Assembly: GCF_000430585.1 (NCBI RefSeq)
Contig: NZ_AUMH01000019.1
Coordinates: 1 to 64,000 of the forward strand
Direction: 5' to 3'
DNA from: Alicyclobacillus herbarius DSM 13609
GTDB lineage: Bacteria; Bacillota; Bacilli; Alicyclobacillales; Alicyclobacillaceae
Length of the DNA: 64,000 nt
Part shown: one piece after another, positions 1 through 64,000 of the stretch
Layout: each line of letters opens with the position of its first letter
Numbering within the stretch: the first letter of the stretch is position 1
Translations under genes and position numbers: made by a program
The notes under the pieces: model-generated
Seen by the model: only the letters and a program-made list of their open reading frames with translations
Database searches by the model: none
What the model was told of the DNA's origin: nothing

Positions 1-215
1 TGCCGTTCATAGAAACGTTGTACCCGATAGAGGGCTTTTCTGTCCGTCAGAATATTGATGAGAAGGGCCTTAATCCGCACCCCGACGGAAACACGGCAGT
101 CTTCGGGTTTGACTGGAACAATCGCATCAATACGCTCCACCCATTTCAATCGCCGTATGAGTTCAGCGAATACGGGAGCTGCTTCAACCTTGTACTGCGA
201 TATGGGTTCAATCAA
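1..215 (-). CDS. IS1634-type transposase, N-terminal part (runs off the window)
   Basis: The minus strand encodes about 71 residues of a transposase N-terminus that continues beyond the left edge. Visible stretches such as RIKALLINILTDRKALYRVQ match what I know of the DUF4277 domain at the start of IS1634-family DDE transposases. The likely start is TTG at 215, preceded by GGAGGA at a 7-base spacing; an in-frame TAA lies further upstream, so the start cannot be far away. The catalytic DDE domain is outside the window, so whether the element is intact is unknown. It would move the insertion sequence by cut-and-paste or a related route. Confidence 0.75.
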   Translation of the reverse strand, partial: MIEPISQYKVEAAPVFAELIRRLKWVERIDAIVPVKPEDCRVSVGVRIKALLINILTDRKALYRVQRFYER

Positions 216-346
216 CTGGAAATCCTCCGTGCCATGTTGCGATGGATGAAAGATTTCGCTGTGAACCCCCGTAAACCCTTTGGAAAATTACTGAACCACC
301 CTATATCAGGCGCGGAATCTGTGTCAGAGCCTCTCAGCTTTGATCG

Positions 347-395
347 AAAAAGGGCTGTTCCTGTCCGCCAAATGATGGCTTCTGGTACAGCCCCC
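347..395 (-). terminator. Terminator-like hairpin after the aldehyde dehydrogenase gene
   Basis: On the minus strand GGGCTGTACC pairs with GGAACAGCCC across a loop of about 22 bases and is followed directly by TTTTT. It lies 30 bases past the stop at 426, so it can end that transcript. It may belong to the insertion sequence end, in which case it also blocks read-through into the transposase. Confidence 0.5.
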
Positions 396-425
396 TGTGT
401 CTTTATTGTTGCTGGTCCTAAAATC

Positions 426-1904
426 TCACTCTGGAATGTAGGGCAAGTCTAGATTCTTAGGCGCGTTGATGACGTGCGTCTCTACGTACGACAGGATGCC
501 CTCGGCACCATACTCGCGGCCAATGCCGGACTGCTTGACGCCTCCAAACGGAAAGCGGACATCCAGCCCCTGCACCGCCGCCGTATTGATCATCGTTGTT
601 CCTGCCTCAATGCGGCGTGCCACCCGTACAGCTTCTTCGGGATCTCCCCACACTGAACTCGTCAGCCCATAGATGCTGTCGTTCGCCAGGGCAATCGCTT
701 GCTCCACATCGTCGTAAGGTAGAATGGGAACCGTCGGACCAAACTGTTCTTCGACGACAATCTTATCGTGATAGTCACACCCGAGAACCAAAGTTGGCTG
801 CATAAAGTACCCACGCTGAAACTGCTCCTCATTCAGCACCGTACCTAGCGGAATCACTTTTGCACCGCGGCTTTTCGCGTCATCCACGAGGCTCTGGACA
901 TATTTGAGTTGGCCCAGGTTGTTGACCGGCCCGACCGTCACGCGCGGATCGAACGGATCGCCCACACGAATCCAACGGTTAGCCGCCTCGACGTATTTGT
1001 CAACGAAGGCGTCGAAGATTGAACGGTGGACGTACACCCGCTTAGCAATCATGCAGATTTGGCCACTGGTAAGAAAATTGCTGATGACCAGTCGCCGCAT
1101 CGCCCGGGCGTCGTTGACGTCAAAACTGGGCAGTACAATCGCCGCGTCGTTGCCGCCGAGCTCCAAGGTCATGTGCTTGATGGTATCGGCTGCCGCCTTC
1201 ATAATCGACTTGGCCGTCTTAGTCCCACCCGTAAAGGCAATCTTTGATACGTCCGGGTTGGATGTCAACTCGACGCCCACCTCAGCTTCGCCATGCACCA
1301 TGTTCAGCACACCCGGTGGAAATTCGGCGGCAATCAATTCCATAACTTTAGATACCGTAAGCGGTGCGAACGGACTCGGTTTGAGGACGATGGTATTGCC
1401 CGCCAAAAGCGCCGGTGTGACCTTAATAGTCGAAAGGGATATCGGGTAGTTCCAGGGCGTAATGGCAGATACCACGCCAATCGGATCACTCGTCACGATG
1501 GTCTTCCCACCATCGTGTTCCGTCACTTTGTCTTGAAGCAGTTCTTTCGCAGTATTACAGGCGTATTCCATCCACATCAACGATACGGCAAACTCACCCT
1601 CGGAATCGTATAACGCCTTACCGTGCTCGCGGGAAAGTAGCCGTGACATTTCCGGTATGCTTGCTTTAATGCGCTCAATAGCCCGACGCATTCGTCGGAT
1701 ACGCTCATCGATATCGGAATGTCTCCATTTCATGAACGCATTGCGCGCCGCTTGTATAGCCTCAATCGTCTGTTCACGCGTGTTCAAAGGTCCGTATCCG
1801 ACGATTTCCTCTGTATTGGCTGGATTTTCACGTGGGTATGTTTTGTCAGTAGAAACCAGTTCTCCATTGATGATCGCATTTACAGTAATCGGTTTCTCGC
1901 TCAA
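426..1904 (-). CDS. NAD(P)-dependent aldehyde dehydrogenase family protein
   Basis: Soluble enzyme of 492 residues that oxidises an aldehyde to its acid with NAD(P). The full ALDH fold is present: TPWNYP with the oxyanion Asn near residue 152, LELGGND with the general base Glu near 248, and SGQIC with the catalytic Cys near 284. Length is normal for the family. An ATG exists at 1925, but a good AAAGGAAGG site lies inside that extension, 7 bases before TTG at 1904, so I choose TTG. Substrate is not evident: succinate-semialdehyde, benzaldehyde or salicylaldehyde-type enzymes all look similar. A consensus-like promoter and a perfect palindrome precede it, so regulated expression is likely. The insertion sequence sits just downstream. 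Confidence 0.9.
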   Translation of the reverse strand: MSEKPITVNAIINGELVSTDKTYPRENPANTEEIVGYGPLNTREQTIEAIQAARNAFMKWRHSDIDERIRRMRRAIERIKASIPEMSRLLSREHGKALYDSEGEFAVSLMWMEYACNTAKELLQDKVTEHDGGKTIVTSDPIGVVSAITPWNYPISLSTIKVTPALLAGNTIVLKPSPFAPLTVSKVMELIAAEFPPGVLNMVHGEAEVGVELTSNPDVSKIAFTGGTKTAKSIMKAAADTIKHMTLELGGNDAAIVLPSFDVNDARAMRRLVISNFLTSGQICMIAKRVYVHRSIFDAFVDKYVEAANRWIRVGDPFDPRVTVGPVNNLGQLKYVQSLVDDAKSRGAKVIPLGTVLNEEQFQRGYFMQPTLVLGCDYHDKIVVEEQFGPTVPILPYDDVEQAIALANDSIYGLTSSVWGDPEEAVRVARRIEAGTTMINTAAVQGLDVRFPFGGVKQSGIGREYGAEGILSYVETHVINAPKNLDLPYIPE

Positions 1905-1972
1905 GTGATAACCTTCCTTTCTCATTCCATGAAGATATGCCTAGACGGAGCTACGGATTGCGTTGCAAATGA

Positions 1973-2000
1973 ATTATATATCTCGACCTTGCTGACACAA
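1973..2000 (-). promoter_or_regulatory. Sigma-A-type promoter of the aldehyde dehydrogenase gene
   Basis: Minus strand -10 TATAAT (1973-1978) and -35 TTGTGT (1995-2000) with a 16-base spacer, about 70 bases before the TTG start. Fit to the housekeeping consensus is good in the -10 and moderate in the -35. Confidence 0.6.
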
Positions 2001-2021
2001 AATCGTAAGTCACTTACGATT
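2001..2021. promoter_or_regulatory. Perfect 21-bp palindrome abutting the -35 element (operator candidate)
   Basis: AATCGTAAGT, one central C, then ACTTACGATT: two perfect 10-base arms. It touches the -35 box of the aldehyde dehydrogenase promoter on its upstream side, a position typical for an activator or for a repressor overlapping polymerase. No regulator gene lies next to it in this window. Confidence 0.6.
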
Positions 2022-2034
2022 AGAATGGTGGTTA

Positions 2035-2157
2035 CTACGGACCACTCTCATGGACATGCTTCAAAACCAATTCCGCTTTCTCATGCAATCCAAGATCATT
2101 TCGCCCATGTACATCCAAATCGATTCCTTTAGCGGTGATGGCTTCTTCCAAGAATAT
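2035..2157 (-). pseudogene. Short unassigned open frame, possible 3' gene remnant
   Basis: A 40-codon open frame with coding-like composition ends in two consecutive stops (TAG, TAA at 2037-2032) and has no start with a ribosome binding site; a TAA bounds it upstream. Readable pieces are LEEAITAKGIDLDVHGRNDL and then GLHEKAELVLKHVHESGP. I do not recognise the family. It lies upstream of, and in the same direction as, the aldehyde dehydrogenase gene. It may be the tail of a lost neighbouring gene, or chance. Confidence 0.25.
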
Positions 2158-2288
2158 TTACAAAACCACTCTAGTGCAGACCTGAAACGACTCACGCACA
2201 TCATTTCCTCCTCGGAGGGAAATATACAATCGATTCCATACCAACAATCCGCTTCCTGTCAGTTTCAATCCTGGGAGGGGTGACCACC

Positions 2289-4412
2289 GTGCCGGTCGAC
2301 ACGTATGCGACCGCTCATCCGTCCAGCACCGGACCTCTGCGCCGAAGGTCCTACCCGCGTCGCCTGGCGTGGCTCTTACTGCCCGTCTGCCTCGGCTTTG
2401 CGGGCATGTCGGCTGCGCTGGTGGCGCTGCGCCAGGCGCCGCTGCCCAAGGGGACATTTGCCCGCCCCAACACCCTCGTGGCGGCGAATGGACAAGTGCT
2501 GGCCGACTGGTCCCCGTCTGGCCCCGCGCCACGGGAAGTACCCCTCACCGACATCCCCCGCTCCCTGCGGGAGGCCACCCTGGCGGTCGAAGACGCCAAC
2601 TTCTACCACCACCACGCCCTCAGCCTGAGCGGCCTGGCCCGCGCACTGTGGGTCGATGTCCGGCATGGACACGTGGTCCAGGGCGGATCGACCATTACGC
2701 AGCAGCTCGCAAAAAACCTGTTTCTCAGCCAGGACCGCACACTCGGGCGCAAACTGCGCGAGATGCTGTACGCGATACAACTGGAGCTGCACGCGAGCAA
2801 GTCCGACATCCTCGAGAAATACCTAAACGTCATCTACTACGGCCACGGGGCGTACGGAGCGGAAGCGGCGTCCGAGTTGTACTTCGGCAAACCGGTGCAG
2901 CAGTTGTCGCTGGCTGAGGCGGCGCTGTTGGCCGGCCTGCCCAAAGGCCCGGAGCTGTACTCCCCGTACCGCAGCTTTGCCGCAGCGAAAGCCCGCCAGC
3001 ACCAGGTGTTGGACCGGATGGTGGCGGCCGGCTACCTCACCCCCGCGCAGGCGGCGGAAGCCTACCGGCAGCCATTGGCGATTCAAAAACAGCCGCAGCA
3101 GACCCGTCCAGCCCCGTACGCGACGCAAGTGGCGCTGGATGAGGCGAGGCGGCGCTTCCACCTGACGGACACAGCCTTGGAGCAGGGCGGTGTGCGCATC
3201 ACGACGACGGTCGATCCGCTCCTGCAAAAGGCGGCGGAGCGGGCGGTGGCGACCACCCTGCCGCCGCACAGCGGTCTGCAGGCGGCGCTGGTAGCGCTCG
3301 ACCCGAAAACGGGCGCGATTCTCGCCTTGGTCGGGGGCCGCGATTATCGGCAAAGCCCGTACAACCGGGCGTTCGCCGAAAGACAGCCGGGATCGACCTT
3401 TAAGGCGGTGCTGTACGCGGCAGCCCTGGAGCGGGGCTGGTCACCCGCGCGGGAAGTCAACAGCGAGGAGACCACGTTCCTTTATTCGGATACGGATAAC
3501 GAAGAAGCAGGCGCGGACAAGCGCTACACGGTGCACGACTTTGGCAACCTGTACGCGCACCGACCGCTCACCCTGCGCGAGGCGCTTGCCAGGTCGGACA
3601 ACGTGTACGCGGTCACGACCAACCTGGAACTCGGGCCGCAGGCGGTTATCCGGACGGCGCGGCAAATGGGCATCCAGTCGCCGCTTATGCCCTACCCATC
3701 CCTGGCCCTCGGCGTTTTCCCGACCAGCCCGCTGGAGATGGCGACCGCCTACGCGACCCTGGCCAATGGGGGGCTGCGCGTGCACGCGCACGCGGTTGCG
3801 CGGGTGTCCACGGCTGCGCAGGACACGACTAGGGCCATGGGTGCAGTGAACACAGACACGGCCGCGGGTGCCGGCGCAACCCTACGTGACCCTGTCGGTG
3901 AGGCACCCGAAGCGGGCCGGGAACGGGTGCTGTCAGCCGGTACCAGCTTTATCCTCACCGATTTACTGACCAGCGTACTCAAACCAGGCGGCACCGCGTA
4001 CCCGGTTACGCGCTACCTGCACGGGCCGGCCGCAGCCAAAACCGGAACCACCGACACAGACGCCTGGATGGTGGGCTACACCCCGCACGTGGTCTGTGCG
4101 GTGTGGGTGGGCTATGACAATAACCGGCCACTCACCCGCAGCGAATCGCACCTGGCCGCACCGATTTGGGCAAAGTTCATGGGCGTGGCCCAGCAGCGCC
4201 TGCCGGGGCCGTGGTACACGCCCCCGGCCGGACTTGTGCGAGCAACGATTGATGTGTCCTCCGGGCTATTGGCTACCCCCCAGTGCCGGGCGACAGAGAC
4301 CGACTACTTTCTACCGGGTACGGAACCGACGGCGTTCTGTCCGCTGCACCCTGCGGCTTTACCGCCCATCCCGACGCCAACGCGACCATGGTGGCATCGA
4401 CTGTGGGGATGA
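2289..4412 (+). CDS. Class A penicillin-binding protein (transglycosylase-transpeptidase)
   Basis: Bifunctional peptidoglycan synthase of 707 residues acting outside the membrane. An N-terminal basic stretch and one signal-anchor helix (about residues 25-45) are followed by the GT51 transglycosylase domain with EDANFYHHH (near 100) and QGGSTITQQLAKNL, then the transpeptidase domain with the active-site STFK (near 369), SDN (near 435) and KTGTT (near 583). All catalytic motifs are present. Length fits the PBP1A/PBP1C-like group; no C-terminal FN3 extension is seen. The GTG at 2289 is chosen because GGGAGGGG lies 8 bases upstream; the GTG at 2280 overlaps that site. The gene appears monocistronic. 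Confidence 0.92.
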   Translation: MPVDTYATAHPSSTGPLRRRSYPRRLAWLLLPVCLGFAGMSAALVALRQAPLPKGTFARPNTLVAANGQVLADWSPSGPAPREVPLTDIPRSLREATLAVEDANFYHHHALSLSGLARALWVDVRHGHVVQGGSTITQQLAKNLFLSQDRTLGRKLREMLYAIQLELHASKSDILEKYLNVIYYGHGAYGAEAASELYFGKPVQQLSLAEAALLAGLPKGPELYSPYRSFAAAKARQHQVLDRMVAAGYLTPAQAAEAYRQPLAIQKQPQQTRPAPYATQVALDEARRRFHLTDTALEQGGVRITTTVDPLLQKAAERAVATTLPPHSGLQAALVALDPKTGAILALVGGRDYRQSPYNRAFAERQPGSTFKAVLYAAALERGWSPAREVNSEETTFLYSDTDNEEAGADKRYTVHDFGNLYAHRPLTLREALARSDNVYAVTTNLELGPQAVIRTARQMGIQSPLMPYPSLALGVFPTSPLEMATAYATLANGGLRVHAHAVARVSTAAQDTTRAMGAVNTDTAAGAGATLRDPVGEAPEAGRERVLSAGTSFILTDLLTSVLKPGGTAYPVTRYLHGPAAAKTGTTDTDAWMVGYTPHVVCAVWVGYDNNRPLTRSESHLAAPIWAKFMGVAQQRLPGPWYTPPAGLVRATIDVSSGLLATPQCRATETDYFLPGTEPTAFCPLHPAALPPIPTPTRPWWHRLWG

Positions 4413-4583
4413 CGTCCTGCCGCCGTCAGGTTGTCTCGGGTACCTGATCCCTTTCCAGACACGTATTACAAAGCTACGCCCCGGCAGCTGCGCCTCCGAT
4501 AGCTGAGAAATTCCGTATCCCGATGCAACCAGAATGCGTATCTATGCTAAAATTATGGGCAGTCTAGCGAGGGAGCGTGTCAC

Positions 4584-5771
4584 ATGGAACAACGCCTATC
4601 GAGTCGCGTCCGCCAAATCACTCCGTCTGCCACCATCAGCATTGATACGAAGACCAAGGCCCTTATCCGCGAGGGGAAACCGGTCGTCAATATGAGCGTC
4701 GGCGAGCCGGACTTTGATACCCCGGTTGCGGCCGCGTTCGCGGGCATCCGCGCCATCACCAGCGGCCAGACCCGGTACACCCCGGCCGCCGGGCTGCTGG
4801 AGCTGCGCAAAGCCATCGCGCACAAGCTGATGGTCGAGAACGGGTTGTCCTATGCGCCAGAACAAATCATCGTCTCGTCGGGAGCCAAGCACTCCCTGTT
4901 CAACATCTTCCTGGCCATTTGCGAGCCGGGAGATGAAGTGATTCTGCCAGCCCCCTACTGGGTCTCCTACCCGGAACAGATTCGGCTTTCCGGGGCGGAA
5001 CCGGTGATTGTTCCCTGCGGTGAGGAGAACGGCTACAAAATCACTGCGGATCAACTGCGGGCTGCCATCACGTCAAAGACCAAGGCGTTCTTGCTCAACT
5101 CGCCGAACAATCCGACCGGTGCGGTCTACAGTGAATCCGAACTCAGGGCCATCGGCGAAGTCCTGGTAGAACACGACATCTTCCTGGTCACCGACGAAAT
5201 CTACGAGCGCCTAGTCTATGGGGTTCGTCACGTCAGCCTGCCGGCGCTGTTCCCTGAGTTGACGGATAGGACCCTGGTGGTCAACGGGTTCTCAAAGGCG
5301 TTTGCGATGACCGGCTGGCGGCTGGGTTACGTCGCGGCGCCTGCCGATGTGGCGAAGGCGCTGGCCAGCCTGCAAAGCCACGCCACCGGCAACCCGGCGT
5401 CCGTCTCCCAAGTGGCCGGCATCGCGGCCCTCTCTGCGTTCGATCCGAACATGGTCGAAGAGTTTCACCGCCGCCGGGATAAGCTGGTCGCGGGGCTGCG
5501 CGAACTGCCAGGCATCACGTGCCAGGTGCCGGAAGGGGCGTTCTACGCCTTCCCGAATATCGCGCAGCTGTACGGAAAGTCGTACAAGGGTCAGGTCATC
5601 GAGAATGCCAACACCTTCTGCGAGTTGCTCCTGGAGCATGAATTGGTATCCGCGGTGCCAGGCGGTGCCTTCGGCGCACCGGAAAACATCCGCCTCTCCT
5701 ACGCCGTCGCGTACGAGCAAGTGGAGACGGCACTGGAGCGCATCGGCCGCTTCGTCCGCGAGCTGGTCTGA
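4584..5771 (+). CDS. Aspartate aminotransferase (class I/II aminotransferase)
   Basis: PLP enzyme of 395 residues of fold type I, probably transferring the amino group between aspartate and 2-oxoglutarate. SPNNPTG (near 173-179), the cofactor-binding Asp in LVTDEIY (near 204) and the Schiff-base lysine in NGFSKAFAMTGWRLGY (K238) are all visible, as is the C-terminal Arg in ENIRLSY. The sequence resembles Bacillus AspB-like subgroup I-gamma enzymes, but related aminotransferases for aromatic or branched substrates cannot be excluded. The ATG has GAGGGAG upstream. A strong hairpin terminator follows, so it is probably transcribed alone. Confidence 0.9.
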   Translation: MEQRLSSRVRQITPSATISIDTKTKALIREGKPVVNMSVGEPDFDTPVAAAFAGIRAITSGQTRYTPAAGLLELRKAIAHKLMVENGLSYAPEQIIVSSGAKHSLFNIFLAICEPGDEVILPAPYWVSYPEQIRLSGAEPVIVPCGEENGYKITADQLRAAITSKTKAFLLNSPNNPTGAVYSESELRAIGEVLVEHDIFLVTDEIYERLVYGVRHVSLPALFPELTDRTLVVNGFSKAFAMTGWRLGYVAAPADVAKALASLQSHATGNPASVSQVAGIAALSAFDPNMVEEFHRRRDKLVAGLRELPGITCQVPEGAFYAFPNIAQLYGKSYKGQVIENANTFCELLLEHELVSAVPGGAFGAPENIRLSYAVAYEQVETALERIGRFVRELV

Positions 5772-5829
5772 GTCTGACCGCTGCGCGCAGCCAATCCGTA
5801 CGGAGCTTGCTCCGTAGTATCCGACTCAA

Positions 5830-5877
5830 ACAGCCCGGTCTCCGGCTGCACAGCCTGGAGACGGGGCTGTTTTATAC
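5830..5877 (+). terminator. Rho-independent terminator after the aminotransferase
   Basis: ACAGCCCGGTCTCC pairs with GGAGACGGGGCTGT with one mismatch, followed by TTTTATA. It lies about 60 bases after the stop codon. Confidence 0.85.
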
Positions 5878-6040
5878 GTACCGGCCTGGCGCACTTGTGT
5901 GCCGCCCTTGTCCCCCATGCCCGCCCTTGCCTCACCCATCCCATTTTCTGCCCCCGGCGCGTCCCTCACCATTCGTCGTCCACATCCATACACTGCAAAC
6001 AGGAGTCAGCCTGTGTGCGGATGAGATGGGAGGGTTCGAC

Positions 6041-6781
6041 ATGCGCACGAACGGTTCCCGGCAAATACGCTCCCGCCGCGCAAGGCGTGCGCAGCGCTTG
6101 CGCGACCTGGGCAGCCCGTGCAGGCGAGCGCAGAGCGCGCGCAAGCGGGCGCGTGCAGGCAGAATGGAAAACCTAGGAGAGGACGTCGCCCTGGCGATGG
6201 CACAAGCACGGAGAGGTTCCAGTGGTTCCAGTAAAAATGCCAAAACACGCAAGGCGTCCGGGAGGACCAAGACAAAGAGCGGCGTGCCCGCCGTACGTCC
6301 AGGACGGCCAGGCGCCACCACGACACCCAACAAGGACCTATCGAAGCTATTGTCGCCAAAGAACCTTCAGGAGTCCCTGAAAACCGTCGGCACCTTGCGC
6401 AACTTCGTCAAGAACGGCTTGAATTACTTGCAGCAGGCGGATCGGCTGTTGGATACGCTGTACGTGACCTCCAACTCGCTAAGAGAGAGCGGTGTACTCG
6501 AAAAAATCATCAAGAACCGAGGGCGCAACCTCACGACCGAAGACTTTACCAACATCCTGATGGCATTGATGAATTCCCCGCTGGGTGGACAGGTACTGAA
6601 AGGATCAGGGGGCGGTGGAGATAGTAATGTCAACGCCGCAGGCACGGCGGAGGCCAAAACTCCGCCGCAAGGCCCGCCCCCAGGTGGACAGCAGGCAGGA
6701 GCACCCGGACCGGGAGGCGCTCCTTATCCCGGGGCTCCCCCCTACCCCGAAGCGGGCCATCCCGGCGTCCCACCGTACTGA
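6041..6781 (+). CDS. Unassigned basic protein with Gly/Pro-rich tail
   Basis: I do not recognise this 246-residue protein. The first 95 residues are very rich in Arg, Lys and Ser. A predicted helical core follows (about 100-190, LSPKNLQESLKTVGTLRNFV onward), and the last 45 residues are low complexity, Gly/Pro/Tyr rich (PYPGAPPYP-type repeats). No membrane segment or catalytic motif is seen. Such tails occur in spore-coat and morphogenetic proteins, but that is only a resemblance. ATG 6041 has GGAGGG 6 bases upstream; internal ATGs at 6164 and 6197 are possible starts. It converges with another lysine-rich protein across a shared terminator. Confidence 0.6.
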   Translation: MRTNGSRQIRSRRARRAQRLRDLGSPCRRAQSARKRARAGRMENLGEDVALAMAQARRGSSGSSKNAKTRKASGRTKTKSGVPAVRPGRPGATTTPNKDLSKLLSPKNLQESLKTVGTLRNFVKNGLNYLQQADRLLDTLYVTSNSLRESGVLEKIIKNRGRNLTTEDFTNILMALMNSPLGGQVLKGSGGGGDSNVNAAGTAEAKTPPQGPPPGGQQAGAPGPGGAPYPGAPPYPEAGHPGVPPY

Positions 6782-6802
6782 TGTGACGCCGTACCGCATA
6801 AA

Positions 6803-6832
6803 AGAGCCGGCCATGGCGGCCGGCCTTTCTGC
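6803..6832. terminator. Bidirectional terminator between convergent genes
   Basis: GCCGGCC and GGCCGGC form a GC-rich stem around ATGGC, with CTTTCT on the plus side and TCTTTTAT on the minus side. It can end both the plus-strand gene finishing at 6781 and the minus-strand gene finishing at 6948. Confidence 0.7.
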
Positions 6833-6947
6833 ATCCTCTCACGTCCTATTCCGTTTGCCTGGGTCTGCGGGGCCAACAACCAGGTGGGGAAGGCCAAAGC
6901 CGCGACAGACCCCAAGGGGTCTTGCGACCGCCTGCTTGACTCCCCCC

Positions 6948-7373
6948 TTACTTGACGTTTTTCGGGACGAACTTCTTAATCTCTTTCAAGGTCTTGTCGT
7001 CCACATTCTGACCGTACTTTTGCATCAATTCATCCACGTTGGCTGTTGGGCCGTTTTTGGTTGCATCTTTATAGGCATTGACAAACTGCTTGATACGCTG
7101 TTCAGGCACCGGTAGCCCGAGCTTATTGGCAAAGTTTTTCGCCAACGCCTCGACATGGTTGGGGTCTTGCCACTCTTCGGGTTTGACCTTTTTCACATCT
7201 TCGAGGATCTCGAAAATGGCCTTACGCTTCCCAGACAGGTTTTGCTTTAGGCTATCCAACGCGGTTGGGCCGCCGGCTGCGGCCGCCGCAGAGGTCGGCT
7301 GGGACTCCGGTACGGGCCGTGGTGCCTTCGCGCGCTCCTTGCGGCGCGACTTTTTTCCACCTTTCTTCTGCAC
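6948..7373 (-). CDS. Unassigned lysine-rich protein, possibly SpoVIF-like
   Basis: A 141-residue soluble protein. The first 20 residues are a Lys/Arg cluster, an Ala-rich linker follows, and the C-terminal 90 residues look helical (KRKAIFEILEDVKKVKPEEW onward, then repeated Lys/Asn/Val helices). The layout of the C-terminal half recalls stage VI sporulation protein F, but I cannot confirm this by eye. GTG at 7373 has AGGAGGG 6 bases upstream, a strong site. It faces the basic protein ending at 6781, and both may be spore associated. Confidence 0.6.
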   Translation of the reverse strand: MQKKGGKKSRRKERAKAPRPVPESQPTSAAAAAGGPTALDSLKQNLSGKRKAIFEILEDVKKVKPEEWQDPNHVEALAKNFANKLGLPVPEQRIKQFVNAYKDATKNGPTANVDELMQKYGQNVDDKTLKEIKKFVPKNVK

Positions 7374-7527
7374 GTCTCACCCTCCTCTGTCGCTGCCGAG
7401 CGCTCGTGCGAGCCTCACCAACACTCTATGGATGTGACATGGAAAGTGCGCCGGCCGCAGTCAAAAACGGGCGCTTCGCCCATGCCCGCCCATACCGGCG
7501 ATTCCTTCTACATCCAGCCACCTCATC

Positions 7528-7556
7528 TTGCCGAAGTCATATGTAAAGACTATTGT
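7528..7556 (+). promoter_or_regulatory. Probable nadC-nadB promoter
   Basis: TTGCCG (7528-7533), a 17-base spacer and TATTGT (7551-7556), about 50 bases before the nadC start. The -35 is good and the -10 moderate; an overlapping TATATA is also present. No recognisable NAD-responsive operator is visible. Confidence 0.4.
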
Positions 7557-7603
7557 ATATACAGATAGGCGTGCGAGTGTTCAATGCAAAGGAGACGATC
7601 TGC

Positions 7604-8449
7604 GTGTCCCGTCTTACGCGGCTAGCCGCTGTGAACTCGTTGATTGACCTGGCGCTCGCCGAGGACGCCCGCCGCGGCGATTTGACCAGCGAAGCCATTG
7701 TCCCTGAGGATTTGCAGACCACCGCCACCATCCGCGTCAAAGGCCCAGCCCGAGTGGCCGGCCTGCCGCTGGTCGAGGCGGTTTTTCACCGGTTCGATCC
7801 GGACGTTCAAGTCACGTTTTTGGTCGAGGAGGGTGCAGACCTTGAGGGGACGACGAAGGTCTGTCGGCTGAACGGTTGTGCCCGCTCCATCCTAACCGCC
7901 GAACGGACCGCTCTCAACTTTCTCGCCCGGCTGACCGGAATTGCCACCATGACTCGAGACGCGGTTCGGGAGCTGGCGGGCACCCAGACCCAACTCCTGG
8001 ATACACGCAAGACCACCCCCGGTTGGCGCGACTTGGAAAAGTACGCGGTCAAGGTTGGCGGCGGCGTCAACCACCGCTACGGCCTGGACGACATGGTGCT
8101 CATCAAGGACAACCACATCGCCCTTGCCGGCAGCGTGACAGAGGCGATTGCGAAGGCCCGCGCGTACGTGGGACTGGCGCCGAAGATTGAGGTGGAAGTG
8201 GACACCCTTGACCAACTGCGCGAGGCGCTGACGGCTGGAGCGGACATCATCCTGCTCGACAACATGGATGACGCGACCCTGGCGGAAGCGGTCCGCATGA
8301 CGGAAGGCCGCGTGCCGCTCGAAGCGTCAGGTAATGTCACCATTGCCCGCCTGCGCAAGATTGCCGCAACCGGTGTGAATTACGTCTCCATGGGGGCGCT
8401 CACCCATCAGGCGGTCAGCGCGGACGTCGGATTGGACGTGGAACTATGA
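7604..8449 (+). CDS. nadC: Nicotinate-nucleotide pyrophosphorylase (quinolinate phosphoribosyltransferase)
   Basis: Makes nicotinate mononucleotide from quinolinate and PRPP, third step of de novo NAD synthesis. At 281 residues it has the usual length. Visible family features are EDARRGDLTSE near the N-terminus, LNFLARLTGIAT, LLDTRKTTPGWRDLEKYAV with the substrate-binding Arg/Lys, KVGGGVNHRYGLDDMVLIKDNH, and EVEVDTLDQ and ILLDNM in the barrel. GTG 7604 is preceded by GGAGA with 8 bases between; an earlier in-frame start would add 17 residues without a ribosome binding site. The stop overlaps the nadB start by 4 bases (ATGA), so the two are translationally coupled. Confidence 0.95.
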   Translation: MSRLTRLAAVNSLIDLALAEDARRGDLTSEAIVPEDLQTTATIRVKGPARVAGLPLVEAVFHRFDPDVQVTFLVEEGADLEGTTKVCRLNGCARSILTAERTALNFLARLTGIATMTRDAVRELAGTQTQLLDTRKTTPGWRDLEKYAVKVGGGVNHRYGLDDMVLIKDNHIALAGSVTEAIAKARAYVGLAPKIEVEVDTLDQLREALTAGADIILLDNMDDATLAEAVRMTEGRVPLEASGNVTIARLRKIAATGVNYVSMGALTHQAVSADVGLDVEL

Positions 8450-10044
8450 AGCCGGAAGTGTGCGATTTTATCGTCGTCGGCAGCGGCCTGTCCGGCACGA
8501 CGGCGAGCTGTCTGTTGGCGAAGTTTGCCGACGTCCTTCAGGTCTCAAAGACGCCGCCTACCGGCAGCAACTCCTGGGCCGCCCAGGGCGGGGTTGCGGC
8601 GGCGCTCAAAGACAGCGACTCCCCCCAATTGCACGCCGCAGACACCCTGGCCGCGGGGGCGGGGTTGTGCGACGTTCAGCACGTACAGCGGCTGACCCAG
8701 CGCGCCCCGCAGCTAATGGCTTGGCTGACGGCCATCGGCGCCGGGTTTGACTCGGACGAGCAAGGCCGTGTCCGGCTTGGGCTGGAAGGGGCGCACTCGC
8801 AGCCGCGCATCTGGCACGCCGGCGGAGACGCCACCGGCCGCCACATTCTCCAAGCGGTGGACGCCGCTGCGGCTGCGCAGCCGCGCCTCGCGCGCTGGAC
8901 GGACATGGAGGTGACAGGGCTGCTCCTGGCCGGGCAGCGCGTGGTCGGCATCTTCGGCAAGCGAGGAAACCAGCCTAGTGCCGTATACGCTCGCCGCGCA
9001 GTCATCCTGGCCACCGGCGGGATTGGCCAGCTCTACCCGTATACCAGCAACCCAACCGGGGCCACGGGCAGCGGCATCGCCCTCGCCTACCTGGCCGGGG
9101 CGCGGGTGCAAAACATGGAGTTTGTGCAGTTCCACCCCACCGTGCTCGCGGCCCCCGGCAACCCGCGCTTCCTCATCTCGGAAGCGGTCCGCGGCGCCGG
9201 GGCGAAGCTGTTCGACGAACAGGGGCGGCACTTGATGGCCGACTTTCCGCGGCAAGACCTGGAGCCCCGCGACCTGGTGGCGCGGCAAATTCACCGGCAC
9301 CTGCTTGCCGGCGGTCGGGTCTACCTGGATGCGCGCGGCATCCCCGACTTTGCCGAGCGCTTCCCGACCATTTCCGCACGCCTGGCGACCTTGGGCATTC
9401 ATCCAGAGCAAGACCTGATTCCGGTGGCGCCCGCGGCCCACTTTTTTATGGGCGGTGTGGCCGCCGATCTGTCTGGCCGGACGTCGCTGGATGGGTTGTT
9501 TGTCCTCGGTGAGGCCGCCTGTACAGGCGTGCACGGTGCCAATCGCCTGGCCAGCAATTCGCTGCTCGAATGCCTGCTCATGGGGCACGAGGTGGCGGCG
9601 TTCTGGCAGGCCGAAGGAAACCGAGCTAACCCGCGCACCCATAAAACCCATACCGACGCCAGCAACGTCCCGGACGCAGACAGGGTGGTCGAGATACAGC
9701 CAGACGACGAATCCACACTCCAATCGATTCACGAAACCCTCTGGCAGGCTGGCGGCATTGTCCGTGACCCGGACCGGATGCGGGCTGGCCTGGATGAGTT
9801 GGCATCGTTGGCGACAAAGGATAAGCCGTCGCCCGGCGCCATCGTTGCCAGCCTCATCCTGCAGGCAGCCCTGATGCGCGAGGAGAGCCGCGGCGCTCAC
9901 TTTCGCACCGATGTGCCGCAGCCAGTCCCCGCCTGGGACGACCAGATTATCGTCTGGCTGCGTCAAGACGGAGTCGATGTCGGGAGCGTCGTTTCCTTGG
10001 CCGCAGTAGGCCGCCCCGACCAATTCGCCGTACACACCGGATAA
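8446..10044 (+). CDS. nadB: L-aspartate oxidase
   Basis: FAD enzyme of 532 residues that oxidises aspartate to iminoaspartate, the first step to quinolinate. The N-terminal VGSGLSGTTASCLLAK is the dinucleotide-binding fold; SWAAQGGVAA, ATGGIGQLYPYTSNP and NMEFVQFHPT are fumarate reductase/aspartate oxidase signatures; EESRGAHFRTD in the C-terminal domain carries the substrate-pocket Arg and His. It overlaps nadC by 4 bases. The order nadC-nadB is clear, but nadA (quinolinate synthase) does not follow, so it must lie elsewhere if the pathway is complete. No convincing terminator follows. Confidence 0.95.
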   Translation: MKPEVCDFIVVGSGLSGTTASCLLAKFADVLQVSKTPPTGSNSWAAQGGVAAALKDSDSPQLHAADTLAAGAGLCDVQHVQRLTQRAPQLMAWLTAIGAGFDSDEQGRVRLGLEGAHSQPRIWHAGGDATGRHILQAVDAAAAAQPRLARWTDMEVTGLLLAGQRVVGIFGKRGNQPSAVYARRAVILATGGIGQLYPYTSNPTGATGSGIALAYLAGARVQNMEFVQFHPTVLAAPGNPRFLISEAVRGAGAKLFDEQGRHLMADFPRQDLEPRDLVARQIHRHLLAGGRVYLDARGIPDFAERFPTISARLATLGIHPEQDLIPVAPAAHFFMGGVAADLSGRTSLDGLFVLGEAACTGVHGANRLASNSLLECLLMGHEVAAFWQAEGNRANPRTHKTHTDASNVPDADRVVEIQPDDESTLQSIHETLWQAGGIVRDPDRMRAGLDELASLATKDKPSPGAIVASLILQAALMREESRGAHFRTDVPQPVPAWDDQIIVWLRQDGVDVGSVVSLAAVGRPDQFAVHTG

Positions 10045-10115
10045 AGAGCGTTGTTCGTCTCCGGCACGCCTCTGCACGCCCGCAAGCGTTTCGCATTCGC
10101 GCGGCTTATTCAGGG

Positions 10116-11414
10116 TCAGTACATCCGCCGCACAACCGTGAGGTGATCCCGCCAGTAGCTGCCGGGCTTCATGCTCACATACCCAACCTTGCCGAGGCCC
10201 CCGCCTTCCTGAATCATTTGGTCGTTGCCTGCGTAAATCCCCACGTGGCCGCCGTGATTGAAGACGAGGATGTCGCCCGGCTGCATCTGGTTGGTCGGGA
10301 TCGTCACCCCTACCGACTGGTACTGCTTGCGGCTGGCGGTGGTGAACTGATACCCCAACGCGTGGTGGAACACGTACTCGACAAAGTTGCTGCAGTCAAA
10401 ACCAGTCTGTCCCTCGTCCTCGTTATGTCCCCAGATGTATGGTGTCCCGAGTTTGCTTTTCGCCACCGAGAGCACCGCGCGCGTCTTATCCGCCACCGAC
10501 GCGCTTGTTCCCACCACGGGTCGAAGGTTTGGGTCCAACGTCACGCCCGGCGGTGGAATCGGGACGCGCGCAGTCGTACCGCGGCCCTTGATGTCCGATG
10601 GCGCGGGCCCAACACCGGTCGGTCCCGCCCCTATATGTCCGGCTGGGCCGATCGTGCCGGCGTTTGCTTGCGTTGTGGCCTTGCTCGGAGCCGCTGGCGA
10701 GGCGACATTCACCGGAACATCAATGGTGGTCGATCCGGCCGTCACTGGTCCCACGGTATCCGTCACGACATGCGTATACTGCGGGTTTGTGGTGATATAG
10801 ACGTTTTGATTTTGCCAACGAATCTCGTACCACCACGGGTTGACCTTGCGCACTAACGGAGCTTTCTCGCCGGCCTGCAGCCGTCCTAAGACCGCGCTGT
10901 TGATGCTCGGCTCTTTGTGATAGCTGACCCAGCCATGATTCGTCGCCACGTACTGTACCGGCGCGCCTGGCGTGGCCAACGCCCCGGTTGGGGTACGCCG
11001 TGGCCCACCGAGTTCGTAGATGAGGACAATCCGGTGCACCGCCTTATCCGGGAAATTGGCGGTGACGTAGTTGATGATGCCCGGTTTATCGGCGAGATCG
11101 ACAGTATCTTCCATGCCTCCCGTCCCGGCCGGACGCGGCGCGGGCGCTACGGTCCCGCCTCGCTGTACCTGCAGTCGAACCGTGTGCGTATGCGGATTGT
11201 AATCTTTGCCGATGACGCGAGCAACGCTGCCTGCGGTGGCACGCGTAGTCGGCGGTAACGCTCCGCCGAGCGAATTCCCTGTTACGTTCCCAGCCAAGCC
11301 ACTGGCCGAGGTGCGGTTTTCGGAACCTGGGCCGCCACAGCCGCTGACCACGAGAACGGCCAGGACCGCCCACGCAGCCATACGCCGCACAGGCCCTTGC
11401 GCGGAATGCGCCAT
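10116..11414 (-). CDS. SH3 and NlpC/P60 cell-wall hydrolase, lipoprotein
   Basis: Exported endopeptidase of 432 residues that probably cuts peptidoglycan stem peptides. It starts with a lipoprotein signal (VLAVLVVSGCGG, lipid-modified Cys near 28), then an SH3-like domain (about 140-215, NHGWVSYHKEP through YITT), a Pro/Gly/Ala/Thr-rich linker, and a C-terminal NlpC/P60 domain with the catalytic Cys in GFDCSNFVEY and His in NHGGHVGIY. ATG 11414 is 8 bases from GGGGGG; a GTG three codons earlier overlaps that site. The long linker suggests a wall-spanning spacer. It stands alone, divergent from the SGNH gene. Confidence 0.9.
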   Translation of the reverse strand: MAHSAQGPVRRMAAWAVLAVLVVSGCGGPGSENRTSASGLAGNVTGNSLGGALPPTTRATAGSVARVIGKDYNPHTHTVRLQVQRGGTVAPAPRPAGTGGMEDTVDLADKPGIINYVTANFPDKAVHRIVLIYELGGPRRTPTGALATPGAPVQYVATNHGWVSYHKEPSINSAVLGRLQAGEKAPLVRKVNPWWYEIRWQNQNVYITTNPQYTHVVTDTVGPVTAGSTTIDVPVNVASPAAPSKATTQANAGTIGPAGHIGAGPTGVGPAPSDIKGRGTTARVPIPPPGVTLDPNLRPVVGTSASVADKTRAVLSVAKSKLGTPYIWGHNEDEGQTGFDCSNFVEYVFHHALGYQFTTASRKQYQSVGVTIPTNQMQPGDILVFNHGGHVGIYAGNDQMIQEGGGLGKVGYVSMKPGSYWRDHLTVVRRMY

Positions 11415-11578
11415 GAGCTTCACCCCCCTAAAATCTGCCTATAGGTTCAGGGTTCGCCAGGGCGCCCCAATCCATGCGGCATGCAGGAGCCGGCTCACGC
11501 ACGTCGAACAGTAACACGTCGAACAGCAAGTTGATCGAGCTGTCTGAGAAGTGTCACCGAAGAGGAGGAAATCGATGT

Positions 11579-12235
11579 ATGCGCATTCAGGCGAAACAAA
11601 AGTTAGTCATGATTGGCGATTCGATTACTGACTGCGGGCGTCAGCGCCCGGTCGGCGAGGGTTCATCCCTCGCTTTGGGCAACGGCTACGTCGCATTGGT
11701 AGATGGTTGGCTGCGGGCGTTGTACCCGGACTATGGGATTCGTGTGGTCAACATGGGTATCGGTGGGGACACGGTGCGCCACCTCGCCGCGCGCTGGCAG
11801 ACGGACGTGATTAATCAAAAGCCGGACTGGCTGTCGGTGATGATTGGCATCAACGATGTCTGGCGCCAGTTTGACCACCCGCTGCAGCCGGAGTGGCACG
11901 TGCTCCCGGAGGAGTATGAGCAGACCCTGCGCAGCCTGCTCGAGCAGGTGCGGGGTAGTCTGTCCGGGCTGGTGCTGATGACCCCGTTCTATCTGGAGCC
12001 CAACCGGGATGACCCGATGCGGCGGCGGATGGATGAATACGGCCGCATCGTCCGCCGGGTGGCCGACGACTTTGCCGCCGTGTTTGTCGACACGCAGGCC
12101 GCGTTCGACCAGCTGTGGGCGCACACCTATCCGGCTTCCATCGCCCTCGACCGGGTGCATCCAGACCTGGCCGGCCACACCCTCTTGGCCCGCGCCTTCC
12201 TACAGGCCATCGGCTTCGACTTTCAGCGTCGGTAA
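11579..12235 (+). CDS. SGNH/GDSL-family hydrolase
   Basis: Esterase-type hydrolase of 218 residues. All four conserved blocks are present: GDSITD (catalytic Ser), NMGIGGDT (Gly), GINDVW (Asn) and DRVHPDLAGH (Asp and His of the triad). No signal peptide is seen, so it is probably cytoplasmic. The sequence resembles bacterial GDSL lipases/acetylxylan esterases acting on acetylated sugars, but the substrate cannot be read off. ATG 11579 follows AGGAGGA by about 10 bases; an ATG 4 bases earlier opens only a short frame that stops after 18 codons. A GC-rich terminator follows. Confidence 0.85.
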   Translation: MRIQAKQKLVMIGDSITDCGRQRPVGEGSSLALGNGYVALVDGWLRALYPDYGIRVVNMGIGGDTVRHLAARWQTDVINQKPDWLSVMIGINDVWRQFDHPLQPEWHVLPEEYEQTLRSLLEQVRGSLSGLVLMTPFYLEPNRDDPMRRRMDEYGRIVRRVADDFAAVFVDTQAAFDQLWAHTYPASIALDRVHPDLAGHTLLARAFLQAIGFDFQRR

Positions 12236-12281
12236 GGCCTAGTCCCCTTGGTGCAATCCGCCCGTATACACGCTTGGTTCC

Positions 12282-12325
12282 CCCGCCGCGCCTTCCCTAC
12301 GGAGACCGACGCGGCGGGTTCTCTT
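12282..12325 (+). terminator. Terminator after the SGNH hydrolase
   Basis: CCCGCCGCG (12282-12290) pairs perfectly with CGCGGCGGG (12310-12318), followed by TTCTCTT. The stem is very stable; the U tract is interrupted. Confidence 0.7.
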
Positions 12326-12456
12326 GCCCTCATCGTTTCCATGCATAGTTATACAATCCTTTGTTGACTTCAATTCCCTGTCTCCCCTCTCTTGCCGATT
12401 GGACAATAAGGTTGTATAGTCGACTACGTTAATTCTTTAGCATACGAAAGAGGGCG

Positions 12457-12476
12457 CGGCCGCGAGGCCGTTTTTT
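12457..12476 (+). terminator. Leader terminator hairpin directly before the permease RBS
   Basis: CGGCC, GCGA loop, GGCCG, then TTTTTT, immediately followed by the AGGGGG ribosome binding site of the permease gene. A terminator in this place would cut the transcript just before translation starts, as in attenuation. The upstream part of the leader (12380-12456) shows no T-box or riboswitch core that I recognise. Confidence 0.55.
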
Positions 12477-12490
12477 AGGGGGTCTCATCA

Positions 12491-13930
12491 ATGCGTGACG
12501 GTAAGCTGGGGGTTTGGATGCTGACGGCCCTGGTCGTCGGCAACATGGTCGGCTCCGGCATCTTTATGCTGCCCAGACAGCTGGCGGAGGTGGCCAGCCC
12601 GGCCGGCAGCATCCTCGCCTGGGCGTTGACCGGTGCCGGGGTGCTGATGATTGCGCTCGTCTTCGGCAATTTGGCCATGCGTAGGCCGGATTTAAACGGT
12701 GGGCCGCAGATGTATGCCAAAGCCCTGTTTCGGGACGGATCGACCGCGTCCGTCTTGTCCGGGTACTTGGTGTCCTGGGGGTACTGGGTGGCCAACTGGG
12801 CAGGCAACGTGGCCATCATCACCACGTTCGCCGGCTATCTGTCCACCTTCTTTCCGGTTCTCAACAGCCAGACGCCGCTGTTCTCGGTCGGGCCGCTGAC
12901 CGTCGGCGTCGGCAATCTGACCACGTTTCTTGTCTGCACCGCGCTGCTCTGGCTCGTGCACGGGCTCATCCTGCGCGGGGTGGAAGGCGCGGGTCAGGTC
13001 AACCTAGTGGCGACCACGGCCAAAGTGTTCGGCTTCGTGTTTTTCATCGCGGTCAGTTTGTTCGTGTTTGAGAAATCCAACATCCTTCCGTTTGCAACGG
13101 TCAAGCACGACGGGGGGCAAAGTGTGGGTCTGTTCGGACAAGCGGGGAATGCGCTGGTCTCCACGTTGTGGGCGTTTGTTGGCGTGGAATCGGCGGTCGT
13201 GTTCTCGGCGCGGACGCGCAAACAACGGGATATCAAGCGGGCTACGGTATTCGGGCTGGTGCTGACGGTAATTATCTACATGGGCATCTCCATCCTGACT
13301 ATGGGCGTGTTGCCGCAGGCGCAATTAGTGCACACGGATAAGCCGCTGGTCGACGCGTTGTCTGTGGCCATCGGACCGGCCGGCAGCGACATCATGGCTC
13401 TGCTCGGCCTCGTGTGCCTGGCCGGATCGACCGTGGGATGGATTCTCTTGAGTGCCGAGGTGGCGTATCAGGCGAGCCGCCAGGGCCTGTTCCCCGGCGT
13501 GTTTGGGCGCGAGAACAAGCGCCAGGCGCCATCGGTTTCCCTGACGATTACCAACATCATGGCGCAGGTGTTCATCTTCTCGACAATCTCGCACTCCATC
13601 GCCAAGGCGTTCGATTTCGTGACGTTTGTCGCCACCCTGTCCTATCTGCTGCCGTACATCATCGCGACCATCTACCAGTTGAAGCTGACCGTATCCGGCC
13701 AGACGTACGCCGGCCAAGGCAGACAGCGTCTCGAAGACTTTGTTGTGGCGGCATTAGGGGTCATCTACTCGGGCTGGGTGATTAAAGCGGGGACGTCCGA
13801 CCTGCGCACATTCCTGTTCGGTGTCGGCCTCATCGCGTGCGGAATCTTGTTCTTTCCGTTTGTCGTCTCCTCGCGGCGCCGACGCGATACGTCGGCGGCC
13901 GACTCCGGCGAGAAGGGAATCGTGGCCTGA
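12491..13930 (+). CDS. APC-superfamily amino acid/ornithine-type antiporter
   Basis: Integral membrane transporter of 479 residues with about 12 hydrophobic segments. The N-terminal GNMVGSGIFMLPRQLA is the APC-fold substrate-binding signature of the basic amino acid/polyamine antiporter group (ArcD, LysP, arginine/agmatine exchangers). Other group features are NLAMRRPDLNGGPQMYA and FVGVESAVVFSAR. The exact substrate is unknown. A short terminator hairpin and T6 run sit just before the AGGGGG ribosome binding site, suggesting attenuation. A Rho-independent terminator follows at 13999, so the gene is monocistronic. Confidence 0.88.
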   Translation: MRDGKLGVWMLTALVVGNMVGSGIFMLPRQLAEVASPAGSILAWALTGAGVLMIALVFGNLAMRRPDLNGGPQMYAKALFRDGSTASVLSGYLVSWGYWVANWAGNVAIITTFAGYLSTFFPVLNSQTPLFSVGPLTVGVGNLTTFLVCTALLWLVHGLILRGVEGAGQVNLVATTAKVFGFVFFIAVSLFVFEKSNILPFATVKHDGGQSVGLFGQAGNALVSTLWAFVGVESAVVFSARTRKQRDIKRATVFGLVLTVIIYMGISILTMGVLPQAQLVHTDKPLVDALSVAIGPAGSDIMALLGLVCLAGSTVGWILLSAEVAYQASRQGLFPGVFGRENKRQAPSVSLTITNIMAQVFIFSTISHSIAKAFDFVTFVATLSYLLPYIIATIYQLKLTVSGQTYAGQGRQRLEDFVVAALGVIYSGWVIKAGTSDLRTFLFGVGLIACGILFFPFVVSSRRRRDTSAADSGEKGIVA

Positions 13931-13998
13931 CCAGAAAGCGCGACGCTTCGCATCGACTTCAGAGCAAAACCCAAGGGCACTTTCCGGCCCCTTCCTTG

Positions 13999-14028
13999 TC
14001 CAGTCCCGATTGGGGGCTGGACTTTTTC
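13999..14028 (+). terminator. Terminator after the antiporter gene
   Basis: TCCAGTCCC pairs with GGGGCTGGA (one G-T pair) around a short loop, followed by CTTTTT. Confidence 0.8.
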
Positions 14029-14045
14029 ACATACTGTGGTATGAT
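14018..14045 (+). promoter_or_regulatory. Probable promoter of the ABC/YhgE pair
   Basis: -10 TATGAT at 14040-14045 with a weak -35 TGGACT at 14018-14023 and a 16-base spacer. It overlaps the preceding terminator, so the two signals are tightly packed. Confidence 0.4.
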
Positions 14046-14058
14046 GCCTTTCGTCAAC

Positions 14059-14077
14059 AAATGACACAATGTCATTT
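14059..14077. promoter_or_regulatory. Inverted repeat operator candidate before the ABC/YhgE pair
   Basis: AAATGACA, CAA, TGTCATTT: perfect 8-base arms starting 14 bases after the -10 box, so it spans the transcription start region. A dimeric repressor of MarR or TetR type bound here would block transcription. No regulator gene is adjacent. Confidence 0.55.
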
Positions 14078-14112
14078 TATCAGTGGACAACCGCCTAAAG
14101 GAGATGGCTGGA

Positions 14113-14775
14113 GTGCCGCTTTACGTGCAACACCTGACACTGGGCCCAGCCGCCAAGCCGCTGTGTACGGACCTATCCCTGACCCTGGCGCCCGGGGAAA
14201 CCATGTCCATCCTCGGAGCCTCCCACTCCGGCAAGTCTTCGCTGCTCCTGTGTTTGGCAGGCCAGCTGCAACCGCAATCGGGACGAGTTGGCGTCGGCCC
14301 GGATGCAGAACGCTTGCACTCGCCGCGGTGGGGAGAGATAGGGCTGGGGCCCATCCCGGTCTTGGCGCCGCTGTTCGAGACCCTCACCGTGCGCGAACAC
14401 CTGTCATTGCAGGCAAAGCTATACCGAGTCCGCGGCCACCGGCAACGGGTCCAGGAACAACTGCATCGCTACCAGCTGGAGACGGTGGCCAGACGGCGGT
14501 TGAAAGACCTGGACGCATTCACCGCCGTACGGGCTGCCATCGCTATCACCACCGTCCATCGGCCGCAGTTCATCCTGCTCGATGAGCCGGATAAGGACCT
14601 GTCGGAAGCCGAGTGGCAGGAGACCACCCGCCTCTTGCAGGCGCTGGCCGACGAAGGGAGCGGGGTCGTGTTCACTACCGTCAACGCGAGCCATGCCGCC
14701 TGGGCCGACGTAAAGGTCAATCTAGGAGACGAAGGAGAGGTCAGGCGTGAACCTGTGGACCGTCATTCGCATTGA
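14113..14775 (+). CDS. ABC transporter ATP-binding protein with degenerate signature
   Basis: Cytoplasmic ATPase of 220 residues, probable partner of the membrane protein that follows. Walker A is intact (GASHSGKSS, near 38), as are Walker B (FILLDEP) and a switch His near the C-terminus (NASHAAWAD). The LSGGQ signature is absent: the aligned stretch reads LDAFT inside LKDLDAFTAVRAAIAI. ATP hydrolysis may therefore be weak or different. GTG 14113 follows AAAGGAGA by 8 bases. The 3' end overlaps the next gene by 29 bases, so they are coupled. A probable operator precedes the gene. Confidence 0.8.
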   Translation: MPLYVQHLTLGPAAKPLCTDLSLTLAPGETMSILGASHSGKSSLLLCLAGQLQPQSGRVGVGPDAERLHSPRWGEIGLGPIPVLAPLFETLTVREHLSLQAKLYRVRGHRQRVQEQLHRYQLETVARRRLKDLDAFTAVRAAIAITTVHRPQFILLDEPDKDLSEAEWQETTRLLQALADEGSGVVFTTVNASHAAWADVKVNLGDEGEVRREPVDRHSH

Positions 14776-16954
14776 AGCCCGCCGCATCTGGCGCAACCGC
14801 CTGATGCGGATTGGACTGTTGGCCATGTGCCTCCTGCCTCTGCTCTATAGTGCCCTCTACCTGTGGGCCTTCTGGGATCCGTACGGCCACCTCGATAAGC
14901 TCCCGGTGGCTGTGGTGAACAGAGACCAGGGCGGCCGCCTCGACGGCCATTCGGTCAATTACGGGCATGATCTCGTTCACTCCTTGGTCAAAGACCAGTC
15001 CCTCGAATGGCATTCGGTCAGCGCTACGGCCGCACGGCAGGGTCTGGACGACGGACGCTATTACATGGAGGTGTACATCCCGGACTCGTTCACATCCGAT
15101 GTGCTCAGCGTCAATTCGGACCACCCGCACAAAGCCCGGCTCATCTTCATCCCGAACCAGGGGCAAAACTACCTGGCTGGCCAGATTGTCTCGCGGGTCG
15201 AGAAGGACCTGGCGGCCAGCCTCAACCAAAAGTTCAGCAAGCAGTTCATCTCCCGCCTGCTCGATGTTGTCGGTCAGGAAGCGGGTGGCATTAGCAAAGC
15301 CGCAGCCGGGGCGAAAAAGCTTGCAGACGGTGGCAAGCCCCTGGTCAGCGGCAGCAAGGACTTGGCCAGCGGGGTGCAAAGCGCGGATGACGGGGCACAT
15401 CAGTTGGCCGCCGCGTTGGCCCAACTGGACAGCGGCAGCCAGTCGCTCGCGAGCGGGGCCACTCAAGTGGCCACTGGCACCGACAAAGTGAACGCCGGCA
15501 TCGGCCAGGCGGTGAATGGCGTGGGCCAAATTCGGCAGCAGATTCGCCCCGCAGCCGGACCGTCGAGCCAATTGGCCCAGGGGATGAATCAGGCAGCCAG
15601 GGCGGCCGGCCAGATGTCCTCAGCCAGCCAGAGCCTGCAACACGGATTAACCAAGGCAGCTGACGGCAGCGCCCAACTGGAAACCGGCCTCGCCCAGTCG
15701 AAAGACGCTTCGGCCCAGGTACAACAGGGGATTGAGGCAGCGATGTCCGCACTCAACCAAGCCCCTGCCTCCGATCCGCACGTTCTCGCCGCGCTCTCCG
15801 CGTTGCGCCAATCCCTGGCGGGATCGCAAAAGGTAACTGCGGGCCTGGGGCAGCTGCAGTCGGGCGCCGCCAACCTCACCTCGGGACTGAACCAGGAGGC
15901 GGCCGGCCAACAGAAATTAACCCAGGGTTTGGACCAGCTGTCTGGCCAATTGTCGCAGGCGTCGTACGCTACAGGACAGTTCAGCCGCAAGGTCGGCCAG
16001 CTCGACAGTGCACTAGCCCAGCTACAGTCAGGACTCAGCACGGCCCACACCTCGTTGGCGCAAATCGCGAACGCAGCCAGCCAGCTGCAGTCGGGCGCCA
16101 AGCAGCTGCAAAGCGGCCTTGGCCGTGCACACAGCGGCGCCGCTTCGCTGGCCAGTGGACTAGATGACGCCAAGGGTGGCAGCCAGTCGCTCGCCAGCGG
16201 GATGCAGAAGCTCCATCAGGCTCAGGTATCCTACGCTGACAAACTGGCGGATGCCGTGCCGGGCAAGGTTACGCAGCCGGCGGTCAAGGCGGATGTGATG
16301 AGCAGCACCATCCAGGCCGTGACTCATCCCATCCACCCGGTAACGAAATACGGGCCCGGCCTCGCTCCGTACTTTTTGCCGCTCAGTCTCTGGGTAGGCG
16401 CGTTGCTCTTGTACTTCCTGGTGCCGCTCCGAGAGGCGCGCTGGCGCCTATCGCCCGTCTCACCCCTGACGGTGACCCTCGGGAAGTTGGTCGTCCTCTG
16501 GGGCATCGGCGTGATTCAGGCGGTGGTAGCAGCCAGCGTGGTACTCTATGGGCTCGGGTTGACTGTGACCACGGTGCCTGGTTTTTACCTGTACTGTATG
16601 GGCATCTCCATCACAGACATCACCGTCATCGGGATGCTGTTGTCCGTGCTCAAATCCGGCCCCGGTCGAGTGGCCGGGATTGTATTGCTGATTTTGCAAC
16701 TGACCTCAGCCGGAGGGACATTCCCCATCCAGCTGGTGCCGTCGTTCTTCCAGGCGGTGCACCCGTACCTGCCGATGACGTACGCCGTCGCCGGACTGCG
16801 CAACCTGATTGCCTTCCCGGCACATCAGACCGCATGGTACACCATCGGCGTACACGGCCTGTTCTTTATCGGATCACTCGCTTTGATGGTCTTGATGCAC
16901 GCCCGACGCATCCGCCCAGAGCAACTGCAGGCACCGGATACGTTGGTATCGTAG
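14747..16954 (+). CDS. YhgE/Pip-type membrane protein (ABC-2-like permease)
   Basis: Membrane protein of 735 residues. One N-terminal helix (about 22-42) anchors a large extracellular region; five hydrophobic segments lie in the last 200 residues. The extracellular part has a YhgE/Pip N-domain (VAVVNRDQGG, about 60-180) and then some 300 residues of repeated SG..LASG-type heptads (LQSGAKQLQSG and similar), a long coiled coil. Relatives include phage-infection protein Pip, YhgE and the type VII secretion protein YueB. GTG 14747 has GAAGGAGAGG 6 bases upstream. With the ABC ATPase it may be an efflux or secretion pump; substrate unknown. Confidence 0.85.
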   Translation: MNLWTVIRIEARRIWRNRLMRIGLLAMCLLPLLYSALYLWAFWDPYGHLDKLPVAVVNRDQGGRLDGHSVNYGHDLVHSLVKDQSLEWHSVSATAARQGLDDGRYYMEVYIPDSFTSDVLSVNSDHPHKARLIFIPNQGQNYLAGQIVSRVEKDLAASLNQKFSKQFISRLLDVVGQEAGGISKAAAGAKKLADGGKPLVSGSKDLASGVQSADDGAHQLAAALAQLDSGSQSLASGATQVATGTDKVNAGIGQAVNGVGQIRQQIRPAAGPSSQLAQGMNQAARAAGQMSSASQSLQHGLTKAADGSAQLETGLAQSKDASAQVQQGIEAAMSALNQAPASDPHVLAALSALRQSLAGSQKVTAGLGQLQSGAANLTSGLNQEAAGQQKLTQGLDQLSGQLSQASYATGQFSRKVGQLDSALAQLQSGLSTAHTSLAQIANAASQLQSGAKQLQSGLGRAHSGAASLASGLDDAKGGSQSLASGMQKLHQAQVSYADKLADAVPGKVTQPAVKADVMSSTIQAVTHPIHPVTKYGPGLAPYFLPLSLWVGALLLYFLVPLREARWRLSPVSPLTVTLGKLVVLWGIGVIQAVVAASVVLYGLGLTVTTVPGFYLYCMGISITDITVIGMLLSVLKSGPGRVAGIVLLILQLTSAGGTFPIQLVPSFFQAVHPYLPMTYAVAGLRNLIAFPAHQTAWYTIGVHGLFFIGSLALMVLMHARRIRPEQLQAPDTLVS

Positions 16955-16997
16955 GTGTGAAGAAGAATAAACGAATCCAACAATTCATCGTGCCAAA

Positions 16998-17045
16998 TAG
17001 GCCACCTTTATCTGACTAGAGGTGGCCAATGTCTTTCAATCCATC
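16998..17045. repeat. Hairpin repeat, copy 1 (second copy at 32338-32385)
   Basis: GGCCACCT and AGGTGGCC form an 8-bp stem. On the minus strand the segment starts with the stop codon of the small gene (GATTGAAAGACAT) and ends in TATT. About 40 of 48 bases match the copy at the 3' end of the HelD gene. It could act as a terminator for both genes. Confidence 0.7.
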
Positions 17046-17191
17046 TGTTCACGTACAATCACCCCAACGATTCCGACGGTGCGAAACGGCGCTCCGCTTG
17101 CCGATACAGCTTCTGGTAACGCAGGTACATCGCTACCCGCCAGGACAAAGGCGAGCATGATGAGGCTGCTGGTAAGTTGGGTTATGGACAT
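17036..17191 (-). CDS. Small membrane protein of 51 residues, unassigned
   Basis: A short open frame with a strong site GGGAGGT 9 bases before ATG 17191. The first 20 residues (MSITQLTSSLIMLAFVLAGS) form one hydrophobic helix and a second hydrophobic stretch, TVGIVGVIV, sits before the C-terminal REQMD. No family is recognised. It lies about 110 bases after the qNor stop in the same direction, so it may be cotranscribed with qNor, and it ends in the hairpin repeat. It is easily missed because of its length. Confidence 0.5.
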   Translation of the reverse strand: MSITQLTSSLIMLAFVLAGSDVPALPEAVSASGAPFRTVGIVGVIVREQMD

Positions 17192-17301
17192 CCGCTCGTT
17201 ACCTCCCGTTTAAGGTTGTCCGAATACGCATTCTAAGGCGGGGTCGGCGGTCCCATGCATCGACGGATGGGCCGCCAATCGCCACGAAATCCCCACGATG
17301 T

Positions 17302-19590
17302 TCAATGTGTCAGCGAGACGGTCTTGGCAGGCTTCGAAGCCGACGTATCCGTGTCAGGCGAATCATGATTTGTTCGCCAGATCTGCCGCGCCTGCCACAG
17401 CTTGCGGCATATATCGTAGGACATTAGCAAGGCCCCCAAGGTAAAGAATATGTCGCCTGGGAAGCGGAGCCACTGCCACAATGTTGTCGTGTTATAGAAC
17501 TCGATGCTGCGCGCAAACACGTAGTCGTGGGTATAAACGGCCGCCAATTGCTTAAACCCGATGGGCCAGAAGTTCAAGATGCACCACAGCGCCATACCGA
17601 TGTTGTAGAACCAGAATGCCCAGAGGGCTGGCTTGTCGGACCATCCTGCGTCGCCGACAAAGTAACGCAGCGCGAAATAGATGAGTCCCAACCCCAAGAG
17701 GCCAAAGGCACCGAACATCGCAGTGTGGGCGTGCGCCAAGGTCAAGAACGTACCATGCTCGTAGTAATTGATGAGCGGGGCGTTGATGAGTCCACCCAAT
17801 ACCCCAGCCCCAAAGAAGTTCCATACGCCGGCACCCATGATGTACGTGAGCGCTGTCCGATGCTGAAAGTCGCGCGTCGCCTTGATGCGTCGATGATTGT
17901 CGATAGCCTCGACAATCATTAACAGGAGCGGCATGACTTCAATAAAGGAGAACATGCTGCCCAGGCTCAACCAAATCCAGGGTTCCCCGACCCAGTACAT
18001 GTGATGGCCAGTACCTACAATCCCGCCGAGGAAGACCAGAATCAGTTCAAACCAGGTGGATCGCTCCGCGGTTTTGCGGGAAACCAATCCCAAGGCGACC
18101 AACAGGTATGCCCCTGCGATAACCGTGAAGAACTCAAACGTCCCTTCCACCCACAGATGCACCACCCACCAGCGCCAGAAGTCGGTGAGGGTAAAGGAGT
18201 TCATAATCCACGTTACCGGGAACATACCGAACACGTACATGCCAGCGATGGAGATTCCCGAATAGAGAAGCAGATGCTCCAAACTTCCGAACCCACCCTG
18301 GCGCTTCAACGCTGGCCAAAGCGCCCGGCCGAGGATGAACACCCACAACATCAGGCCCGCAAACAGCGCAAGTTGATCAAACCGACCTAACTGCAGGTAG
18401 GTCAAGCCCTGGTTGCCAAACCAAAACCAGCTGTTCCCGGGCAGCCAGCCCTTAATTCCAGCGTACAGCCCGAACAAGGTGGAGAGGCCCACCACCCAAA
18501 CTGCGACAAACAGGATATCAACCAGCAGCCCTTGCCGTTTTGACTCCTTACCGCTGATGAACGGAGCCAAGAACACGCCTGCCCCAATCCATGCAGTCGC
18601 AATCCAGAAGATAGAGGTTTGAATGTGGATCGCTTTTAATACGTTGAACGGGAGAACGTTCAGTAGATTGATCCCGAAGAAACTGGCCCGGTCCGAATAG
18701 TAATGGGCCATGATGCCGCCGGCGCCAATCTGGATGAGAAACAGGATGGCCACCGTGACGAAGAATTTGCCCGTCTTGCGCTGACTTTCCGTCAGCTTCG
18801 GAAAGCCGCGAATCGCCATCTCCCCAAATTCGTCGAGCGGATCGGCAATCTTGGCGAAGTAGAACCACACCGTCGCACCGATGCCCGCCAGTAGGAAGCC
18901 AATCGAGGCCCAAGTCCAGGTGAAGGTGGCCGTGGTCGGAGTGTTGCCTACGGATGGATCATACGGCCAATTGTTTGTATAGGAGTAATCCAATCCCGGC
19001 CGATGCGCAACGGCGGTCCAAGCCGTATACCACAAAAAGTCCGACACATTAGCGGCCTGTATCGAATTGAGGGCGCCCGGTGCGCTGTAGCCGATGGCTG
19101 GCGTGGTCTTCAGCAACCCGGTCTGGGTCTGGTGCAGAACCTGCTGTATGACCGCCGCCTCTGTATCGGACACGGTCAACACACCGTTTTTCAAGTTTGG
19201 ATGCTGCAGCTCGTTCTGCACCTTGGCCCGAATTTCAGCCTGCTGGCCTGCATTCAGTTGTGACCAGGTTTTCCCGTACTTTATCTCGGCGTACCGGTTC
19301 ATCATCCCAGTCGCCGTCTGATGCAACAAAAGCGCGGTGTAGTCTTCCCCATAGTACGATCCGTTCCCATACACGGATCCGTAATCCATCAGGTCGGCTT
19401 CCTGAAACCCGGCCTTACCGGCGACAATCTGGTCCTCCGTCATCAGCACCCGGCCCGATGCGGAAACGACTTTCTCCGGGATGGGCGGCGCGCCTTGATA
19501 GGTCTTGACCGTCCCCCAAACGAAGATGGCGACACACATCACCAGTACGACCAGAAACACCCGTTTGAGCCACTTGGTCAACGGGTCCAT
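17302..19590 (-). CDS. norB: Quinol-dependent nitric oxide reductase (single-subunit qNor)
   Basis: Haem-copper superfamily enzyme of 762 residues in the cytoplasmic membrane that reduces NO to N2O with electrons from quinol. It has the N-terminal extension typical of qNor (one helix, then an extracellular cytochrome-c-like domain of about 200 residues without a haem motif, marked by ADLMDYGSVYGNGSYYGEDY) followed by 12 helices. Metal ligands are visible in VVHLWVEGTFEFF, TGHHMYWVG and TLAHAHTAMFG. ATG 19590 follows GGAGGGGG. NsrR, FNR or ResD control would be expected but no clear site is visible. It probably detoxifies NO or supports denitrification. Confidence 0.94.
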   Translation of the reverse strand: MDPLTKWLKRVFLVVLVMCVAIFVWGTVKTYQGAPPIPEKVVSASGRVLMTEDQIVAGKAGFQEADLMDYGSVYGNGSYYGEDYTALLLHQTATGMMNRYAEIKYGKTWSQLNAGQQAEIRAKVQNELQHPNLKNGVLTVSDTEAAVIQQVLHQTQTGLLKTTPAIGYSAPGALNSIQAANVSDFLWYTAWTAVAHRPGLDYSYTNNWPYDPSVGNTPTTATFTWTWASIGFLLAGIGATVWFYFAKIADPLDEFGEMAIRGFPKLTESQRKTGKFFVTVAILFLIQIGAGGIMAHYYSDRASFFGINLLNVLPFNVLKAIHIQTSIFWIATAWIGAGVFLAPFISGKESKRQGLLVDILFVAVWVVGLSTLFGLYAGIKGWLPGNSWFWFGNQGLTYLQLGRFDQLALFAGLMLWVFILGRALWPALKRQGGFGSLEHLLLYSGISIAGMYVFGMFPVTWIMNSFTLTDFWRWWVVHLWVEGTFEFFTVIAGAYLLVALGLVSRKTAERSTWFELILVFLGGIVGTGHHMYWVGEPWIWLSLGSMFSFIEVMPLLLMIVEAIDNHRRIKATRDFQHRTALTYIMGAGVWNFFGAGVLGGLINAPLINYYEHGTFLTLAHAHTAMFGAFGLLGLGLIYFALRYFVGDAGWSDKPALWAFWFYNIGMALWCILNFWPIGFKQLAAVYTHDYVFARSIEFYNTTTLWQWLRFPGDIFFTLGALLMSYDICRKLWQARQIWRTNHDSPDTDTSASKPAKTVSLTH

Positions 19591-19716
19591 AGAACCCCCT
19601 CCTCTGCCACGTGGTCCATGATGCTGTTGGTATCCATCACCGACCTCATCGTGCCAGAGAATCGAGAAGGCCTTGTGTGCGCTGCGTCACGTAAACTCCA
19701 ATATAGACCATTCGTA

Positions 19717-20160
19717 TCAGGCGAGGGGTTCGTTCCGCCTAGGCGTTTCTGACGTTCTTCGTTTAACCCCTGACACGTTGATGAAGGTCATCAATCCACC
19801 CATCTCCGCCATTTGGGTCACTGAACCATCTCCAGCAGCACTCGGATTTTCCGCATAGTCAAGGATGTGGCAATGCACAATGGCGACTTTGTCCCCAACC
19901 TTAACACGAATGAGCGGTCCAGGGACTTGTCTGTTATACCCCCAGGCTTGAATGACTTCACCCGAGTAGAGCTGCCACGGAAATTCGAAAGCCGTCAAGT
20001 CGAACTCCTTCGTACCATCCGGAAGAATCTTTGGAACCATGGCTTTTTCATGTAACATGTCATTGGCAATTTGTTCTTGGTTTCGCAGCTTCTTGTTTGG
20101 AGATACGATACTGCGGAGTCGCTCTAGCGTGTGTTGAGATAATGTCCCCGTCCGCTTCAC
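19717..20160 (-). pseudogene. Multicopper oxidase remnant with in-frame internal deletion
   Basis: A 147-codon open frame joins two ends of a multicopper oxidase. The first part (EFPWQLYSGEVIQAWGYNRQ, then VPGPLIRVKVGDKVAIV) is the start of the first cupredoxin domain; without interruption it passes into HCHILDYAEN and MGGLMTFINV, the end of the last domain. The middle, including the HWHG-type copper ligands, is missing, and HCHILDH reads HCHILDY. A working oxidase is not possible. The start (GTG 20160, GGGGGAAAG upstream) overlaps the ZIP gene by 101 bases. The deletion is in frame, so a stable miniprotein might still be made. Confidence 0.75.
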
Positions 20161-20977
20161 GCATCACGCTTTCCCCCGCCTTGGCGGTTCCACCTGTTTG
20201 GGCGACGGCAGTTACGGTTTCCGTGCCCCAGCCAATCCCGAATCCAAGGACAAGTGCAGTCATAATCAAACGCTGCGCCGCTTCTCGTCGAACGCTTGAG
20301 AAAACCTCCTTGACGACGTAAAGAATTGCGCCGCCGGCCATAGCCAGAACAAATACGGAGAGTGCAGTTGAGGTCCATAGGCTACCCACTAGCGTACCTA
20401 CGAACGTTGGACCTCCTCCAACCAATCCGAGAAGCAGAATCGTCCTCCATGGGACCCGGTGGCCTTCACGAACGACAGGACCGACGATACCAAAGCCTTC
20501 GGTCGCGTTGTGGAGCGCAAACCCGATGACGAGTCCGATAGCCAATCCCGTTTTCCCAATCGCAAAGGACTGCCCAATGGCCAATCCCTCACTCAGGTTA
20601 TGAAGGCCAATTCCAACCGCAATCATCCAGGATAAGCGCTTCGCCCCCAGTTCCGCGGCCTGCGCAATCCATTTCTGTTGAATCGTCACCAGGCTGATGA
20701 GACCGACAAAAAAGCCGCCAATAAAAAGGATGGTTAACAAGATTGCAGTATCTGCCGATCCGTTCCCCGCTGCCACAGCTTGAATGCTTGCGGAGGTCTG
20801 TCCAGCCGCGTCTCCTAAAATTTCGATGAGAAGGTAGATAAGGATTCCAGCGGCGAGCATGCTTAAAGCTGAACGTATCGTGGAAGAGAGCCCACGTATC
20901 CGACCGAAAGGTAGCCCAATGTAGATGGTTCCGCCCGCAATCAGGCCGAGTATAAGTAGTTCCCAGTGATTCAACAT
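20060..20977 (-). CDS. ZIP-family metal transporter
   Basis: Divalent metal (Zn, Fe or Mn) permease of 305 residues with about 8 helices. The metal path is clear in GIGLHNLSEGLAIGQ (helix IV) and GFALHNATEGFGIVGP (helix V), the HN..EG signatures of the GufA-like subfamily. A linker after helix III is Gly/Ala rich. ATG 20977 has GAGG 5 bases upstream. The last 35 residues read across the start of the multicopper oxidase remnant and look unlike a ZIP end, so the original stop may be lost. ZIP and multicopper oxidase together suggest metal homeostasis. Confidence 0.85.
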   Translation of the reverse strand: MLNHWELLILGLIAGGTIYIGLPFGRIRGLSSTIRSALSMLAAGILIYLLIEILGDAAGQTSASIQAVAAGNGSADTAILLTILFIGGFFVGLISLVTIQQKWIAQAAELGAKRLSWMIAVGIGLHNLSEGLAIGQSFAIGKTGLAIGLVIGFALHNATEGFGIVGPVVREGHRVPWRTILLLGLVGGGPTFVGTLVGSLWTSTALSVFVLAMAGGAILYVVKEVFSSVRREAAQRLIMTALVLGFGIGWGTETVTAVAQTGGTAKAGESVMREADGDIISTHARATPQYRISKQEAAKPRTNCQ

Positions 20978-22351
<1,374 letters not shown>

Positions 22352-22368
22352 GCTAGGGAGTGAAACAG

Positions 22369-22437
22369 ATGATGAACATTCAGATTCATGGCCAGCATTT
22401 AGGGGTTACACAGGCACTGCAGGACTATATTGCATAA
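22369..22437 (+). pseudogene. Stump of a ribosome hibernation factor gene (HPF/RaiA)
   Basis: After a good site (GGGAGTG) an ATG opens 22 codons, MMNIQIHGQHLGVTQALQDY then IA, and stops at TAA 22435. This is the opening beta strand and helix of HPF-family proteins. Beyond the stop the frame reads KIRL and then loses similarity. The rest of the gene is gone; the ldh terminator lies close by. Confidence 0.65.
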
Positions 22438-22494
22438 AAAATCCGTCTAAGAAACCTAACTTTAATGTCCGGCAACCGTTCTCAGTCGGGTGTG

Positions 22495-22530
22495 CAAAAG
22501 CGCCCCGCTACCGCTTAGGCTCGGCGGGGC
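22495..22530 (-). terminator. Terminator of ldh
   Basis: On the minus strand GCCCCGC pairs with GCGGGGC around a 15-base loop, followed by GCTTTTG, starting 5 bases after the ldh stop. Confidence 0.75.
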
Positions 22531-22534
22531 ATCT

Positions 22535-23467
22535 TCAAAATAATGCCTCCACTTCGCGGATGCGTTTGGACAGCTCGGCGGCAGAGCGGTGGAGCAGAGT
22601 CAACTCATCGTCTGTCAACGGCAGGTCGATAATCCGCACCACACCCGTGCGGTCGACGACGCATGGTACCCCCATGTATAGGTTGGAAATGCCATGATAG
22701 TCCATAAGTCGTGTAGACACGTTGAGAACAGCGTGCTCGTCACTCAGGATGGCCGCACAGATGCGGTCGAGCGCCAACGCGATGGCGTAGCTGGTGCTGC
22801 CTTTGGCGCGAATAATTTCGTATGCGGCGTCGCGTGTCTCTGTGTAGATTCGCTGCTTTTGGTCCTCAGGCAGTTGTACCGGTACGCCGGCCACGTTCGT
22901 CTTGCTCCAAGCCGCCACCTCGGTGTCCCCATGCTCACCGAGGATATGTGCGTGCACGCTGCGCGCATCAACCCCCAACTCCTGGCCTAAACGAAAGCGA
23001 AAGCGCGCGCTATCCAATACGGTCCCGGAGCCAATGACCCGTTCCGCAGGCCAGCCGGAAACCCGCCAGGCCACGTAGGACAGGACGTCGACCGGATTGG
23101 TGGCCATCAGTAGGATGCCGTGGTCGTTGTATGCGATGACTTGTTCAACCACACTCCGAACGATGGTGACGTTGCGGCTCAGCAATTCCTGTCTGGTCTC
23201 GCCCGGCCGTTGCGCAACACCGGCCGTCACAATGACGATGTCGGCGTCGGCGCAGTCACTGTAATCCCCCGCCCAGACCTTGCTACCGCCCGTGAACGGC
23301 CGCCCATGCTGCATATCCAAAGCTTCGCCACGCGCCTTGTCCGCGTTGACGTCTAGTAGAACAATTTCGTCCGCCCTATTCCGCAACAGCAGCGTATATG
23401 CCGTCGTGGCACCGACTGCGCCAGCACCAATGACGACAATCCGTGTCGGTTTCGACAAAGTTTGCAT
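22535..23467 (-). CDS. ldh: L-lactate dehydrogenase
   Basis: Reduces pyruvate to L-lactate with NADH, regenerating NAD. At 310 residues it has normal length. The Rossmann motif VVIGAGAVGATTAY, LLDVNADKARGEALDMQHG, TAGVAQRPGETR (mobile loop with the catalytic Arg), MATNPVDVLSY and ILGEHGDTEVAAWS with the active-site His are all present. The Gln before RPGE and the TNPVDV loop favour lactate over malate dehydrogenase. ATG 23467 has GGGAGGAG 6 bases upstream; an in-frame extension of 41 residues has no family similarity. It stands alone and ends in its own terminator. Confidence 0.94.
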   Translation of the reverse strand: MQTLSKPTRIVVIGAGAVGATTAYTLLLRNRADEIVLLDVNADKARGEALDMQHGRPFTGGSKVWAGDYSDCADADIVIVTAGVAQRPGETRQELLSRNVTIVRSVVEQVIAYNDHGILLMATNPVDVLSYVAWRVSGWPAERVIGSGTVLDSARFRFRLGQELGVDARSVHAHILGEHGDTEVAAWSKTNVAGVPVQLPEDQKQRIYTETRDAAYEIIRAKGSTSYAIALALDRICAAILSDEHAVLNVSTRLMDYHGISNLYMGVPCVVDRTGVVRIIDLPLTDDELTLLHRSAAELSKRIREVEALF

Positions 23468-23831
23468 GTTTATCTCCTCCCGACAAGCACATGCGTCACG
23501 CGGTCGGCCAGCCCGGCTCGCGCTGTTTGTCCGGGTTAACCGCTCGCGTCTTGACACATTTATTCTGGCTCGAGCACAAAGCAGATACATCCTCCGTCTG
23601 CGGCATCTTCCCTTAGTACAGACCGCCTGGCACGGATCGCTCAGACATACCGCCCATAAACCGGTTCGCCGTCCGGATCGTCAGTGAAAATCTCTTGCCC
23701 CGTCCAATGTGACTAGTCGAAACAAACCCCGTCACAGCCCCCGAATCGGACACTTCAGAGCGGTCCAACCCGGCCTTTTGTGTAATCTCCTTTGCCCTTA
23801 TGCTCAGTAGTGAAATGGAGGGCGATGTAAG
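23468..23831. other. Divergent intergenic region between ldh and the radical SAM gene
   Basis: About 360 bases. It must hold promoters for both genes, but no strong -35/-10 pair stands out. Redox control of ldh by Rex would be usual; a TTTGTG near 23580 (minus strand) is the nearest half-site and is not convincing. No small gene with a ribosome binding site is seen. Confidence 0.35.
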
Positions 23832-24968
23832 GTGCCTACACAAGCACAGACCCAAACCGAATTCCATTCTAATATGGCCCGACGTGATTTTGATCAAAAC
23901 CCATTCATCGCCATCTGGGAGGTGACACGTGCCTGCCAATTGCATTGCGTGCACTGTCGAGCCGAGGCCCAGCGTCACCGTCACCCACTGGAACTGACCA
24001 CCGCAGAAGGCATGCGATTGATTGACCAAATCGCTGCCATGGACAGACCGCTGTTTGTCCTGACCGGGGGCGATCCGCTCGAGCGCGAGGACCTGTTTAC
24101 GCTCATTGACTACGCCGCAAAGCGGGGATTAGAGGTTGGACTGACCCCGAGTGCCACCCCGCGCCTGACCCGCGACGCTTTGGCCCGTGCTCGCGAAGCC
24201 GGCATGGCGAGATGCGCCCTCAGTCTGGACGGGGCCACTCCAGAGACCCACGACCGGTTTCGGGGTACGAAAGGGTCTTTTGAACGAACCCTAAATGGGC
24301 TGCACCTCTTGCGGGAACTGAACATCCCGATTCAAATCAACACCACAGCAACGCGTCGAAACGTCCATGAACTCCCGCAGCTAGCCAAATTGGCAGCAGA
24401 GTTTGGTGCCACCTTGTGGAGTGTCTTCTTTTTGGTACCAACCGGCCGGGCGCGTGTTCAGGACATGCTGCCAGCAGACGAGGTGGAGTCCGTCTTCCAT
24501 TGGCTGTGGGAAACCTCCCGGGAGCTGAAGTTGCCCGTGAAAACCACGGCCGCACCCCATTACCGGCGTATCCTGTTGCAACGACAGCAAGGACAAGTAC
24601 AACAGCCTGGTCAAGACCGTCCCCAGCCGTCCCGCTCCCAAGGGCGCGCTGTCAACGATGGTAACGGCTTTGTCTTTATCTCGCATACCGGAGACGTCTA
24701 CCCGAGTGGCTTTCTACCGGTATCAGCTGGCAACGTACGGACTTCATCGCTCGCTGACCTTTACCGGTTCAGTCCACTCTTCCGGTCACTGCGCGATTAC
24801 AACCTGCTCAAGGGTAAGTGCCGGGTGTGTGAATTTCGGTCCGTCTGTGGTGGTTCTCGTGCCCGGGCCTACGCATTGACCGGCGATTACCTGGAAAGTG
24901 ATCCATCCTGCAGTTACCAACCGCAATCCTTCACGAAGGCAGGCATTTCGTCGCCATCGAGGACGTGA
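23832..24968 (+). CDS. Radical SAM/SPASM domain protein (TIGR04053-like)
   Basis: Iron-sulfur enzyme of 378 residues. The N-terminal CQLHCVHC (CxxxCxxC, near 36-43) binds the SAM cluster; LTGGDPLER is the GGE-like motif with Asp in place of Glu. The C-terminal part has a SPASM-type cysteine set, CRVCEFRSVCGG and a later SCSY. It resembles the AhbD/NirJ and TIGR04053 groups, some acting in alternative haem synthesis, but the reaction here is unknown. GTG 23832 has GGAGG 10 bases upstream; ATG 23874 is another possible start. A NarL-type regulator follows 60 bases downstream, perhaps in one operon. Confidence 0.85.
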   Translation: MPTQAQTQTEFHSNMARRDFDQNPFIAIWEVTRACQLHCVHCRAEAQRHRHPLELTTAEGMRLIDQIAAMDRPLFVLTGGDPLEREDLFTLIDYAAKRGLEVGLTPSATPRLTRDALARAREAGMARCALSLDGATPETHDRFRGTKGSFERTLNGLHLLRELNIPIQINTTATRRNVHELPQLAKLAAEFGATLWSVFFLVPTGRARVQDMLPADEVESVFHWLWETSRELKLPVKTTAAPHYRRILLQRQQGQVQQPGQDRPQPSRSQGRAVNDGNGFVFISHTGDVYPSGFLPVSAGNVRTSSLADLYRFSPLFRSLRDYNLLKGKCRVCEFRSVCGGSRARAYALTGDYLESDPSCSYQPQSFTKAGISSPSRT

Positions 24969-25028
24969 TCGATTGCCTATTGCCCCACAACCCGGATGAG
25001 TCTGACACTGTATGAGGAGGATACCACT

Positions 25029-25706
25029 ATGGGCAAAGCATCCCCCATCGGGGTCATGATTGTTGACGACCTGGACCTGTTTCGCGCTGGCCTCACGTAC
25101 ATTCTGCGCTCAGCACCCAACTTGAAAAAGGTTGGGGAAGCTAAAAATGGACTTGAAGCTATAAAGCGGTATGAAACCTTGAAACCGGATGTCGTCCTGA
25201 TGGACGCACAGATGCCCGGCATGGACGGGTATCAGGCGACAAAGGAAATTTTGCGCATTGACCCCTCCGCCCGAATCGTCATCTTGACGACGGACATGGG
25301 CGAACACACGATTGTCAAGGCCATTTCCACGGGGGCCCTCGGTTACATCGCGAAAAACGCGACCCCGGCCGCCGTCATCGACGGGATTGAAAAAGCTTTC
25401 CGAGGTGAATACGTCGTTCCCAACGAAGTGACCGTATTCGTAGTCCAGCGTCTCCTGCGTAGCTATACGGAGCCAACAAACTTTACCCCTCGAGAAATGG
25501 ATATCTTACGTTGGCTGACGACAGGCGCAACTAACAAACAGCTCGGCCAAGCATTAGGAATCAGCCCCAGCACGGTCGGGAACTACATCCAACGGCTGCT
25601 GAAAAAACTCGGCTTGGAAAACCGGGCACAGCTGGCCGCCTACGCGGTACGTCAAGGGTTTCAAGTCGAAGAATCCACGACAGGGTTATCTCATTCCCCC
25701 AGGTAA
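25029..25706 (+). CDS. NarL/LuxR-family response regulator
   Basis: DNA-binding regulator of 225 residues. The N-terminal receiver has the acidic pair VDD, the phosphoacceptor D59 in VVLMDAQMPGMDG, the switch Thr in VILTTDMG and the Lys in YIAKNATPA. The C-terminal LuxR helix-turn-helix is NFTPREMDILRWLTTGATNK followed by ALGISPSTVGNYIQRLLKKL. ATG 25029 follows AGGAGG by 8 bases. No histidine kinase gene is adjacent. Its place after the radical SAM gene and near qNor and the quinol oxidase suggests a respiratory role, an inference only. Confidence 0.9.
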   Translation: MGKASPIGVMIVDDLDLFRAGLTYILRSAPNLKKVGEAKNGLEAIKRYETLKPDVVLMDAQMPGMDGYQATKEILRIDPSARIVILTTDMGEHTIVKAISTGALGYIAKNATPAAVIDGIEKAFRGEYVVPNEVTVFVVQRLLRSYTEPTNFTPREMDILRWLTTGATNKQLGQALGISPSTVGNYIQRLLKKLGLENRAQLAAYAVRQGFQVEESTTGLSHSPR

Positions 25707-25744
25707 TCGCCAGCAGTTGGCTGAGTTGATGGAGGCGACGCGAA

Positions 25745-25876
25745 ATGTGGTCATCAGAGAGACAAGAAAGACCGCTGCTGAAGCTGAACCAAGCAACGGC
25801 GTTAGCGTTTGATAGGCAGTCGATATGTCTGCAATTTAGGTGTGTCCTGAACCATGGAACACCGCAGCTGCCATGA
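25745..25876 (+). CDS. Doubtful short open frame of 43 residues
   Basis: ATG 25745 has GGAGG 9 bases upstream and opens [20 protein letters not shown] and 23 further residues. The first 25 residues look protein-like; the rest runs antisense over the mntH remnant. I suspect a truncated gene whose tail was replaced by unrelated DNA. No family recognised. Confidence 0.25.
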
Positions 25877-26118
25877 ACATCATCGAAAGGTTCACGAAAC
25901 CGGCAAGCACCATGGCAATAATGACTTCCTTCGTATTAAATCGAGCGATTTTGCGCTTCTCGAGGTCATTACGCGGCACCACACGTTTCTGTGTGAGTCC
26001 AGAGTGCAGATAAACCGCATGCGGCATAACGGTTGCCCCAAGTCTCTACACATCTCCGAAAGATTTTTCCCGTCGCAATCCCCAGTTTCTCCGATATGTT
26101 TTGAACGATCATCGCCAT
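25836..26118 (-). pseudogene. Remnant of an Nramp manganese transporter (mntH)
   Basis: Two Nramp pieces in different frames. The first (from 26118) reads MAMIVQNISEKLGIATGKNL and SEMCRDL, the helix II region; a frame change then leads into [18 protein letters not shown] and [20 protein letters not shown], the helix VI region with the MPH metal motif. The helices between are missing, as is everything else, and the frame ends at 25836. The gene is dead. It abuts the ctaA stop. Confidence 0.75.
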
Positions 26119-26126
26119 GAAAGTCC

Positions 26127-27113
26127 TTATACGTCAAAGTGCGGATTCCTGCGCACCTGCAGGGCCAGGTAACAGGCGACGGCTAGCAAGAAAGAAACCA
26201 CGGTCACGTGGATGATGAACGCCCACGGAGCAATATGTGTGGCAATTAGGACTCCTCCCGACAGGGCCTGGAGCAGGACCAAAGCGAGCATCCAGCGGCT
26301 AGCGGTATAAAGCTCTCGCCGCCACTGGTTCAGCTGTCTGGTCAAATACACAAGGTACAGGATTAGGCCCACCATCCCGAGGGCAACGAGACGGTGCAAC
26401 ACATCCAGCCAGAAGGCCGCCCCTACTTGCGCTGGGGACTCTAACGGCAGTGGCCAACCGCGGAATTCACTTCCCCAACCAGTGCTGGCCGCATAGGCCC
26501 CTACATACATAGCCAAGTACACATAGACGGCGGTAACGGTCGCAGAGTGCCGGACCCGAGCTAATTTACGGGCGGCTTGCGTCGGATTTACCCAGCTTAC
26601 GGCCGCTTGCCCGCTAGGCATTTGGCGCGGCCGCAAGAATAAGACCAACAAAAAGGTACCGACAAAAGAAAGCAGAGCAATGCTCACGTGAGCAGCCATA
26701 ATGGCCGGCGGGTTGGAGAATAAAACCGCCAGAGCGCCAAGCACCGACTCCAGGACCACACCCGCCGCCAACAGCCCCAGGCACAGCATCAACGTCCGGT
26801 TCTTGCGTCCATAACGCAATAGCGCTCCAGCCAGCAGAACAAAGAAAACCATATCGAGCAGCACCGATAGACGGTGGGTATATTCAATCCACACCTGCAG
26901 CGACCAGTGGGTGGGTACCACCTGGCCGTTGCACAACGGCCACTGACGTCCGCACCCCAAAGCCGACCCAGTCACCGTATCCGTGAAACCGAGCGTGTTG
27001 ACCAAAAGCACGCTGAGAAACGTAGCCAGACTCAGCCCCCATAAGCGCCGTCGCAGCTTTTCCGGGAGACCCGGTTGCGGCATCGCCCCAACTGGTTCAA
27101 GCGGGATCGCCAT
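26127..27113 (-). CDS. ctaA: Haem A synthase (COX15/CtaA family)
   Basis: Membrane enzyme of 328 residues with 8 helices that oxidises the C8 methyl of haem O to the formyl of haem A. Conserved histidines sit in EYTHRLSVL, AAHVSIALL, DVLHRLVAL and ATHIAPWAFIIHVTVV; the extracellular loop has the Cys pair GCGRQWPLC expected for type-2 CtaA. ATG 27113 follows GGGGGG by 8 bases; an in-frame start at 27155 would overlap ctaB. It is the last gene of the oxidase operon, 13 bases after ctaB. Confidence 0.93.
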   Translation of the reverse strand: MAIPLEPVGAMPQPGLPEKLRRRLWGLSLATFLSVLLVNTLGFTDTVTGSALGCGRQWPLCNGQVVPTHWSLQVWIEYTHRLSVLLDMVFFVLLAGALLRYGRKNRTLMLCLGLLAAGVVLESVLGALAVLFSNPPAIMAAHVSIALLSFVGTFLLVLFLRPRQMPSGQAAVSWVNPTQAARKLARVRHSATVTAVYVYLAMYVGAYAASTGWGSEFRGWPLPLESPAQVGAAFWLDVLHRLVALGMVGLILYLVYLTRQLNQWRRELYTASRWMLALVLLQALSGGVLIATHIAPWAFIIHVTVVSFLLAVACYLALQVRRNPHFDV

Positions 27114-27126
27114 TTCATTCGCCCCC

Positions 27127-28119
27127 CTACGTCCAGGCCGAAGCGGCCAGGGCAAAGAACACCACCGGTAGGTAGATCAGCGATAGAAAAAATGTGCGCC
27201 GCGCCCATACTCCGACATCCTGACGCGTCCGCCAGAGCATCGCATGTGCGGCCAAGAAAACTGCTCCTGTCAGACCAGCGACCGTTTCGTATGGCCAAGG
27301 GTGAACCAAAGCCCAATACGGCAGCAACGATACTGGGAGCAGCAACAGGCTATACAGGCCCATCTGGAAAATGGTTGATTTCGTCCCCCGCACCGTCGGC
27401 ATCATAGGCACGCCTGCAGCCTTATAGTCGGCATTCCGATATAGAGCCAGGGCCCAAAAATGGGATGGAGTCCAGAGAAAGATGATGGCGAACAGCACCC
27501 ACGCCGGCCAGGCCAGGTGACCTGTCACCGCCGCCCATCCCACCAAGGGTGGAAACGCCCCGGCACCGCCACCGAACACGATGTTCTGCGGGGTATGGCG
27601 CTTGAGCCCCATCGTATAGACGCAGGCGTAGTACACGTATCCGGCAGCCGCGAGTAGCGCGGATAAGGGGTTGACCGACCAGGCCAACACAGCCACCCCG
27701 GCCACCCCAAGGCCCACGCCCAACACCAGCGCGTGCAGAGCTGGGATCCTCCCCTGTGGCAACGGACGGTGCACGGTACGTTGCATACGTGCATCAATGT
27801 CCCGGTCATACCACATATTCACCGCGGCCGATCCGCCCGCACAGAGCGCTAGGCCCACGGTTGCGGCAAAGGTGGTGCTGGGGGACGGCCAGCCCTTGGC
27901 CGCCCACACCATCGCGCACCACTGTGTGAACACGAGCAGGGCGAGTATACGCGGTTTCGTCAACTCCAGATACACAGCCAAGCAGCGCGTCCAGCGCTGG
28001 GCTAGGTGCTTTAGGGCGCCCGGCAGTTCGCCCGCCTCTGTCAGTGTACCCGACTTCGCCTCCCCAGCCGTCCGCGCGATTGCGCGCGCGGTCATCGTCG
28101 AAACTTCCCTTGCGTTCAT
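27127..28119 (-). CDS. ctaB: Protohaem IX farnesyltransferase (haem O synthase)
   Basis: UbiA-family prenyltransferase of 330 residues with about 9 helices that attaches a farnesyl group to haem B, giving haem O. The Asp-rich NMWYDRDIDARM (near 130) binds the prenyl diphosphate; the second motif region reads YTMGLKRHTPQNIVFGG. The first 40 residues are a variable soluble tail. ATG 28119 has GGGG 9 bases upstream; 28128 and 28095 are other possible starts. It follows the oxidase subunit IV gene by 12 bases and precedes ctaA, so oxidase and cofactor genes form one operon. Confidence 0.92.
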   Translation of the reverse strand: MNAREVSTMTARAIARTAGEAKSGTLTEAGELPGALKHLAQRWTRCLAVYLELTKPRILALLVFTQWCAMVWAAKGWPSPSTTFAATVGLALCAGGSAAVNMWYDRDIDARMQRTVHRPLPQGRIPALHALVLGVGLGVAGVAVLAWSVNPLSALLAAAGYVYYACVYTMGLKRHTPQNIVFGGGAGAFPPLVGWAAVTGHLAWPAWVLFAIIFLWTPSHFWALALYRNADYKAAGVPMMPTVRGTKSTIFQMGLYSLLLLPVSLLPYWALVHPWPYETVAGLTGAVFLAAHAMLWRTRQDVGVWARRTFFLSLIYLPVVFFALAASAWT

Positions 28120-28131
28120 CGTCCGCATCCC

Positions 28132-28476
28132 CTAAGCCACCATGTAGTGGAACGACATGGCCCAGAGCGATCCGGCCACGAAGATGATGGTGAACAAAAA
28201 GGCGAGGGCTATCGCCAACGAGTGCACGGGTGGTCCGTCTCCCTTGGTAATGTGCATGAATAGGAACAATTGCACCCCTATCTGCAGCACCCCGAGGGCG
28301 AGCAGGACCAAGACCAGCGGACTGCCGCTGAGGCCGTGCGTGAAGGCCGCCCACAAAGCAGCGAGCGTGAGTACAATGGAGAGCACGTACCCGAGCACAT
28401 ACTGGCCGATGCCGTGCTTGGGGCCGCTTACCGAGAGTGGCTTTTCCACCTTCATCTGTTTGGCGGGTGCCTGCAT
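28132..28476 (-). CDS. qoxD: Quinol oxidase subunit IV
   Basis: Small membrane subunit of 114 residues with three helices (about 24-45, 52-75, 86-108). VQLFLFMHITKGDG and the WAMSFHYMV end are typical of the CyoD/QoxD family, which helps assembly of the oxidase. ATG 28476 begins one base after the subunit III stop. It ends 12 bases before the ctaB start. Confidence 0.9.
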   Translation of the reverse strand: MQAPAKQMKVEKPLSVSGPKHGIGQYVLGYVLSIVLTLAALWAAFTHGLSGSPLVLVLLALGVLQIGVQLFLFMHITKGDGPPVHSLAIALAFLFTIIFVAGSLWAMSFHYMVA

Positions 28477-28477
28477 C

Positions 28478-29110
28478 TTACATCACCATCCCTGTCAGGT
28501 AGACAACCGTGAAGATAAACACCCAGACCACGTCGAGAAAGTGCCAGTAAAGCCCGACATTGAACACCTTGCGCGCCGTCTGCGGGGTGATGCCCTGGCG
28601 CAAGACCTGGATGAGGATGGCCAGCATCCAGACGATGCCTACGGAGACGTGGCTGCCATGGGTCCCTACCAGGGTGAAGAACGCCGAGAGGAAAGCGCTC
28701 CTTGACATGGTGGCGCCCATCTCAACGTCGTGGATAAACTCTTGCGCCTCCAAACCCACGAACGCTAACCCTAACAGCATCGTGACAGCCAGCCACACCG
28801 CCACTGCTTTCGGTCGCTGGCGCTGCATTTCATACGTGGCGAGACCGCCTGTAAAGCTGCTGGTCAACAAGATGAACGTCTCCGCCACAAACCCGGGAAC
28901 ATCAAACAGGGTGCGGGCTGTCGGCCCCCCCGCCGTATGCGTGTGCAGGAGCACATACGTCGCAAACAGGCAGGCAAACAAGAGCATGTCGGTGGCTAAG
29001 AACAGCCAGAAACCAAAGATTTTCAGGGATTCGGCCGGATCGCGATACTCTATCGTCTTCTCCTCGACGACGGCGTCGGACAGCCGCGGTCGGGACAGCG
29101 TCATCGCCAT
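28478..29110 (-). CDS. qoxC: Quinol oxidase subunit III
   Basis: Membrane subunit of 210 residues with five helices, as in CyoC/QoxC (short form of the cytochrome oxidase subunit III family). Typical stretches are IFGFWLFLATDMLLFACLF, GSHVSVGIVW and YWHFLDVVWVFIFTVVYL near the C-terminus. ATG 29110 has GGGAGG 9 bases upstream and lies 3 bases after the subunit I stop. Confidence 0.93.
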   Translation of the reverse strand: MAMTLSRPRLSDAVVEEKTIEYRDPAESLKIFGFWLFLATDMLLFACLFATYVLLHTHTAGGPTARTLFDVPGFVAETFILLTSSFTGGLATYEMQRQRPKAVAVWLAVTMLLGLAFVGLEAQEFIHDVEMGATMSRSAFLSAFFTLVGTHGSHVSVGIVWMLAILIQVLRQGITPQTARKVFNVGLYWHFLDVVWVFIFTVVYLTGMVM

Positions 29111-29113
29111 GGT

Positions 29114-31084
29114 TCACAACCTCCCATACAGGGCCTCAGACTGACGCACCTCTTCCGCGCTGAGGTCGTGTTCGTCGTGGGTCTCAAACGAGCGGGCCAA
29201 CAGACACGCAGCTACTCCCACCAGTGCTAAAGCGGCGAGGATGTACCATTCAAACACAAACCCCAAGCCCGCGAAGAAGAAGCACACCCCAAGCAGGAAC
29301 GGACGCGCGCTGTTGTTCGGCATGTGGAAGGACTGAATCTCGCTGGCGGATGGCCGCAGTTCTGCGGTTCTTCCCTGCTCTTTGAGCGTCCACCACATAT
29401 CCCGGTCGGTCACCTTCGGAATCACCGCGAAGTTGTAGTGCGGCACCGGCGAAGGGAGTGACCATTCGAGCGTCCGCGCGTCCCAGATGTCGCCGGTCAC
29501 GTCCCGCTTGCCAAACTTGATGCTGTAGAGCACCTGTGCGACGATGAACAAAAAGCCCAGGCCCATGATGTAGGCACCAATCGTCGAGATGAAGTTGAGC
29601 GTGCCCCAGCCGAGATCGGTCGGATAGGTATACATACGCCGCTGCATGCCCATAAAGCCAAGGGCGTATTGGGGCATGAAACAGACGTAAAAGCCGATGT
29701 TGAACAGCCAGAACGCCCAGCGGCCTAGCCGTTCATCCAGTTGGAAGCCGAACATTTTGGGCCACCAGTAATACATCCCAGCCAGCATTCCAAACACCAC
29801 GCCGCCGATGAGTGCCTGGTGGAAGTGGGCAATCAGGAAGTAGCTGTTGTGGTACTGGTAGTCCGCCGGCGCGGCAGCCAGCATGACGCCAGTGGCACCC
29901 GCGAAGGCGAAGCAGACGATGAACGCCAGCGTCCACAGCATCGGCAGCGTCAAACGAATGCGGCCGCGGTACATGGTGAACAGCCAGTTGAACATCTTGA
30001 CCCCGGTCGGGATGCCGACCGCCATCGTCGAGACGGCGAAGAAGCTGTTGACGTCGGGACCGGCGCCCATGGTGAAAAAGTGGTGCACCCAGGTCAGGTC
30101 GCCGACAACCGTAATGGCCATAAGCGAAGCCACCATCGACTTGTAGCCGAAGATCTCCTTGCGCGAGAAAGTCGCTACCACTTCCGAATAGACGCCGAAG
30201 GCGACGAGGACGACGATGTATACTTCCGGATGCCCCCAAACCCAGAACAGGTTGATGAACATCATCGGATTGCCGCCCTGAGCGATGGTGAAGAAGTGGG
30301 CGCCAAACAGCCGGTCAAGCATCAGCATGGCCAAGGCGACATTGAGCGCCGGAAACACCGTCAGGATGACGATGCTGGAAGCCAAAGTCGCCCAGGAAAA
30401 CAAGGGCATTTTCATCATCGTCATGCCGGGCGCCCGCATCTTTAGGATGGTGGCGATAAAGTTCACCCCGGTGCCGATGGTCCCGATGCCGGAAATCAAC
30501 AGGGACAATAGATAGTAGTTTTCGCCCGGCCCTTTATCAAAGCCGAGTTCGGTCAATGGCGGATAGCTGGTCCAGCCTCCATCGGGCGATCCGCCAAACA
30601 CAAACGAGATGTTGAACAACAACGCAGCAAAGAAAAACAGCCAGAAGCTAATCGCGTTTAGGTATGGAAAGGCCACGTCGCGGGCGCCTATCTGCAAGGG
30701 CACCGCGATGTTGAACAAGGCAAAGATAAACGGCATCGCCATAAAGAGAATCATGATGGTGCCATGCGTCGTAAAGATCTGGTCGTAGTGCTCCGCGTTG
30801 AGAAAGTGGTTGTTTGGGACCGCCAACTGCGTGCGCAAAAGCAGCGCGTCGACCCCACCGCGGAAGAACATCAAGAGCGCACAAACCAGATACATGATGC
30901 CGATTTTTTTGTGATCGACCGTGGTCAGCCACTCGTCCCACAGCCACCGCCACTTCTTGAAGTAGGTCAAGGCGAAGACAATCCCGGCGAGGGTCAGAAG
31001 GATGAGGACATCGGACCCCCAAATCAGCGGACCTTCGCGCCACATCAGGTACGTATCACCGAAGCGGCGTATTGCCTCCCACAT
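29114..31084 (-). CDS. qoxB: Haem-copper quinol oxidase subunit I
   Basis: Catalytic subunit of 656 residues with about 15 helices, carrying both haems and CuB. Ligands are visible: TTHGTIMILFMAMP (low-spin haem His), WGHPEVYI with the His-Tyr crosslink pair, WVHHFFTMG (CuB His pair) and IAHFHQALIGG (haem ligands). FRGGVDALLLRTQLA and MGMQRRMYTYP are typical of the CyoB/QoxB group. It reduces O2 to water and pumps protons. The usual HFHNV motif reads HFHQA, a modest departure. ATG 31084 follows AAGGAG by 11 bases. The neighbouring ctaA and ctaB suggest haem A is used. Confidence 0.95.
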   Translation of the reverse strand: MWEAIRRFGDTYLMWREGPLIWGSDVLILLTLAGIVFALTYFKKWRWLWDEWLTTVDHKKIGIMYLVCALLMFFRGGVDALLLRTQLAVPNNHFLNAEHYDQIFTTHGTIMILFMAMPFIFALFNIAVPLQIGARDVAFPYLNAISFWLFFFAALLFNISFVFGGSPDGGWTSYPPLTELGFDKGPGENYYLLSLLISGIGTIGTGVNFIATILKMRAPGMTMMKMPLFSWATLASSIVILTVFPALNVALAMLMLDRLFGAHFFTIAQGGNPMMFINLFWVWGHPEVYIVVLVAFGVYSEVVATFSRKEIFGYKSMVASLMAITVVGDLTWVHHFFTMGAGPDVNSFFAVSTMAVGIPTGVKMFNWLFTMYRGRIRLTLPMLWTLAFIVCFAFAGATGVMLAAAPADYQYHNSYFLIAHFHQALIGGVVFGMLAGMYYWWPKMFGFQLDERLGRWAFWLFNIGFYVCFMPQYALGFMGMQRRMYTYPTDLGWGTLNFISTIGAYIMGLGFLFIVAQVLYSIKFGKRDVTGDIWDARTLEWSLPSPVPHYNFAVIPKVTDRDMWWTLKEQGRTAELRPSASEIQSFHMPNNSARPFLLGVCFFFAGLGFVFEWYILAALALVGVAACLLARSFETHDEHDLSAEEVRQSEALYGRL

Positions 31085-31104
31085 GCTATATCACACTCCT
31101 TACG

Positions 31105-32040
31105 TTACATTCCCGAATGAGACATCCCATCGCCCATGCCTGAAGCCGACTTGCCACCTGGAACATCGTCAAGCATGCCCGGCATGTACTGGCCGCCGTC
31201 CGCCCACACGGTGGCATTAAACAATCCGTTCGGGAAGGCCGAATACGTGGCCTCGCCCATCACGCTAGGCTGCTTCAATTTGGCGTACCCGGCCTTGGTG
31301 AGGGCTGGAGCATTTTGCTTGACTTTGGCCGCCCAGGCGTTGAAATCGTCGTCACTCACCGCAACCACACGGAACTGATCGTGCGCGAACCCTTCCCCGG
31401 TAAAGTTGGCACCGTGACCATAGTACGTGCCCGCCTTATCGGCCTGCAGCCACAACCGCATCGCCATGCCGGGCATCGTGTACTCCTGACCACCCAATTG
31501 AGGCACCCAGAAAGAGTTCATCGGCGCGTCTGAGGTGAGCTCAAACTGCACCGGAACACCGGTCGGAATCTCGCAATAGTTCACCGTGGCAACGTGCTGA
31601 TTGGGATAGAGGAACAGCCACTTCCAGTCCAGCGACACCACTTCTACGGTGAGCGGTTTGACATTGTTCTCCGGCGGTTTGACTAAGGCGTATGTGGTCC
31701 TGATGGTAAAGGCACCGAGGATGCCCACCACCACAATCGGGATTCCCCACCAGACTAATTCCAGGGTTTTGTTCTCTGCCCAGTGCGGTTGGTACGGCGC
31801 CTTGTTATCCGGCCGGTCCCGATACCGCCAAACGATGTAGAGCATCAACAGCAGTACAGGAATGATGACAATCAATACTAATACCGTCGACAGGATGATC
31901 AGGTGCAACTCCTGTCGCCCGACTGGTCCCGCCGGATTGAGCACCATGTACTCCGGACCACATCCGGACAACAGCAGCGCGGCCGCCAGCGCGACCAGCC
32001 CGGCCCTGCCTATCCGACGACGTGTGAGCCGTCTATCCAT
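31105..32040 (-). CDS. qoxA: Quinol oxidase subunit II (lacks the CuA site), lipoprotein
   Basis: Subunit of 311 residues. A lipoprotein signal (LAAALLLSGCGPE) is followed by two helices (about 45-70 and 90-115) and an outer cupredoxin domain containing DWKWLFLYP. The CuA Cys and His ligands are absent: the expected stretch reads ANFTGEGFAHDQF, the pattern of quinol oxidases such as QoxA and CyoA, so quinol rather than cytochrome c is the donor. The last 40 residues are Gly/Met/Ser rich with several Met residues (GMGDGMSHSGM), a possible copper-binding tail. ATG 32040 has GGGGAGG 5 bases upstream. First gene of the operon. Confidence 0.93.
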   Translation of the reverse strand: MDRRLTRRRIGRAGLVALAAALLLSGCGPEYMVLNPAGPVGRQELHLIILSTVLVLIVIIPVLLLMLYIVWRYRDRPDNKAPYQPHWAENKTLELVWWGIPIVVVGILGAFTIRTTYALVKPPENNVKPLTVEVVSLDWKWLFLYPNQHVATVNYCEIPTGVPVQFELTSDAPMNSFWVPQLGGQEYTMPGMAMRLWLQADKAGTYYGHGANFTGEGFAHDQFRVVAVSDDDFNAWAAKVKQNAPALTKAGYAKLKQPSVMGEATYSAFPNGLFNATVWADGGQYMPGMLDDVPGGKSASGMGDGMSHSGM

Positions 32041-32376
32041 CCTTTCCTCCCCTTTCCGCATTCATGATCCGTTTGGCCGTAACGAAAACCAGTGCAACAG
32101 GTGTTCAGCCCGCGTTCGTGGTACAGCCACAACGCGCTTCAGTCTCATCATAGGAATCGCTGCACGCGGGGATAAGTCACAAACCGCGCATTTGCGGCGG
32201 CCCGAGCAGACCAGGCGGCAGGAGCCAATCGCCGTGATGTGATTGAACTAGTCCGACAGCATGGGGGGTTGAAAACGGTGAGTTGAAGAGGTCGCGAAGG
32301 AGAAGGGAACGACAGCGAACAATGCAGCAGAATGAGAATAGGCCACCTTTATCTAAGTCGAGGTGGCCTATGTCTT
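32041..32376. other. Region upstream of the quinol oxidase operon
   Basis: About 335 bases. It should hold the oxidase promoter; TTGCAC near 32100 (minus strand) is the best -35 but has no good -10. The right end holds the hairpin repeat described separately. No gene is seen. Confidence 0.4.
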
Positions 32377-32385
32377 TCAATCGAT
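32338..32385. repeat. Hairpin repeat, copy 2 (first copy at 16998-17045)
   Basis: AGGCCACCT and AGGTGGCCT form a 9-bp stem around TTATCTAAGTCG. As in copy 1, the repeat begins inside the last codons of a gene (GATTGAAAGACAT includes the HelD stop) and ends in TATT on the minus strand. The stem and flanks are conserved while the loop differs, which supports a structural role. Confidence 0.7.
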
Positions 32386-34719
32386 CCGTTCGTACAAAGA
32401 TGCGGGTACGCGGGCTAGCAAGGGGCTGGGCTCGCCCAGGCAAAACACGTGCAGCTCATGCATGGCCCGGGTGCAGGCGGTGTACAACAGCCCACGCTCC
32501 ATCTCATCGCTGTTGTCCGCCTCCGGCCCGAGGTGAACCATCACAGCGTCAAACTCAATCCCCTTCGCCAGATACACAGGTAGCACGTGCACACCCGGTT
32601 CAAACCGGTGGGTGCGCTCGTCGATGCGCTGTACCGCCGTTCGGGGCGCCAGGTCGGTGTAGAGTAGAGCAGCTTCCTTCGCCGTCTTGCAAAGCACTGC
32701 AATCGTGCGGTGTCCGGCAGCGCGCAGGTCCTCGATGCATCGCACCAGCCGCTCGACGAGTTGCCGTTCGTTGGCAACCACCGTCAGCACCGGCAGGCGC
32801 CCTTCGCGCGCAAACGGCTGCACCTTGTCCCCATCCGGCAAAAGAGACCGGGCAAACTCCGCAATCGGTCGCGTCGACCGATAACTGCGCCACATTTCCA
32901 GCTTCCGTACCGGGCCGGGTTCCGCGTACAACTGTGCGAGTTCTGTCCAAACGTTCGCCCCGTGGGAATGCGGAAAGATGGATTGGTGTACATCCCCGAG
33001 GGCGGTCACCCGCGCGTGTGGAAACAACCGCTGCAAATAGGCCAGTTGAAACGGAGAATAATCCTGCACCTCATCGATAAAGACAAACCGAATGGACGTA
33101 TTCGTCGGAAAGCCAAACAGTCGATCCCGCAAGTACAGGTACGGGGTGGCATCCTCATGCCACATCCGTTTGTCAGCCAGTGCGCCCAATGTCGCTTGAC
33201 AGACCTCCCGCCACGCATCGCCCTCCGCTGCCGACAAAAAAGCCGGCGGGTGTTCCGGATCGTACAGACGGCGGTAGATTGCCAAGGTGTCGACAAACCC
33301 CAGGCGGCGAATGCGCGCGAGGGTTTTTCTCAGATGGCGTTGGATGACCATGTCGCGCAGAATTTGTTCCTCGCGCTGGAAGTCGTCAAACCGCACCTTG
33401 CGTCGACTTTCGCGCTGCGCTTGTCGGTGGGCCTTCTGGTAGTCTTCCTCGGAGAGGAGTTCCAGCTCCTCGTCCACCCAGGCTTCGCCCCGCTGCTTTT
33501 CCGCCAGCTCGCGGGCCTCGGCAACCAGACTGCGGGCCAATTGACGCAGGCGCAGAGGCAGCTTCCAGGTCGCATCCGTGGCGGCAAACCGAGCTTCGAC
33601 ATCGGCTGCCGAAAGCAACACCTGCCCGCGAAAGCGAATGTCGCGGAATACCATCCCTTGTCGAGCCAAAGCGTCGATGTACGCATCCATGTGCTGCAAG
33701 AAGGCCCGCTGGCTCTTGATATGGATGCTCGCCAAACGCAGTCGGCGTTCCTGCGCCGGCCCAGAGTACAAAAACTCCAGTTGCGCAAACGGGCTCTCCA
33801 CGCGAAAGCGGCCACCAAGACGATGCTCGACGTATTCGTGGTAGGTGGTCTGCAGCATCGCCTCCTCGCCGAGTTCCGGCAGGACCGTGCGGACGTAGGC
33901 GTTAAACATAGCGTTCGGGGAAAACAACAGGATCTGATCCGACCGCACCTGGCGCCGATACCGGTACAGCAAATACGCCACACGCTGCATCGCGACCGAC
34001 GTCTTGCCGCTGCCCGCCACCCCTTGCACCATCAGCAGGCGAGACTCTTCATCCCGGATGGCCTGATTCTGCTCGCGCTGAATCGTCGCCACAATGTTGT
34101 GCATCTGAGCGTCACTGCGCCGGCCCAGGACCTCTTGGAGAACGTCGTCGCCAATCGTCGTATCCGTATCGAACATACCCTCAAGTCGCTCCCCACGGAT
34201 GACGAACTGCCGTTTCTTGTGCAACTGGCCGTGAATGGTGCCTCCGGGCGTCTCGTACTGCGCGGGTCCGGGCGGATAGTCGTAATACAGACTGGCAATC
34301 GGCGCCCGCCAGTCATAAATGAGAAAGTCGTCCCCGCCTTGGTCGCGCAGCGAAGACACGCCAATGTAGATGGATTCCGGCTCAGACTCCCCTTGCTCCT
34401 GAAAGTCGATGCGGCCAAAATACGCAGACTCCCGCAGCCGCCGCAAAGCGCGCAGCTTCGCCACCAGCCAGCGGTGCCGCCGCTCGTGTTCAGACAGGAT
34501 GTCCGACTGCTGTTTGATGCTGGCGTAGGTTTCTAGGGTATCGGCAATGTCGTCAAAATTGATGGTCACGTCGTCCCAAAAATTGCGGCGGATTTCGACA
34601 ATGTCGGTCGTGACACTACCGACTTCCCGTTCGAGCTCCTCCTGTTGCCGCTCAATCTCGGAAAGGACAGTGTTCAGTCGGCTTTGCTCCTTGTCCCATT
34701 CGCTGGTCATGGAAGACAT
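32377..34719 (-). CDS. helD: HelD-type RNA polymerase recycling ATPase (UvrD-like helicase fold)
   Basis: Cytoplasmic ATPase of 780 residues that in Bacillus frees stalled RNA polymerase from DNA and RNA. The N-terminal coiled coil (about 5-95) is the HelD-specific arm that enters the polymerase secondary channel. Walker A GVAGSGKT lies at 233-240 and Walker B in FVFIDEVQDYSPFQ; LGDVHQSIF, WRSYRSTRPIAEFA and the terminal LLYTACTRAMHEL are superfamily 1 helicase motifs. ATG 34719 has AAAGGAG 8 bases upstream; longer in-frame extensions lack similarity. Its stop lies inside the hairpin repeat. Confidence 0.9.
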   Translation of the reverse strand: MSSMTSEWDKEQSRLNTVLSEIERQQEELEREVGSVTTDIVEIRRNFWDDVTINFDDIADTLETYASIKQQSDILSEHERRHRWLVAKLRALRRLRESAYFGRIDFQEQGESEPESIYIGVSSLRDQGGDDFLIYDWRAPIASLYYDYPPGPAQYETPGGTIHGQLHKKRQFVIRGERLEGMFDTDTTIGDDVLQEVLGRRSDAQMHNIVATIQREQNQAIRDEESRLLMVQGVAGSGKTSVAMQRVAYLLYRYRRQVRSDQILLFSPNAMFNAYVRTVLPELGEEAMLQTTYHEYVEHRLGGRFRVESPFAQLEFLYSGPAQERRLRLASIHIKSQRAFLQHMDAYIDALARQGMVFRDIRFRGQVLLSAADVEARFAATDATWKLPLRLRQLARSLVAEARELAEKQRGEAWVDEELELLSEEDYQKAHRQAQRESRRKVRFDDFQREEQILRDMVIQRHLRKTLARIRRLGFVDTLAIYRRLYDPEHPPAFLSAAEGDAWREVCQATLGALADKRMWHEDATPYLYLRDRLFGFPTNTSIRFVFIDEVQDYSPFQLAYLQRLFPHARVTALGDVHQSIFPHSHGANVWTELAQLYAEPGPVRKLEMWRSYRSTRPIAEFARSLLPDGDKVQPFAREGRLPVLTVVANERQLVERLVRCIEDLRAAGHRTIAVLCKTAKEAALLYTDLAPRTAVQRIDERTHRFEPGVHVLPVYLAKGIEFDAVMVHLGPEADNSDEMERGLLYTACTRAMHELHVFCLGEPSPLLARVPASLYERID

Positions 34720-35003
34720 GGCCATCGCTCCTTTAAACCCGAGATTTTTCGCAAGGCCGGTTCTCCGCAAGGATGATTTCCCGCGTAAAACATAACCTGC
34801 CCGCTCCTGCACCGGTTCCACACGTAGTCCGATTGCGTCATCAAACATCGTCCTTCCCGATGCCCAATCACATTACCGATTCGACTACGGGAAGTCAATG
34901 CAACCGGTCCTTTTGTGACCAATCCGTTCACTCAATCCGGTCATGCCGCACTTCCGAGCATCGGGTAGGCTATCCTTGAATGCACCAGATTGAGGTGAGA
35001 GCC

Positions 35004-35075
35004 ATGTATGAGAACCGAATTCGAAACGCCAAACTCCGGACTCGACTCCTATCCGCCGAGGAGGTAGAGACCTAA
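35004..35075 (+). pseudogene. Stump resembling an acetyl-CoA hydrolase/transferase N-terminus
   Basis: GAGGTG and, 6 bases later, ATG open a 23-codon frame starting MYENRIRNAKLRTRLLSAEE and ending in TAA, which overlaps the next ATG (TAATG). The opening resembles CoA-transferase (Cat1-like) N-termini. It is either a gene stump or a leader peptide coupling translation to the acetyltransferase. Confidence 0.45.
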
Positions 35076-35629
35076 TGGGGGAGACGAAATGCCGCGTTTT
35101 TCCGCTTGCGAATGGACACATCGTCGAGCTGCACCAAAGCGGCGGTGACCCTACGGATGTAGAAAAATTGAAAGAAATGCTCCGGCATGAATCGAAGGAA
35201 AGCCTGTACTTGCGCTTCTTTCGGCTGGTGAACGTGGAGGATGAGGCTCTGGTGAACAGCCTACTTCCGGAGCCCGGACGTACAGCCATGAGTCTCGTCT
35301 GCGAACGGGACGGACATATGGTTGGGGTCGCGTCCTATCAAGCACTGGACACCGAATCGGTCGAACTCGCCGCTCTGGTTGCCGATGCCGAGCAAGGCTG
35401 TGGCATCGGCAGTCTGCTCTTGGAGGAACTGGAACGGCGCGCCCGAGATACCGGTTATCGAAAGGCCATCGTGCACGTCCTGCTGGAGAACCGAAGGGGT
35501 TTCAATCTGTTGCGAAAACATGGATTTCGTGTCGATCCCGCCCGAACGGATTGGTCCAGTGGTGAGGCGGTGTTGGTGGCGCCGCTGACCGTGCTGCCTG
35601 CCGCGCAGCAGAGGCCGCTTCCCGCATAG
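35075..35629 (+). CDS. GNAT-family N-acetyltransferase
   Basis: Acetyl-CoA-dependent acetyltransferase of 184 residues. The N-terminal SKESLYLRFFR stretch is typical of the GNAT domain in protein acetyltransferases of the Pat/AcuA-like type; the acetyl-CoA loop reads DAEQGCGIGSLLLEELERRA (Q..GxG/A), followed by HVLLENRRGFNLLRKHGF. Protein or small-molecule substrate is unknown. ATG 35075 overlaps the stop of the preceding 23-codon frame, with GAGGAGG 10 bases upstream, so translation is probably coupled. It converges with the histidine kinase gene, leaving one base between stops. Confidence 0.85.
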   Translation: MGETKCRVFPLANGHIVELHQSGGDPTDVEKLKEMLRHESKESLYLRFFRLVNVEDEALVNSLLPEPGRTAMSLVCERDGHMVGVASYQALDTESVELAALVADAEQGCGIGSLLLEELERRARDTGYRKAIVHVLLENRRGFNLLRKHGFRVDPARTDWSSGEAVLVAPLTVLPAAQQRPLPA

Positions 35630-35630
35630 G

Positions 35631-36710
35631 TTAGGCTGCCGACAGAAGCGGCAAGCGAATCTCCACCGTGCAACCCTGCTGGGGCTGACTGTCAAAGTGA
35701 ATCGTCCCGCCGTGCTCCTGAATGATCTTAAACGAGACCGTCAGCCCCAAACCGGTGCCATTCTGCTTGGTCGTCAAGAACGGCTCGCCAAGCCGCTCCA
35801 ACGCCTCTGGCGGTATCCCGCAGCCTTCGTCTTGGATGCGCACCACCGCCTGACCATGTCTCGCGAACAGCTGCACACGGATGGTTCCGCCGTCCGGCAT
35901 TGCCTCAATCGCGTTTTTCAGCAGGTTGATGAACACCTGCTGCAACTGGTGGGCGTCTGCCCGTACCCAACCCACCGGTTCCGGGCTGACCCATTCGATG
36001 CGCACCCCTTGCCTGCGCGCCGGGAGGCTCATCAAGGCAACCGCCGCATCGAGCACAGGCCGCACATCCATCGCCTGAAACGTCGTCTCCGGTGTCCGTG
36101 AGAGATACATAAACTGGTCCACAATCTTGTCAATTCGATCAAGTTCTGCAACGACCATCTGGAACACGTCCTGGTTGGCTGTGTTCGCGTCCATTTGCAG
36201 CCCTTGCAGCGCCATCTTAATCGCCGCCAATGGGTTGCGGATTTCGTGGGCGATGCTGGACGCCAACTGCCCCACTGCGTCGAGACGATCCAATCGCCGT
36301 AGCTGCTCCTCGGCGTGCTTGCGCTCGGTGATGTCCACTCGAAACGACACGTACTGATACGGTTTTCCGTTCTCATCAAGGACCGGTACAATCGTCGTAT
36401 CCACCCAATAGATGGAGCCATCCTTGGCCCGGTTCCGGATGTCCCCACGCCAGATTTTACCGCGTCCAATGGTGCGCCACATGTCCTTGAAGAACGCTTT
36501 GGAATGATAGCCAGAGTTGATGATGCGATGGGTCTGCCCGAGCAGCTCATCTCTTGTATACTTGGATATATCACAGAATTTTTGGTTCGCAAAAGTGATA
36601 CGGCCGCGTTTATCCGTAATCGCGACAATCAAGGTCGCGTCCAAAGCCCGATTGATGGTGAGCAGCGCATCCAGGGCACTTTGCAGGTTATTGAGGGCGT
36701 CTTGTAGCAT
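35631..36710 (-). CDS. PAS-domain sensor histidine kinase
   Basis: Cytoplasmic kinase of 359 residues without membrane segments. The N-terminal part has a PAS domain (about 25-140; ITFANQKFCDIS, WVDTTIVPVLDENGKPYQY), then the dimerisation domain with SSIAHEIRNPLAAIK (phosphoacceptor His near 160) and an ATPase domain with NLLKNAIEAMPDGG, DEGCGIP and GTGLGL. The long PAS fold without Cys ligands could hold a small cofactor. ATG 36710 follows GGGGGG by 8 bases; an ATG at 36764 lacks a site. It is divergent from a LuxR-type regulator, its likely partner. Confidence 0.9.
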   Translation of the reverse strand: MLQDALNNLQSALDALLTINRALDATLIVAITDKRGRITFANQKFCDISKYTRDELLGQTHRIINSGYHSKAFFKDMWRTIGRGKIWRGDIRNRAKDGSIYWVDTTIVPVLDENGKPYQYVSFRVDITERKHAEEQLRRLDRLDAVGQLASSIAHEIRNPLAAIKMALQGLQMDANTANQDVFQMVVAELDRIDKIVDQFMYLSRTPETTFQAMDVRPVLDAAVALMSLPARRQGVRIEWVSPEPVGWVRADAHQLQQVFINLLKNAIEAMPDGGTIRVQLFARHGQAVVRIQDEGCGIPPEALERLGEPFLTTKQNGTGLGLTVSFKIIQEHGGTIHFDSQPQQGCTVEIRLPLLSAA

Positions 36711-37017
36711 CCCTCTTACCCCCCGTGTCACTTTTCTTGGGTGTCGAATATTTGTGATTGACATATCCGTAAGAATCCGGAACGGTGGCGCCGGTACATG
36801 ATGAGCTCTCGTCGATTATACCCTATAGAAAGCGGAAAGTCTGTGAAGAACCGTTGTCATGACCCGTTTGAACTAGTTGGAGCGAACCCTCTAAAATCAC
36901 CGCTTTTCAGCTATTCATAGCAAGTCGCCTGCGGTACAGTAGCATTAACACTGAGCGCCTGCAAAACCTTTTGTGCGTATACATGACCTATGACAGACGG
37001 CCGCTGAAAGGGGATGA
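36711..37017. other. Divergent promoter region between kinase and regulator genes
   Basis: About 305 bases, AT richer than the genes. It must serve both directions. I see TATAGAA-like -10 candidates near 36825 but no consensus pair, and no clear operator palindrome. Confidence 0.35.
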
Positions 37018-37731
37018 ATGGTGATGGGCCATCCGGATACAAAGTCCTTACGGGTTTTGATTGTGGACGACCATACGTTGTTCCGTAAAGGGGTACAATC
37101 CATCATCAGCCACATGGAAGACGTCCAAAGCGTCCTTGAGGCTGAAAATGGAGAAGTCGCAATGAAAATGGTGGCCGAGCAGCAGCCGGACGTGGTATTA
37201 ATGGACATCAACATGCCGGTATGTGACGGACTGGAAGCTACACGCCGAATTAAGGCGGATTATCCCAGCGTCCGGATTTTGATGTTGACAGTCAGCGAGG
37301 CGGAATCGATGCTGTTTGAAGCCATCAAGTCCGGTGCGGACGGATACGTATTAAAGACGGCCAGCCCCGACTCGTTAATGGATGCCGTGTTGCGGGTCAG
37401 CCGCGGTGAGCCGGTCGTGCCGGCCAACTTGGCCATGCGCATCATTACCGAGATGTCCGCACCCGCCAAGCATTCGAGCCACTCCGCAGAGGAGCGAGCC
37501 GCCGGGGGTCCAAATGGGGTGGACCGACTGACGGATCGGGAAATGGAGGTGCTGCGCCACCTAAGCACCGGCGCCAGCAACCGGGAAATCGCCGCCGCGT
37601 TGTACATCAGCGAAAACACGGTACGTAACCACATCCGCAGCATCCTCGAAAAGCTGCACCTGGCCAATCGCGTTCAGGCCGCAGCCTATGCAGTGCGGGA
37701 AGGGTACGTTTTAAAATCCGACGAAACATAA
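37018..37731 (+). CDS. NarL/LuxR-family response regulator
   Basis: Regulator of 237 residues. The receiver has VDDHTLFRKG, the phosphoacceptor D63 in VVLMDINMPVCDG, the switch Thr in LMLTVSEAE and Lys in YVLKTASPD. A 25-residue Ser/Ala/Glu linker leads to the LuxR helix-turn-helix, LTDREMEVLRHLSTGASNRE and YISENTVRNHIRSIL. ATG 37018, GTG 37021 and ATG 37024 all follow AAAGGGG closely; the first is given. It lies head to head with the PAS kinase gene and is the likely target of its phosphate. A strong terminator follows. Confidence 0.92.
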   Translation: MVMGHPDTKSLRVLIVDDHTLFRKGVQSIISHMEDVQSVLEAENGEVAMKMVAEQQPDVVLMDINMPVCDGLEATRRIKADYPSVRILMLTVSEAESMLFEAIKSGADGYVLKTASPDSLMDAVLRVSRGEPVVPANLAMRIITEMSAPAKHSSHSAEERAAGGPNGVDRLTDREMEVLRHLSTGASNREIAAALYISENTVRNHIRSILEKLHLANRVQAAAYAVREGYVLKSDET

Positions 37732-37761
37732 GGGTGGAGGGAGTCCCTCCACCCTTTGCTT
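37732..37761 (+). terminator. Terminator after the response regulator
   Basis: GGGTGGAGGG and CCCTCCACCC form a perfect 10-bp stem with AGT in the loop, followed by TTTGCTT. It starts one base after the stop. It may also serve the convergent HesB-like gene. Confidence 0.85.
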
Positions 37762-37784
37762 GCGGCTTGTTAGACCACAGTGTA

Positions 37785-38081
37785 CTAGGACGCCTGCCCG
37801 ATGACGAACTCAATCTCGTCCTGCGCGGGATTGTAGGCAATCTGCACGTCACGCTCCGCCAGGAAGTCCGCATCACCTCGGCGGATAAAATAACGCGTGC
37901 CTTCCTGCTCCACCATCACGGCGACCGACTTTGGCTCCTCGACTCGGATGCCAAAGGCAAACCCCGGTTCGATGACCGATCCGCCCCCGTACCGTACAAA
38001 AATCCGGACCGCGTCTCCGTCCTGCAATTGCAGTTCGCTCCGAAACCACCTAGCCGCTTCCGGTGTGACCGTCAGTTTCAT
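37785..38081 (-). CDS. HesB/IscA-like fold protein without the cysteine ligands
   Basis: Small soluble protein of 98 residues. The opening MKLTVTPEAARWFRSELQLQ and the central VRIFVRYGGG..PGFAFGI fit the HesB-like YneR/YfhF group. The three Cys residues that bind iron-sulfur clusters in true IscA/SufA proteins are absent, so a scaffold role is unlikely. ATG 38081 follows GGGGGG by 7 bases. The upstream region carries two direct repeats of a 14-mer. Function is unknown. Confidence 0.8.
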   Translation of the reverse strand: MKLTVTPEAARWFRSELQLQDGDAVRIFVRYGGGSVIEPGFAFGIRVEEPKSVAVMVEQEGTRYFIRRGDADFLAERDVQIAYNPAQDEIEFVIGQAS

Positions 38082-38441
38082 CCTCCGTCCCCCCTGAATC
38101 GTGCTCTCTGAATTTGTCCCTGCGCCTCAAGTCCGAAACGTGTCGTGTATCACCTCTATCATATAACAGGACAAACTATCATACAACAGTTTTTTCGAGC
38201 GCTTGTAGCGCGTGGCATCGAGATCAAGGACAAGTATGACTACGGTCTGCTCTTGTGGCGAGTTCCGATCCGACCGGACGACAGGGGCCTATCGGACTAG
38301 TCGATTGTGCGTTTCGAAGATGGTCTGGCCGAAACTGAACAAAAACGTCCGTTTCCGCCATGATGGAGGTGTAACGGATGAAGGTTCCTGGCCGTAAATG
38401 AGACCGGTTGACCTGACGGGAGGAACCTAGGGGGGAGACTT
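38082..38441. other. Intergenic region between the HesB-like and stress protein genes
   Basis: About 360 bases. It includes the direct repeats at 38156-38189. A plus-strand frame without a supported start (about 38120-38301) reads ALVARGIEIKDKYDYGLLLW near its end and may be a gene fragment; family not recognised. The right end carries GGGGGGAG, the site of the stress protein gene. Confidence 0.4.
38156..38189. promoter_or_regulatory. Two direct repeats with a 20-bp period
   Basis: CTATCATATAACAG and CTATCATACAACAG, one base different, separated by 6 bases, so they lie on the same face of the helix two turns apart. Read on the minus strand each contains TATGAT, a -10-like hexamer. The pair sits about 75 bases before the HesB-like start and may be a tandem regulator site or duplicated promoter. 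Confidence 0.5.
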
Positions 38442-38855
38442 ATGAAAACATTTGTCTTGGCTGTGGATGGATCGAAAGCGTCCGAGAAGGCTGTCGCTTG
38501 GGCCGGCGATTTACTCAGTCGTTTTGCGGATGCCCGTTTGATTGGCGTTTATGCAATTGATCCGCTCGTCTTCGCTGGAGACGCGGCGATTCCCGCCACA
38601 GTCTTCGCGGCTCAAGAGGAAGAAGCCAAACGGATTTGGGAGGAGACCCTGCAAATGCTCGGCGACGTGGGTGAACGAGCGACATTCCGGTCGCCGACTG
38701 GCTATCCGGTAAAGGTCATCTGCGACATAGCGGAGGAGGTCAACGCCGACCTGATTATTATGGGGTCACATGGGAAGTCCGGCCTACGTTCTCTGGGTAG
38801 TGTGAGTCACGGCGTGCTGCATCGGGCCCATCGCCCCGTGCTGATTGCCCGTTAA
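38442..38855 (+). CDS. Universal stress protein (UspA family)
   Basis: Single-domain stress protein of 137 residues. The opening FVLAVDGSKASEKAVAWA and the nucleotide-binding signature IIMGSHGKSGLRSLGSVSHG with VLHRAHRPVLIAR (G-2x-G-9x-S type) indicate an ATP-binding Usp. ATG 38442 follows GGGGGGAG by 4-5 bases. It precedes the cupin-hemerythrin gene by 146 bases in the same direction. The remnant of another Usp gene lies at 40302-40449. Confidence 0.9.
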   Translation: MKTFVLAVDGSKASEKAVAWAGDLLSRFADARLIGVYAIDPLVFAGDAAIPATVFAAQEEEAKRIWEETLQMLGDVGERATFRSPTGYPVKVICDIAEEVNADLIIMGSHGKSGLRSLGSVSHGVLHRAHRPVLIAR

Positions 38856-39001
38856 CGGACGCGAGCAGGGGGAAAGCGTCGGGGCGTGACGGATCGCACA
38901 ACGAAGATGTGTCGCCTGTGCAAGACTGAGCATGCAAGGTGTACTTATCTTCGTGAAGGCCGTCTTTACGGTTAATCGTGGGCGGTCGAGGAGGTTCGCT
39001 T

Positions 39002-39838
39002 ATGCAGCGTGTGTCTTTAGCGTTTCAAGATAAGATGGTGCAAAGCCTGCTACAACATGGAGAAGCCAGGTTTGTGCAGCTGTCGCTCAACCCGGGGCAG
39101 GGTTTGACAAGGCATAAAACGCCGTTGGCATTGACCGTCGTGGTTGTCTCAGGAAAGATTGTCTTCACGGTCGACGATGAGCAGGTCCTTCTCGAGGGAC
39201 CGAGCCTTCTGCCGGTGGGAGCAGGTGTCGAGCACGCAGTCGAAGCCGTGGAAAAGAGTGTCGTACTATTGGTTCTTGCTCCGTCGGAAGGTGCCGAAGA
39301 CGGACCGTCTCCGCGGGGTTCCCGTCAGATTCAACATCAGAACGCCTATGAACACCCAGAACTGGTCAAAGGCATCACACCCGAACTGCGGCCCTTGGTC
39401 GAGGACCACGTGCAACTGTGCAAGGTGCTGCTGAACCTGGGCGAACACCCGGATTTAGATGCTATTCGCCACGCGCTGCAGGTGGTCAGTGCCGAGTTAT
39501 GTCATCATTTCACGGCCGAAGAGGACATCGTGTTTCCGCGGATGGCAGTCCACGTCGGCGGGGCAGATGTGGGTCCGGTAGCTCGGTTGATTGAAGAGCA
39601 TGCGCACATTCGACGCCTGCATGGCGAGGCGGAGGACCTGTTCAACGCATTCACCGAGAAACAGGACGAACACCTGCGTGCACTCCTCTGGGATAAGGTT
39701 GAGGACCTGACCGTCGCCCTGCTCAATCACTTAGGCAAGGAAGACAGCCACCTCTTCCCTATGGCCAGCCGACTCATGTCTGAGGACGAGAAAGCAGCCA
39801 TTGCCGAGGAATTGCAGTATATCCGCCAACGGCACTGA
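39002..39838 (+). CDS. Cupin and hemerythrin-like two-domain protein
   Basis: Cytoplasmic protein of 278 residues. Residues 1-95 form a small cupin (LNPGQGLTRHKTPLALTVVV, VGAGVEHAVEA); residues 125-275 are an HHE hemerythrin domain with di-iron ligands in LVEDH, HHFTAEEDIVFPRM, LIEEHAHIRRLH and LLNHLGKEDSHLFPMA. Such domains bind oxygen or NO or repair iron-sulfur centres, as in RIC/ScdA proteins. The cupin fusion may sense redox state. ATG 39002 follows GAGGAGG by 7 bases. A terminator follows. Exact role unknown. Confidence 0.85.
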   Translation: MQRVSLAFQDKMVQSLLQHGEARFVQLSLNPGQGLTRHKTPLALTVVVVSGKIVFTVDDEQVLLEGPSLLPVGAGVEHAVEAVEKSVVLLVLAPSEGAEDGPSPRGSRQIQHQNAYEHPELVKGITPELRPLVEDHVQLCKVLLNLGEHPDLDAIRHALQVVSAELCHHFTAEEDIVFPRMAVHVGGADVGPVARLIEEHAHIRRLHGEAEDLFNAFTEKQDEHLRALLWDKVEDLTVALLNHLGKEDSHLFPMASRLMSEDEKAAIAEELQYIRQRH

Positions 39839-40301
39839 AGATACGGGCTGCACTTCCTACTCACAATTTCATACGCTTCACGGGACTGAGCCTGATTCCT
39901 CGCCACCAGGTTCAGTCCTTTTGTGCCTGCCGCAACTTGCACCGGATGTGTACGTAGAGCAGATATGGACGTAAAGCCGCCACTTCGGAGGTACCCGGTC
40001 AGACGAGGATAGGGCCGATTTGGACCAGTCTTTCCTGAAGCTCGGTTTTGGTCCGGCTCGATTATTGGCTCATTCCATACCTACAGTAACTGGCTGCCCG
40101 CATCCGTCATCGCGGTGGAAGCCGGCCAGCACCACTGGCCCCGCGCCCCCGGAAAACTGCCTAAGGCCGTCGGACTGGCGACGCAGAAAACCTTAGACAA
40201 ATTCGAACAACTTGCGCTTACGTCGTGCTCGCGATTTCCTTTCACGCCAGTCTTACGTCCGCCCCGGCGGAGGACGGACGTATCAACGGGAGGCATGAGC
40301 C
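39839..40301. other. Gap with terminator and unassigned open reading
   Basis: After the terminator, a plus-strand frame from about 40017 reads through GSIIGSFHTYSNWLPASVIA and AVGLATQKTLDKFEQL without a stop into the next region. It has no supported start and I do not recognise it; it may be a decayed gene. A GGACCA/TGGTCC pair near 40024-40055 could form a hairpin. Confidence 0.3.
39882..39923 (+). terminator. Terminator after the cupin-hemerythrin gene
   Basis: GGACTGAGCCTG pairs with CAGGTTCAGTCC (one mismatch), followed by TTTTG, about 45 bases past the stop. Confidence 0.8.
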
Positions 40302-40449
40302 ATGCAGGTCTTGCTTGCCGTATCCGGAAAAGTCATCAGCCCGCACGCCCAGCGGGGCGATGGAAGACCGGCCTCAGGAATCCCCGGGAAATAACGTCGT
40401 CAAATCTGTACTTGAACACACCGATGCGGACGTACTCCTGGTACGGTAG
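40302..40449 (+). pseudogene. Remnant of a universal stress protein gene
   Basis: GGGAGG and ATG 40302 open MQVLLAVSGKV, like a Usp start, but the frame ends at a TAA after 30 codons. Shortly before that stop a second frame begins to read GNNVVKSVLEHTDADVLLVR and ends at TAG 40447, a typical Usp C-terminus. The middle (about 100 residues) is missing and the two ends are out of frame. Confidence 0.6.
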
Positions 40450-40557
40450 AACATCTCGACGGGGCCCGACTAACTGTTGGCGACACAGACCTTTACACTC
40501 GACAGATACAAATGAAGAAGAAAGACTCGTACTCGTAGACTTGACCCTGGCCTTCGG

Positions 40558-41160
40558 TCACCCGTCCGTCAAACGTCCTGCATTTCGCTGAGCCTGGCGA
40601 AAGATTTGCGCCAAGCTCAGTTTTTTGCGCTCAGGAGCTGGCGGGGGCGTGGATGAAGCCGCTCCCGCCGGATTCGCTGTGTGCTCTGTGTGATCTTCTG
40701 GCCCTACCCCCGAGGCGTCGGCTGACTCACCTGAAGCCCCCGTGTCTTGGGAATCCAGCACGCCACCCATACGGTCCGTTGCCGCGGCGTCTCTGGAAAA
40801 CGCGCGGATATGGGAGGTAGATCCCGACAGCGGTCCGGTTCCCGGCCATCCGTCCGCCGCTGCCCCCGTGTCGGGCCCGGGATGGACCGGCGCGCTGCCA
40901 TCGGTTCGCGTGGCGCGCGGCGGCCAATCGAAATCCTCATCGTCTTCCAAGGCACCCGCGACCGGAGTCTCGGTTTCTGGCGTTTCCGCTCCGTGCGACA
41001 ACACATACTCCGTCAAAATGTCGATGACACCTTGGCTGAAATTTCCTTCATCCTTCAGACGGTTGAGGTAGGCAATCACTTCCGGTGGCGTCTCTGCCGG
41101 AACGTAGAGGGTAATGTCCTTGCCGGGTCGGACATACACCGTGGAGCGGCGTTTCCTCAA
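40558..41160 (-). CDS. Partner of the ParM-like protein (putative ParR-type adaptor)
   Basis: A 200-residue protein encoded directly after the ParM-like gene; its TTG start overlaps that gene's TGA by 4 bases (TTGA), so translation is coupled. Residues 1-57 (STVYVRPGKDITLYVPAETP, then PEVIAYLNRL) look like a compact DNA-binding or ribbon-helix-helix-type domain. The rest is an acidic, Pro/Gly/Ser-rich disordered stretch that ends in a conserved-looking basic helix (KKLSLAQIFRQAQRN). Position and layout fit ParR: an N-terminal DNA binder and a C-terminal peptide that touches the filament. No direct family match is claimed. Confidence 0.6.
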   Translation of the reverse strand: MRKRRSTVYVRPGKDITLYVPAETPPEVIAYLNRLKDEGNFSQGVIDILTEYVLSHGAETPETETPVAGALEDDEDFDWPPRATRTDGSAPVHPGPDTGAAADGWPGTGPLSGSTSHIRAFSRDAAATDRMGGVLDSQDTGASGESADASGVGPEDHTEHTANPAGAASSTPPPAPERKKLSLAQIFRQAQRNAGRLTDG

Positions 41161-42365
41161 TGCGCATCCTTCCCGTCCTCTTTTTGTGCTGCCGGCGCAC
41201 TCGAAGTCTGTTCAACGGCGGCCGCCGCCTGCGGCATCGTCTCCAGGGCGTGTGACAACAGCAGGAAGGTTCCACGGGCGTTGCGGAATTGGCTGTATTC
41301 GGCCGCGTCGAAGCGCAGTGGCAGACCCAACTCCGCGTTGAGTTTTTCAATCCACGGCTGCAACACAATCGATCCACCACCGATAAACCAGAACTCATTG
41401 GCGTAGCGGACATGCTTCCAGGCGTTGCGGGCTGACTTGAGCACCTTCTCGGCCAGGATGCGCATGTGGCGGTTGACCAGGCCGGTCATGTCAAAGACGA
41501 CCTTGCCTTCGGCGTAGATCTCATATTCTTTGTTGACCAGCATTTCCGTGAGCTCGGCGGTGCTGGCGATGAGCTCTTCTCCCTGGGCGTTGACCTCGTT
41601 GCGGATGTTCTCCAGGGCATCATTGAGGTGAATCTTCGTCCCGGTCGAATGGCGCTGATCCAATTCCAGACCGGGCCGGAAGAAGGCAATATCCATATCG
41701 ACACCGCCCACGTCGGCAATTCCGAAGCCTTTGTGCGACAAGGGCGACTTCGAGGTGGCCTCGATGTCATAGACACCGGAGACATCGTCGATGCCAATGT
41801 CAACGGGCAGCGAAAATTCGAGTTCTACGGTCACGCCCTTGTAGACGGGCGTGGTGACAAAGGTTACGGAATGAACGCCACCTGTAATTTTGGCGGCGAA
41901 TTCCGCACGAAACTTTGCAATCTCGCTGATGGGCAGTCCCGTGCCGAGGTACACATGCGCCTTGATGCGCTTTAAACCGGCCCGGATTTCCGCCTCGTGC
42001 TTGCGCGCGACCGCGTAAGCGGCGCCCGTCAGCAGAGTGACCATGGTCTCTGGTCGCTGCGCCTTCTTTTGGGCCGCCTTATCGCCGACAATCTCATGCA
42101 CGACACCTTCGTCGCCGATCGCTAGGTTTCCGACATATACGTGGCGGTACTGTTCGCTGGTAATAGCCGGAGAGGTAATCTGCACGTCGAGAAAGTCGAG
42201 CGGGTTGCCTTGCTCTGTTAAGAGGAAGCGCTCCCCTATCGGCTGCGAGACAACGTTGGGGAAAATAAACGTGTTCTCGATTTGGTCGTAGATTCCTTTG
42301 ATGTGGCTGCTGCCATTGTCCATGGATAACGTAATCGTCGTGTTTGCGGCTTCGTTTTTCGCCAA
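41157..42365 (-). CDS. ParM/StbA-like bacterial actin
   Basis: Actin-fold ATPase of 402 residues that polymerises in plasmid segregation systems. Visible actin motifs are phosphate 1 (ITLSMDNGSSHIKG, near 10-24), a central VYLGTGLPI, phosphate 2 (GFGIADVGGVDMDIAF) and the adenosine loop (EFWFIGGGSIVLQPW). The C-terminal 30 residues are Ala/Gln rich and variable. TTG 42365 has AGGGGAG 5 bases upstream; a longer ATG frame extends into AT-rich noncoding DNA. It is followed by the coupled small partner and preceded by a palindromic AT-rich region, the usual parC-parM-parR order. Neighbouring genes look chromosomal, so the module may come from a plasmid. Confidence 0.82.
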   Translation of the reverse strand: MAKNEAANTTITLSMDNGSSHIKGIYDQIENTFIFPNVVSQPIGERFLLTEQGNPLDFLDVQITSPAITSEQYRHVYVGNLAIGDEGVVHEIVGDKAAQKKAQRPETMVTLLTGAAYAVARKHEAEIRAGLKRIKAHVYLGTGLPISEIAKFRAEFAAKITGGVHSVTFVTTPVYKGVTVELEFSLPVDIGIDDVSGVYDIEATSKSPLSHKGFGIADVGGVDMDIAFFRPGLELDQRHSTGTKIHLNDALENIRNEVNAQGEELIASTAELTEMLVNKEYEIYAEGKVVFDMTGLVNRHMRILAEKVLKSARNAWKHVRYANEFWFIGGGSIVLQPWIEKLNAELGLPLRFDAAEYSQFRNARGTFLLLSHALETMPQAAAAVEQTSSAPAAQKEDGKDAH

Positions 42366-42437
42366 GTTCGCTCCCCTCTCCAACCCACAGTTCTTACTTT
42401 CACAGTATATGAGATTCTGGGCGGCTCGCCAACGCAA

Positions 42438-42575
42438 AAATTGAAGCTTGAAAGCTTAGGATTTAAACCTTAAGTCTTAGAAGTTTACCCAAGTAACGTT
42501 TGAACTTTAGAGTTCAAACGTCAAACTTCAAATCCTACAGTTTACCATCCAACATTTAAACTTTAACTCTTAACC
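42438..42575. repeat. AT-rich array with palindrome (parC/centromere or operator candidate)
   Basis: Upstream of the ParM-like start, this stretch is far richer in A and T than its surroundings. It contains a perfect palindrome at 42497-42520 (CGTTTGAACT, TTAG, AGTTCAAACG) and several related words (GTTTAAA, GTTTGAA, GTTTGAC, GTTCAAA, GGTAAAC on the minus strand) at irregular steps. In ParMRC systems the ParR-binding centromere lies exactly here and also acts as operator. Confidence 0.55.
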
Positions 42576-42640
42576 CTCATCCGAACGAACAGATTCCGAA
42601 TCAAACACCATATCTGGAATTTCTGTCTACAAAGATCCCC

Positions 42641-42683
42641 AGAAACAAATCGACCTGGAGGACCCACCGGGCGCCCCAGGTCG
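42641..42683 (-). terminator. Terminator-like hairpin after the glycosidase gene
   Basis: CGACCTGG (42651-42658) pairs with CCAGGTCG (42676-42683); on the minus strand ATTTGTTT follows. It lies about 75 bases past the stop at 42760. Confidence 0.5.
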
Positions 42684-42759
42684 GCTAACAGAACCGGAAA
42701 CCGACAAAACGGAGGAGAAGAGAAAAGACACGAAGAAGGCGTAGAGACAGACCCGTACC

Positions 42760-44883
42760 CTATTCGGTGACTGTCAAGGTCGGGCCATCCGAATTCGCGA
42801 ACCACTGGAGAAAGCCCCAGTTGCTCGTGAACAGCCCCACCGGAAAGGTGTATGTTCCTGCAGAGGACGGAGTAAACGTTGCCGTCTCCGTCACCGTTTC
42901 GCCCGGCGCCAATGTCCCGTTTTTCGCAAACTGGGTGACCCATGTACCGTCGCGGTAGACGTATTGGTTCAGTATCCCGTTACTTAGCCAACGCGAATCC
43001 GACGTATTCTTGTATGTCGTGCTAACCGTCACCGGCGTTCCCACCTTGACCGTACTCGCCGATAACATCGTCTTTACCGTCACATCCCCCTGCACAATCG
43101 GGTCTGGCTCTGTCACAGTAAACTGTCCCGCGGATTCATCCGCCAAATACGTAACAACCCCGTCTCTACTGAACGCGAACGCTCTCACCGTATACGTACC
43201 CGGCACGTTCGGCGCCTCCCACGTCATCGTCACCGCACCTGTACAATCCCCCGGATGCAGCGAGACACCGTTGAGCAACTTCCGGCCCACCAGCTCTCCA
43301 GCCGGATTGTAGACCTCCAGGCTTACCGTCGCCCCCCGCAGCTGCGCTCGAACCGCTTTAAATCGCGCCGTAATCGTCTCCGTATAGCTCGGTTTCACCG
43401 TCGGACTGCTCACCGTTGTCGTCGCCGACACCCCCGCGCCATACCCTGCTCCACAATGCCGCGGAGTCAAGATCACCTCTCGCAACGAGTACGGCGGCAG
43501 CTCTACCAACCCGGCATCCTGCAGCCGCTCCGTCTCAATTCCGTGACTCCCCTCGCCGTAGCTAAGCACTGTGGCCCATTCCTCGGCCCGGTACCCCTCC
43601 AGGTGCAGCTTCACATGGTACAAACGGTTTGGGTCTTTGTTAATCAGCAGCACAACCAATTCCCCGTTTGGCAACTTCGCCGCGTGGGCTGCCACCTCAG
43701 CGTCACTGCTGCCAGCTCCGACCAGCGTCGCCCCCGGCCTATCCATCCGTGCCAGTAACTCGTACGCATAGTAACTCGGGAATGGTGTATTCGCCGTCGG
43801 CTCGCTAATACCATCCGCGGACGATCCGTTCGCCAACAGTCCGTAATCTCCAAACGAACTCGACCCGTACAGACCGGGGTCTATATTCGCACCCTGCGAC
43901 GCGGTGACAATCCCGTTGTGCAGGTCCCACCAGTCCACGTTCACGGCGCCCGCCTGGAGCCAATCCGCCATATCATCCGCCAGGAAAAGCGCGTTCACCA
44001 GGCTCGTTGTCTGCTTGCCCGGGTTGGAAGATACGCTGTTGGTTTCCGTGACAAACACCGGGATATGTCCTAACTGCCGCTTCAGCGTATCCATCACCGT
44101 GGCAATCATCTCAGTCGACGCCAGCAACCCAGCATCCGATTCCCCGCCCGGATTCTGTGGATACCAGTGGACAATCCCGAAGTCGGGCTCTGTCCCTAGT
44201 TCCCTTAACTTCGCCAACACGCGAGCATTCCAGGTATCGTCCCCCGTCCCGGGCGCAATCAAATCCACACCAATCTGAATAGACGGATCGACCGCCTTCA
44301 TCGCTTTCATAAACTGACTCGCTTTCTCAGCGTATCCCTCCGGATTGCCGTTGAAATTATGTCCATTCCCCTCCCAGTTGCCGTACAACTCATTGCCGAT
44401 TTCCCAGTACCGGATGTGATAGTCGTGCGTCACGTTCGCATCCTTCACCCAGGCAGCCGCCTCTGCCGCCGTCCCAGTACCCCCATTGACCGTGATAATC
44501 GGCGATGCACCGGTCGCCTCAGTCACGCGCATAAACGCATCAAAACCGCTGTTCGGGTTAGCCCAACCACCAAAATCCACCGTGTTCGTCTGCCAATGAT
44601 ACACATCCGAGGTCGATCCACCCGGATAACGAAGCATCCTGGCCCCAATCTTGCGCAGCATCGACGGCACATCCTTGTCTGTCAGGTGCCCGTCCCAGAC
44701 TGCCGTGTTTACCCCCAGTGCGGTTTTCGGCACCCGCGTTAACGGGGCCGAAGCGTTCACCGTCACCACCGCCTCTTGCGGCGTCGGGCTGTCTGCTCTC
44801 GCCATTCCCCCCGCGACCCAGGATGTCCCCAGGACTAAAGCTGTCACAGCACCACCCTGAAAGGCCCACTTCAAACGACACAT
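42760..44883 (-). CDS. Secreted clan GH-A glycoside hydrolase with two C-terminal sandwich domains
   Basis: Extracellular enzyme of 707 residues. A signal peptide (to about residue 30, ending MARA-DS) precedes a (beta/alpha)8 barrel; the acid/base Glu is in YWEIGNELYG (E165) and the nucleophile in VFVTETNSVSS (E280), spacing and motifs like GH51/GH39 arabinofuranosidases or endoglucanases. A beta domain closes the catalytic module (to about 470), then two Ig-like domains follow (about 475-585 and 590-707), perhaps for wall or polysaccharide binding. ATG 44883 follows GGGAGGG by 8 bases. It probably attacks plant polysaccharide; exact substrate unknown. Confidence 0.85.
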   Translation of the reverse strand: MCRLKWAFQGGAVTALVLGTSWVAGGMARADSPTPQEAVVTVNASAPLTRVPKTALGVNTAVWDGHLTDKDVPSMLRKIGARMLRYPGGSTSDVYHWQTNTVDFGGWANPNSGFDAFMRVTEATGASPIITVNGGTGTAAEAAAWVKDANVTHDYHIRYWEIGNELYGNWEGNGHNFNGNPEGYAEKASQFMKAMKAVDPSIQIGVDLIAPGTGDDTWNARVLAKLRELGTEPDFGIVHWYPQNPGGESDAGLLASTEMIATVMDTLKRQLGHIPVFVTETNSVSSNPGKQTTSLVNALFLADDMADWLQAGAVNVDWWDLHNGIVTASQGANIDPGLYGSSSFGDYGLLANGSSADGISEPTANTPFPSYYAYELLARMDRPGATLVGAGSSDAEVAAHAAKLPNGELVVLLINKDPNRLYHVKLHLEGYRAEEWATVLSYGEGSHGIETERLQDAGLVELPPYSLREVILTPRHCGAGYGAGVSATTTVSSPTVKPSYTETITARFKAVRAQLRGATVSLEVYNPAGELVGRKLLNGVSLHPGDCTGAVTMTWEAPNVPGTYTVRAFAFSRDGVVTYLADESAGQFTVTEPDPIVQGDVTVKTMLSASTVKVGTPVTVSTTYKNTSDSRWLSNGILNQYVYRDGTWVTQFAKNGTLAPGETVTETATFTPSSAGTYTFPVGLFTSNWGFLQWFANSDGPTLTVTE

Positions 44884-45288
44884 CCTCGCGTCCCTCCCAT
44901 GCACGCGTTTTCAGTCCATGGGAGATGGTATCACCCTGCGTAGCTGAAGACATGGTCATATATTCCGTCAATTTGGTTATTTTCCCCCAAATTCACCTAT
45001 CAACGCAGAAACACCCCTACTTCGACATGTTCTCGCCCTCACACGCAACTCCAACAACCACTGACCGGCGGTCCACAAGGCTCCTCTTGCTGTTCTACAA
45101 CGCGGAGCCGTCGTCCTAAGAGGATGTACTGATGTGGCTCGTACATTGGAACGAAGAACGCTCTGCCAAGGTTTCCCAACCACGTAACCGACGTTCGTTC
45201 AAGCATGAAACGAGAGGGCCCCAGGCTTCGGGCCTTCCCGCCCGCATACACCTGCAATCTAAAATCGTAATCGAAAATAAGGCTCCCC
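44884..45288. other. Intergenic region between the glycosidase and rlmH
   Basis: About 405 bases. It includes an AT-rich part (44945-45010) that probably holds the glycosidase promoter (TTGACG near 44968 on the minus strand, no good -10 at normal spacing). Right of it lies the hairpin listed below. No gene is supported. Confidence 0.4.
45210..45237 (-). terminator. Probable terminator of the htrA-rlmH end
   Basis: GAGGGCCC and GGGCCTTC form a GC-rich stem around CAGGCTTC; on the minus strand TCTCGTTTC follows. It lies about 50 bases after the rlmH stop. The U tract is poor. Confidence 0.4.
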
Positions 45289-45768
45289 TTATTTATGATA
45301 CGGTTCCCCCCGCGCAATCCGAATGCCGCGATAGACCTGCTCCAAGAGTACGATTCGGGCTAACTGATGGGGCAAGGTCAGCGGGCCAAAGCTCCAACGC
45401 AAATCCGCCCGTTGCAACACGGTGTCCGCCAACCCGAGCGATCCCCCAATCACAAACACAATACGTCCGTGGCCTCCGGCCGCAAGTTGTTGATATGTCT
45501 GGCTCCACGCCTCCGACGAGAACTGCTTACCCTTACGGTCCAGGGCCACTACTGCATCCCGCGCGCGCAGCCGGCGCTCGATGCGCGCCCCCTCCGCGCG
45601 CAGGACGCGCAACCGCTCGGCCTCCGCGGCATCCTCCCCTGCAGGCTCATCCGCCACCTCTTCCACCTGTATCTGTGCATAACCGGAAAGGCGCTTCACA
45701 TACTCCGCCTCCGCGTCCCGCCAATACCGTTCCTTCAGCTTTCCAACAGCAATCACGCTCATTTGCAC
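45289..45768 (-). CDS. rlmH: 23S rRNA (pseudouridine-1915-N3)-methyltransferase
   Basis: SPOUT-class methyltransferase of 159 residues that methylates pseudouridine 1915 of 23S rRNA in the assembled ribosome. FVIGGSLGLADTVLQRAD (SAM-binding knot), LTLPHQLARIVLLEQVYRGI and the C-terminal RGEPYHK are family signatures. Length equals that of Bacillus homologues with GTG 45768, which has GGGG 8 bases upstream. It follows htrA in the same direction, the arrangement usual in Bacillales near the origin. Confidence 0.95.
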   Translation of the reverse strand: MQMSVIAVGKLKERYWRDAEAEYVKRLSGYAQIQVEEVADEPAGEDAAEAERLRVLRAEGARIERRLRARDAVVALDRKGKQFSSEAWSQTYQQLAAGGHGRIVFVIGGSLGLADTVLQRADLRWSFGPLTLPHQLARIVLLEQVYRGIRIARGEPYHK

Positions 45769-45788
45769 AGCGGTAACCCCACTCGCAT

Positions 45789-47066
45789 TCAGTTAAAGAA
45801 TTCACTCGGAATCGAGAACGGATCGTTCCCGCCCGCGTTCGATTGGCTCGCACCGCCAACCGTCGTATTCGGCGTCTCCATCTTGCCGAGCGTCACCTTG
45901 AAATCCATTTTCTTGTGTCCGCGATACACCGTCAACGTCACGGTCTCACCCGGCTTCGCCTGGAATAGGTAGGTGCGCAGGTCGGGCATCGTCTGCACCG
46001 CGTGCCCGTTAATCGCTACAATCACATCCCCAGGTTTCAGCCCGGACTGCTTGGCCGACTCGGACTGCACCTCCTGGACCAAAATGCCGTAGTCGACCGG
46101 AACATCTGGCCACCACTGCTCCGGAACTGCCCGCAGCGAGTACCCCGAAACTCCGAGCGCTGGGTGCTCCGCGTGCCCGGTTGCCATGATCTCGGCGGCG
46201 ATGGTCTTGACCTCATTCGAAGGAATCGCAAACCCCATCCCTTCCACCGTCGGATCGACAATCTTGCTGCTGTTGATGCCAATCACCAGGCCGTTGATGT
46301 TCAGCAGCGGTCCGCCGCTGTTGCCCGGGTTAATCGCCGCGTCGGTCTGTATCACCGCCTGGTAGTCCAACACCTGCTGGCCATCTGGAGTCTGTACCGG
46401 CATAATCCGCTTCTTCGCGCTCACAATGCCGGCCGTCACTGAGTCCGCAAAGTCCAACCCCATGGGCGATCCGATGGCAATCGCGGGTTCGCCCACCTGA
46501 ATGCTGTCCGAATTCGCAAACTGGGCGGGCTGAATATGACTCACGTACTTAATCGGCACGCGGAGTACGGCGAGATCGGTGAACTCATCGGTACCCACCA
46601 CCTGTGCCGTAACATGCTTGCCTTTTTCGAAGACAACCTCCACCTTCGCGCCGCCATCGACCACGTGATTGTTCGTCACGATATACCCGTACTTGCTGTC
46701 CTTATGAAACAACAGCCCCGTCCCAACATCGTTCGCCTTCAGTTTGGTCTGCTGACTGAAGAAATCGGATACCTCTTTATAGTTGAGCACGCCGACGACC
46801 GCTGGCTTGGCTTTCTTAACGGCCTCCACGATGGCGTCATTCACCGAGACATTCGCCGAAGCAGGCAGTGTCACTGAGCGGTTCTCCGTCGCGGCGTCCG
46901 CCGTCGTGGTTATCACATCCCGGCCCTGCAGGCTGGGATACAGCGCCATCGTCGCGGCAGACCCCACTAACGCAGAAAGGACAACCACGCCCGCCCACCG
47001 CCAAAGCCCGCTTCGCCTATCCTTCCGCTGAGCGTTCCAATCGTCGCTGTCCTTGTAAAAGCCCAT
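45789..47066 (-). CDS. htrA: HtrA/DegP-type membrane serine protease
   Basis: Quality-control protease of 425 residues at the outer face of the membrane. A short cytoplasmic part and one helix (about 25-45) anchor a trypsin-like domain with the triad His in VTNNHVVDGG, Asp in TDLAVLRV and Ser in NPGNSGGPL; a PDZ domain follows (about 305-395; YGILVQEVQSESAKQSGLKP). The last 25 residues are Gly/Asn rich. ATG 47066 opens MGFYKDSDD, the usual start, with AGGG 6 bases upstream; the longer frame lacks similarity. It follows walJ after about 215 bases, the standard end of the wal region. Confidence 0.93.
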   Translation of the reverse strand: MGFYKDSDDWNAQRKDRRSGLWRWAGVVVLSALVGSAATMALYPSLQGRDVITTTADAATENRSVTLPASANVSVNDAIVEAVKKAKPAVVGVLNYKEVSDFFSQQTKLKANDVGTGLLFHKDSKYGYIVTNNHVVDGGAKVEVVFEKGKHVTAQVVGTDEFTDLAVLRVPIKYVSHIQPAQFANSDSIQVGEPAIAIGSPMGLDFADSVTAGIVSAKKRIMPVQTPDGQQVLDYQAVIQTDAAINPGNSGGPLLNINGLVIGINSSKIVDPTVEGMGFAIPSNEVKTIAAEIMATGHAEHPALGVSGYSLRAVPEQWWPDVPVDYGILVQEVQSESAKQSGLKPGDVIVAINGHAVQTMPDLRTYLFQAKPGETVTLTVYRGHKKMDFKVTLGKMETPNTTVGGASQSNAGGNDPFSIPSEFFN

Positions 47067-47150
47067 CTCCGTCCCTGCCTTTCCATGAATCCCAACGCAC
47101 TCTTTCACATCCGCCGATGTTCTGTTAACTCATATGGTACCGAATGCGGA

Positions 47151-47187
47151 GACAAAAGCAAAATCCCGATTCATCTCGTCGGGATTT
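47151..47187 (-). terminator. Terminator of the walRKHIJ operon
   Basis: AAATCCCGA (47161-47169) and TCGGGATTT (47179-47187) form a perfect 9-bp stem; on the minus strand TTTTGCTTTTG follows. CTTTT on the plus side gives it some activity there too. Confidence 0.75.
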
Positions 47188-47280
47188 CTTTTCACGGTCC
47201 AACCTGGAAACGCACAGAAACTCTCCCCGCACCATGCCCGGCGTTCCCTCGGCGTCCATATTATTTTGCCTTCACGACCT

Positions 47281-48123
47281 CTATTCCATGTAAGCGGCCG
47301 ACTGCGCCGGAAACGAAGCCAATTGCCTGAGCGGCGTCGGTCGTTCGCGGCTGGTCCGATGGAGAGTCACGTGCTCATTCACTTCGATTCCCTGTTCGCG
47401 CAAGGTGTTCGCCAGCGTCAATTCCGCCAGCTCAGGCAGGTTATTCTCCTGACTTAGATGGGCCAGGTAAACCTGCGTCGGTTTCTCAGCCAACACGTCC
47501 AACAGCGCATAAGCCGCATCCTCGTTGGACAAGTGTCCTTTATCGCCCAAGATACGCCGCTTCACGCTCCACGGATACCGTCCAGCCCGCAGCATCTCCA
47601 CATCATGATTCGTCTCCAACACGTAGGCATCGCACCCTTGGATAACCGCCTTGATGCCATCGCTCATGTAACCTAAATCCGTCACCACGGCCAGGCTCTC
47701 TCCGCCGGTGTCAAACCGAAAAGCTACCGGTTCCTCCGCATCGTGGGACACGGCAAACGGTGTCACCTTTAGATCGCCAATCACAAACGCTTCACCCGCG
47801 CGCACCGTCTGCCGACGATCCGCATCGGTTAAGTCCGATTCCAACCCGGCCGCTACTTGGTGCCAGGTCCCTTCCGTCGCGTACACCGGGGCCGCGCACG
47901 ACTTCATCACCTGCCGCAGCCCGCGTACGTGATCCACATGCTCATGTGTCACCAACACGGCGTCCAACTCTCCCCAATCGGCGCTCGCCGCCGCGCGCAG
48001 CCGCTCGCGCAGCTGCCGCCCACTAATGCCCGCATCGAGCAAGACCCTCACTTCAGCCGTACGTATGTATAAGGCGTTCCCCGAGCTGCCACTCGCCAGT
48101 ACACTAAACTCCAACAAACGCAT
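47281..48123 (-). CDS. walJ: Metallo-beta-lactamase-fold hydrolase WalJ (YycJ)
   Basis: Two-metal hydrolase of 280 residues, in Bacillales an exonuclease-like protein linked to the WalRK system and DNA repair. The fold opens with FSVLASGSSGNALYI; VLVTHEHVDHVRGL is the HxHxDH metal motif; further ligands lie in AVSHDAEEP, VVTDLGY, ETNHD and LAHLSQENN. ATG 48123 is only two bases from AAGGAGG; the TTG two codons later has a better spacing of 8 bases and may be the true start. Last gene of the wal operon, ending at a strong terminator. Confidence 0.9.
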   Translation of the reverse strand: MRLLEFSVLASGSSGNALYIRTAEVRVLLDAGISGRQLRERLRAAASADWGELDAVLVTHEHVDHVRGLRQVMKSCAAPVYATEGTWHQVAAGLESDLTDADRRQTVRAGEAFVIGDLKVTPFAVSHDAEEPVAFRFDTGGESLAVVTDLGYMSDGIKAVIQGCDAYVLETNHDVEMLRAGRYPWSVKRRILGDKGHLSNEDAAYALLDVLAEKPTQVYLAHLSQENNLPELAELTLANTLREQGIEVNEHVTLHRTSRERPTPLRQLASFPAQSAAYME

Positions 48124-48148
48124 TTCCTCCTTAGGCCGCTCGCGAACG

Positions 48149-48979
48149 TCACATGTTCAACTCGCCCGTAAACGCATTGACATAATAGACTCCAGTGTCT
48201 GTAAGAATCCGCCAGACCGGAAACCAATAGTGGTTCGCACCCGTCGCAGACCCAGACCCGGACGGACTGCTCAAATACCCGAGATCGATTTCTACAATCG
48301 TATTATCCTTTTCTTGTCCAGAATTGTCCACCGCATTCCCTAAGCTGTTCAACGCATCCAGTGCAGAAATAATCGGCTTGGGATTGCTCGTGGCATGGAT
48401 GTCGGTCAGAACCGTCTGCTGGTACCCCGTCATCGCCCCTTTGCCGGACACATCCACCACGATAGTGGCGTCGAAAATCGGGTATTTCCCCCCGTACAAC
48501 TGGTCAAACACCAGCACATCTTGCTCTCCTGCGCCACCGTCGAACGCGTAGGCGCTCCCGCTCGCCATCCGGTCCAAAAGCTGCTCCGGATGCTTGGCAT
48601 CATAAGACACCGGGTGTGTATATTCGACCGTCCAAGACCCCTTCCCCAACGCATTGACTTGGCCGCCTGCTGTTTCCAGGCCGCCATCTTTTGCGCGGTG
48701 CGCCGGCTTGCCGGCAAACGCCGCCTTCGCAGCTTCCGCCAGCGAGACCCCGCCCACTCGAGCAGAAAAGGGCGCCATGTCCGGGCGTTTTGTCGGGACA
48801 CTGGTAGCCAGGCTGAAATTGTGTTCGGCCAAAAGCGTTCGCGTGTTCGCCAACAAATCCGGGTAAGACTCCGCGTACCCGCGCATCTCGGCCCGAGCGG
48901 AAAAGTACTGCCATCCAAGCAGGATGTCTAAGATGAGAAACATGCCAATCAGCCAGGTTTTCGCCGTCTCCCAGTTCAC
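48149..48979 (-). CDS. walI: WalRK regulatory membrane protein YycI (WalI)
   Basis: Single-pass protein of 276 residues: one N-terminal helix (about 8-27, WLIGMFLILDILLGWQYF) and an extracellular domain. With YycH it forms a membrane complex with WalK and tunes its activity. The C-terminal FPVWRILTDTGVYYVNAFTGE is the conserved YycI end. Its ATG overlaps the yycH stop by 4 bases (ATGA). Position in walR-walK-yycH-yycI-walJ supports the call beyond sequence, which diverges fast in this family. Confidence 0.9.
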   Translation of the reverse strand: MNWETAKTWLIGMFLILDILLGWQYFSARAEMRGYAESYPDLLANTRTLLAEHNFSLATSVPTKRPDMAPFSARVGGVSLAEAAKAAFAGKPAHRAKDGGLETAGGQVNALGKGSWTVEYTHPVSYDAKHPEQLLDRMASGSAYAFDGGAGEQDVLVFDQLYGGKYPIFDATIVVDVSGKGAMTGYQQTVLTDIHATSNPKPIISALDALNSLGNAVDNSGQEKDNTIVEIDLGYLSSPSGSGSATGANHYWFPVWRILTDTGVYYVNAFTGELNM

Positions 48980-50268
48980 CCCTGCTTCATCCCTTCCAGA
49001 ACTTGGCCGTCCACGGCATCGATCACGCCGATAACTGCCCCGTTCCGCATCACCTCATAGGCGGGCTCAAGTTCCACCTGATTGTCCCCCTCCGCCACCG
49101 GCCAATACCCGAGCACAGCCGTGAACGCGCGTTTCGGTGCGCGGCCTTGCAGGTGCTGCAACACCTCGCGCAACCTGTCCGCCCCCATCACCCGGACCTC
49201 ATCCTTCATGTTCTCCGCCAATAGGTTTCCGAAGGGCCGTTGATAATGCACCACATGGCCGTTCTCGACCTGCACCTGCTGCGTCCAGTGCGTCCCAAAC
49301 ACTCGAAATCCCGCAAACACAGGTTGCAGTTGGTAGGCATGCACCCCTGGCAGGGAGCGATCATCCGAACTCAGCAAAACCCCATCGTGGGTCGCGCCGC
49401 CGTGCGCACGGATATAAGTCGTAACCGCCTGCAATTCACCGCCATTGCCCGCGGTCGAAGACGTGTTCGGATCGTCAAACGTTAATTCGCCTGTTTCCGT
49501 ATCCCACTGGACGGCGCGCGTCCCGTCGGTCCAAATCACCCTGTGTCGGTTTTCCTGAATCCGGGTCAACGCGTCTGGGTTAACAAAGAAGGAATGCACC
49601 AGCTGCAAAAGCGCAGGCTTGGAGACGACGCACGTGATGCGTGGCATCGTCCGCCCGTGCACAGGCACCAGGGTTTGATTGCCCGCCTCATCCCGCCAAA
49701 CCTGGGCCGGATAATGGGCCGTGGCCAAAGCCACCAGGTGTTGAAAACGGGCGGGATCCACATTCGTTTGAGCGCTGTAGCGGTCACCCCCAAAAATTAC
49801 CGCCAGTTCCACCGGTCCACCCACCACTGCCTGGTACAATTGAATCTCGGACCCTGCAACATCCAGTGGGGAGAGTCGCAAGGCGGGCAGCCAACGGGAT
49901 AAGTCGGTCCGTTCCAACTCCAGGCCAAACGGGAATGTGACACTGGTTGTCGCAGTGCTGGGCGAGGCCGTTTCGTGCCGCAGCCGCTGCGTCTGCAGGC
50001 TCTTGAGGACATCCGTCCACTGCCGGTAATCGGCCGAATCCGGCGGAATCAGGGCTGCCGCGTTTCGCTTTTCGCTGAACACGTCAATCTCCAGCGGCTT
50101 GGTCACCTGGCTGAGCTGTGGATAAGGAGCCCCATGGTGGACCGTCGGCGCGGATAACCCCGGTTCTGGGTCGTTCAGCCACGCCCCGCGCCAGAGCTGG
50201 TAGCTCAAGAGCAGGCTGATGAGGACGAGCAGGATCAACACCCACGTTTTCATACGCTGCACCGTCAT
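48976..50268 (-). CDS. walH: WalRK regulatory membrane protein YycH (WalH)
   Basis: Protein of 430 residues with one N-terminal helix (about 8-26, WVLILLVLISLLLSYQLW) and a large outer domain that modulates WalK together with YycI. The LSYQLWRGAW stretch after the helix and the C-terminal lobe (GYWPVAEGDNQVELEPAYEV, then VIDAVDGQVLEGM) are family features. ATG 50268 overlaps the walK stop by 4 bases, with GGGGGAG upstream. It is longer and more Ala/Gly rich than the Bacillus protein but in the expected place. Confidence 0.9.
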   Translation of the reverse strand: MTVQRMKTWVLILLVLISLLLSYQLWRGAWLNDPEPGLSAPTVHHGAPYPQLSQVTKPLEIDVFSEKRNAAALIPPDSADYRQWTDVLKSLQTQRLRHETASPSTATTSVTFPFGLELERTDLSRWLPALRLSPLDVAGSEIQLYQAVVGGPVELAVIFGGDRYSAQTNVDPARFQHLVALATAHYPAQVWRDEAGNQTLVPVHGRTMPRITCVVSKPALLQLVHSFFVNPDALTRIQENRHRVIWTDGTRAVQWDTETGELTFDDPNTSSTAGNGGELQAVTTYIRAHGGATHDGVLLSSDDRSLPGVHAYQLQPVFAGFRVFGTHWTQQVQVENGHVVHYQRPFGNLLAENMKDEVRVMGADRLREVLQHLQGRAPKRAFTAVLGYWPVAEGDNQVELEPAYEVMRNGAVIGVIDAVDGQVLEGMKQG

Positions 50269-52031
50269 GCCGTCTCCCCCTCTGGCAAGGGCAAGGTCAA
50301 CCACACCTTGGTTCCGCGGCCGAGTTCGCTCTCAATGCCAATCTCCCCGCCGTGCAGGTCGATGATCTCGCGCGCCAGCGCCAATCCTAAACCGGTTCCG
50401 CCGCTGCGGCGCGATCGCGCCTTATCCACGCGGTAAAAACGCTCAAACACGTGCGGTAGGTCCGCCTCCGGGATGCCAATGCCATTGTCCTGGACGAGCA
50501 CACGCAGTTTGTCTTCCTGTTTCGCCGCCGAGACCAACACCACCCCGCCGGCGGCGGTATACTTTAAGGCGTTGCCGATGATGTTGTCAAGCACTCGGTC
50601 CAATAGGTCACGGTCCCCACGAAAGGCGACGTTGGGAACCGGTCTCAAGTGCAAACTGACCCCCTGCCGCTTCGCCTGCATCTCCAACCGCTGACAGGCA
50701 GCGGTCAGCCACTCCGCCGCGTCCAGCCAACCCTCCACGTAGTGAATGCCGCGCGTTTCCAATCCGGACAACTGCAACAAGTCGTGCGTGATGCGGACCA
50801 TCCGTTCGGCCTCTTGCCGACAGACCGCGAGAAACGTGCGCCGCGTCTGGGCATCAAGGTCGTCCTGTTCGGCCAATGCCTCTAGGTACGACTTGATGCT
50901 CGTCAGGGGGGTGCGCAGCTCGTGCGATACATTGGCGACAAAGTCGCGCTGTTTCTGGTACAGCCGCTCCTGTTCGGTGACGTCGCGAATCACCGCCACG
51001 TACCCGTCCGTCTCGTCGCCGCGTTGGATGGCCGTCACGTGCACGTGCAAAAGAGCCCCATCCAATTCCCGCACCCAGTTCCACTCTCCCCCCGGCGCAG
51101 TGAGTGACTCCCTGCACAGCCCCAGCAGTTGGCCCGCGCGCGCCACGTCTTCAGCCCCGCGCGGCAGGCAGCGCAAGGCCGCGTCGTTCGCGAAAACGGG
51201 CTTCAACTGGGAGTCGAACGTCAGCACCCCATCGCCCATGTAGGTAATGATGGCGCGCAGTCGCTCGCGCTCGCGCAGGTTTTCCGACAGCGCCGTCTGC
51301 AGCTTCTCAGCCAAGTCGTTAACCGCATGCCCCAGCTGTCCCAGCTCATCGTCGCTGACAACCTGCACCCGACGGCTGAAATCCCCGTTGGCCATGCGCG
51401 CCGTCTGGCGCGTCACCTCCTGAATCGGGCGAGAGATGGTCCGAGACAAGGCAATTCCCAACAGGACCGTAAAAGCCAGGACAAAAGCGCTGCCGGTGTA
51501 AAAGATGGTTGTCACCTGACGCATGGTCGTATAGGTGTTTTGAATCGACACCACGTCCTCCAGGATGCCGATGAACCGTTTTCCGTCAAACAGGGGCACC
51601 GCCACGGCCAACACATGCTGATGTGCAATGGGGTCGTACCGAACGGTCGAGACGGATTTATGGCCGACCAGGGCCTGCGTCGCGACGGAATCAATGCGTT
51701 TTTGGCCGACGAGGGCACTGCCGGCCGACGTGTCCTCAACCACACCTTTGCTGTTGAGGAGATAAACCGCCCCGCCTTGGGGCTGCGGGAAGGCGGAGAG
51801 CAGGGAGGTTGAATCTGTTCCGGGCTTGTCCGAATTGTGCCTAGGCCCTACGCTCAGCTCCGGCTTGACAATCGCAGCCAACAGCGACGCCTGGCGCTGC
51901 ACACTCCGCATCTCGCCACGTACCAGGGAGGCGTTGAGCGTGCGGACGAAATACGCCCCAATCAGCTGCAAGGTGAACAGCATTAAAAGCAGGTAGATAA
52001 TCACAAACTTCAGGCGTATGCTCCGCCACAT
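50265..52031 (-). CDS. walK: Cell-wall sensor histidine kinase WalK
   Basis: Essential membrane kinase of 588 residues controlling wall metabolism. Order: helix 1 (about 8-30), outer Cache-like domain, helix 2 (about 170-195), HAMP (SRTISRPIQEVTRQT), PAS domain (about 255-365), HisKA with FVANVSHELRTPLTSIKSYL (phosphoacceptor His), and HATPase with DNIIGNALKYT, DNGIGIP and GGTGLGL. All kinase boxes are intact. ATG 52031 has GGAGG 7 bases upstream, 4 bases after walR; an upstream ATG lacks a site and would overlap walR. Confidence 0.96.
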   Translation of the reverse strand: MWRSIRLKFVIIYLLLMLFTLQLIGAYFVRTLNASLVRGEMRSVQRQASLLAAIVKPELSVGPRHNSDKPGTDSTSLLSAFPQPQGGAVYLLNSKGVVEDTSAGSALVGQKRIDSVATQALVGHKSVSTVRYDPIAHQHVLAVAVPLFDGKRFIGILEDVVSIQNTYTTMRQVTTIFYTGSAFVLAFTVLLGIALSRTISRPIQEVTRQTARMANGDFSRRVQVVSDDELGQLGHAVNDLAEKLQTALSENLRERERLRAIITYMGDGVLTFDSQLKPVFANDAALRCLPRGAEDVARAGQLLGLCRESLTAPGGEWNWVRELDGALLHVHVTAIQRGDETDGYVAVIRDVTEQERLYQKQRDFVANVSHELRTPLTSIKSYLEALAEQDDLDAQTRRTFLAVCRQEAERMVRITHDLLQLSGLETRGIHYVEGWLDAAEWLTAACQRLEMQAKRQGVSLHLRPVPNVAFRGDRDLLDRVLDNIIGNALKYTAAGGVVLVSAAKQEDKLRVLVQDNGIGIPEADLPHVFERFYRVDKARSRRSGGTGLGLALAREIIDLHGGEIGIESELGRGTKVWLTLPLPEGETA

Positions 52032-52035
52032 GCGC

Positions 52036-52719
52036 CTACCTCCGCGCGTAATAGCCGACACCGCGGCGTGTCAACACGTACTCTGGATGACTCGGGTCTT
52101 GTTCGAGTTTTTCCCGCAGGCGGCGCACCGTGACATCCACGGTTCGTTCATCCCCCGCATAGTCGGAACCCCAGACCTCGGAGAGCAGCTGGTCGCGCGT
52201 AAAGACCACACCCGGACGCGCGGCCAACACCGCGAGCAGCTCGAACTCCCGGTGTGTCAAGGGAATGAGCTCCCCACCCCGGCGTACCTCGTAGAGCGCC
52301 AGGTCAATCTCCACATCCCCCAAGGTCAGCTTGTCGCCAGCCTGCGTACCCGCATCGTGCCAGTGCCTGCGCAGATTGGCCTTGACCCGTGCCAACAGTT
52401 CTCGGATGCTGAACGGCTTGGTGACATAATCATCCGCCCCGATTTCCAGCCCGACCACTTTGTCAAACTCGGAGTCGCGCGCCGTCAGCATGATGATGGG
52501 CGCCATGCTGAACTGCCGCACCTCTTTGCAAACCTCAAATCCGTCCTTTTCCGGCAGCATCAAATCCAGCAAGATCAGGTCCGGGTTGTGACGCTTGGCC
52601 TGCTCTACAGCATCCACGCCGTCGTAGCTGACCACCACCTCATAACCTTCCCGTTCCAGGGAAAACTTGAGGATGTTTGCAATCGGCTCTTCATCTTCAA
52701 CGACCAGGATGACTGCCAC
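52036..52719 (-). CDS. walR: Cell-wall response regulator WalR
   Basis: OmpR/PhoB-family regulator of 227 residues that activates autolysin and wall genes after phosphorylation by WalK. The receiver has VVEDEEP, D52 in [13 protein letters not shown], the switch Thr in IMLTARDSE and Lys in YVTKPFS; the winged helix includes [24 protein letters not shown] and [16 protein letters not shown] 52719 follows AAAGGGG by 9 bases. First gene of the wal operon. Confidence 0.96.
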
Positions 52720-52790
52720 GTGGATGAGCCCCTTTCGTACAGCAAGATGGCTGCCGGCACAGCCGAGACTACAGATGCAGAGGTGACACG

Positions 52791-53162
52791 ATGAAAGAAC
52801 GTACCGTCTTGGCCTCATTCTTCAGTGAAAGTGACGCCAACCAGGCTGCAGATAGGATTCATAAGCTGGGTGTGAAGACCACCCAGGTTGCGCAACTCCA
52901 CACTGGCGGCTTCGGCGATGAGGGCCGCCCGATTCCCATCGCTGGTAAGATTCAAAGCCTGGCCTCCCTCACCCTGCAGGCAGACACCTCGCGCGATGCC
53001 GCCGTCCTCCTTGCGGCCGATCCGTCCGCCAGCGGGATGGCCGATACGGCCGAGGGACCGAGCGTCAGCGGTGAGCGCAACTTTCTGCTGACCGTGGTCT
53101 GTCCGGAGGAAAAAGTCGAGGAAGTCGTACAAATCATCAAGGAATGCAACGGTTACACCTAA
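52791..53162 (+). CDS. Unassigned small soluble protein divergent from walR
   Basis: A 123-residue protein of unknown family. The opening [20 protein letters not shown] and the closing [20 protein letters not shown] look like two halves of a ferredoxin-like alpha/beta fold, reminiscent of stress proteins of the YflT/GsiB-type 'heat induced' family; the middle is Ser/Ala/Gly rich. No membrane segment. ATG 52791 has GAGGTG 5 bases upstream. It starts 71 bases from walR in the opposite direction, so promoters of both lie back to back. A long hairpin follows. Confidence 0.65.
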
Positions 53163-53200
53163 TCCCCTCACAGCGGGTCCCCTGCGATGGGTCTATCCCT

Positions 53201-53235
53201 GGAAAGGCGGTTAGAAGAGGTTCTAACCCCTTTCC
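53201..53235. terminator. Long hairpin between convergent genes
   Basis: GGAAAGG, C, GGTTAGAA, loop GAGG, TTCTAACC, CCTTTCC: a 15-bp stem with a single bulged base. It lies between the convergent stops at 53162 and 53245 and can act in both directions, although no long U tract follows. Confidence 0.65.
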
Positions 53236-53244
53236 GGACGACCT

Positions 53245-53700
53245 TTAGGCGGGACCGCTGCTGCCGTCGGAGTACCAAACCCAAACCAAGTCCGGGTGCT
53301 CCACAATCGCCTGAAATGGCCCAAGGTTGGAAAGCAGTAGGTCTAGCCGATTAGCCGCCTGCACCGTTGTGTCGGGCACCTGCGCGTAGCGCGCCAGGTC
53401 AAAAGTCGGTGGCCCGAACCACCAGGGCTTTAAGGTGATGTACGCCGTCACGTGCGAGAGTATTCCGGTCTGGGCTTCCGCCGGCACATGGTACACATAC
53501 GCAAACCGGGCCCAAAACGCCAATACGGCGAACACCAGGGAGACAAACCCGACGTTTATCCAAAAGCGAGTCGTCCGAAGCGCTCGCAGCGTCTGAAGGC
53601 GCAATCGCCGACGCCGTCGGCGCCGCCGCTGCCGCTTGCGTTTTCGGCGCAGCTGTTCCTGCCGCTGCCTGCGCGTCAATACAGGTAAGGATTCGTCCAT
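53245..53700 (-). CDS. Unassigned single-pass membrane protein with an Arg-rich head
   Basis: A 151-residue protein. Residues 10-40 are almost entirely Arg, Lys and Gln (RRRRRRRR-like), then one helix (about 48-68, INVGFVSLVFAVLAFWARFA) and an outer domain of about 80 residues with several Trp and Tyr. The topology, a cationic cytoplasmic head next to the membrane, could bind DNA, RNA or acidic lipid. ATG 53700 overlaps the dnaB stop (TGATG), so it is coupled to dnaB translation. Family not recognised. Confidence 0.65.
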   Translation of the reverse strand: MDESLPVLTRRQRQEQLRRKRKRQRRRRRRRRLRLQTLRALRTTRFWINVGFVSLVFAVLAFWARFAYVYHVPAEAQTGILSHVTAYITLKPWWFGPPTFDLARYAQVPDTTVQAANRLDLLLSNLGPFQAIVEHPDLVWVWYSDGSSGPA

Positions 53701-55082
53701 CACTCACTGTGCACTTTCTCTAAGTTCACAAACTTATTATAGTTCTTCAAGAAGACCAGTTCGACTTTCCCTGTCGGCCCGTTGCGCTGCTTTGCAATCA
53801 GGACTTCGACGATGTTTTTGCGCTCAGACTCGGGGTCATAGTAATCATCCCGATAGAGAAACGCGACAATGTCCGCGTCCTGCTCAATGCTTCCCGACTC
53901 GCGGATGTCGGACAGCATGGGCCGCTTGTCTTGCCGCTGCTCCACCGAGCGGCTCAACTGCGCCAGCGCAATCACCGGCACCTCTAACTCACGCGCCAGC
54001 TGTTTCAGGGACCGGGAGATCTCGGAGATCTCCTGCTGGCGGTTGTCGCTGCTGGTACGGCGGCCGTGAATCAACTGCAGATAGTCAATCGTGACCAAAC
54101 CGAGCCCAACCTGGGACTTCAGACGCCGCAGTTTGCTGCGCATCTCCGGCACGGTAATGCCGGGTGTGTCGTCAATGTAGATAGGGGCGTTGGCCAACGC
54201 GCTGACCCCCATCGAGAGTTTCGGCCAGTCGTCGTCTTCTAGCGTGCCATTGCGCAGCTTGTGGCCGTCGATATACGCTTCGGCACACAACATGCGCTGC
54301 ACCAACTGTTCCTTCGACATCTCGAGGCTGAAAATGGCCACTGGCAGCCCGGCCCGAACCGCCACGTTTTGCGAAATGTTGAGGGCAAAGGCCGTTTTTC
54401 CAACCGAGGGCCTCGCCGCCACGATAATCAGGTCCGACTTCTGAAACCCGCTGGTCATCCGATCCAGCTCGCTATACCCGGTCGGGACGCCGGTCAACTT
54501 GCCTTCGTTGGCATACAGCTGCTCAATGCGCTCGAACGTCGTATCAAGGACATCACTGATATGGGTGAAATCTCGTACCTTGCGGTTTTGCGACAGTTCC
54601 AGGATGCGCCGTTCGGCCTCGGCCAGAACCGCCCCCGCATCCTCTTCCGCCTTGTAGCTGCTTTCTGCAATCTCCTGCGCCACCGCAATGATGCGCCGCA
54701 AGAGCGCCTTCTCCCGCACGATGCTCGCGTAGTGCGCGACGTGGAGAACGGTCGGCATGGCCCCTGCCAGTTCCGCCAGGTATTCCACACCCCCGACGCT
54801 TTCCAGGCGCCCTTCGTGCGCCTGCAACGCCGCCGTGGTGGTCACCACATCGACCGGCTGGCCCTGCTCGTACAATTCCTGCATGGCCGCGAAAATCAAC
54901 TGGTGTGAACGCCGGTAAAAGTCGTCCGCCTCCAGCCACTCGGTCGCCTCTGCCACGGCATCTGCCGAAATCAGCATCGCGCCCAGCACCGCCTGTTCGG
55001 CCTCAATGTGCTGTGGGGGCAGGCGCAGCAGACTGGCGTCCTCTATCCGCTCACGTGGCACCGATGCTTCCGTTTCAGGCAT
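53700..55082 (-). CDS. dnaB: Replicative DNA helicase
   Basis: Hexameric helicase of 460 residues (DnaC in Bacillus naming). The N-terminal domain (about 15-120; PPQHIEAEQAVLGAML) binds primase and loader; the RecA-like domain has Walker A ARPSVGKTAFALN, Walker B LVTIDYLQLIHG and LAQLSRSVEQRQDKRPMLSDI. ATG 55082 has GGGGGAG 6 bases upstream; a GTG five codons earlier overlaps that site. It follows rplI, as in other Bacillales, and is coupled to the membrane protein downstream. Confidence 0.96.
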   Translation of the reverse strand: MPETEASVPRERIEDASLLRLPPQHIEAEQAVLGAMLISADAVAEATEWLEADDFYRRSHQLIFAAMQELYEQGQPVDVVTTTAALQAHEGRLESVGGVEYLAELAGAMPTVLHVAHYASIVREKALLRRIIAVAQEIAESSYKAEEDAGAVLAEAERRILELSQNRKVRDFTHISDVLDTTFERIEQLYANEGKLTGVPTGYSELDRMTSGFQKSDLIIVAARPSVGKTAFALNISQNVAVRAGLPVAIFSLEMSKEQLVQRMLCAEAYIDGHKLRNGTLEDDDWPKLSMGVSALANAPIYIDDTPGITVPEMRSKLRRLKSQVGLGLVTIDYLQLIHGRRTSSDNRQQEISEISRSLKQLARELEVPVIALAQLSRSVEQRQDKRPMLSDIRESGSIEQDADIVAFLYRDDYYDPESERKNIVEVLIAKQRNGPTGKVELVFLKNYNKFVNLEKVHSE

Positions 55083-55105
55083 TCCGTTCTCCCCCACTAC
55101 CTCGG

Positions 55106-55552
55106 TTACGCATCCGCTTCAACATAGACCACAATCGTCGCAGCGACCTCAGGGTGGAGCTTAACCTGCACACGCTGCGCCCCCAGGTGCTTGATGGGTT
55201 CCGGGAGGTGAATCTTCCGTTTATCAATCTTGTATCCGAGCGAAGCCAAGGCCTCCGCCACGTGCTTCGAAGTCACGGCACCAAACAGGCGGCCGCCTTC
55301 CCCAGCCTGGGTACGGATGACCACTTTGCGTTCATCCAGCTCCGACTGCAATTGTTTGGCCGCCGCCAATTCCTGCGCCGCCTTCTTTTCCTCTGCTTGC
55401 TTGCGGGCGGCCAACGCCTGCAGCTCATTATCTGTGGCCTCCACGGCCAATTTTTTTGGAAACAGGAAGTTACGCGCATAGCCGGGCGAGACCTCAATGA
55501 CCTGCCCCTTCTTTCCCTGCGCCTTCACGTCCTGGAGTAAAATAACCTTCAT
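55106..55552 (-). CDS. rplI: 50S ribosomal protein L9
   Basis: Ribosomal protein of 148 residues binding 23S rRNA near the L1 stalk. The N-terminal domain is textbook ([33 protein letters not shown]), followed by the long Ala/Glu/Lys helix and the C-terminal RNA-binding domain ([14 protein letters not shown]). ATG 55552 fits the family start exactly. It precedes dnaB by 23 bases. Confidence 0.97.
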
Positions 55553-55717
55553 AGCACCGTACCCCCTTGTAGAGGTTGTCCGGAAACGAGTTTTAGCGGT
55601 TGCCCAACGAGGGGTCAGAACTCCCTTTTCGGACACGCATTTAAGCCCTTTCCGGACTCGCACTTACACGTCACCTTTTATTCTATCGCTAGCCACGCAA
55701 AAAAACGATGGCAGACG

Positions 55718-56626
55718 TTACACGCTGGGACTGCGCGGAGTCCGAAGCACATCGAAGATGCCGACGAGTACGTAAAAATCCGAGATTAACCGAACCGACG
55801 CGAGCAACACCAAGAGCCCGAGCCATAACGCCCGCCAACGCCGTCCGGATACGCCTTTCCAAAGGCAAATCAGACCCTGAACACCGAGGAAAAACCCGCT
55901 GAGAAACACCACGTTGTGCGCCAACTGTCCAAGCAACGTGGATGATCCAAAGATGCCCAAGAGCAAGAAGGCCAGGGCCGCCAAGTACAAGTTGACCACC
56001 GAGCGCGGGAGCTTCCAGCCACTCAGCATGCCAACGGGCGGATCGCGCCGGCGCAGTACGTAGCGGCACACACTCCAGTTCAAGGCCGTGACCAAAAACG
56101 CCGTGAGTATAAGAACGCCGGGCAGCATCACCTGCAGCCAAGCAATGGTATGGGCAATCAGCGCTGCCCCTTCTCCACGCGACAGTCCCGTCCCGGGCCC
56201 CGCGTTAACCAGCCAACGCGTCCACTCTTCACGCCAGGTATCATAGAAGCCCTCCGCACCTCCCCCGGATGCGGCGAGAATCCCGAGCTCCAACATCGTG
56301 CCACAGAGCGTGGCGCCAATCCAAGCAAAGTACGGGGACTCCCGTCGGCTTAGGGCGTCGCCCAAGATGACGGCGACCGCGGTCATCCAAACGCTGAATA
56401 AGACCGCCAGCCATCCAGTTCCAGCCACAAACAGGGCTGTACCGGCAATGGCAGCCAATCCGAGAACCGGGCCTAAGGAATTCAGACAGTAGATTATCGC
56501 CAGCGGAACAGGAAACAGCCAAACGCCCGCCGTCGGGCCCAGTGGGCTGAGCGTCAAGGCAATCAATCCGACAAACCAGCCCCCCGCCCACACGTGCTCC
56601 CGAGCCGCTGTGGCGCGGCGGTTCAT
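55718..56626 (-). CDS. DUF2232 membrane protein (YybS-like)
   Basis: Integral membrane protein of 302 residues with about eight helices. In Bacillales YybS sits between rpsR and gdpP-rplI-dnaB, which is where this gene lies; the topology (two blocks of helices, a soluble loop near 130-165, then a final block) fits DUF2232. Function unknown; distant similarity to transporter S-components has been noted for the family. ATG 56626 follows GGGGTGAGG, 4 bases after the previous stop. gdpP is missing between this gene and rplI. Confidence 0.75.
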   Translation of the reverse strand: MNRRATAAREHVWAGGWFVGLIALTLSPLGPTAGVWLFPVPLAIIYCLNSLGPVLGLAAIAGTALFVAGTGWLAVLFSVWMTAVAVILGDALSRRESPYFAWIGATLCGTMLELGILAASGGGAEGFYDTWREEWTRWLVNAGPGTGLSRGEGAALIAHTIAWLQVMLPGVLILTAFLVTALNWSVCRYVLRRRDPPVGMLSGWKLPRSVVNLYLAALAFLLLGIFGSSTLLGQLAHNVVFLSGFFLGVQGLICLWKGVSGRRWRALWLGLLVLLASVRLISDFYVLVGIFDVLRTPRSPSV

Positions 56627-56630
56627 ACCC

Positions 56631-56939
56631 TCACCCCTGCGCATGAAAGTGGCGGCGTACAGGATCTAATTCGGTCAAGTCGGCCGCGTTCGCTGTCGTG
56701 GTACGGGGAAGCTGGCGGAGAACCTCCTCATCCATTTGACTAGGCGAGATCCCGACCTGTTGCCCGATGACATACGCGGTACCAATCAGGCCGGCCAGCG
56801 ATTGAGAGAGCATGCGTTCGTCTCCTATCTGCAGACCTTCAAACAGGTCCGCAACACGTCTTAGCAGTTCAATCTTTGCAGACTCAATGGAGCGGATTCG
56901 ACGGGCGATTTGCATGTGAGGTTCCATCGTCGCCGCCAC
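56631..56939 (-). CDS. MazG-like small protein
   Basis: Protein of 102 residues resembling the MazG-like family (nucleotide pyrophosphohydrolase fold without certain activity): helical, with IARRIRSIESAKIELLRRVA, DLFEGLQIGDERMLSQSLAG and a second helix pair GTAYVIGQQVGISPSQMDEE. It ends 4 bases before the DUF2232 gene, so both are cotranscribed. The start is uncertain: GTG 56939 is very near AAGGAGGG, ATG 56927 is rather far from it. Confidence 0.7.
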   Translation of the reverse strand: MAATMEPHMQIARRIRSIESAKIELLRRVADLFEGLQIGDERMLSQSLAGLIGTAYVIGQQVGISPSQMDEEVLRQLPRTTTANAADLTELDPVRRHFHAQG

Positions 56940-57054
56940 ACCCTCCTTCCGGGTCGTTCCCTGAAAGCCGCAATTCTTGTTTTATTTCCACCTTTCCCGA
57001 ACGAAATCCTGCTACAGCACCCTGCTGCAGGCCGAAATCCCGCGAAACAGACAA

Positions 57055-57098
57055 GGGGCTGTCCCCACCCACCTCCCGATGGGTTTTCAGACAGCCCC
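57055..57098 (-). terminator. Terminator after rpsR
   Basis: GGGGCTGTC and GACAGCCCC form a perfect 9-bp stem around a 26-base loop; on the minus strand TTGTCTGTTT follows. It ends the rpsF-ssb-rpsR transcript and isolates the MazG-like gene. Confidence 0.65.
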
Positions 57099-57158
57099 CA
57101 GAAAAGAACCCTGTCTCCATGCTTTCAAGACACGGCATTCAGTCCGACGAACTCGTCA

Positions 57159-57389
57159 TCACTCGGTTGTATACGGTAGCAGCGCCACCTGGCGCGCCCG
57201 CTTGATGGCCACCGTCACCTGACGCTGATGACGCGCGCAGTTGCCCGTAATTCGCCGAGGCAGGATTTTCCCGCGCTCCGTCAAAAACTTTTGCAGGCGA
57301 GCGATGTCCTTGTAATCTGCCTGGTCAATCTTGTCCACACAAAACTGGCAAACCTTGCGCCGCTTGCCACCACGACCTCTACGCGGCAT
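57159..57389 (-). CDS. rpsR: 30S ribosomal protein S18
   Basis: Protein of 76 residues that pairs with S6 on the 30S platform. [40 protein letters not shown] and [20 protein letters not shown] are the conserved body. The N-terminal CxxC pattern belongs to the zinc-type S18. ATG 57389 has GGGGGTG upstream. Third gene of rpsF-ssb-rpsR. Confidence 0.97.
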
Positions 57390-57444
57390 TCGTCTTCACC
57401 CCCGTCTTCCAACCACAGGCTTAGCCCATGGCGTTCTTGAACCG

Positions 57445-57912
57445 TTAAAACGGCAAATCATCATCCGAGATGTCAATCATCTGGCTATCATCGGCAAACG
57501 GATCATCCTCAAAGCTGGGTGTACGCTGAGGTGACGGACGATTCCCCATGGCCGCCGCAGCCGCCGGTCGATTGGACAGCTGGGCTCCATCACTGCCGCG
57601 ATCCAGAAAACGCACCGTCTCGGCCACGACCTCGGCGACGCGCACGCGCTGCCCTTCGCGGTTTTCATAGCTGCGGATTTGCAGACGACCATCCACCGCC
57701 GCCAACCTGCCTTTGTGCAGGTATTGCGCACAGATTTCAGCCTGCTTCTGCCAGACGACGATGTTGATAAAGTCGGTCTCACGCTCTCCGTTCTGGTTGC
57801 TGCGCATACGGTCGACCGCCAACGTAAACGAGGCCACCGCAGTGCCACTATTCGTATAGCGTAATTCAGGATCCGCAGTCAGCCGCCCAATCAGAATCAC
57901 CCGGTTCAGCAT
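57445..57912 (-). CDS. ssb: Single-stranded DNA-binding protein
   Basis: Protein of 155 residues that coats single-stranded DNA. The OB fold (1-105) has MLNRVILIGRLTADPELRYT, FTLAVDR and DFINIVVWQKQAE; a Pro/Ala/Arg-rich tail leads to the acidic tip DISDDDLPF, which recruits partner proteins. Located between rpsF and rpsR as in other Firmicutes. ATG 57912 lies 20 bases after the rpsF stop. Confidence 0.97.
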   Translation of the reverse strand: MLNRVILIGRLTADPELRYTNSGTAVASFTLAVDRMRSNQNGERETDFINIVVWQKQAEICAQYLHKGRLAAVDGRLQIRSYENREGQRVRVAEVVAETVRFLDRGSDGAQLSNRPAAAAAMGNRPSPQRTPSFEDDPFADDSQMIDISDDDLPF

Positions 57913-57932
57913 ACCTACCCCTCCACTTGGAT

Positions 57933-58220
57933 CTATTCGCCCAAGCGCACGGTGAGGTATCGAAGCACTGCGTCCTCGATTCTCAACACGCGCTCCAGCT
58001 CCTTGGATACATCCGTGTCCGCTGTGTAGCGCATGAGCACATAGTAACCCTCGCGGTACTTGTTGATCTCGTACGCCAGACGGCGCTTGCCGATTTCTTG
58101 CAGTTCGTCAATCTGCCCGCCGCGTTCGCTGACAAGAGCCTGGTATTTCGATACCAGCTCCGACGTCTGCTCCGGCTCAAGATCGGGGGTCAGTACGTAC
58201 ATGGTCTCATACTGGCGCAT
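57933..58220 (-). CDS. rpsF: 30S ribosomal protein S6
   Basis: Protein of 95 residues, partner of S18. RQYETMYVLTPDLEPEQTSE, GKRRLAYEINKYREGYYVLM and the C-terminal VLRYLTVRLGE are typical. ATG 58220 follows AAGGAGG by 8 bases; a GTG three codons earlier sits in that site. First gene of rpsF-ssb-rpsR; S6-S18 often represses this operon through the leader RNA. Confidence 0.97.
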   Translation of the reverse strand: MRQYETMYVLTPDLEPEQTSELVSKYQALVSERGGQIDELQEIGKRRLAYEINKYREGYYVLMRYTADTDVSKELERVLRIEDAVLRYLTVRLGE

Positions 58221-58342
58221 TCGAGTCACCTCCTTCTGGACTTCGGCCCTGCTTCACCGTGCAGAGCAAGGATGCGGCCGCCATATGTGGACGTGCCAAT
58301 ATTTTATTTTACTATAGCGCTTCAGCGGACACAAGACACAGA

Positions 58343-58388
58343 TCGAAAGGCTCTTTGTTCACAATGCCCATCAAGCTCAGAACAAAGA
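58343..58388 (-). terminator. Terminator of ychF
   Basis: CTTTGTTC (58353-58360) and GAACAAAG (58380-58387) form an 8-bp stem directly after the ychF stop; on the minus strand AGCCTTTCG follows. Confidence 0.55.
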
Positions 58389-59489
58389 CTAAACATTGAA
58401 CCGGAAGTGCATCACGTCGCCGTCCTGGACAACATAATCCTTGCCTTCCAGCCGCACCTTTCCAGCCTCGCGGGCCGCTGCGTACGATCCCGCCTGAACT
58501 AGGTCGTCGCAAGATACTACTTCAGCGCGGATAAACCCTTTTTCAAAGTCGGTGTGAATCACGCCGGCCGCCTGCGGCGCGCGCGTGCCGCGGCGGATCG
58601 TCCAGGCGCGCACCTCAGGTTCGCCCGCTGTAAAATACGTAATCAGGCCGAGTAGGTGATACGAGGCCCGAATCAACCGGTCAAGCCCTGCTTCCGCGAG
58701 CCCTAGGTCGGCCAGAAAGGCACGCCGGTCTTCGCCTTCCAGTTCGGCGATTTCGGCCTCTAGCTGCGCACAGACGGGTACCACCTCGGCCCCTTCCGCC
58801 TGAGCCCGTTCGCGCACCGTCTGCACGTGTACGTTCGCGTCGGCGTCCAGGATCTCGTCCTCACCCAGATTCGCGACGTACAGAACCGGCTTTTGGGTCA
58901 ACAGGTGCAAGTCGCGCAGGAACGCGGTCTCCTCCTCGGACAAGGCGCATGTCCGGGCCGGTTGCCCTTCCTCAAGGTGACCGGCCAGCCGTTCCAAAGC
59001 GGCCGCTTCCAGCACATAGCGCTTCTCCCCGCTCTTTTGATTCTTCCGTGCGCGCTCCAGGCGTCGATTGACCGTTTCCAGGTCGGCCAAAATCAACTCT
59101 AGGTTGATGACATCCATGTCCCGAGCGGGATCGACCTTGCCGCTGACGTGGGTAATATCCCCATTTTCGAAACAGCGGACGACATGGACAATCGCATCGA
59201 CTTCGCGAATGTGGCCAAGAAACTTGTTACCAAGCCCCTCGCCGCGGCTGGCGCCCTCGACCAAGCCCGCGATGTCGACAAACTCAAACGTGGTCGGCAC
59301 AATCCGGCGTGGATGCACCACGTCCGCCAGCTGTTGCAACCGCCCGTCGGGAACCTCCACGACACCGACGTTCGGGTCAATCGTGCAGAACGGATAGTTG
59401 GCTGCGTCCGCGCCAGCATTCGTAATGGCGTTAAACAGCGTCGATTTGCCGACATTCGGCAGACCTACAATTCCTGCCTGCAGTGGCAT
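58389..59489 (-). CDS. ychF: Redox-regulated ribosome-binding ATPase YchF (Obg family)
   Basis: P-loop ATPase of 366 residues that binds ribosomes. [20 protein letters not shown] (Walker A), [20 protein letters not shown] (switch II) and VVRCFE.. in G4 region are clear; a coiled-coil arm (about 130-200) and the C-terminal TGS domain ([20 protein letters not shown], ending VMHFRFNV) complete the YchF layout. ATG 59489 has AGAGGTG 5 bases upstream; a longer frame adds six residues without support. Confidence 0.96.
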
Positions 59490-59719
59490 GTCTACACCTC
59501 TTTCCAATCAGTCCGCTTGGCTCATTATAGGCAATGGGACTAGGTGACACAATAACGTCAGGTACAAATCTGCTCGCTATGGTGCGAATAAGCCCGCGAA
59601 ATTGTTCCTGTTCGGGTTCAGTCCCACAGAGTCCGCCATATCCCGTTTCGAATGAATGGTCAATTGGCGATGTTTTCGTTAAGATGGGAATGGGGACTCG
59701 TGCGAAAGGAGGTGTCGGT

Positions 59720-59830
59720 ATGCTCAAGCGGCTTATCCGTCGGTTAAAGGGCCGCAGGTTGGTTGTGCGGGGTTTGGCCGCAGAAATGCGTCAGCCGGCC
59801 TCAAAGCGCGAATTTATGGCGTGCGCCTGA
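59720..59830 (+). CDS. Very small basic protein (36 residues)
   Basis: ATG 59720 is preceded by a near-perfect AAAGGAGGTG at 6-base spacing. The peptide starts MLKRLIRRLKGRRLVVRGLA, a strongly basic amphipathic helix, and ends with REFMACA. A hairpin terminator follows at 59925. Signals on both sides support expression. No family recognised; a membrane-active peptide or a small ribosome or spore component are possibilities. Confidence 0.5.
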   Translation: MLKRLIRRLKGRRLVVRGLAAEMRQPASKREFMACA

Positions 59831-59924
59831 TGTCGTCTGAGACCGGCAGCCCCGATTGGGGCCTACTCTTGAGATAGGTCTGAGGACTCTGTTCTTCATT
59901 CGATTTCTGCCATCATTGAAATCT

Positions 59925-59951
59925 GGAGCCCGCGTTTGGGCTCCTTTTATT
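59925..59951 (+). terminator. Terminator after the small basic protein gene
   Basis: GGAGCCC and GGGCTCC form a perfect 7-bp stem around GCGTTT, followed by TTTTATT. It reaches into the end of the convergent DUF951 gene. Confidence 0.8.
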
Positions 59952-60153
59952 CCTCTTGTGGAGTTCCCGCGGGCACCAGAACGCGCCGAAACGCGCGATC
60001 GAACTTTGACCTAGGCAACAGCACGCTGTGACCGCACTTTTCGCACTTGATTCGGATGTCCATGCCCATTCGAATGATCCGCCAGCGGTTTTCGCCACAG
60101 GCGTGCGGTTTTTTCAGCTGCACCACATCGTCCATCCCATACGCTCCACTCAT
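59947..60153 (-). CDS. DUF951 protein
   Basis: Small protein of 68 residues found next to mscS-type genes near the origin in Bacillales. VVQLKKPHACGENRWRIIRM, the second Cys pair CEKCGH and MPRSKF-like LLPRSKFDR are family marks; the four Cys suggest a zinc site. ATG 60153 overlaps the mscS stop by 4 bases (ATGA), so both are coupled. Function unknown. Confidence 0.9.
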   Translation of the reverse strand: MSGAYGMDDVVQLKKPHACGENRWRIIRMGMDIRIKCEKCGHSVLLPRSKFDRAFRRVLVPAGTPQEE

Positions 60154-61055
60154 CCTCTACCTTCCTCCCGCAGAGGCGAGGGTGACCCCGTCTCGCCTTG
60201 AAACGTGATGACCGTACGCTGGGTGGGCATGTCAATCCCCGCTGCTGTAAACGCCTCGGCAGCCTGCCGCAGGGCCAGTCTCTGGACCCCGAAGTGCGTA
60301 TAAGGAGCACACTCGGCGGTGGCACGCAGCACAATTTGCTGGGCGTCGATGTTCTGCACCCCCACTACCGTGACCTCCCCGACCACATCCGGGCTCTCCT
60401 CAGCTACTTGACGCATCACCTGCTCTAGAACTTCTACAGCGTGATCGACATCCGCCATGCGGGAAATCGCAATATCGACGACGGCTATACTGTTGTAGCG
60501 AGAGTGATTGGTGACCTGCTGCACCAACCCGTTCGGGATAATTTCGAGTTCCCCCGTCCAGACGCGAATCTGGGTCAAACGCAGCCCCATGAGCACCACC
60601 TCACCGGTAATGCCGTTGATGGTGACGTAATCCCCGACCGCATACTGGTCTTCAAACAGGATGAAAAACCCGGTGAGAATGTCTTTGATAAGGCTTTGTG
60701 CGCCAAAACCAACCGCCAAACCGGCAATTCCGGCTCCCGCCAAGAGCGCCCCCACGTGAAAGTTGAACGTTTCCAGGACGCAAAGCAGCCAGATGAAATA
60801 CAGGGTGTAGCGGAGTACATTCTGTAAGAGGGAACGCATGGTGCTCTTGCGCCGCGCGTCCATGCGCATCGCGCGCGAATCAAGCACCCGGCCGAGAACC
60901 TTCGACAAAACGCGGTTGGCCAGCTTCATAATCGCGAAGAGAACGGCTGCTTCAACCAGGTGTGTGACGATGTTCAAAGGCGGCTGAAAGAATTCTGAAC
61001 CGTGGGTCTGAATGAATGACTCGACCTGTGCCCGCAAGGTTGTGGGCTCTGACAC
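60150..61055 (-). CDS. mscS: Small-conductance mechanosensitive channel (MscS family)
   Basis: Membrane channel of 301 residues that opens under osmotic downshock. Three helices lie at about 25-45, 70-95 and 105-130; the pore helix reads GALLAGAGIAGLAVGFGAQS, followed by LIKDILTGFFILFEDQYAVG and the beta domain (VTINGITGEVVLMGLRLTQI). The C-terminal domain is Ala/Val rich. GTG 61055 has GGAGG 7 bases upstream; a much longer ATG frame upstream has no similarity. Coupled to DUF951 downstream. Confidence 0.93.
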   Translation of the reverse strand: MSEPTTLRAQVESFIQTHGSEFFQPPLNIVTHLVEAAVLFAIMKLANRVLSKVLGRVLDSRAMRMDARRKSTMRSLLQNVLRYTLYFIWLLCVLETFNFHVGALLAGAGIAGLAVGFGAQSLIKDILTGFFILFEDQYAVGDYVTINGITGEVVLMGLRLTQIRVWTGELEIIPNGLVQQVTNHSRYNSIAVVDIAISRMADVDHAVEVLEQVMRQVAEESPDVVGEVTVVGVQNIDAQQIVLRATAECAPYTHFGVQRLALRQAAEAFTAAGIDMPTQRTVITFQGETGSPSPLREEGRG

Positions 61056-61144
61056 TAGGATACCTCCAACGACGGCACACCAAAAGCGCCGAAAGATTTC
61101 CCTGCCTACTATAACACAATTCATGTGCGTTTTTGGACAGGCCC

Positions 61145-61738
61145 TTAGGAATGGTGTACGGCCTCCAAGAGGAATGCTGCCGCGTGCAGGCCGAGCGACG
61201 TCGAAGCCCCTTCCGCGAGAAACGAAAACGGGCGGATCCAGCTCAAATCGGCAATGGAGACCGCTGTGAGAAACGCCCAGTACACTCCACATCCCGCTCC
61301 TAAGGTGAGCGTCGTGGGTGACCATCCGCCAAACCGTCCTCTCACGTCCGGCGTTCGGCGATACACGTCAACAAGGTACGAGGTAATCACAAACAATAGG
61401 AATACCGCCAAGGTGATTGCCGTGGTGAGCAGTCCGCGCAGGAGTGTCAGGGCCATCCACTGCCCAGGGATCGAATACGCGACGGCCACCTCGTGCGCCG
61501 GCAGGAACGCAGACAAAACCGGCACGGCAGTGGGCGGAGCAGCGACTTGCTGAGTCAGCCATGCCATCACCCGGCTTCCCGGGGGCACCAGCACCTCAGC
61601 CAACCAGCCGCTGATGACGGGCGCAGAATACCCTGCCACAAGCATGCCAGCCATCGACAGAGACGCACGGGTGCGCCCACGGCAACCAAAAAACACGCTG
61701 CACCAAGCGATTTCGAGCAACAGGACAAGGTCTATCAC
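61145..61738 (-). CDS. Membrane protein, possibly CvpA-like
   Basis: About 197 residues with five hydrophobic segments. The opening IDLVLLLEIAWCSVFFGCRG and RASLSMAGMLVAGYSAP resemble the CvpA/colicin V production family, but the match is weak. The start is uncertain: GTG 61738 gives a normal hydrophobic N-terminus, with only AGAGAG/GGGGAGAGG further upstream; a TTG at 61801 is an alternative. It precedes mscS in the same direction by 90 bases. Confidence 0.55.
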   Translation of the reverse strand: MIDLVLLLEIAWCSVFFGCRGRTRASLSMAGMLVAGYSAPVISGWLAEVLVPPGSRVMAWLTQQVAAPPTAVPVLSAFLPAHEVAVAYSIPGQWMALTLLRGLLTTAITLAVFLLFVITSYLVDVYRRTPDVRGRFGGWSPTTLTLGAGCGVYWAFLTAVSIADLSWIRPFSFLAEGASTSLGLHAAAFLLEAVHHS

Positions 61739-61880
61739 GCGCGCTCTCTGCCTCTCCCCTGTCTGGAAATAGACGACCTCTAAGCCTTTATGCCTATTCA
61801 AGTGCAGCCCGTCTCCCAGTAGGTATAGTTGAGATTACGCCGACGTATACTGGGATTATTCCAGCCGAGGGGGATTTGAC

Positions 61881-62516
61881 GTGGACCTCAACTCGAATCC
61901 CGAGTCACGCTTTGGCCAGCTGTTTCGAGCCGCCTATGATGATGAACAAGCGTCGAGTCAACTCTGTTCTGTATTGGACAAGATATTCGACGGCGCGGAA
62001 AACCGGCAAATTGTCCTGGTTTGCGTGGGAACGGATAGGTCGACCGGGGACGCCTTTGGACCGATTGTCGGCTCAAAATTGCAAGCGTATATCCACATGC
62101 CGAACGTGGCGATTTACGGGACGTTGGACGAGCCGGTGCACGCAGTCAACTTAAATGAGGTGCTGTCCAAGATTCAACAACGTCATCCCAGCGATCCTCT
62201 GATCCTCGCGGTCGATGCGTGTTTAGGGAAATTCGAGCATGTCGGGCACATCATTCTCGAACGTGGCCCGCTGCGACCGGGCGCCGGCGTAAAGAAGACG
62301 CTGCCTGAGTTTGGCGCCTACACGCTGACGGGCGTGGTCAACGTCTCTGGGTTTATGGAGTATTTTGTCTTGCAAAACACGCGCTTGGGGATTGTCATGC
62401 GGATGTCGGACGTCGTCGTCGAGGGAATCCGCCGCAGCCTGATTCGACTGGCCTCACGGCGCCAAATCGCTGCCTGGATGCGGCAAAGTTACGGGGAACC
62501 AAACATGGTCCAATGA
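61881..62516 (+). CDS. yyaC: Spore protease YyaC
   Basis: Protein of 211 residues of the YyaC/DUF1256 family, related to germination protease and made during sporulation. IVLVCVGTDRSTGDAFGPIV carries the conserved Asp, and AVDACLGKFEHVG and PGAGVKKTLPEFGAY are family signatures. GTG 61881 follows GAGGGGG by 8 bases. It is the clearest sign that the host forms endospores. Its place next to parB is conserved in Bacillales. Confidence 0.92.
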   Translation: MDLNSNPESRFGQLFRAAYDDEQASSQLCSVLDKIFDGAENRQIVLVCVGTDRSTGDAFGPIVGSKLQAYIHMPNVAIYGTLDEPVHAVNLNEVLSKIQQRHPSDPLILAVDACLGKFEHVGHIILERGPLRPGAGVKKTLPEFGAYTLTGVVNVSGFMEYFVLQNTRLGIVMRMSDVVVEGIRRSLIRLASRRQIAAWMRQSYGEPNMVQ

Positions 62517-62555
62517 AGCCTTCGCCCGCCCGGTGCACCAGGCGGGCTGGTTACC

Positions 62556-63056
62556 TTATCGTTGCAAGGTCCGCTCACGGCCTTCAATCACCATTTGTTC
62601 CTCTTCCGTCAACGGATATGTAGATTGTCCATGCTGTACAGGTTTTGCGTATACCCGGGATTCGTCACGACCGTATATTGAGGACAACACAACCCCATTC
62701 TGATCGTCATCAAGCAGCGCCAAGGAGAAACTCAAATCGCTCCCCACATCCGAAAATGCGTTGAATCGGACCAAACGGGCGCTCGATATTTTTCCCTGCA
62801 GGGCTTTGCGCAGCTCGTGGTTCTCGGTCGTCAGTCGGTTCACTTCTTGGCGTAGGCTTGCCACGGCATCCAACGTTTGTTCATACACCGCGTCCAGGTC
62901 CGCACTGGAGTGAATCGATTTCCACTTGTCGAACCGTCGCCTAAGTCTGGACTGACGGGCTATCGCAATGATGGATAGGATGATTGCGACGAGTGCCAAG
63001 AGACCAGCCACCCCTGCGTACAACTGAGCATCGGTCAATCCAAGTCCATTCAACAA
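62556..63056 (-). CDS. DUF4446 membrane-anchored protein
   Basis: Protein of 166 residues: one N-terminal helix (about 12-34, LYAGVAGLLALVAIILSIIA), a coiled coil (about 60-90) and a small globular C-terminal domain (SSARLVRFNAFSDVGSDLSF, then ALLDDDQNGVVLSSI), the DUF4446 signature. Found next to parB in many Firmicutes; function unknown. TTG 63056 follows GAGAGGAG by 8 bases. Confidence 0.88.
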   Translation of the reverse strand: MLNGLGLTDAQLYAGVAGLLALVAIILSIIAIARQSRLRRRFDKWKSIHSSADLDAVYEQTLDAVASLRQEVNRLTTENHELRKALQGKISSARLVRFNAFSDVGSDLSFSLALLDDDQNGVVLSSIYGRDESRVYAKPVQHGQSTYPLTEEEQMVIEGRERTLQR

Positions 63057-63169
63057 ACCGTCTACTCCTCTCTCCCAGTGGATGAATACTGATTCTAAAC
63101 GGATTCATTCAAAACACGCTTGAAGTAAGAAAGAGCCACCCGGAGCTTCTTTCCGATGCAAGGTTGTGA

Positions 63170-63898
63170 CTACGTCAGCAGCCACGCCGAGAGGTGAATC
63201 CCAGCCGCCTGCAGTTGTCCCCACTTGAGAACCGCCGCCAAAAACATCGCCGGGAGCAGATTTCCGACGAGGATCTTGCGGATTCCCAACAGGTTGAATC
63301 CAATCGCGGCAATCAAAAGACCGCCAGCTGCTGTCATACACTGAATGACCGGCGGCGAATTCAGGGCGGCCCCACCCAGATGTGAGAGAATGGCGATGCC
63401 CCCCTCGTACACCAAAACCGGCAAAACGGAAAGAATCACGCCGATGCCCAGCGCGGAGGAAAAGACGAGGGCTGTAAACCCGTCAAGCAAAGACTTCGCG
63501 TATAAAGTAGAGTTATTGTTCGAGACCCCACTCTGGATGGCCCCGACGACCGCCATCGATCCAACACAGAAAATCAGACTGGTGGTGACAAACGCCTCGG
63601 CTGTACGGCCGCTGCCTAGATGTCGAGTACGGCGTTCCACAGCCTGGCCCAGTCGATGGAGAGCTCCTTCAATATCCATCCACTCCCCCAACCAGCCGCC
63701 AGCGACCAAGCTAAAGATAATAATCAGAATATCGTTCGTGTCCTGCAGCGCCATACTGAATCCAATGAGAATCACTGCCAAACCGAGGCCCTGCAGAATC
63801 GTCGACTTCATACGGTCTGGGATGGAGGGCAGCACCATACCAAGCGCGGTGCCGAAGAGGATGGCGAGCGCGTTCACCACAGTTCCAAGCAAAAACAC
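63170..63898 (-). CDS. DUF554 membrane protein
   Basis: Integral membrane protein of 242 residues with about seven helices. GTVVNALAILFGTALGMVLP at the start, SLVAGGWLGEWMDIEGALHR, FCVGSMAVVGAIQSG and LGIRKILVGNLLPAMFLA are DUF554 marks (YdfK/YqgA-like). Possibly a transporter; function unknown. GTG 63898 has AAGGCGGTG upstream. It follows parB by about 30 bases and may be in its operon. Confidence 0.9.
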   Translation of the reverse strand: MFLLGTVVNALAILFGTALGMVLPSIPDRMKSTILQGLGLAVILIGFSMALQDTNDILIIIFSLVAGGWLGEWMDIEGALHRLGQAVERRTRHLGSGRTAEAFVTTSLIFCVGSMAVVGAIQSGVSNNNSTLYAKSLLDGFTALVFSSALGIGVILSVLPVLVYEGGIAILSHLGGAALNSPPVIQCMTAAGGLLIAAIGFNLLGIRKILVGNLLPAMFLAAVLKWGQLQAAGIHLSAWLLT

Positions 63899-63928
63899 TC
63901 CAGCACCGCCTTTTGCCTACGATGTAAC

Positions 63929-64000
63929 TTAAGGTTCTTCGCCTACGCTCACCAGATTCAAAATGCGCTCCAAGTCTTCGTCGGAGAAATAATCGATCTC
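63929..64000 (-). CDS. parB: Chromosome partition protein ParB, C-terminal end (partial)
   Basis: The last 23 codons of a minus-strand gene that continues past the window: EIDYFSDEDLERILNLVSVG then EEP and TAA. This acidic ending with the YFSDEDLERI stretch is the C-terminal dimerisation end of ParB/Spo0J. The gene neighbourhood (yyaC, DUF4446, DUF554) supports it. The DNA-binding and CTPase parts are outside the window. Confidence 0.75.
   Translation of the reverse strand, partial: EIDYFSDEDLERILNLVSVGEEP

Follow-up and report, generated by a model that had tools for sequence, protein, structure and literature searches.

A candidate chromosomal ParMRC-type cassette near the replication origin of Alicyclobacillus and Paenibacillus

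Introduction

Actin-based partition is best known from the type II (ParMRC) systems, in which each ribbon-helix-helix (RHH) dimer of the adaptor binds one iteron while the C-terminal domain of the adaptor has a further role (PMC5016525). Pairs of ParM and ParR genes residing on chromosomes have been published for Desulfitobacterium, Clostridium botulinum, Bacillus, Moorella and others (PMC12270681). In the Omega protein of plasmid pSM19035, each dimer binds one 7-bp repeat, and at least four contiguous heptads are needed (PMC9499535).

The locus described here belongs to a 64,000-nucleotide stretch of the genome of Alicyclobacillus herbarius DSM 13609 (contig NZ_AUMH01000019.1, positions 1 to 64,000), hereafter called the window. 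On the basis of the sequence alone, an original prediction had recognized in it a plasmid-type actin partition module in a chromosomal setting, and had proposed either the integration of a plasmid or the use of an actin filament for another task. The comparison of this locus with its relatives favors a third reading, in which the module serves the chromosome itself.

Organization of the cassette

The array, its promoter, the actin gene and the partner gene follow one another in this order on the minus strand (Table 1). The order resembling parC-parM-parR announced by the original prediction is therefore present on a chromosome, where it was placed, and its three components recur together at 34/34 loci.

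Table 1. Features of the cassette and of its context in the window
Feature	Position	Strand	Basis
ParM/Alp7A-like actin gene	41157..42365	(-)	402 aa, TTG start; Pfam, PDB and PHROG matches, alignment
ParR-like adaptor (partner) gene	40558..41160	(-)	200 aa, translationally coupled; present at 34/34 loci
Centromere-like array, putative parC	42438..42575	(-)	7-bp period at 34/34 loci
Sigma-70-like promoter TTGGCG-17-TATACT	42404..42432	(-)	promoter scan; adjoins array
Partner N-terminal domain, residues 1-57	40990..41160	(-)	monomer model and conservation in 34 rows
Partner C-terminal conserved helix, residues 183-194, putative actin-binding peptide	40579..40614	(-)	model and alignment
parB C-terminal end, chromosomal context outside cassette	63929..64000	(-)	TIGR00180 match

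The identity of the actin as a ParM-like protein was upheld by matches that all exceed the curated Pfam cut-offs (Alp7A_like_C, 2e-10; ALP_N, 7e-7; MreB-like_C, 2e-6) and by a match to the 'partition protein' family PHROG 691 (5e-25). With E-values up to 1, its sole sequence match in the PDB was 8x1i (2e-4), the chromosomal ParM Dh-cParM1 of Desulfitobacterium hafniense; a PDB profile search with the 33-row alignment of related actins gave no match. The residues of the ATPase motifs DNGSS, D-GG and GGG, presumably those that bind the nucleotide, are invariant in 33/33 aligned rows. The AlphaFold2 model of this protein is poor (pLDDT 50), the closed beta-barrel subdomain having been assessed on the same poor model, and the Foldseek list obtained from it, headed by BtParM (E 2e-5), lends weak support to the assignment. 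The dN/dS ratio lies between 0.005 and 0.036 in eight of nine pairs of actin genes, two of these eight having a dS of 1.7-2.3 and the ninth pair being saturated in dS. These values point to a strong purifying selection.

The start of the partner gene overlaps the actin stop codon by four bases (TTGA). The product combines a linker of 118 residues, with 21 D/E against 5 K/R and a net acidic character in 34/34 aligned rows, and a last stretch of 25 residues with 6 K/R against 2 D/E. In its structural model, helices 26-38, 41-57 and 183-194 are separated by a low-confidence linker, and the mean pLDDT reaches 88-92 over residues 21-50 and 88 over residues 181-190. The N-terminus starts with a basic arm followed by an expected beta strand, left unassigned in the monomer model, and this domain is predicted to be ribbon-helix-helix-like. 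The C-terminal helix is conserved throughout the alignment except in L036, which is apparently frameshifted at its C-terminus. The overlap, the residue counts and the predicted helices agree with the original description of a coupled partner having a small N-terminal domain, an acidic disordered linker and a basic C-terminal helix. No match was returned for this partner by the Pfam, NCBIfam and PHROG models at the limits used, by Foldseek with its model as a query, or by a PDB profile search with its alignment.

The surroundings are chromosomal, as originally stated. The open reading frame running over the window end is parB (TIGR00180, 6e-61), and the neighboring genes include dnaB, with a score exceeding the NCBIfam cut-off, walK, as a best match under the NCBIfam cut-off, and rlmH, from a Pfam SPOUT_MTase match; htrA and walH/I/J are labels presumed from gene order. 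The dnaA gene lies on the same contig, 34 kb off. Between the array and rlmH, a reading frame at 42760-44904 (-) encodes a possible secreted glycosidase, with weak GH79 and arabinofuranosidase matches below the cut-offs and weak Ig-like matches at its C-terminus.

Relatives of the cassette and their distribution

A contig scan, which reaches close relatives only, detected 33 loci titled Alicyclobacillus, Paenibacillus or Gordonibacillus, with actins 76-91% identical; these loci and the window make up the 34 loci compared here. The partner gene lies directly downstream of the actin gene in all of them. The actin frame is broken in a Gordonibacillus draft (L035), which likely reflects a sequencing error since the dnaA gene of the same assembly is also in two pieces. 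The actin alignment (A2, 33 rows) omits this locus, and the partner alignment (A1, 34 rows) includes it. A sister subfamily, whose actins share 44-48% identity, was found in eight genomes.

In a search of whole genomes, an actin 78-100% identical was found in 34 genomes, namely 9/59 from the order of the window and 25/247 from the order of a Paenibacillus; the latter fraction is not a clean prevalence, six of these 25 genomes being already among the contig-scan loci. When main and sister forms are taken together, the cassette is present in 17/59 genomes of the window's order. A class-wide search of 398 genomes at 1e-60 gave 11 matches, all within the family of the window. The cassette is thus not essential across the group, because most of the relatives searched do without it. 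Within the window's family, the genomes carrying it are larger (median 4.3 Mb, n=17) than those devoid of it (3.05 Mb, n=20; Mann-Whitney p 0.001, a test that ignores kinship, four genomes of <90% completeness having been dropped).

More distant ParM paralogues were also encountered. Four chromosomes of the Paenibacillus order carry a second copy, 27-28% identical (G059:C1:1948991, G135:C1:3077190, G139:C2:8112838 and G171:C1:6703657), at 0.49-0.94 Mb from dnaA, in each case about one tenth of the chromosome length away and farther out than the main-clade cassette of the same chromosomes. Another divergent paralogue (29%; G000:C14:28292-29380, locus L002), whose aligned part contains one TAG and which is followed by a small reading frame, is possibly plasmid-borne or decaying.

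The centromere-like array

The array is markedly AT-rich (68% against 42% across the window) and its autocorrelation at 7 bp reaches 0.50, compared with a mean of 0.33 for shuffled sequences, a value attained by 0/200 shuffles. It contains 11 contiguous 7-bp units at 42498-42574, and further units can be distinguished by eye at 42438-42490 with a shifted phase. The same upstream period was detected at 34/34 loci, with 0/200 dinucleotide-preserving shuffles reaching it at each locus. An iterated matrix built on 389 units gave the consensus TTTAAAS, and the arrays comprise 5-17 contiguous units. By eye, the heptads upstream of the actin in L008, L028, L029 and L036 form two or more separate clusters instead of one run. 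The original prediction of an AT-rich palindromic array upstream of the actin thus stands for composition and position, and the array is better described as a run of heptads than by palindromes only. Relatives devoid of any array, which would have spoken against this prediction, were found at 0/34 loci.

A search pattern of five units with at most three mismatches, picked after trying many forms and applied to both strands, recovers 34/34 arrays. Its extra matches in 494 kb are single places in five loci (L006, L007, L008, L025 and L026). On 640 kb, made up almost entirely of intervals between dnaA and the cassette, it detects the arrays and five further places, one of which lies, by coordinates, inside the G019 reading frame labelled htrA and is the same place as the L008 match. 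The matches outside the arrays were judged to be due to chance.

In the sister subfamily, the period is 8 bp in 8/8 arrays, a significant 7-bp period being found in 0/8, and the N-terminal domain of the partner is homologous to that of the main clade (hhalign 98.5%). Heptads at 34/34 loci on one side and octads in 8/8 on the other, together with N-termini that have diverged but remain homologous, suggest from sequence comparison that the adaptor and the centromere changed together.

The promoter scan, which covered the sigma-70 type only, found one promoter where shuffles gave a mean of 0.4 (sd 0.6), and the same hexamers and spacing can be recognized by eye in L006 and L037. The fact that this promoter abuts the array would suit a former plasmid ParMR pair that has taken up a different cytoskeletal task, for example in cell shape, its array being devoted to autoregulation only. 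A precedent exists in the chromosomal FcmB/FcmC pair, which derives from a plasmid partition system and is needed for rod shape (PMC12645912), and a cell-shape role of this type is the main functional rival of a segregation role. It is nevertheless held to be improbable here: runs of 5-17 contiguous units, maintained at 34/34 loci and matched by 8/8 sister arrays, look long, in our judgement, for an operator alone, and cell shape provides no obvious reason for the proximity to the origin described below.

Proximity to the replication origin

The position of the cassette was measured relative to dnaA, used as a stand-in for oriC, on contigs of 4.2-8.3 Mb taken as complete circular chromosomes. 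The survey of related genomes put forward with the original prediction found the close family on the chromosome in seven genomes of the main clade assembled as single contigs (4.9-8.3 Mb), and in 7/7 the cassette lies within 36-104 kb of dnaA (G020, 76 kb; G022, 36; G032, 104; G059, 68; G135, 65; G139, 72; G171, 86). In the sister clade, the distance on single contigs is 92 kb in G008, 62 in G009, 70 in G010 and 547 in G006. For both clades together, 10/11 single-contig chromosomes fall within 36-104 kb and one at 547 kb; this only single-contig exception is the 8-bp-type cassette at G006:C1:548001-549131. Drafts were used as support only, because the requirement for dnaA on the same contig favors short distances. 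Among the 34 genomes with a 78-100% identical actin, dnaA is on the same contig in 25, always at 30-145 kb, and on a different contig in nine (G018, G021, G065, G072, G156, G180, G194, G229 and G237). Two sister drafts have both on one contig (G027, 36 kb; G029, 60 kb) and two on different contigs (G016 and G026).

The backbone dnaA-parA-parB-dnaB-walK-htrA-rlmH keeps the same order in eight of the nine regions compared (window genome plus eight), the comparison in G022 covering only the other side of dnaA. Along this backbone, the cassette lies at variable distances past rlmH: about 2-3 kb in the window and G019, 12 kb in G223, 20 in G135, 23 in G063, 27 in G059, 76 in G032 and 101 in G062. 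In G022 it is found on the opposite side of dnaA, as it is in G020 judging from coordinates and strand. Within 6 kb of the cassette, the largest groups sharing neighbors at matching places consist of five Alicyclobacillus, eight Paenibacillus and four Paenibacillus loci, and no neighbor gene recurs across groups at matching places among the 34 loci. This placement is compatible with a repeated re-placement near the origin, and it is also compatible with one ancestral site followed by local insertions and a symmetric inversion. As both the actin tree and the DnaA tree split Alicyclobacillus from Paenibacillus, much of the proximity could be explained by a single site inherited near the origin and rearranged locally. 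The ParM tree was midpoint-rooted with no outgroup, the motif filter having kept none of the eight sister rows.

In 96/96 cross-genus pairs, identity is higher for ParM than for DnaA (mean 80.5% against 60.3%). This difference raised the idea of a horizontal transfer from one genus to the other, which was not retained because the same holds in 28/28 pairs within Alicyclobacillus (but in only 24/66 within Paenibacillus) and because both trees split the genera; the same pattern is expected if a small set of ParM sites saturates fast. Within Paenibacillus, the trees conflict, G059, G139 and G171 grouping with G221 and G064 for ParM but with G063, G066 and G176 for DnaA, which makes some transfer or paralogy likely.

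The position near the origin would also suit a cassette acting on this region only during sporulation, by polar anchoring, and not in vegetative segregation, the more so as Alicyclobacillus and Paenibacillus form spores. This restriction appears quite improbable, the promoter found being sigma-70-like, although that type alone was scanned.

Plasmid and phage relatives

When compared with 72,556 plasmid records, the actin gave 27 matches, all below 60% identity, the best being about 30% among the matches listed; phage records gave no match, and a TBLASTN search of plasmids with the L020 partner gave none either. The adaptors of five plasmid relatives nevertheless have an N-terminus homologous to that of the main-clade partner (hhalign 96%). 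The original view that this partner is outside the obvious ParR families consequently holds as far as family models are concerned, but its N-terminal domain is one that plasmid ParM adaptors have in common. The actin-adaptor order was seen in 5/5 plasmid relatives inspected, and a 7-bp period was not found upstream of the actin in 4/5 regions. In the fifth (L076), the AT-rich upstream region scores above its shuffles over lags 7-12, with 1/200 shuffles reaching it at lag 7, and is strongest at lags 9 and 12.

ParMRC systems are usually plasmid-borne, whereas the present family has no close plasmid member and was found on the large contigs of seven genomes. The suggestion that a plasmid integrated at this locus is poorly supported, since, in Alicyclobacillus and Paenibacillus, this same cassette is found at several positions on the chromosome while its plasmid relatives are about 30% identical or less. 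A broader version of this idea sees in the cassette a remnant, selfish or domesticated, of a plasmid or of an integrative element, persisting near the origin by chance. In 26/34 loci, the partner is followed by a third gene with winged-helix segments (for instance L020:7675-8133 (+)), which is HTH_36-like by Pfam and resembles a replication-initiation winged helix (PHROG 4707, 1e-8); it is absent downstream of the partner in the window, and the L008 copy used as a query found no match in the window's genome. This third gene, the gene order common to the plasmid relatives and the patchy distribution all fit a remnant, an origin that is however unlikely in view of the strong purifying selection, the lack of a close relative in the plasmid records, and the absence of any tRNA gene within the window and of any neighbor recurring across the groups at matching places.

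The array and the adaptor could also act as an incompatibility decoy, destabilizing incoming ParMRC plasmids or aiding resident ones. Divergent ParM genes are indeed carried by a second contig in two hosts (G006 C2 and G032 C2), one of which is a recorded plasmid, G032 C2 matching the ALC3 plasmid. A decoy is very improbable, given the distance of the plasmid actins, the lack of a 7-bp period in four plasmid regions and the mixed lags of the fifth, and it does not predict proximity to the origin.

Proposed function

The preferred explanation, with a slightly better than even chance of being right, is that of a chromosome-resident type II (ParMRC) cassette positioning or separating sister origins alongside ParABS. 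A segregation role may be inferred from what the sequences display directly: the cassette itself, its periodic arrays, the conserved motifs of the actin and ends of the partner, the purifying selection and the origin proximity. The centromere-like arrays at 34/34 loci and this proximity speak for a role in segregating DNA, in this case that of the chromosome, and make the other task envisaged in the original prediction unneeded. The genome of the window keeps both ParA and ParB, the former with matches below their cut-offs and the latter above the TIGR00180 domain cut-off, and the actin system would then be an addition to ParABS and not a substitute. The ParA and ParB already present, the absence of the cassette from most relatives, the 547-kb distance in G006, the possible inheritance of a single site and the poor actin model count against the preferred explanation.

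In ParMRC systems, the C-terminal domain of the adaptor meets the filament end. By analogy with these systems and with pSM19035 Omega, the partner would dimerize through its ribbon-helix-helix N-terminus and bind DNA by coating the contiguous 7-bp repeats beside the promoter, probably also repressing the operon. The coated heptads would offer the actin numerous C-terminal helices, and each of these helices, carried on a flexible acidic tether, would cap or capture the end of a polymerized filament. This filament might push or position the sister origins alongside ParABS; because the array is located tens of kb from oriC, its target would be the origin region just after replication.

A bolder generalization is that Bacilli of two families possess, beside ParABS, a second, actin-powered, mitotic-like origin apparatus, combining an actin of the ParM class with an RHH adaptor and with a heptad or octad centromere close to the origin, which would be the first ParMRC devoted to a chromosome; this proposal is tentative, its chances being put a little short of even. 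If the proposed role is true, actin filaments join ParABS and SMC in moving bacterial chromosomes, and a module of plasmid type has been incorporated into the chromosome cycle. The system constitutes a testable case, with a conserved cassette that was encountered on chromosomes only, in a position near oriC, and with a mutable centromere code (7 bp, or 8 bp in the sister clade).

Comparison with known systems

A literature search covering titles and abstract openings, with few subscription journals and no preprints, found neither this clade nor a ParMRC located near the origin. Chromosomal ParMs are already known (PMC12270681); what is new, as far as this literature shows, is the clade, its centromere code of 7 or 8 bp and its position close to the origin. 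Among the known chromosomal ParMs, Dh-cParM1 and Cb-cParM are likewise actins of the ParM type encoded on a chromosome with an RHH-type adaptor nearby, and conserved within a genus (PMC12270681). They belong to a different clade; the main text of that study names neither Paenibacillus nor Alicyclobacillus, and its available text leaves dnaA unmentioned and contains no origin proximity. Cb-cparC consists of three palindromic repeats, with no cparC conserved among strains according to the same available text, in contrast with the contiguous heptads or octads described here.

The FcmB/FcmC pair of Nostoc punctiforme is likewise chromosomal and derived from ParM/ParR, but it functions in cell shape, forms membrane-associated foci and, in the available account of the mutants, its loss brings no obvious change to the nucleoid; its adaptor had no conserved domain by BLAST (PMC12645912).

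The plasmid Alp7A/ParM-StbA systems of Bacilli share with the cassette the Pfam domain Alp7A_like_C, the succession of an actin and a small adaptor, and a homologous adaptor N-terminus. They differ by their plasmid location and by the low identity of their actins. Four of five plasmid adaptors end with an acidic C-terminus (FLNFDDDD-like) instead of the basic IFRQAQRNAGRL-type helix of the present partner, and no comparable heptad array accompanies four of the five systems, the fifth having an AT-rich region of mixed period.

A parallel for the centromere is pSM19035 Omega, an RHH ParB associated with contiguous 7-bp repeats that overlap promoters (PMC9499535). Its minimum of four heptads compares with the 5-17 units present here (PMC9499535). 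The Omega repeat WATCACW is non-palindromic (PMC9499535); the core of TTTAAAS, by contrast, is palindromic. Finally, Omega works with a ParA ATPase (PMC9499535), a place taken in the present cassette by an actin.
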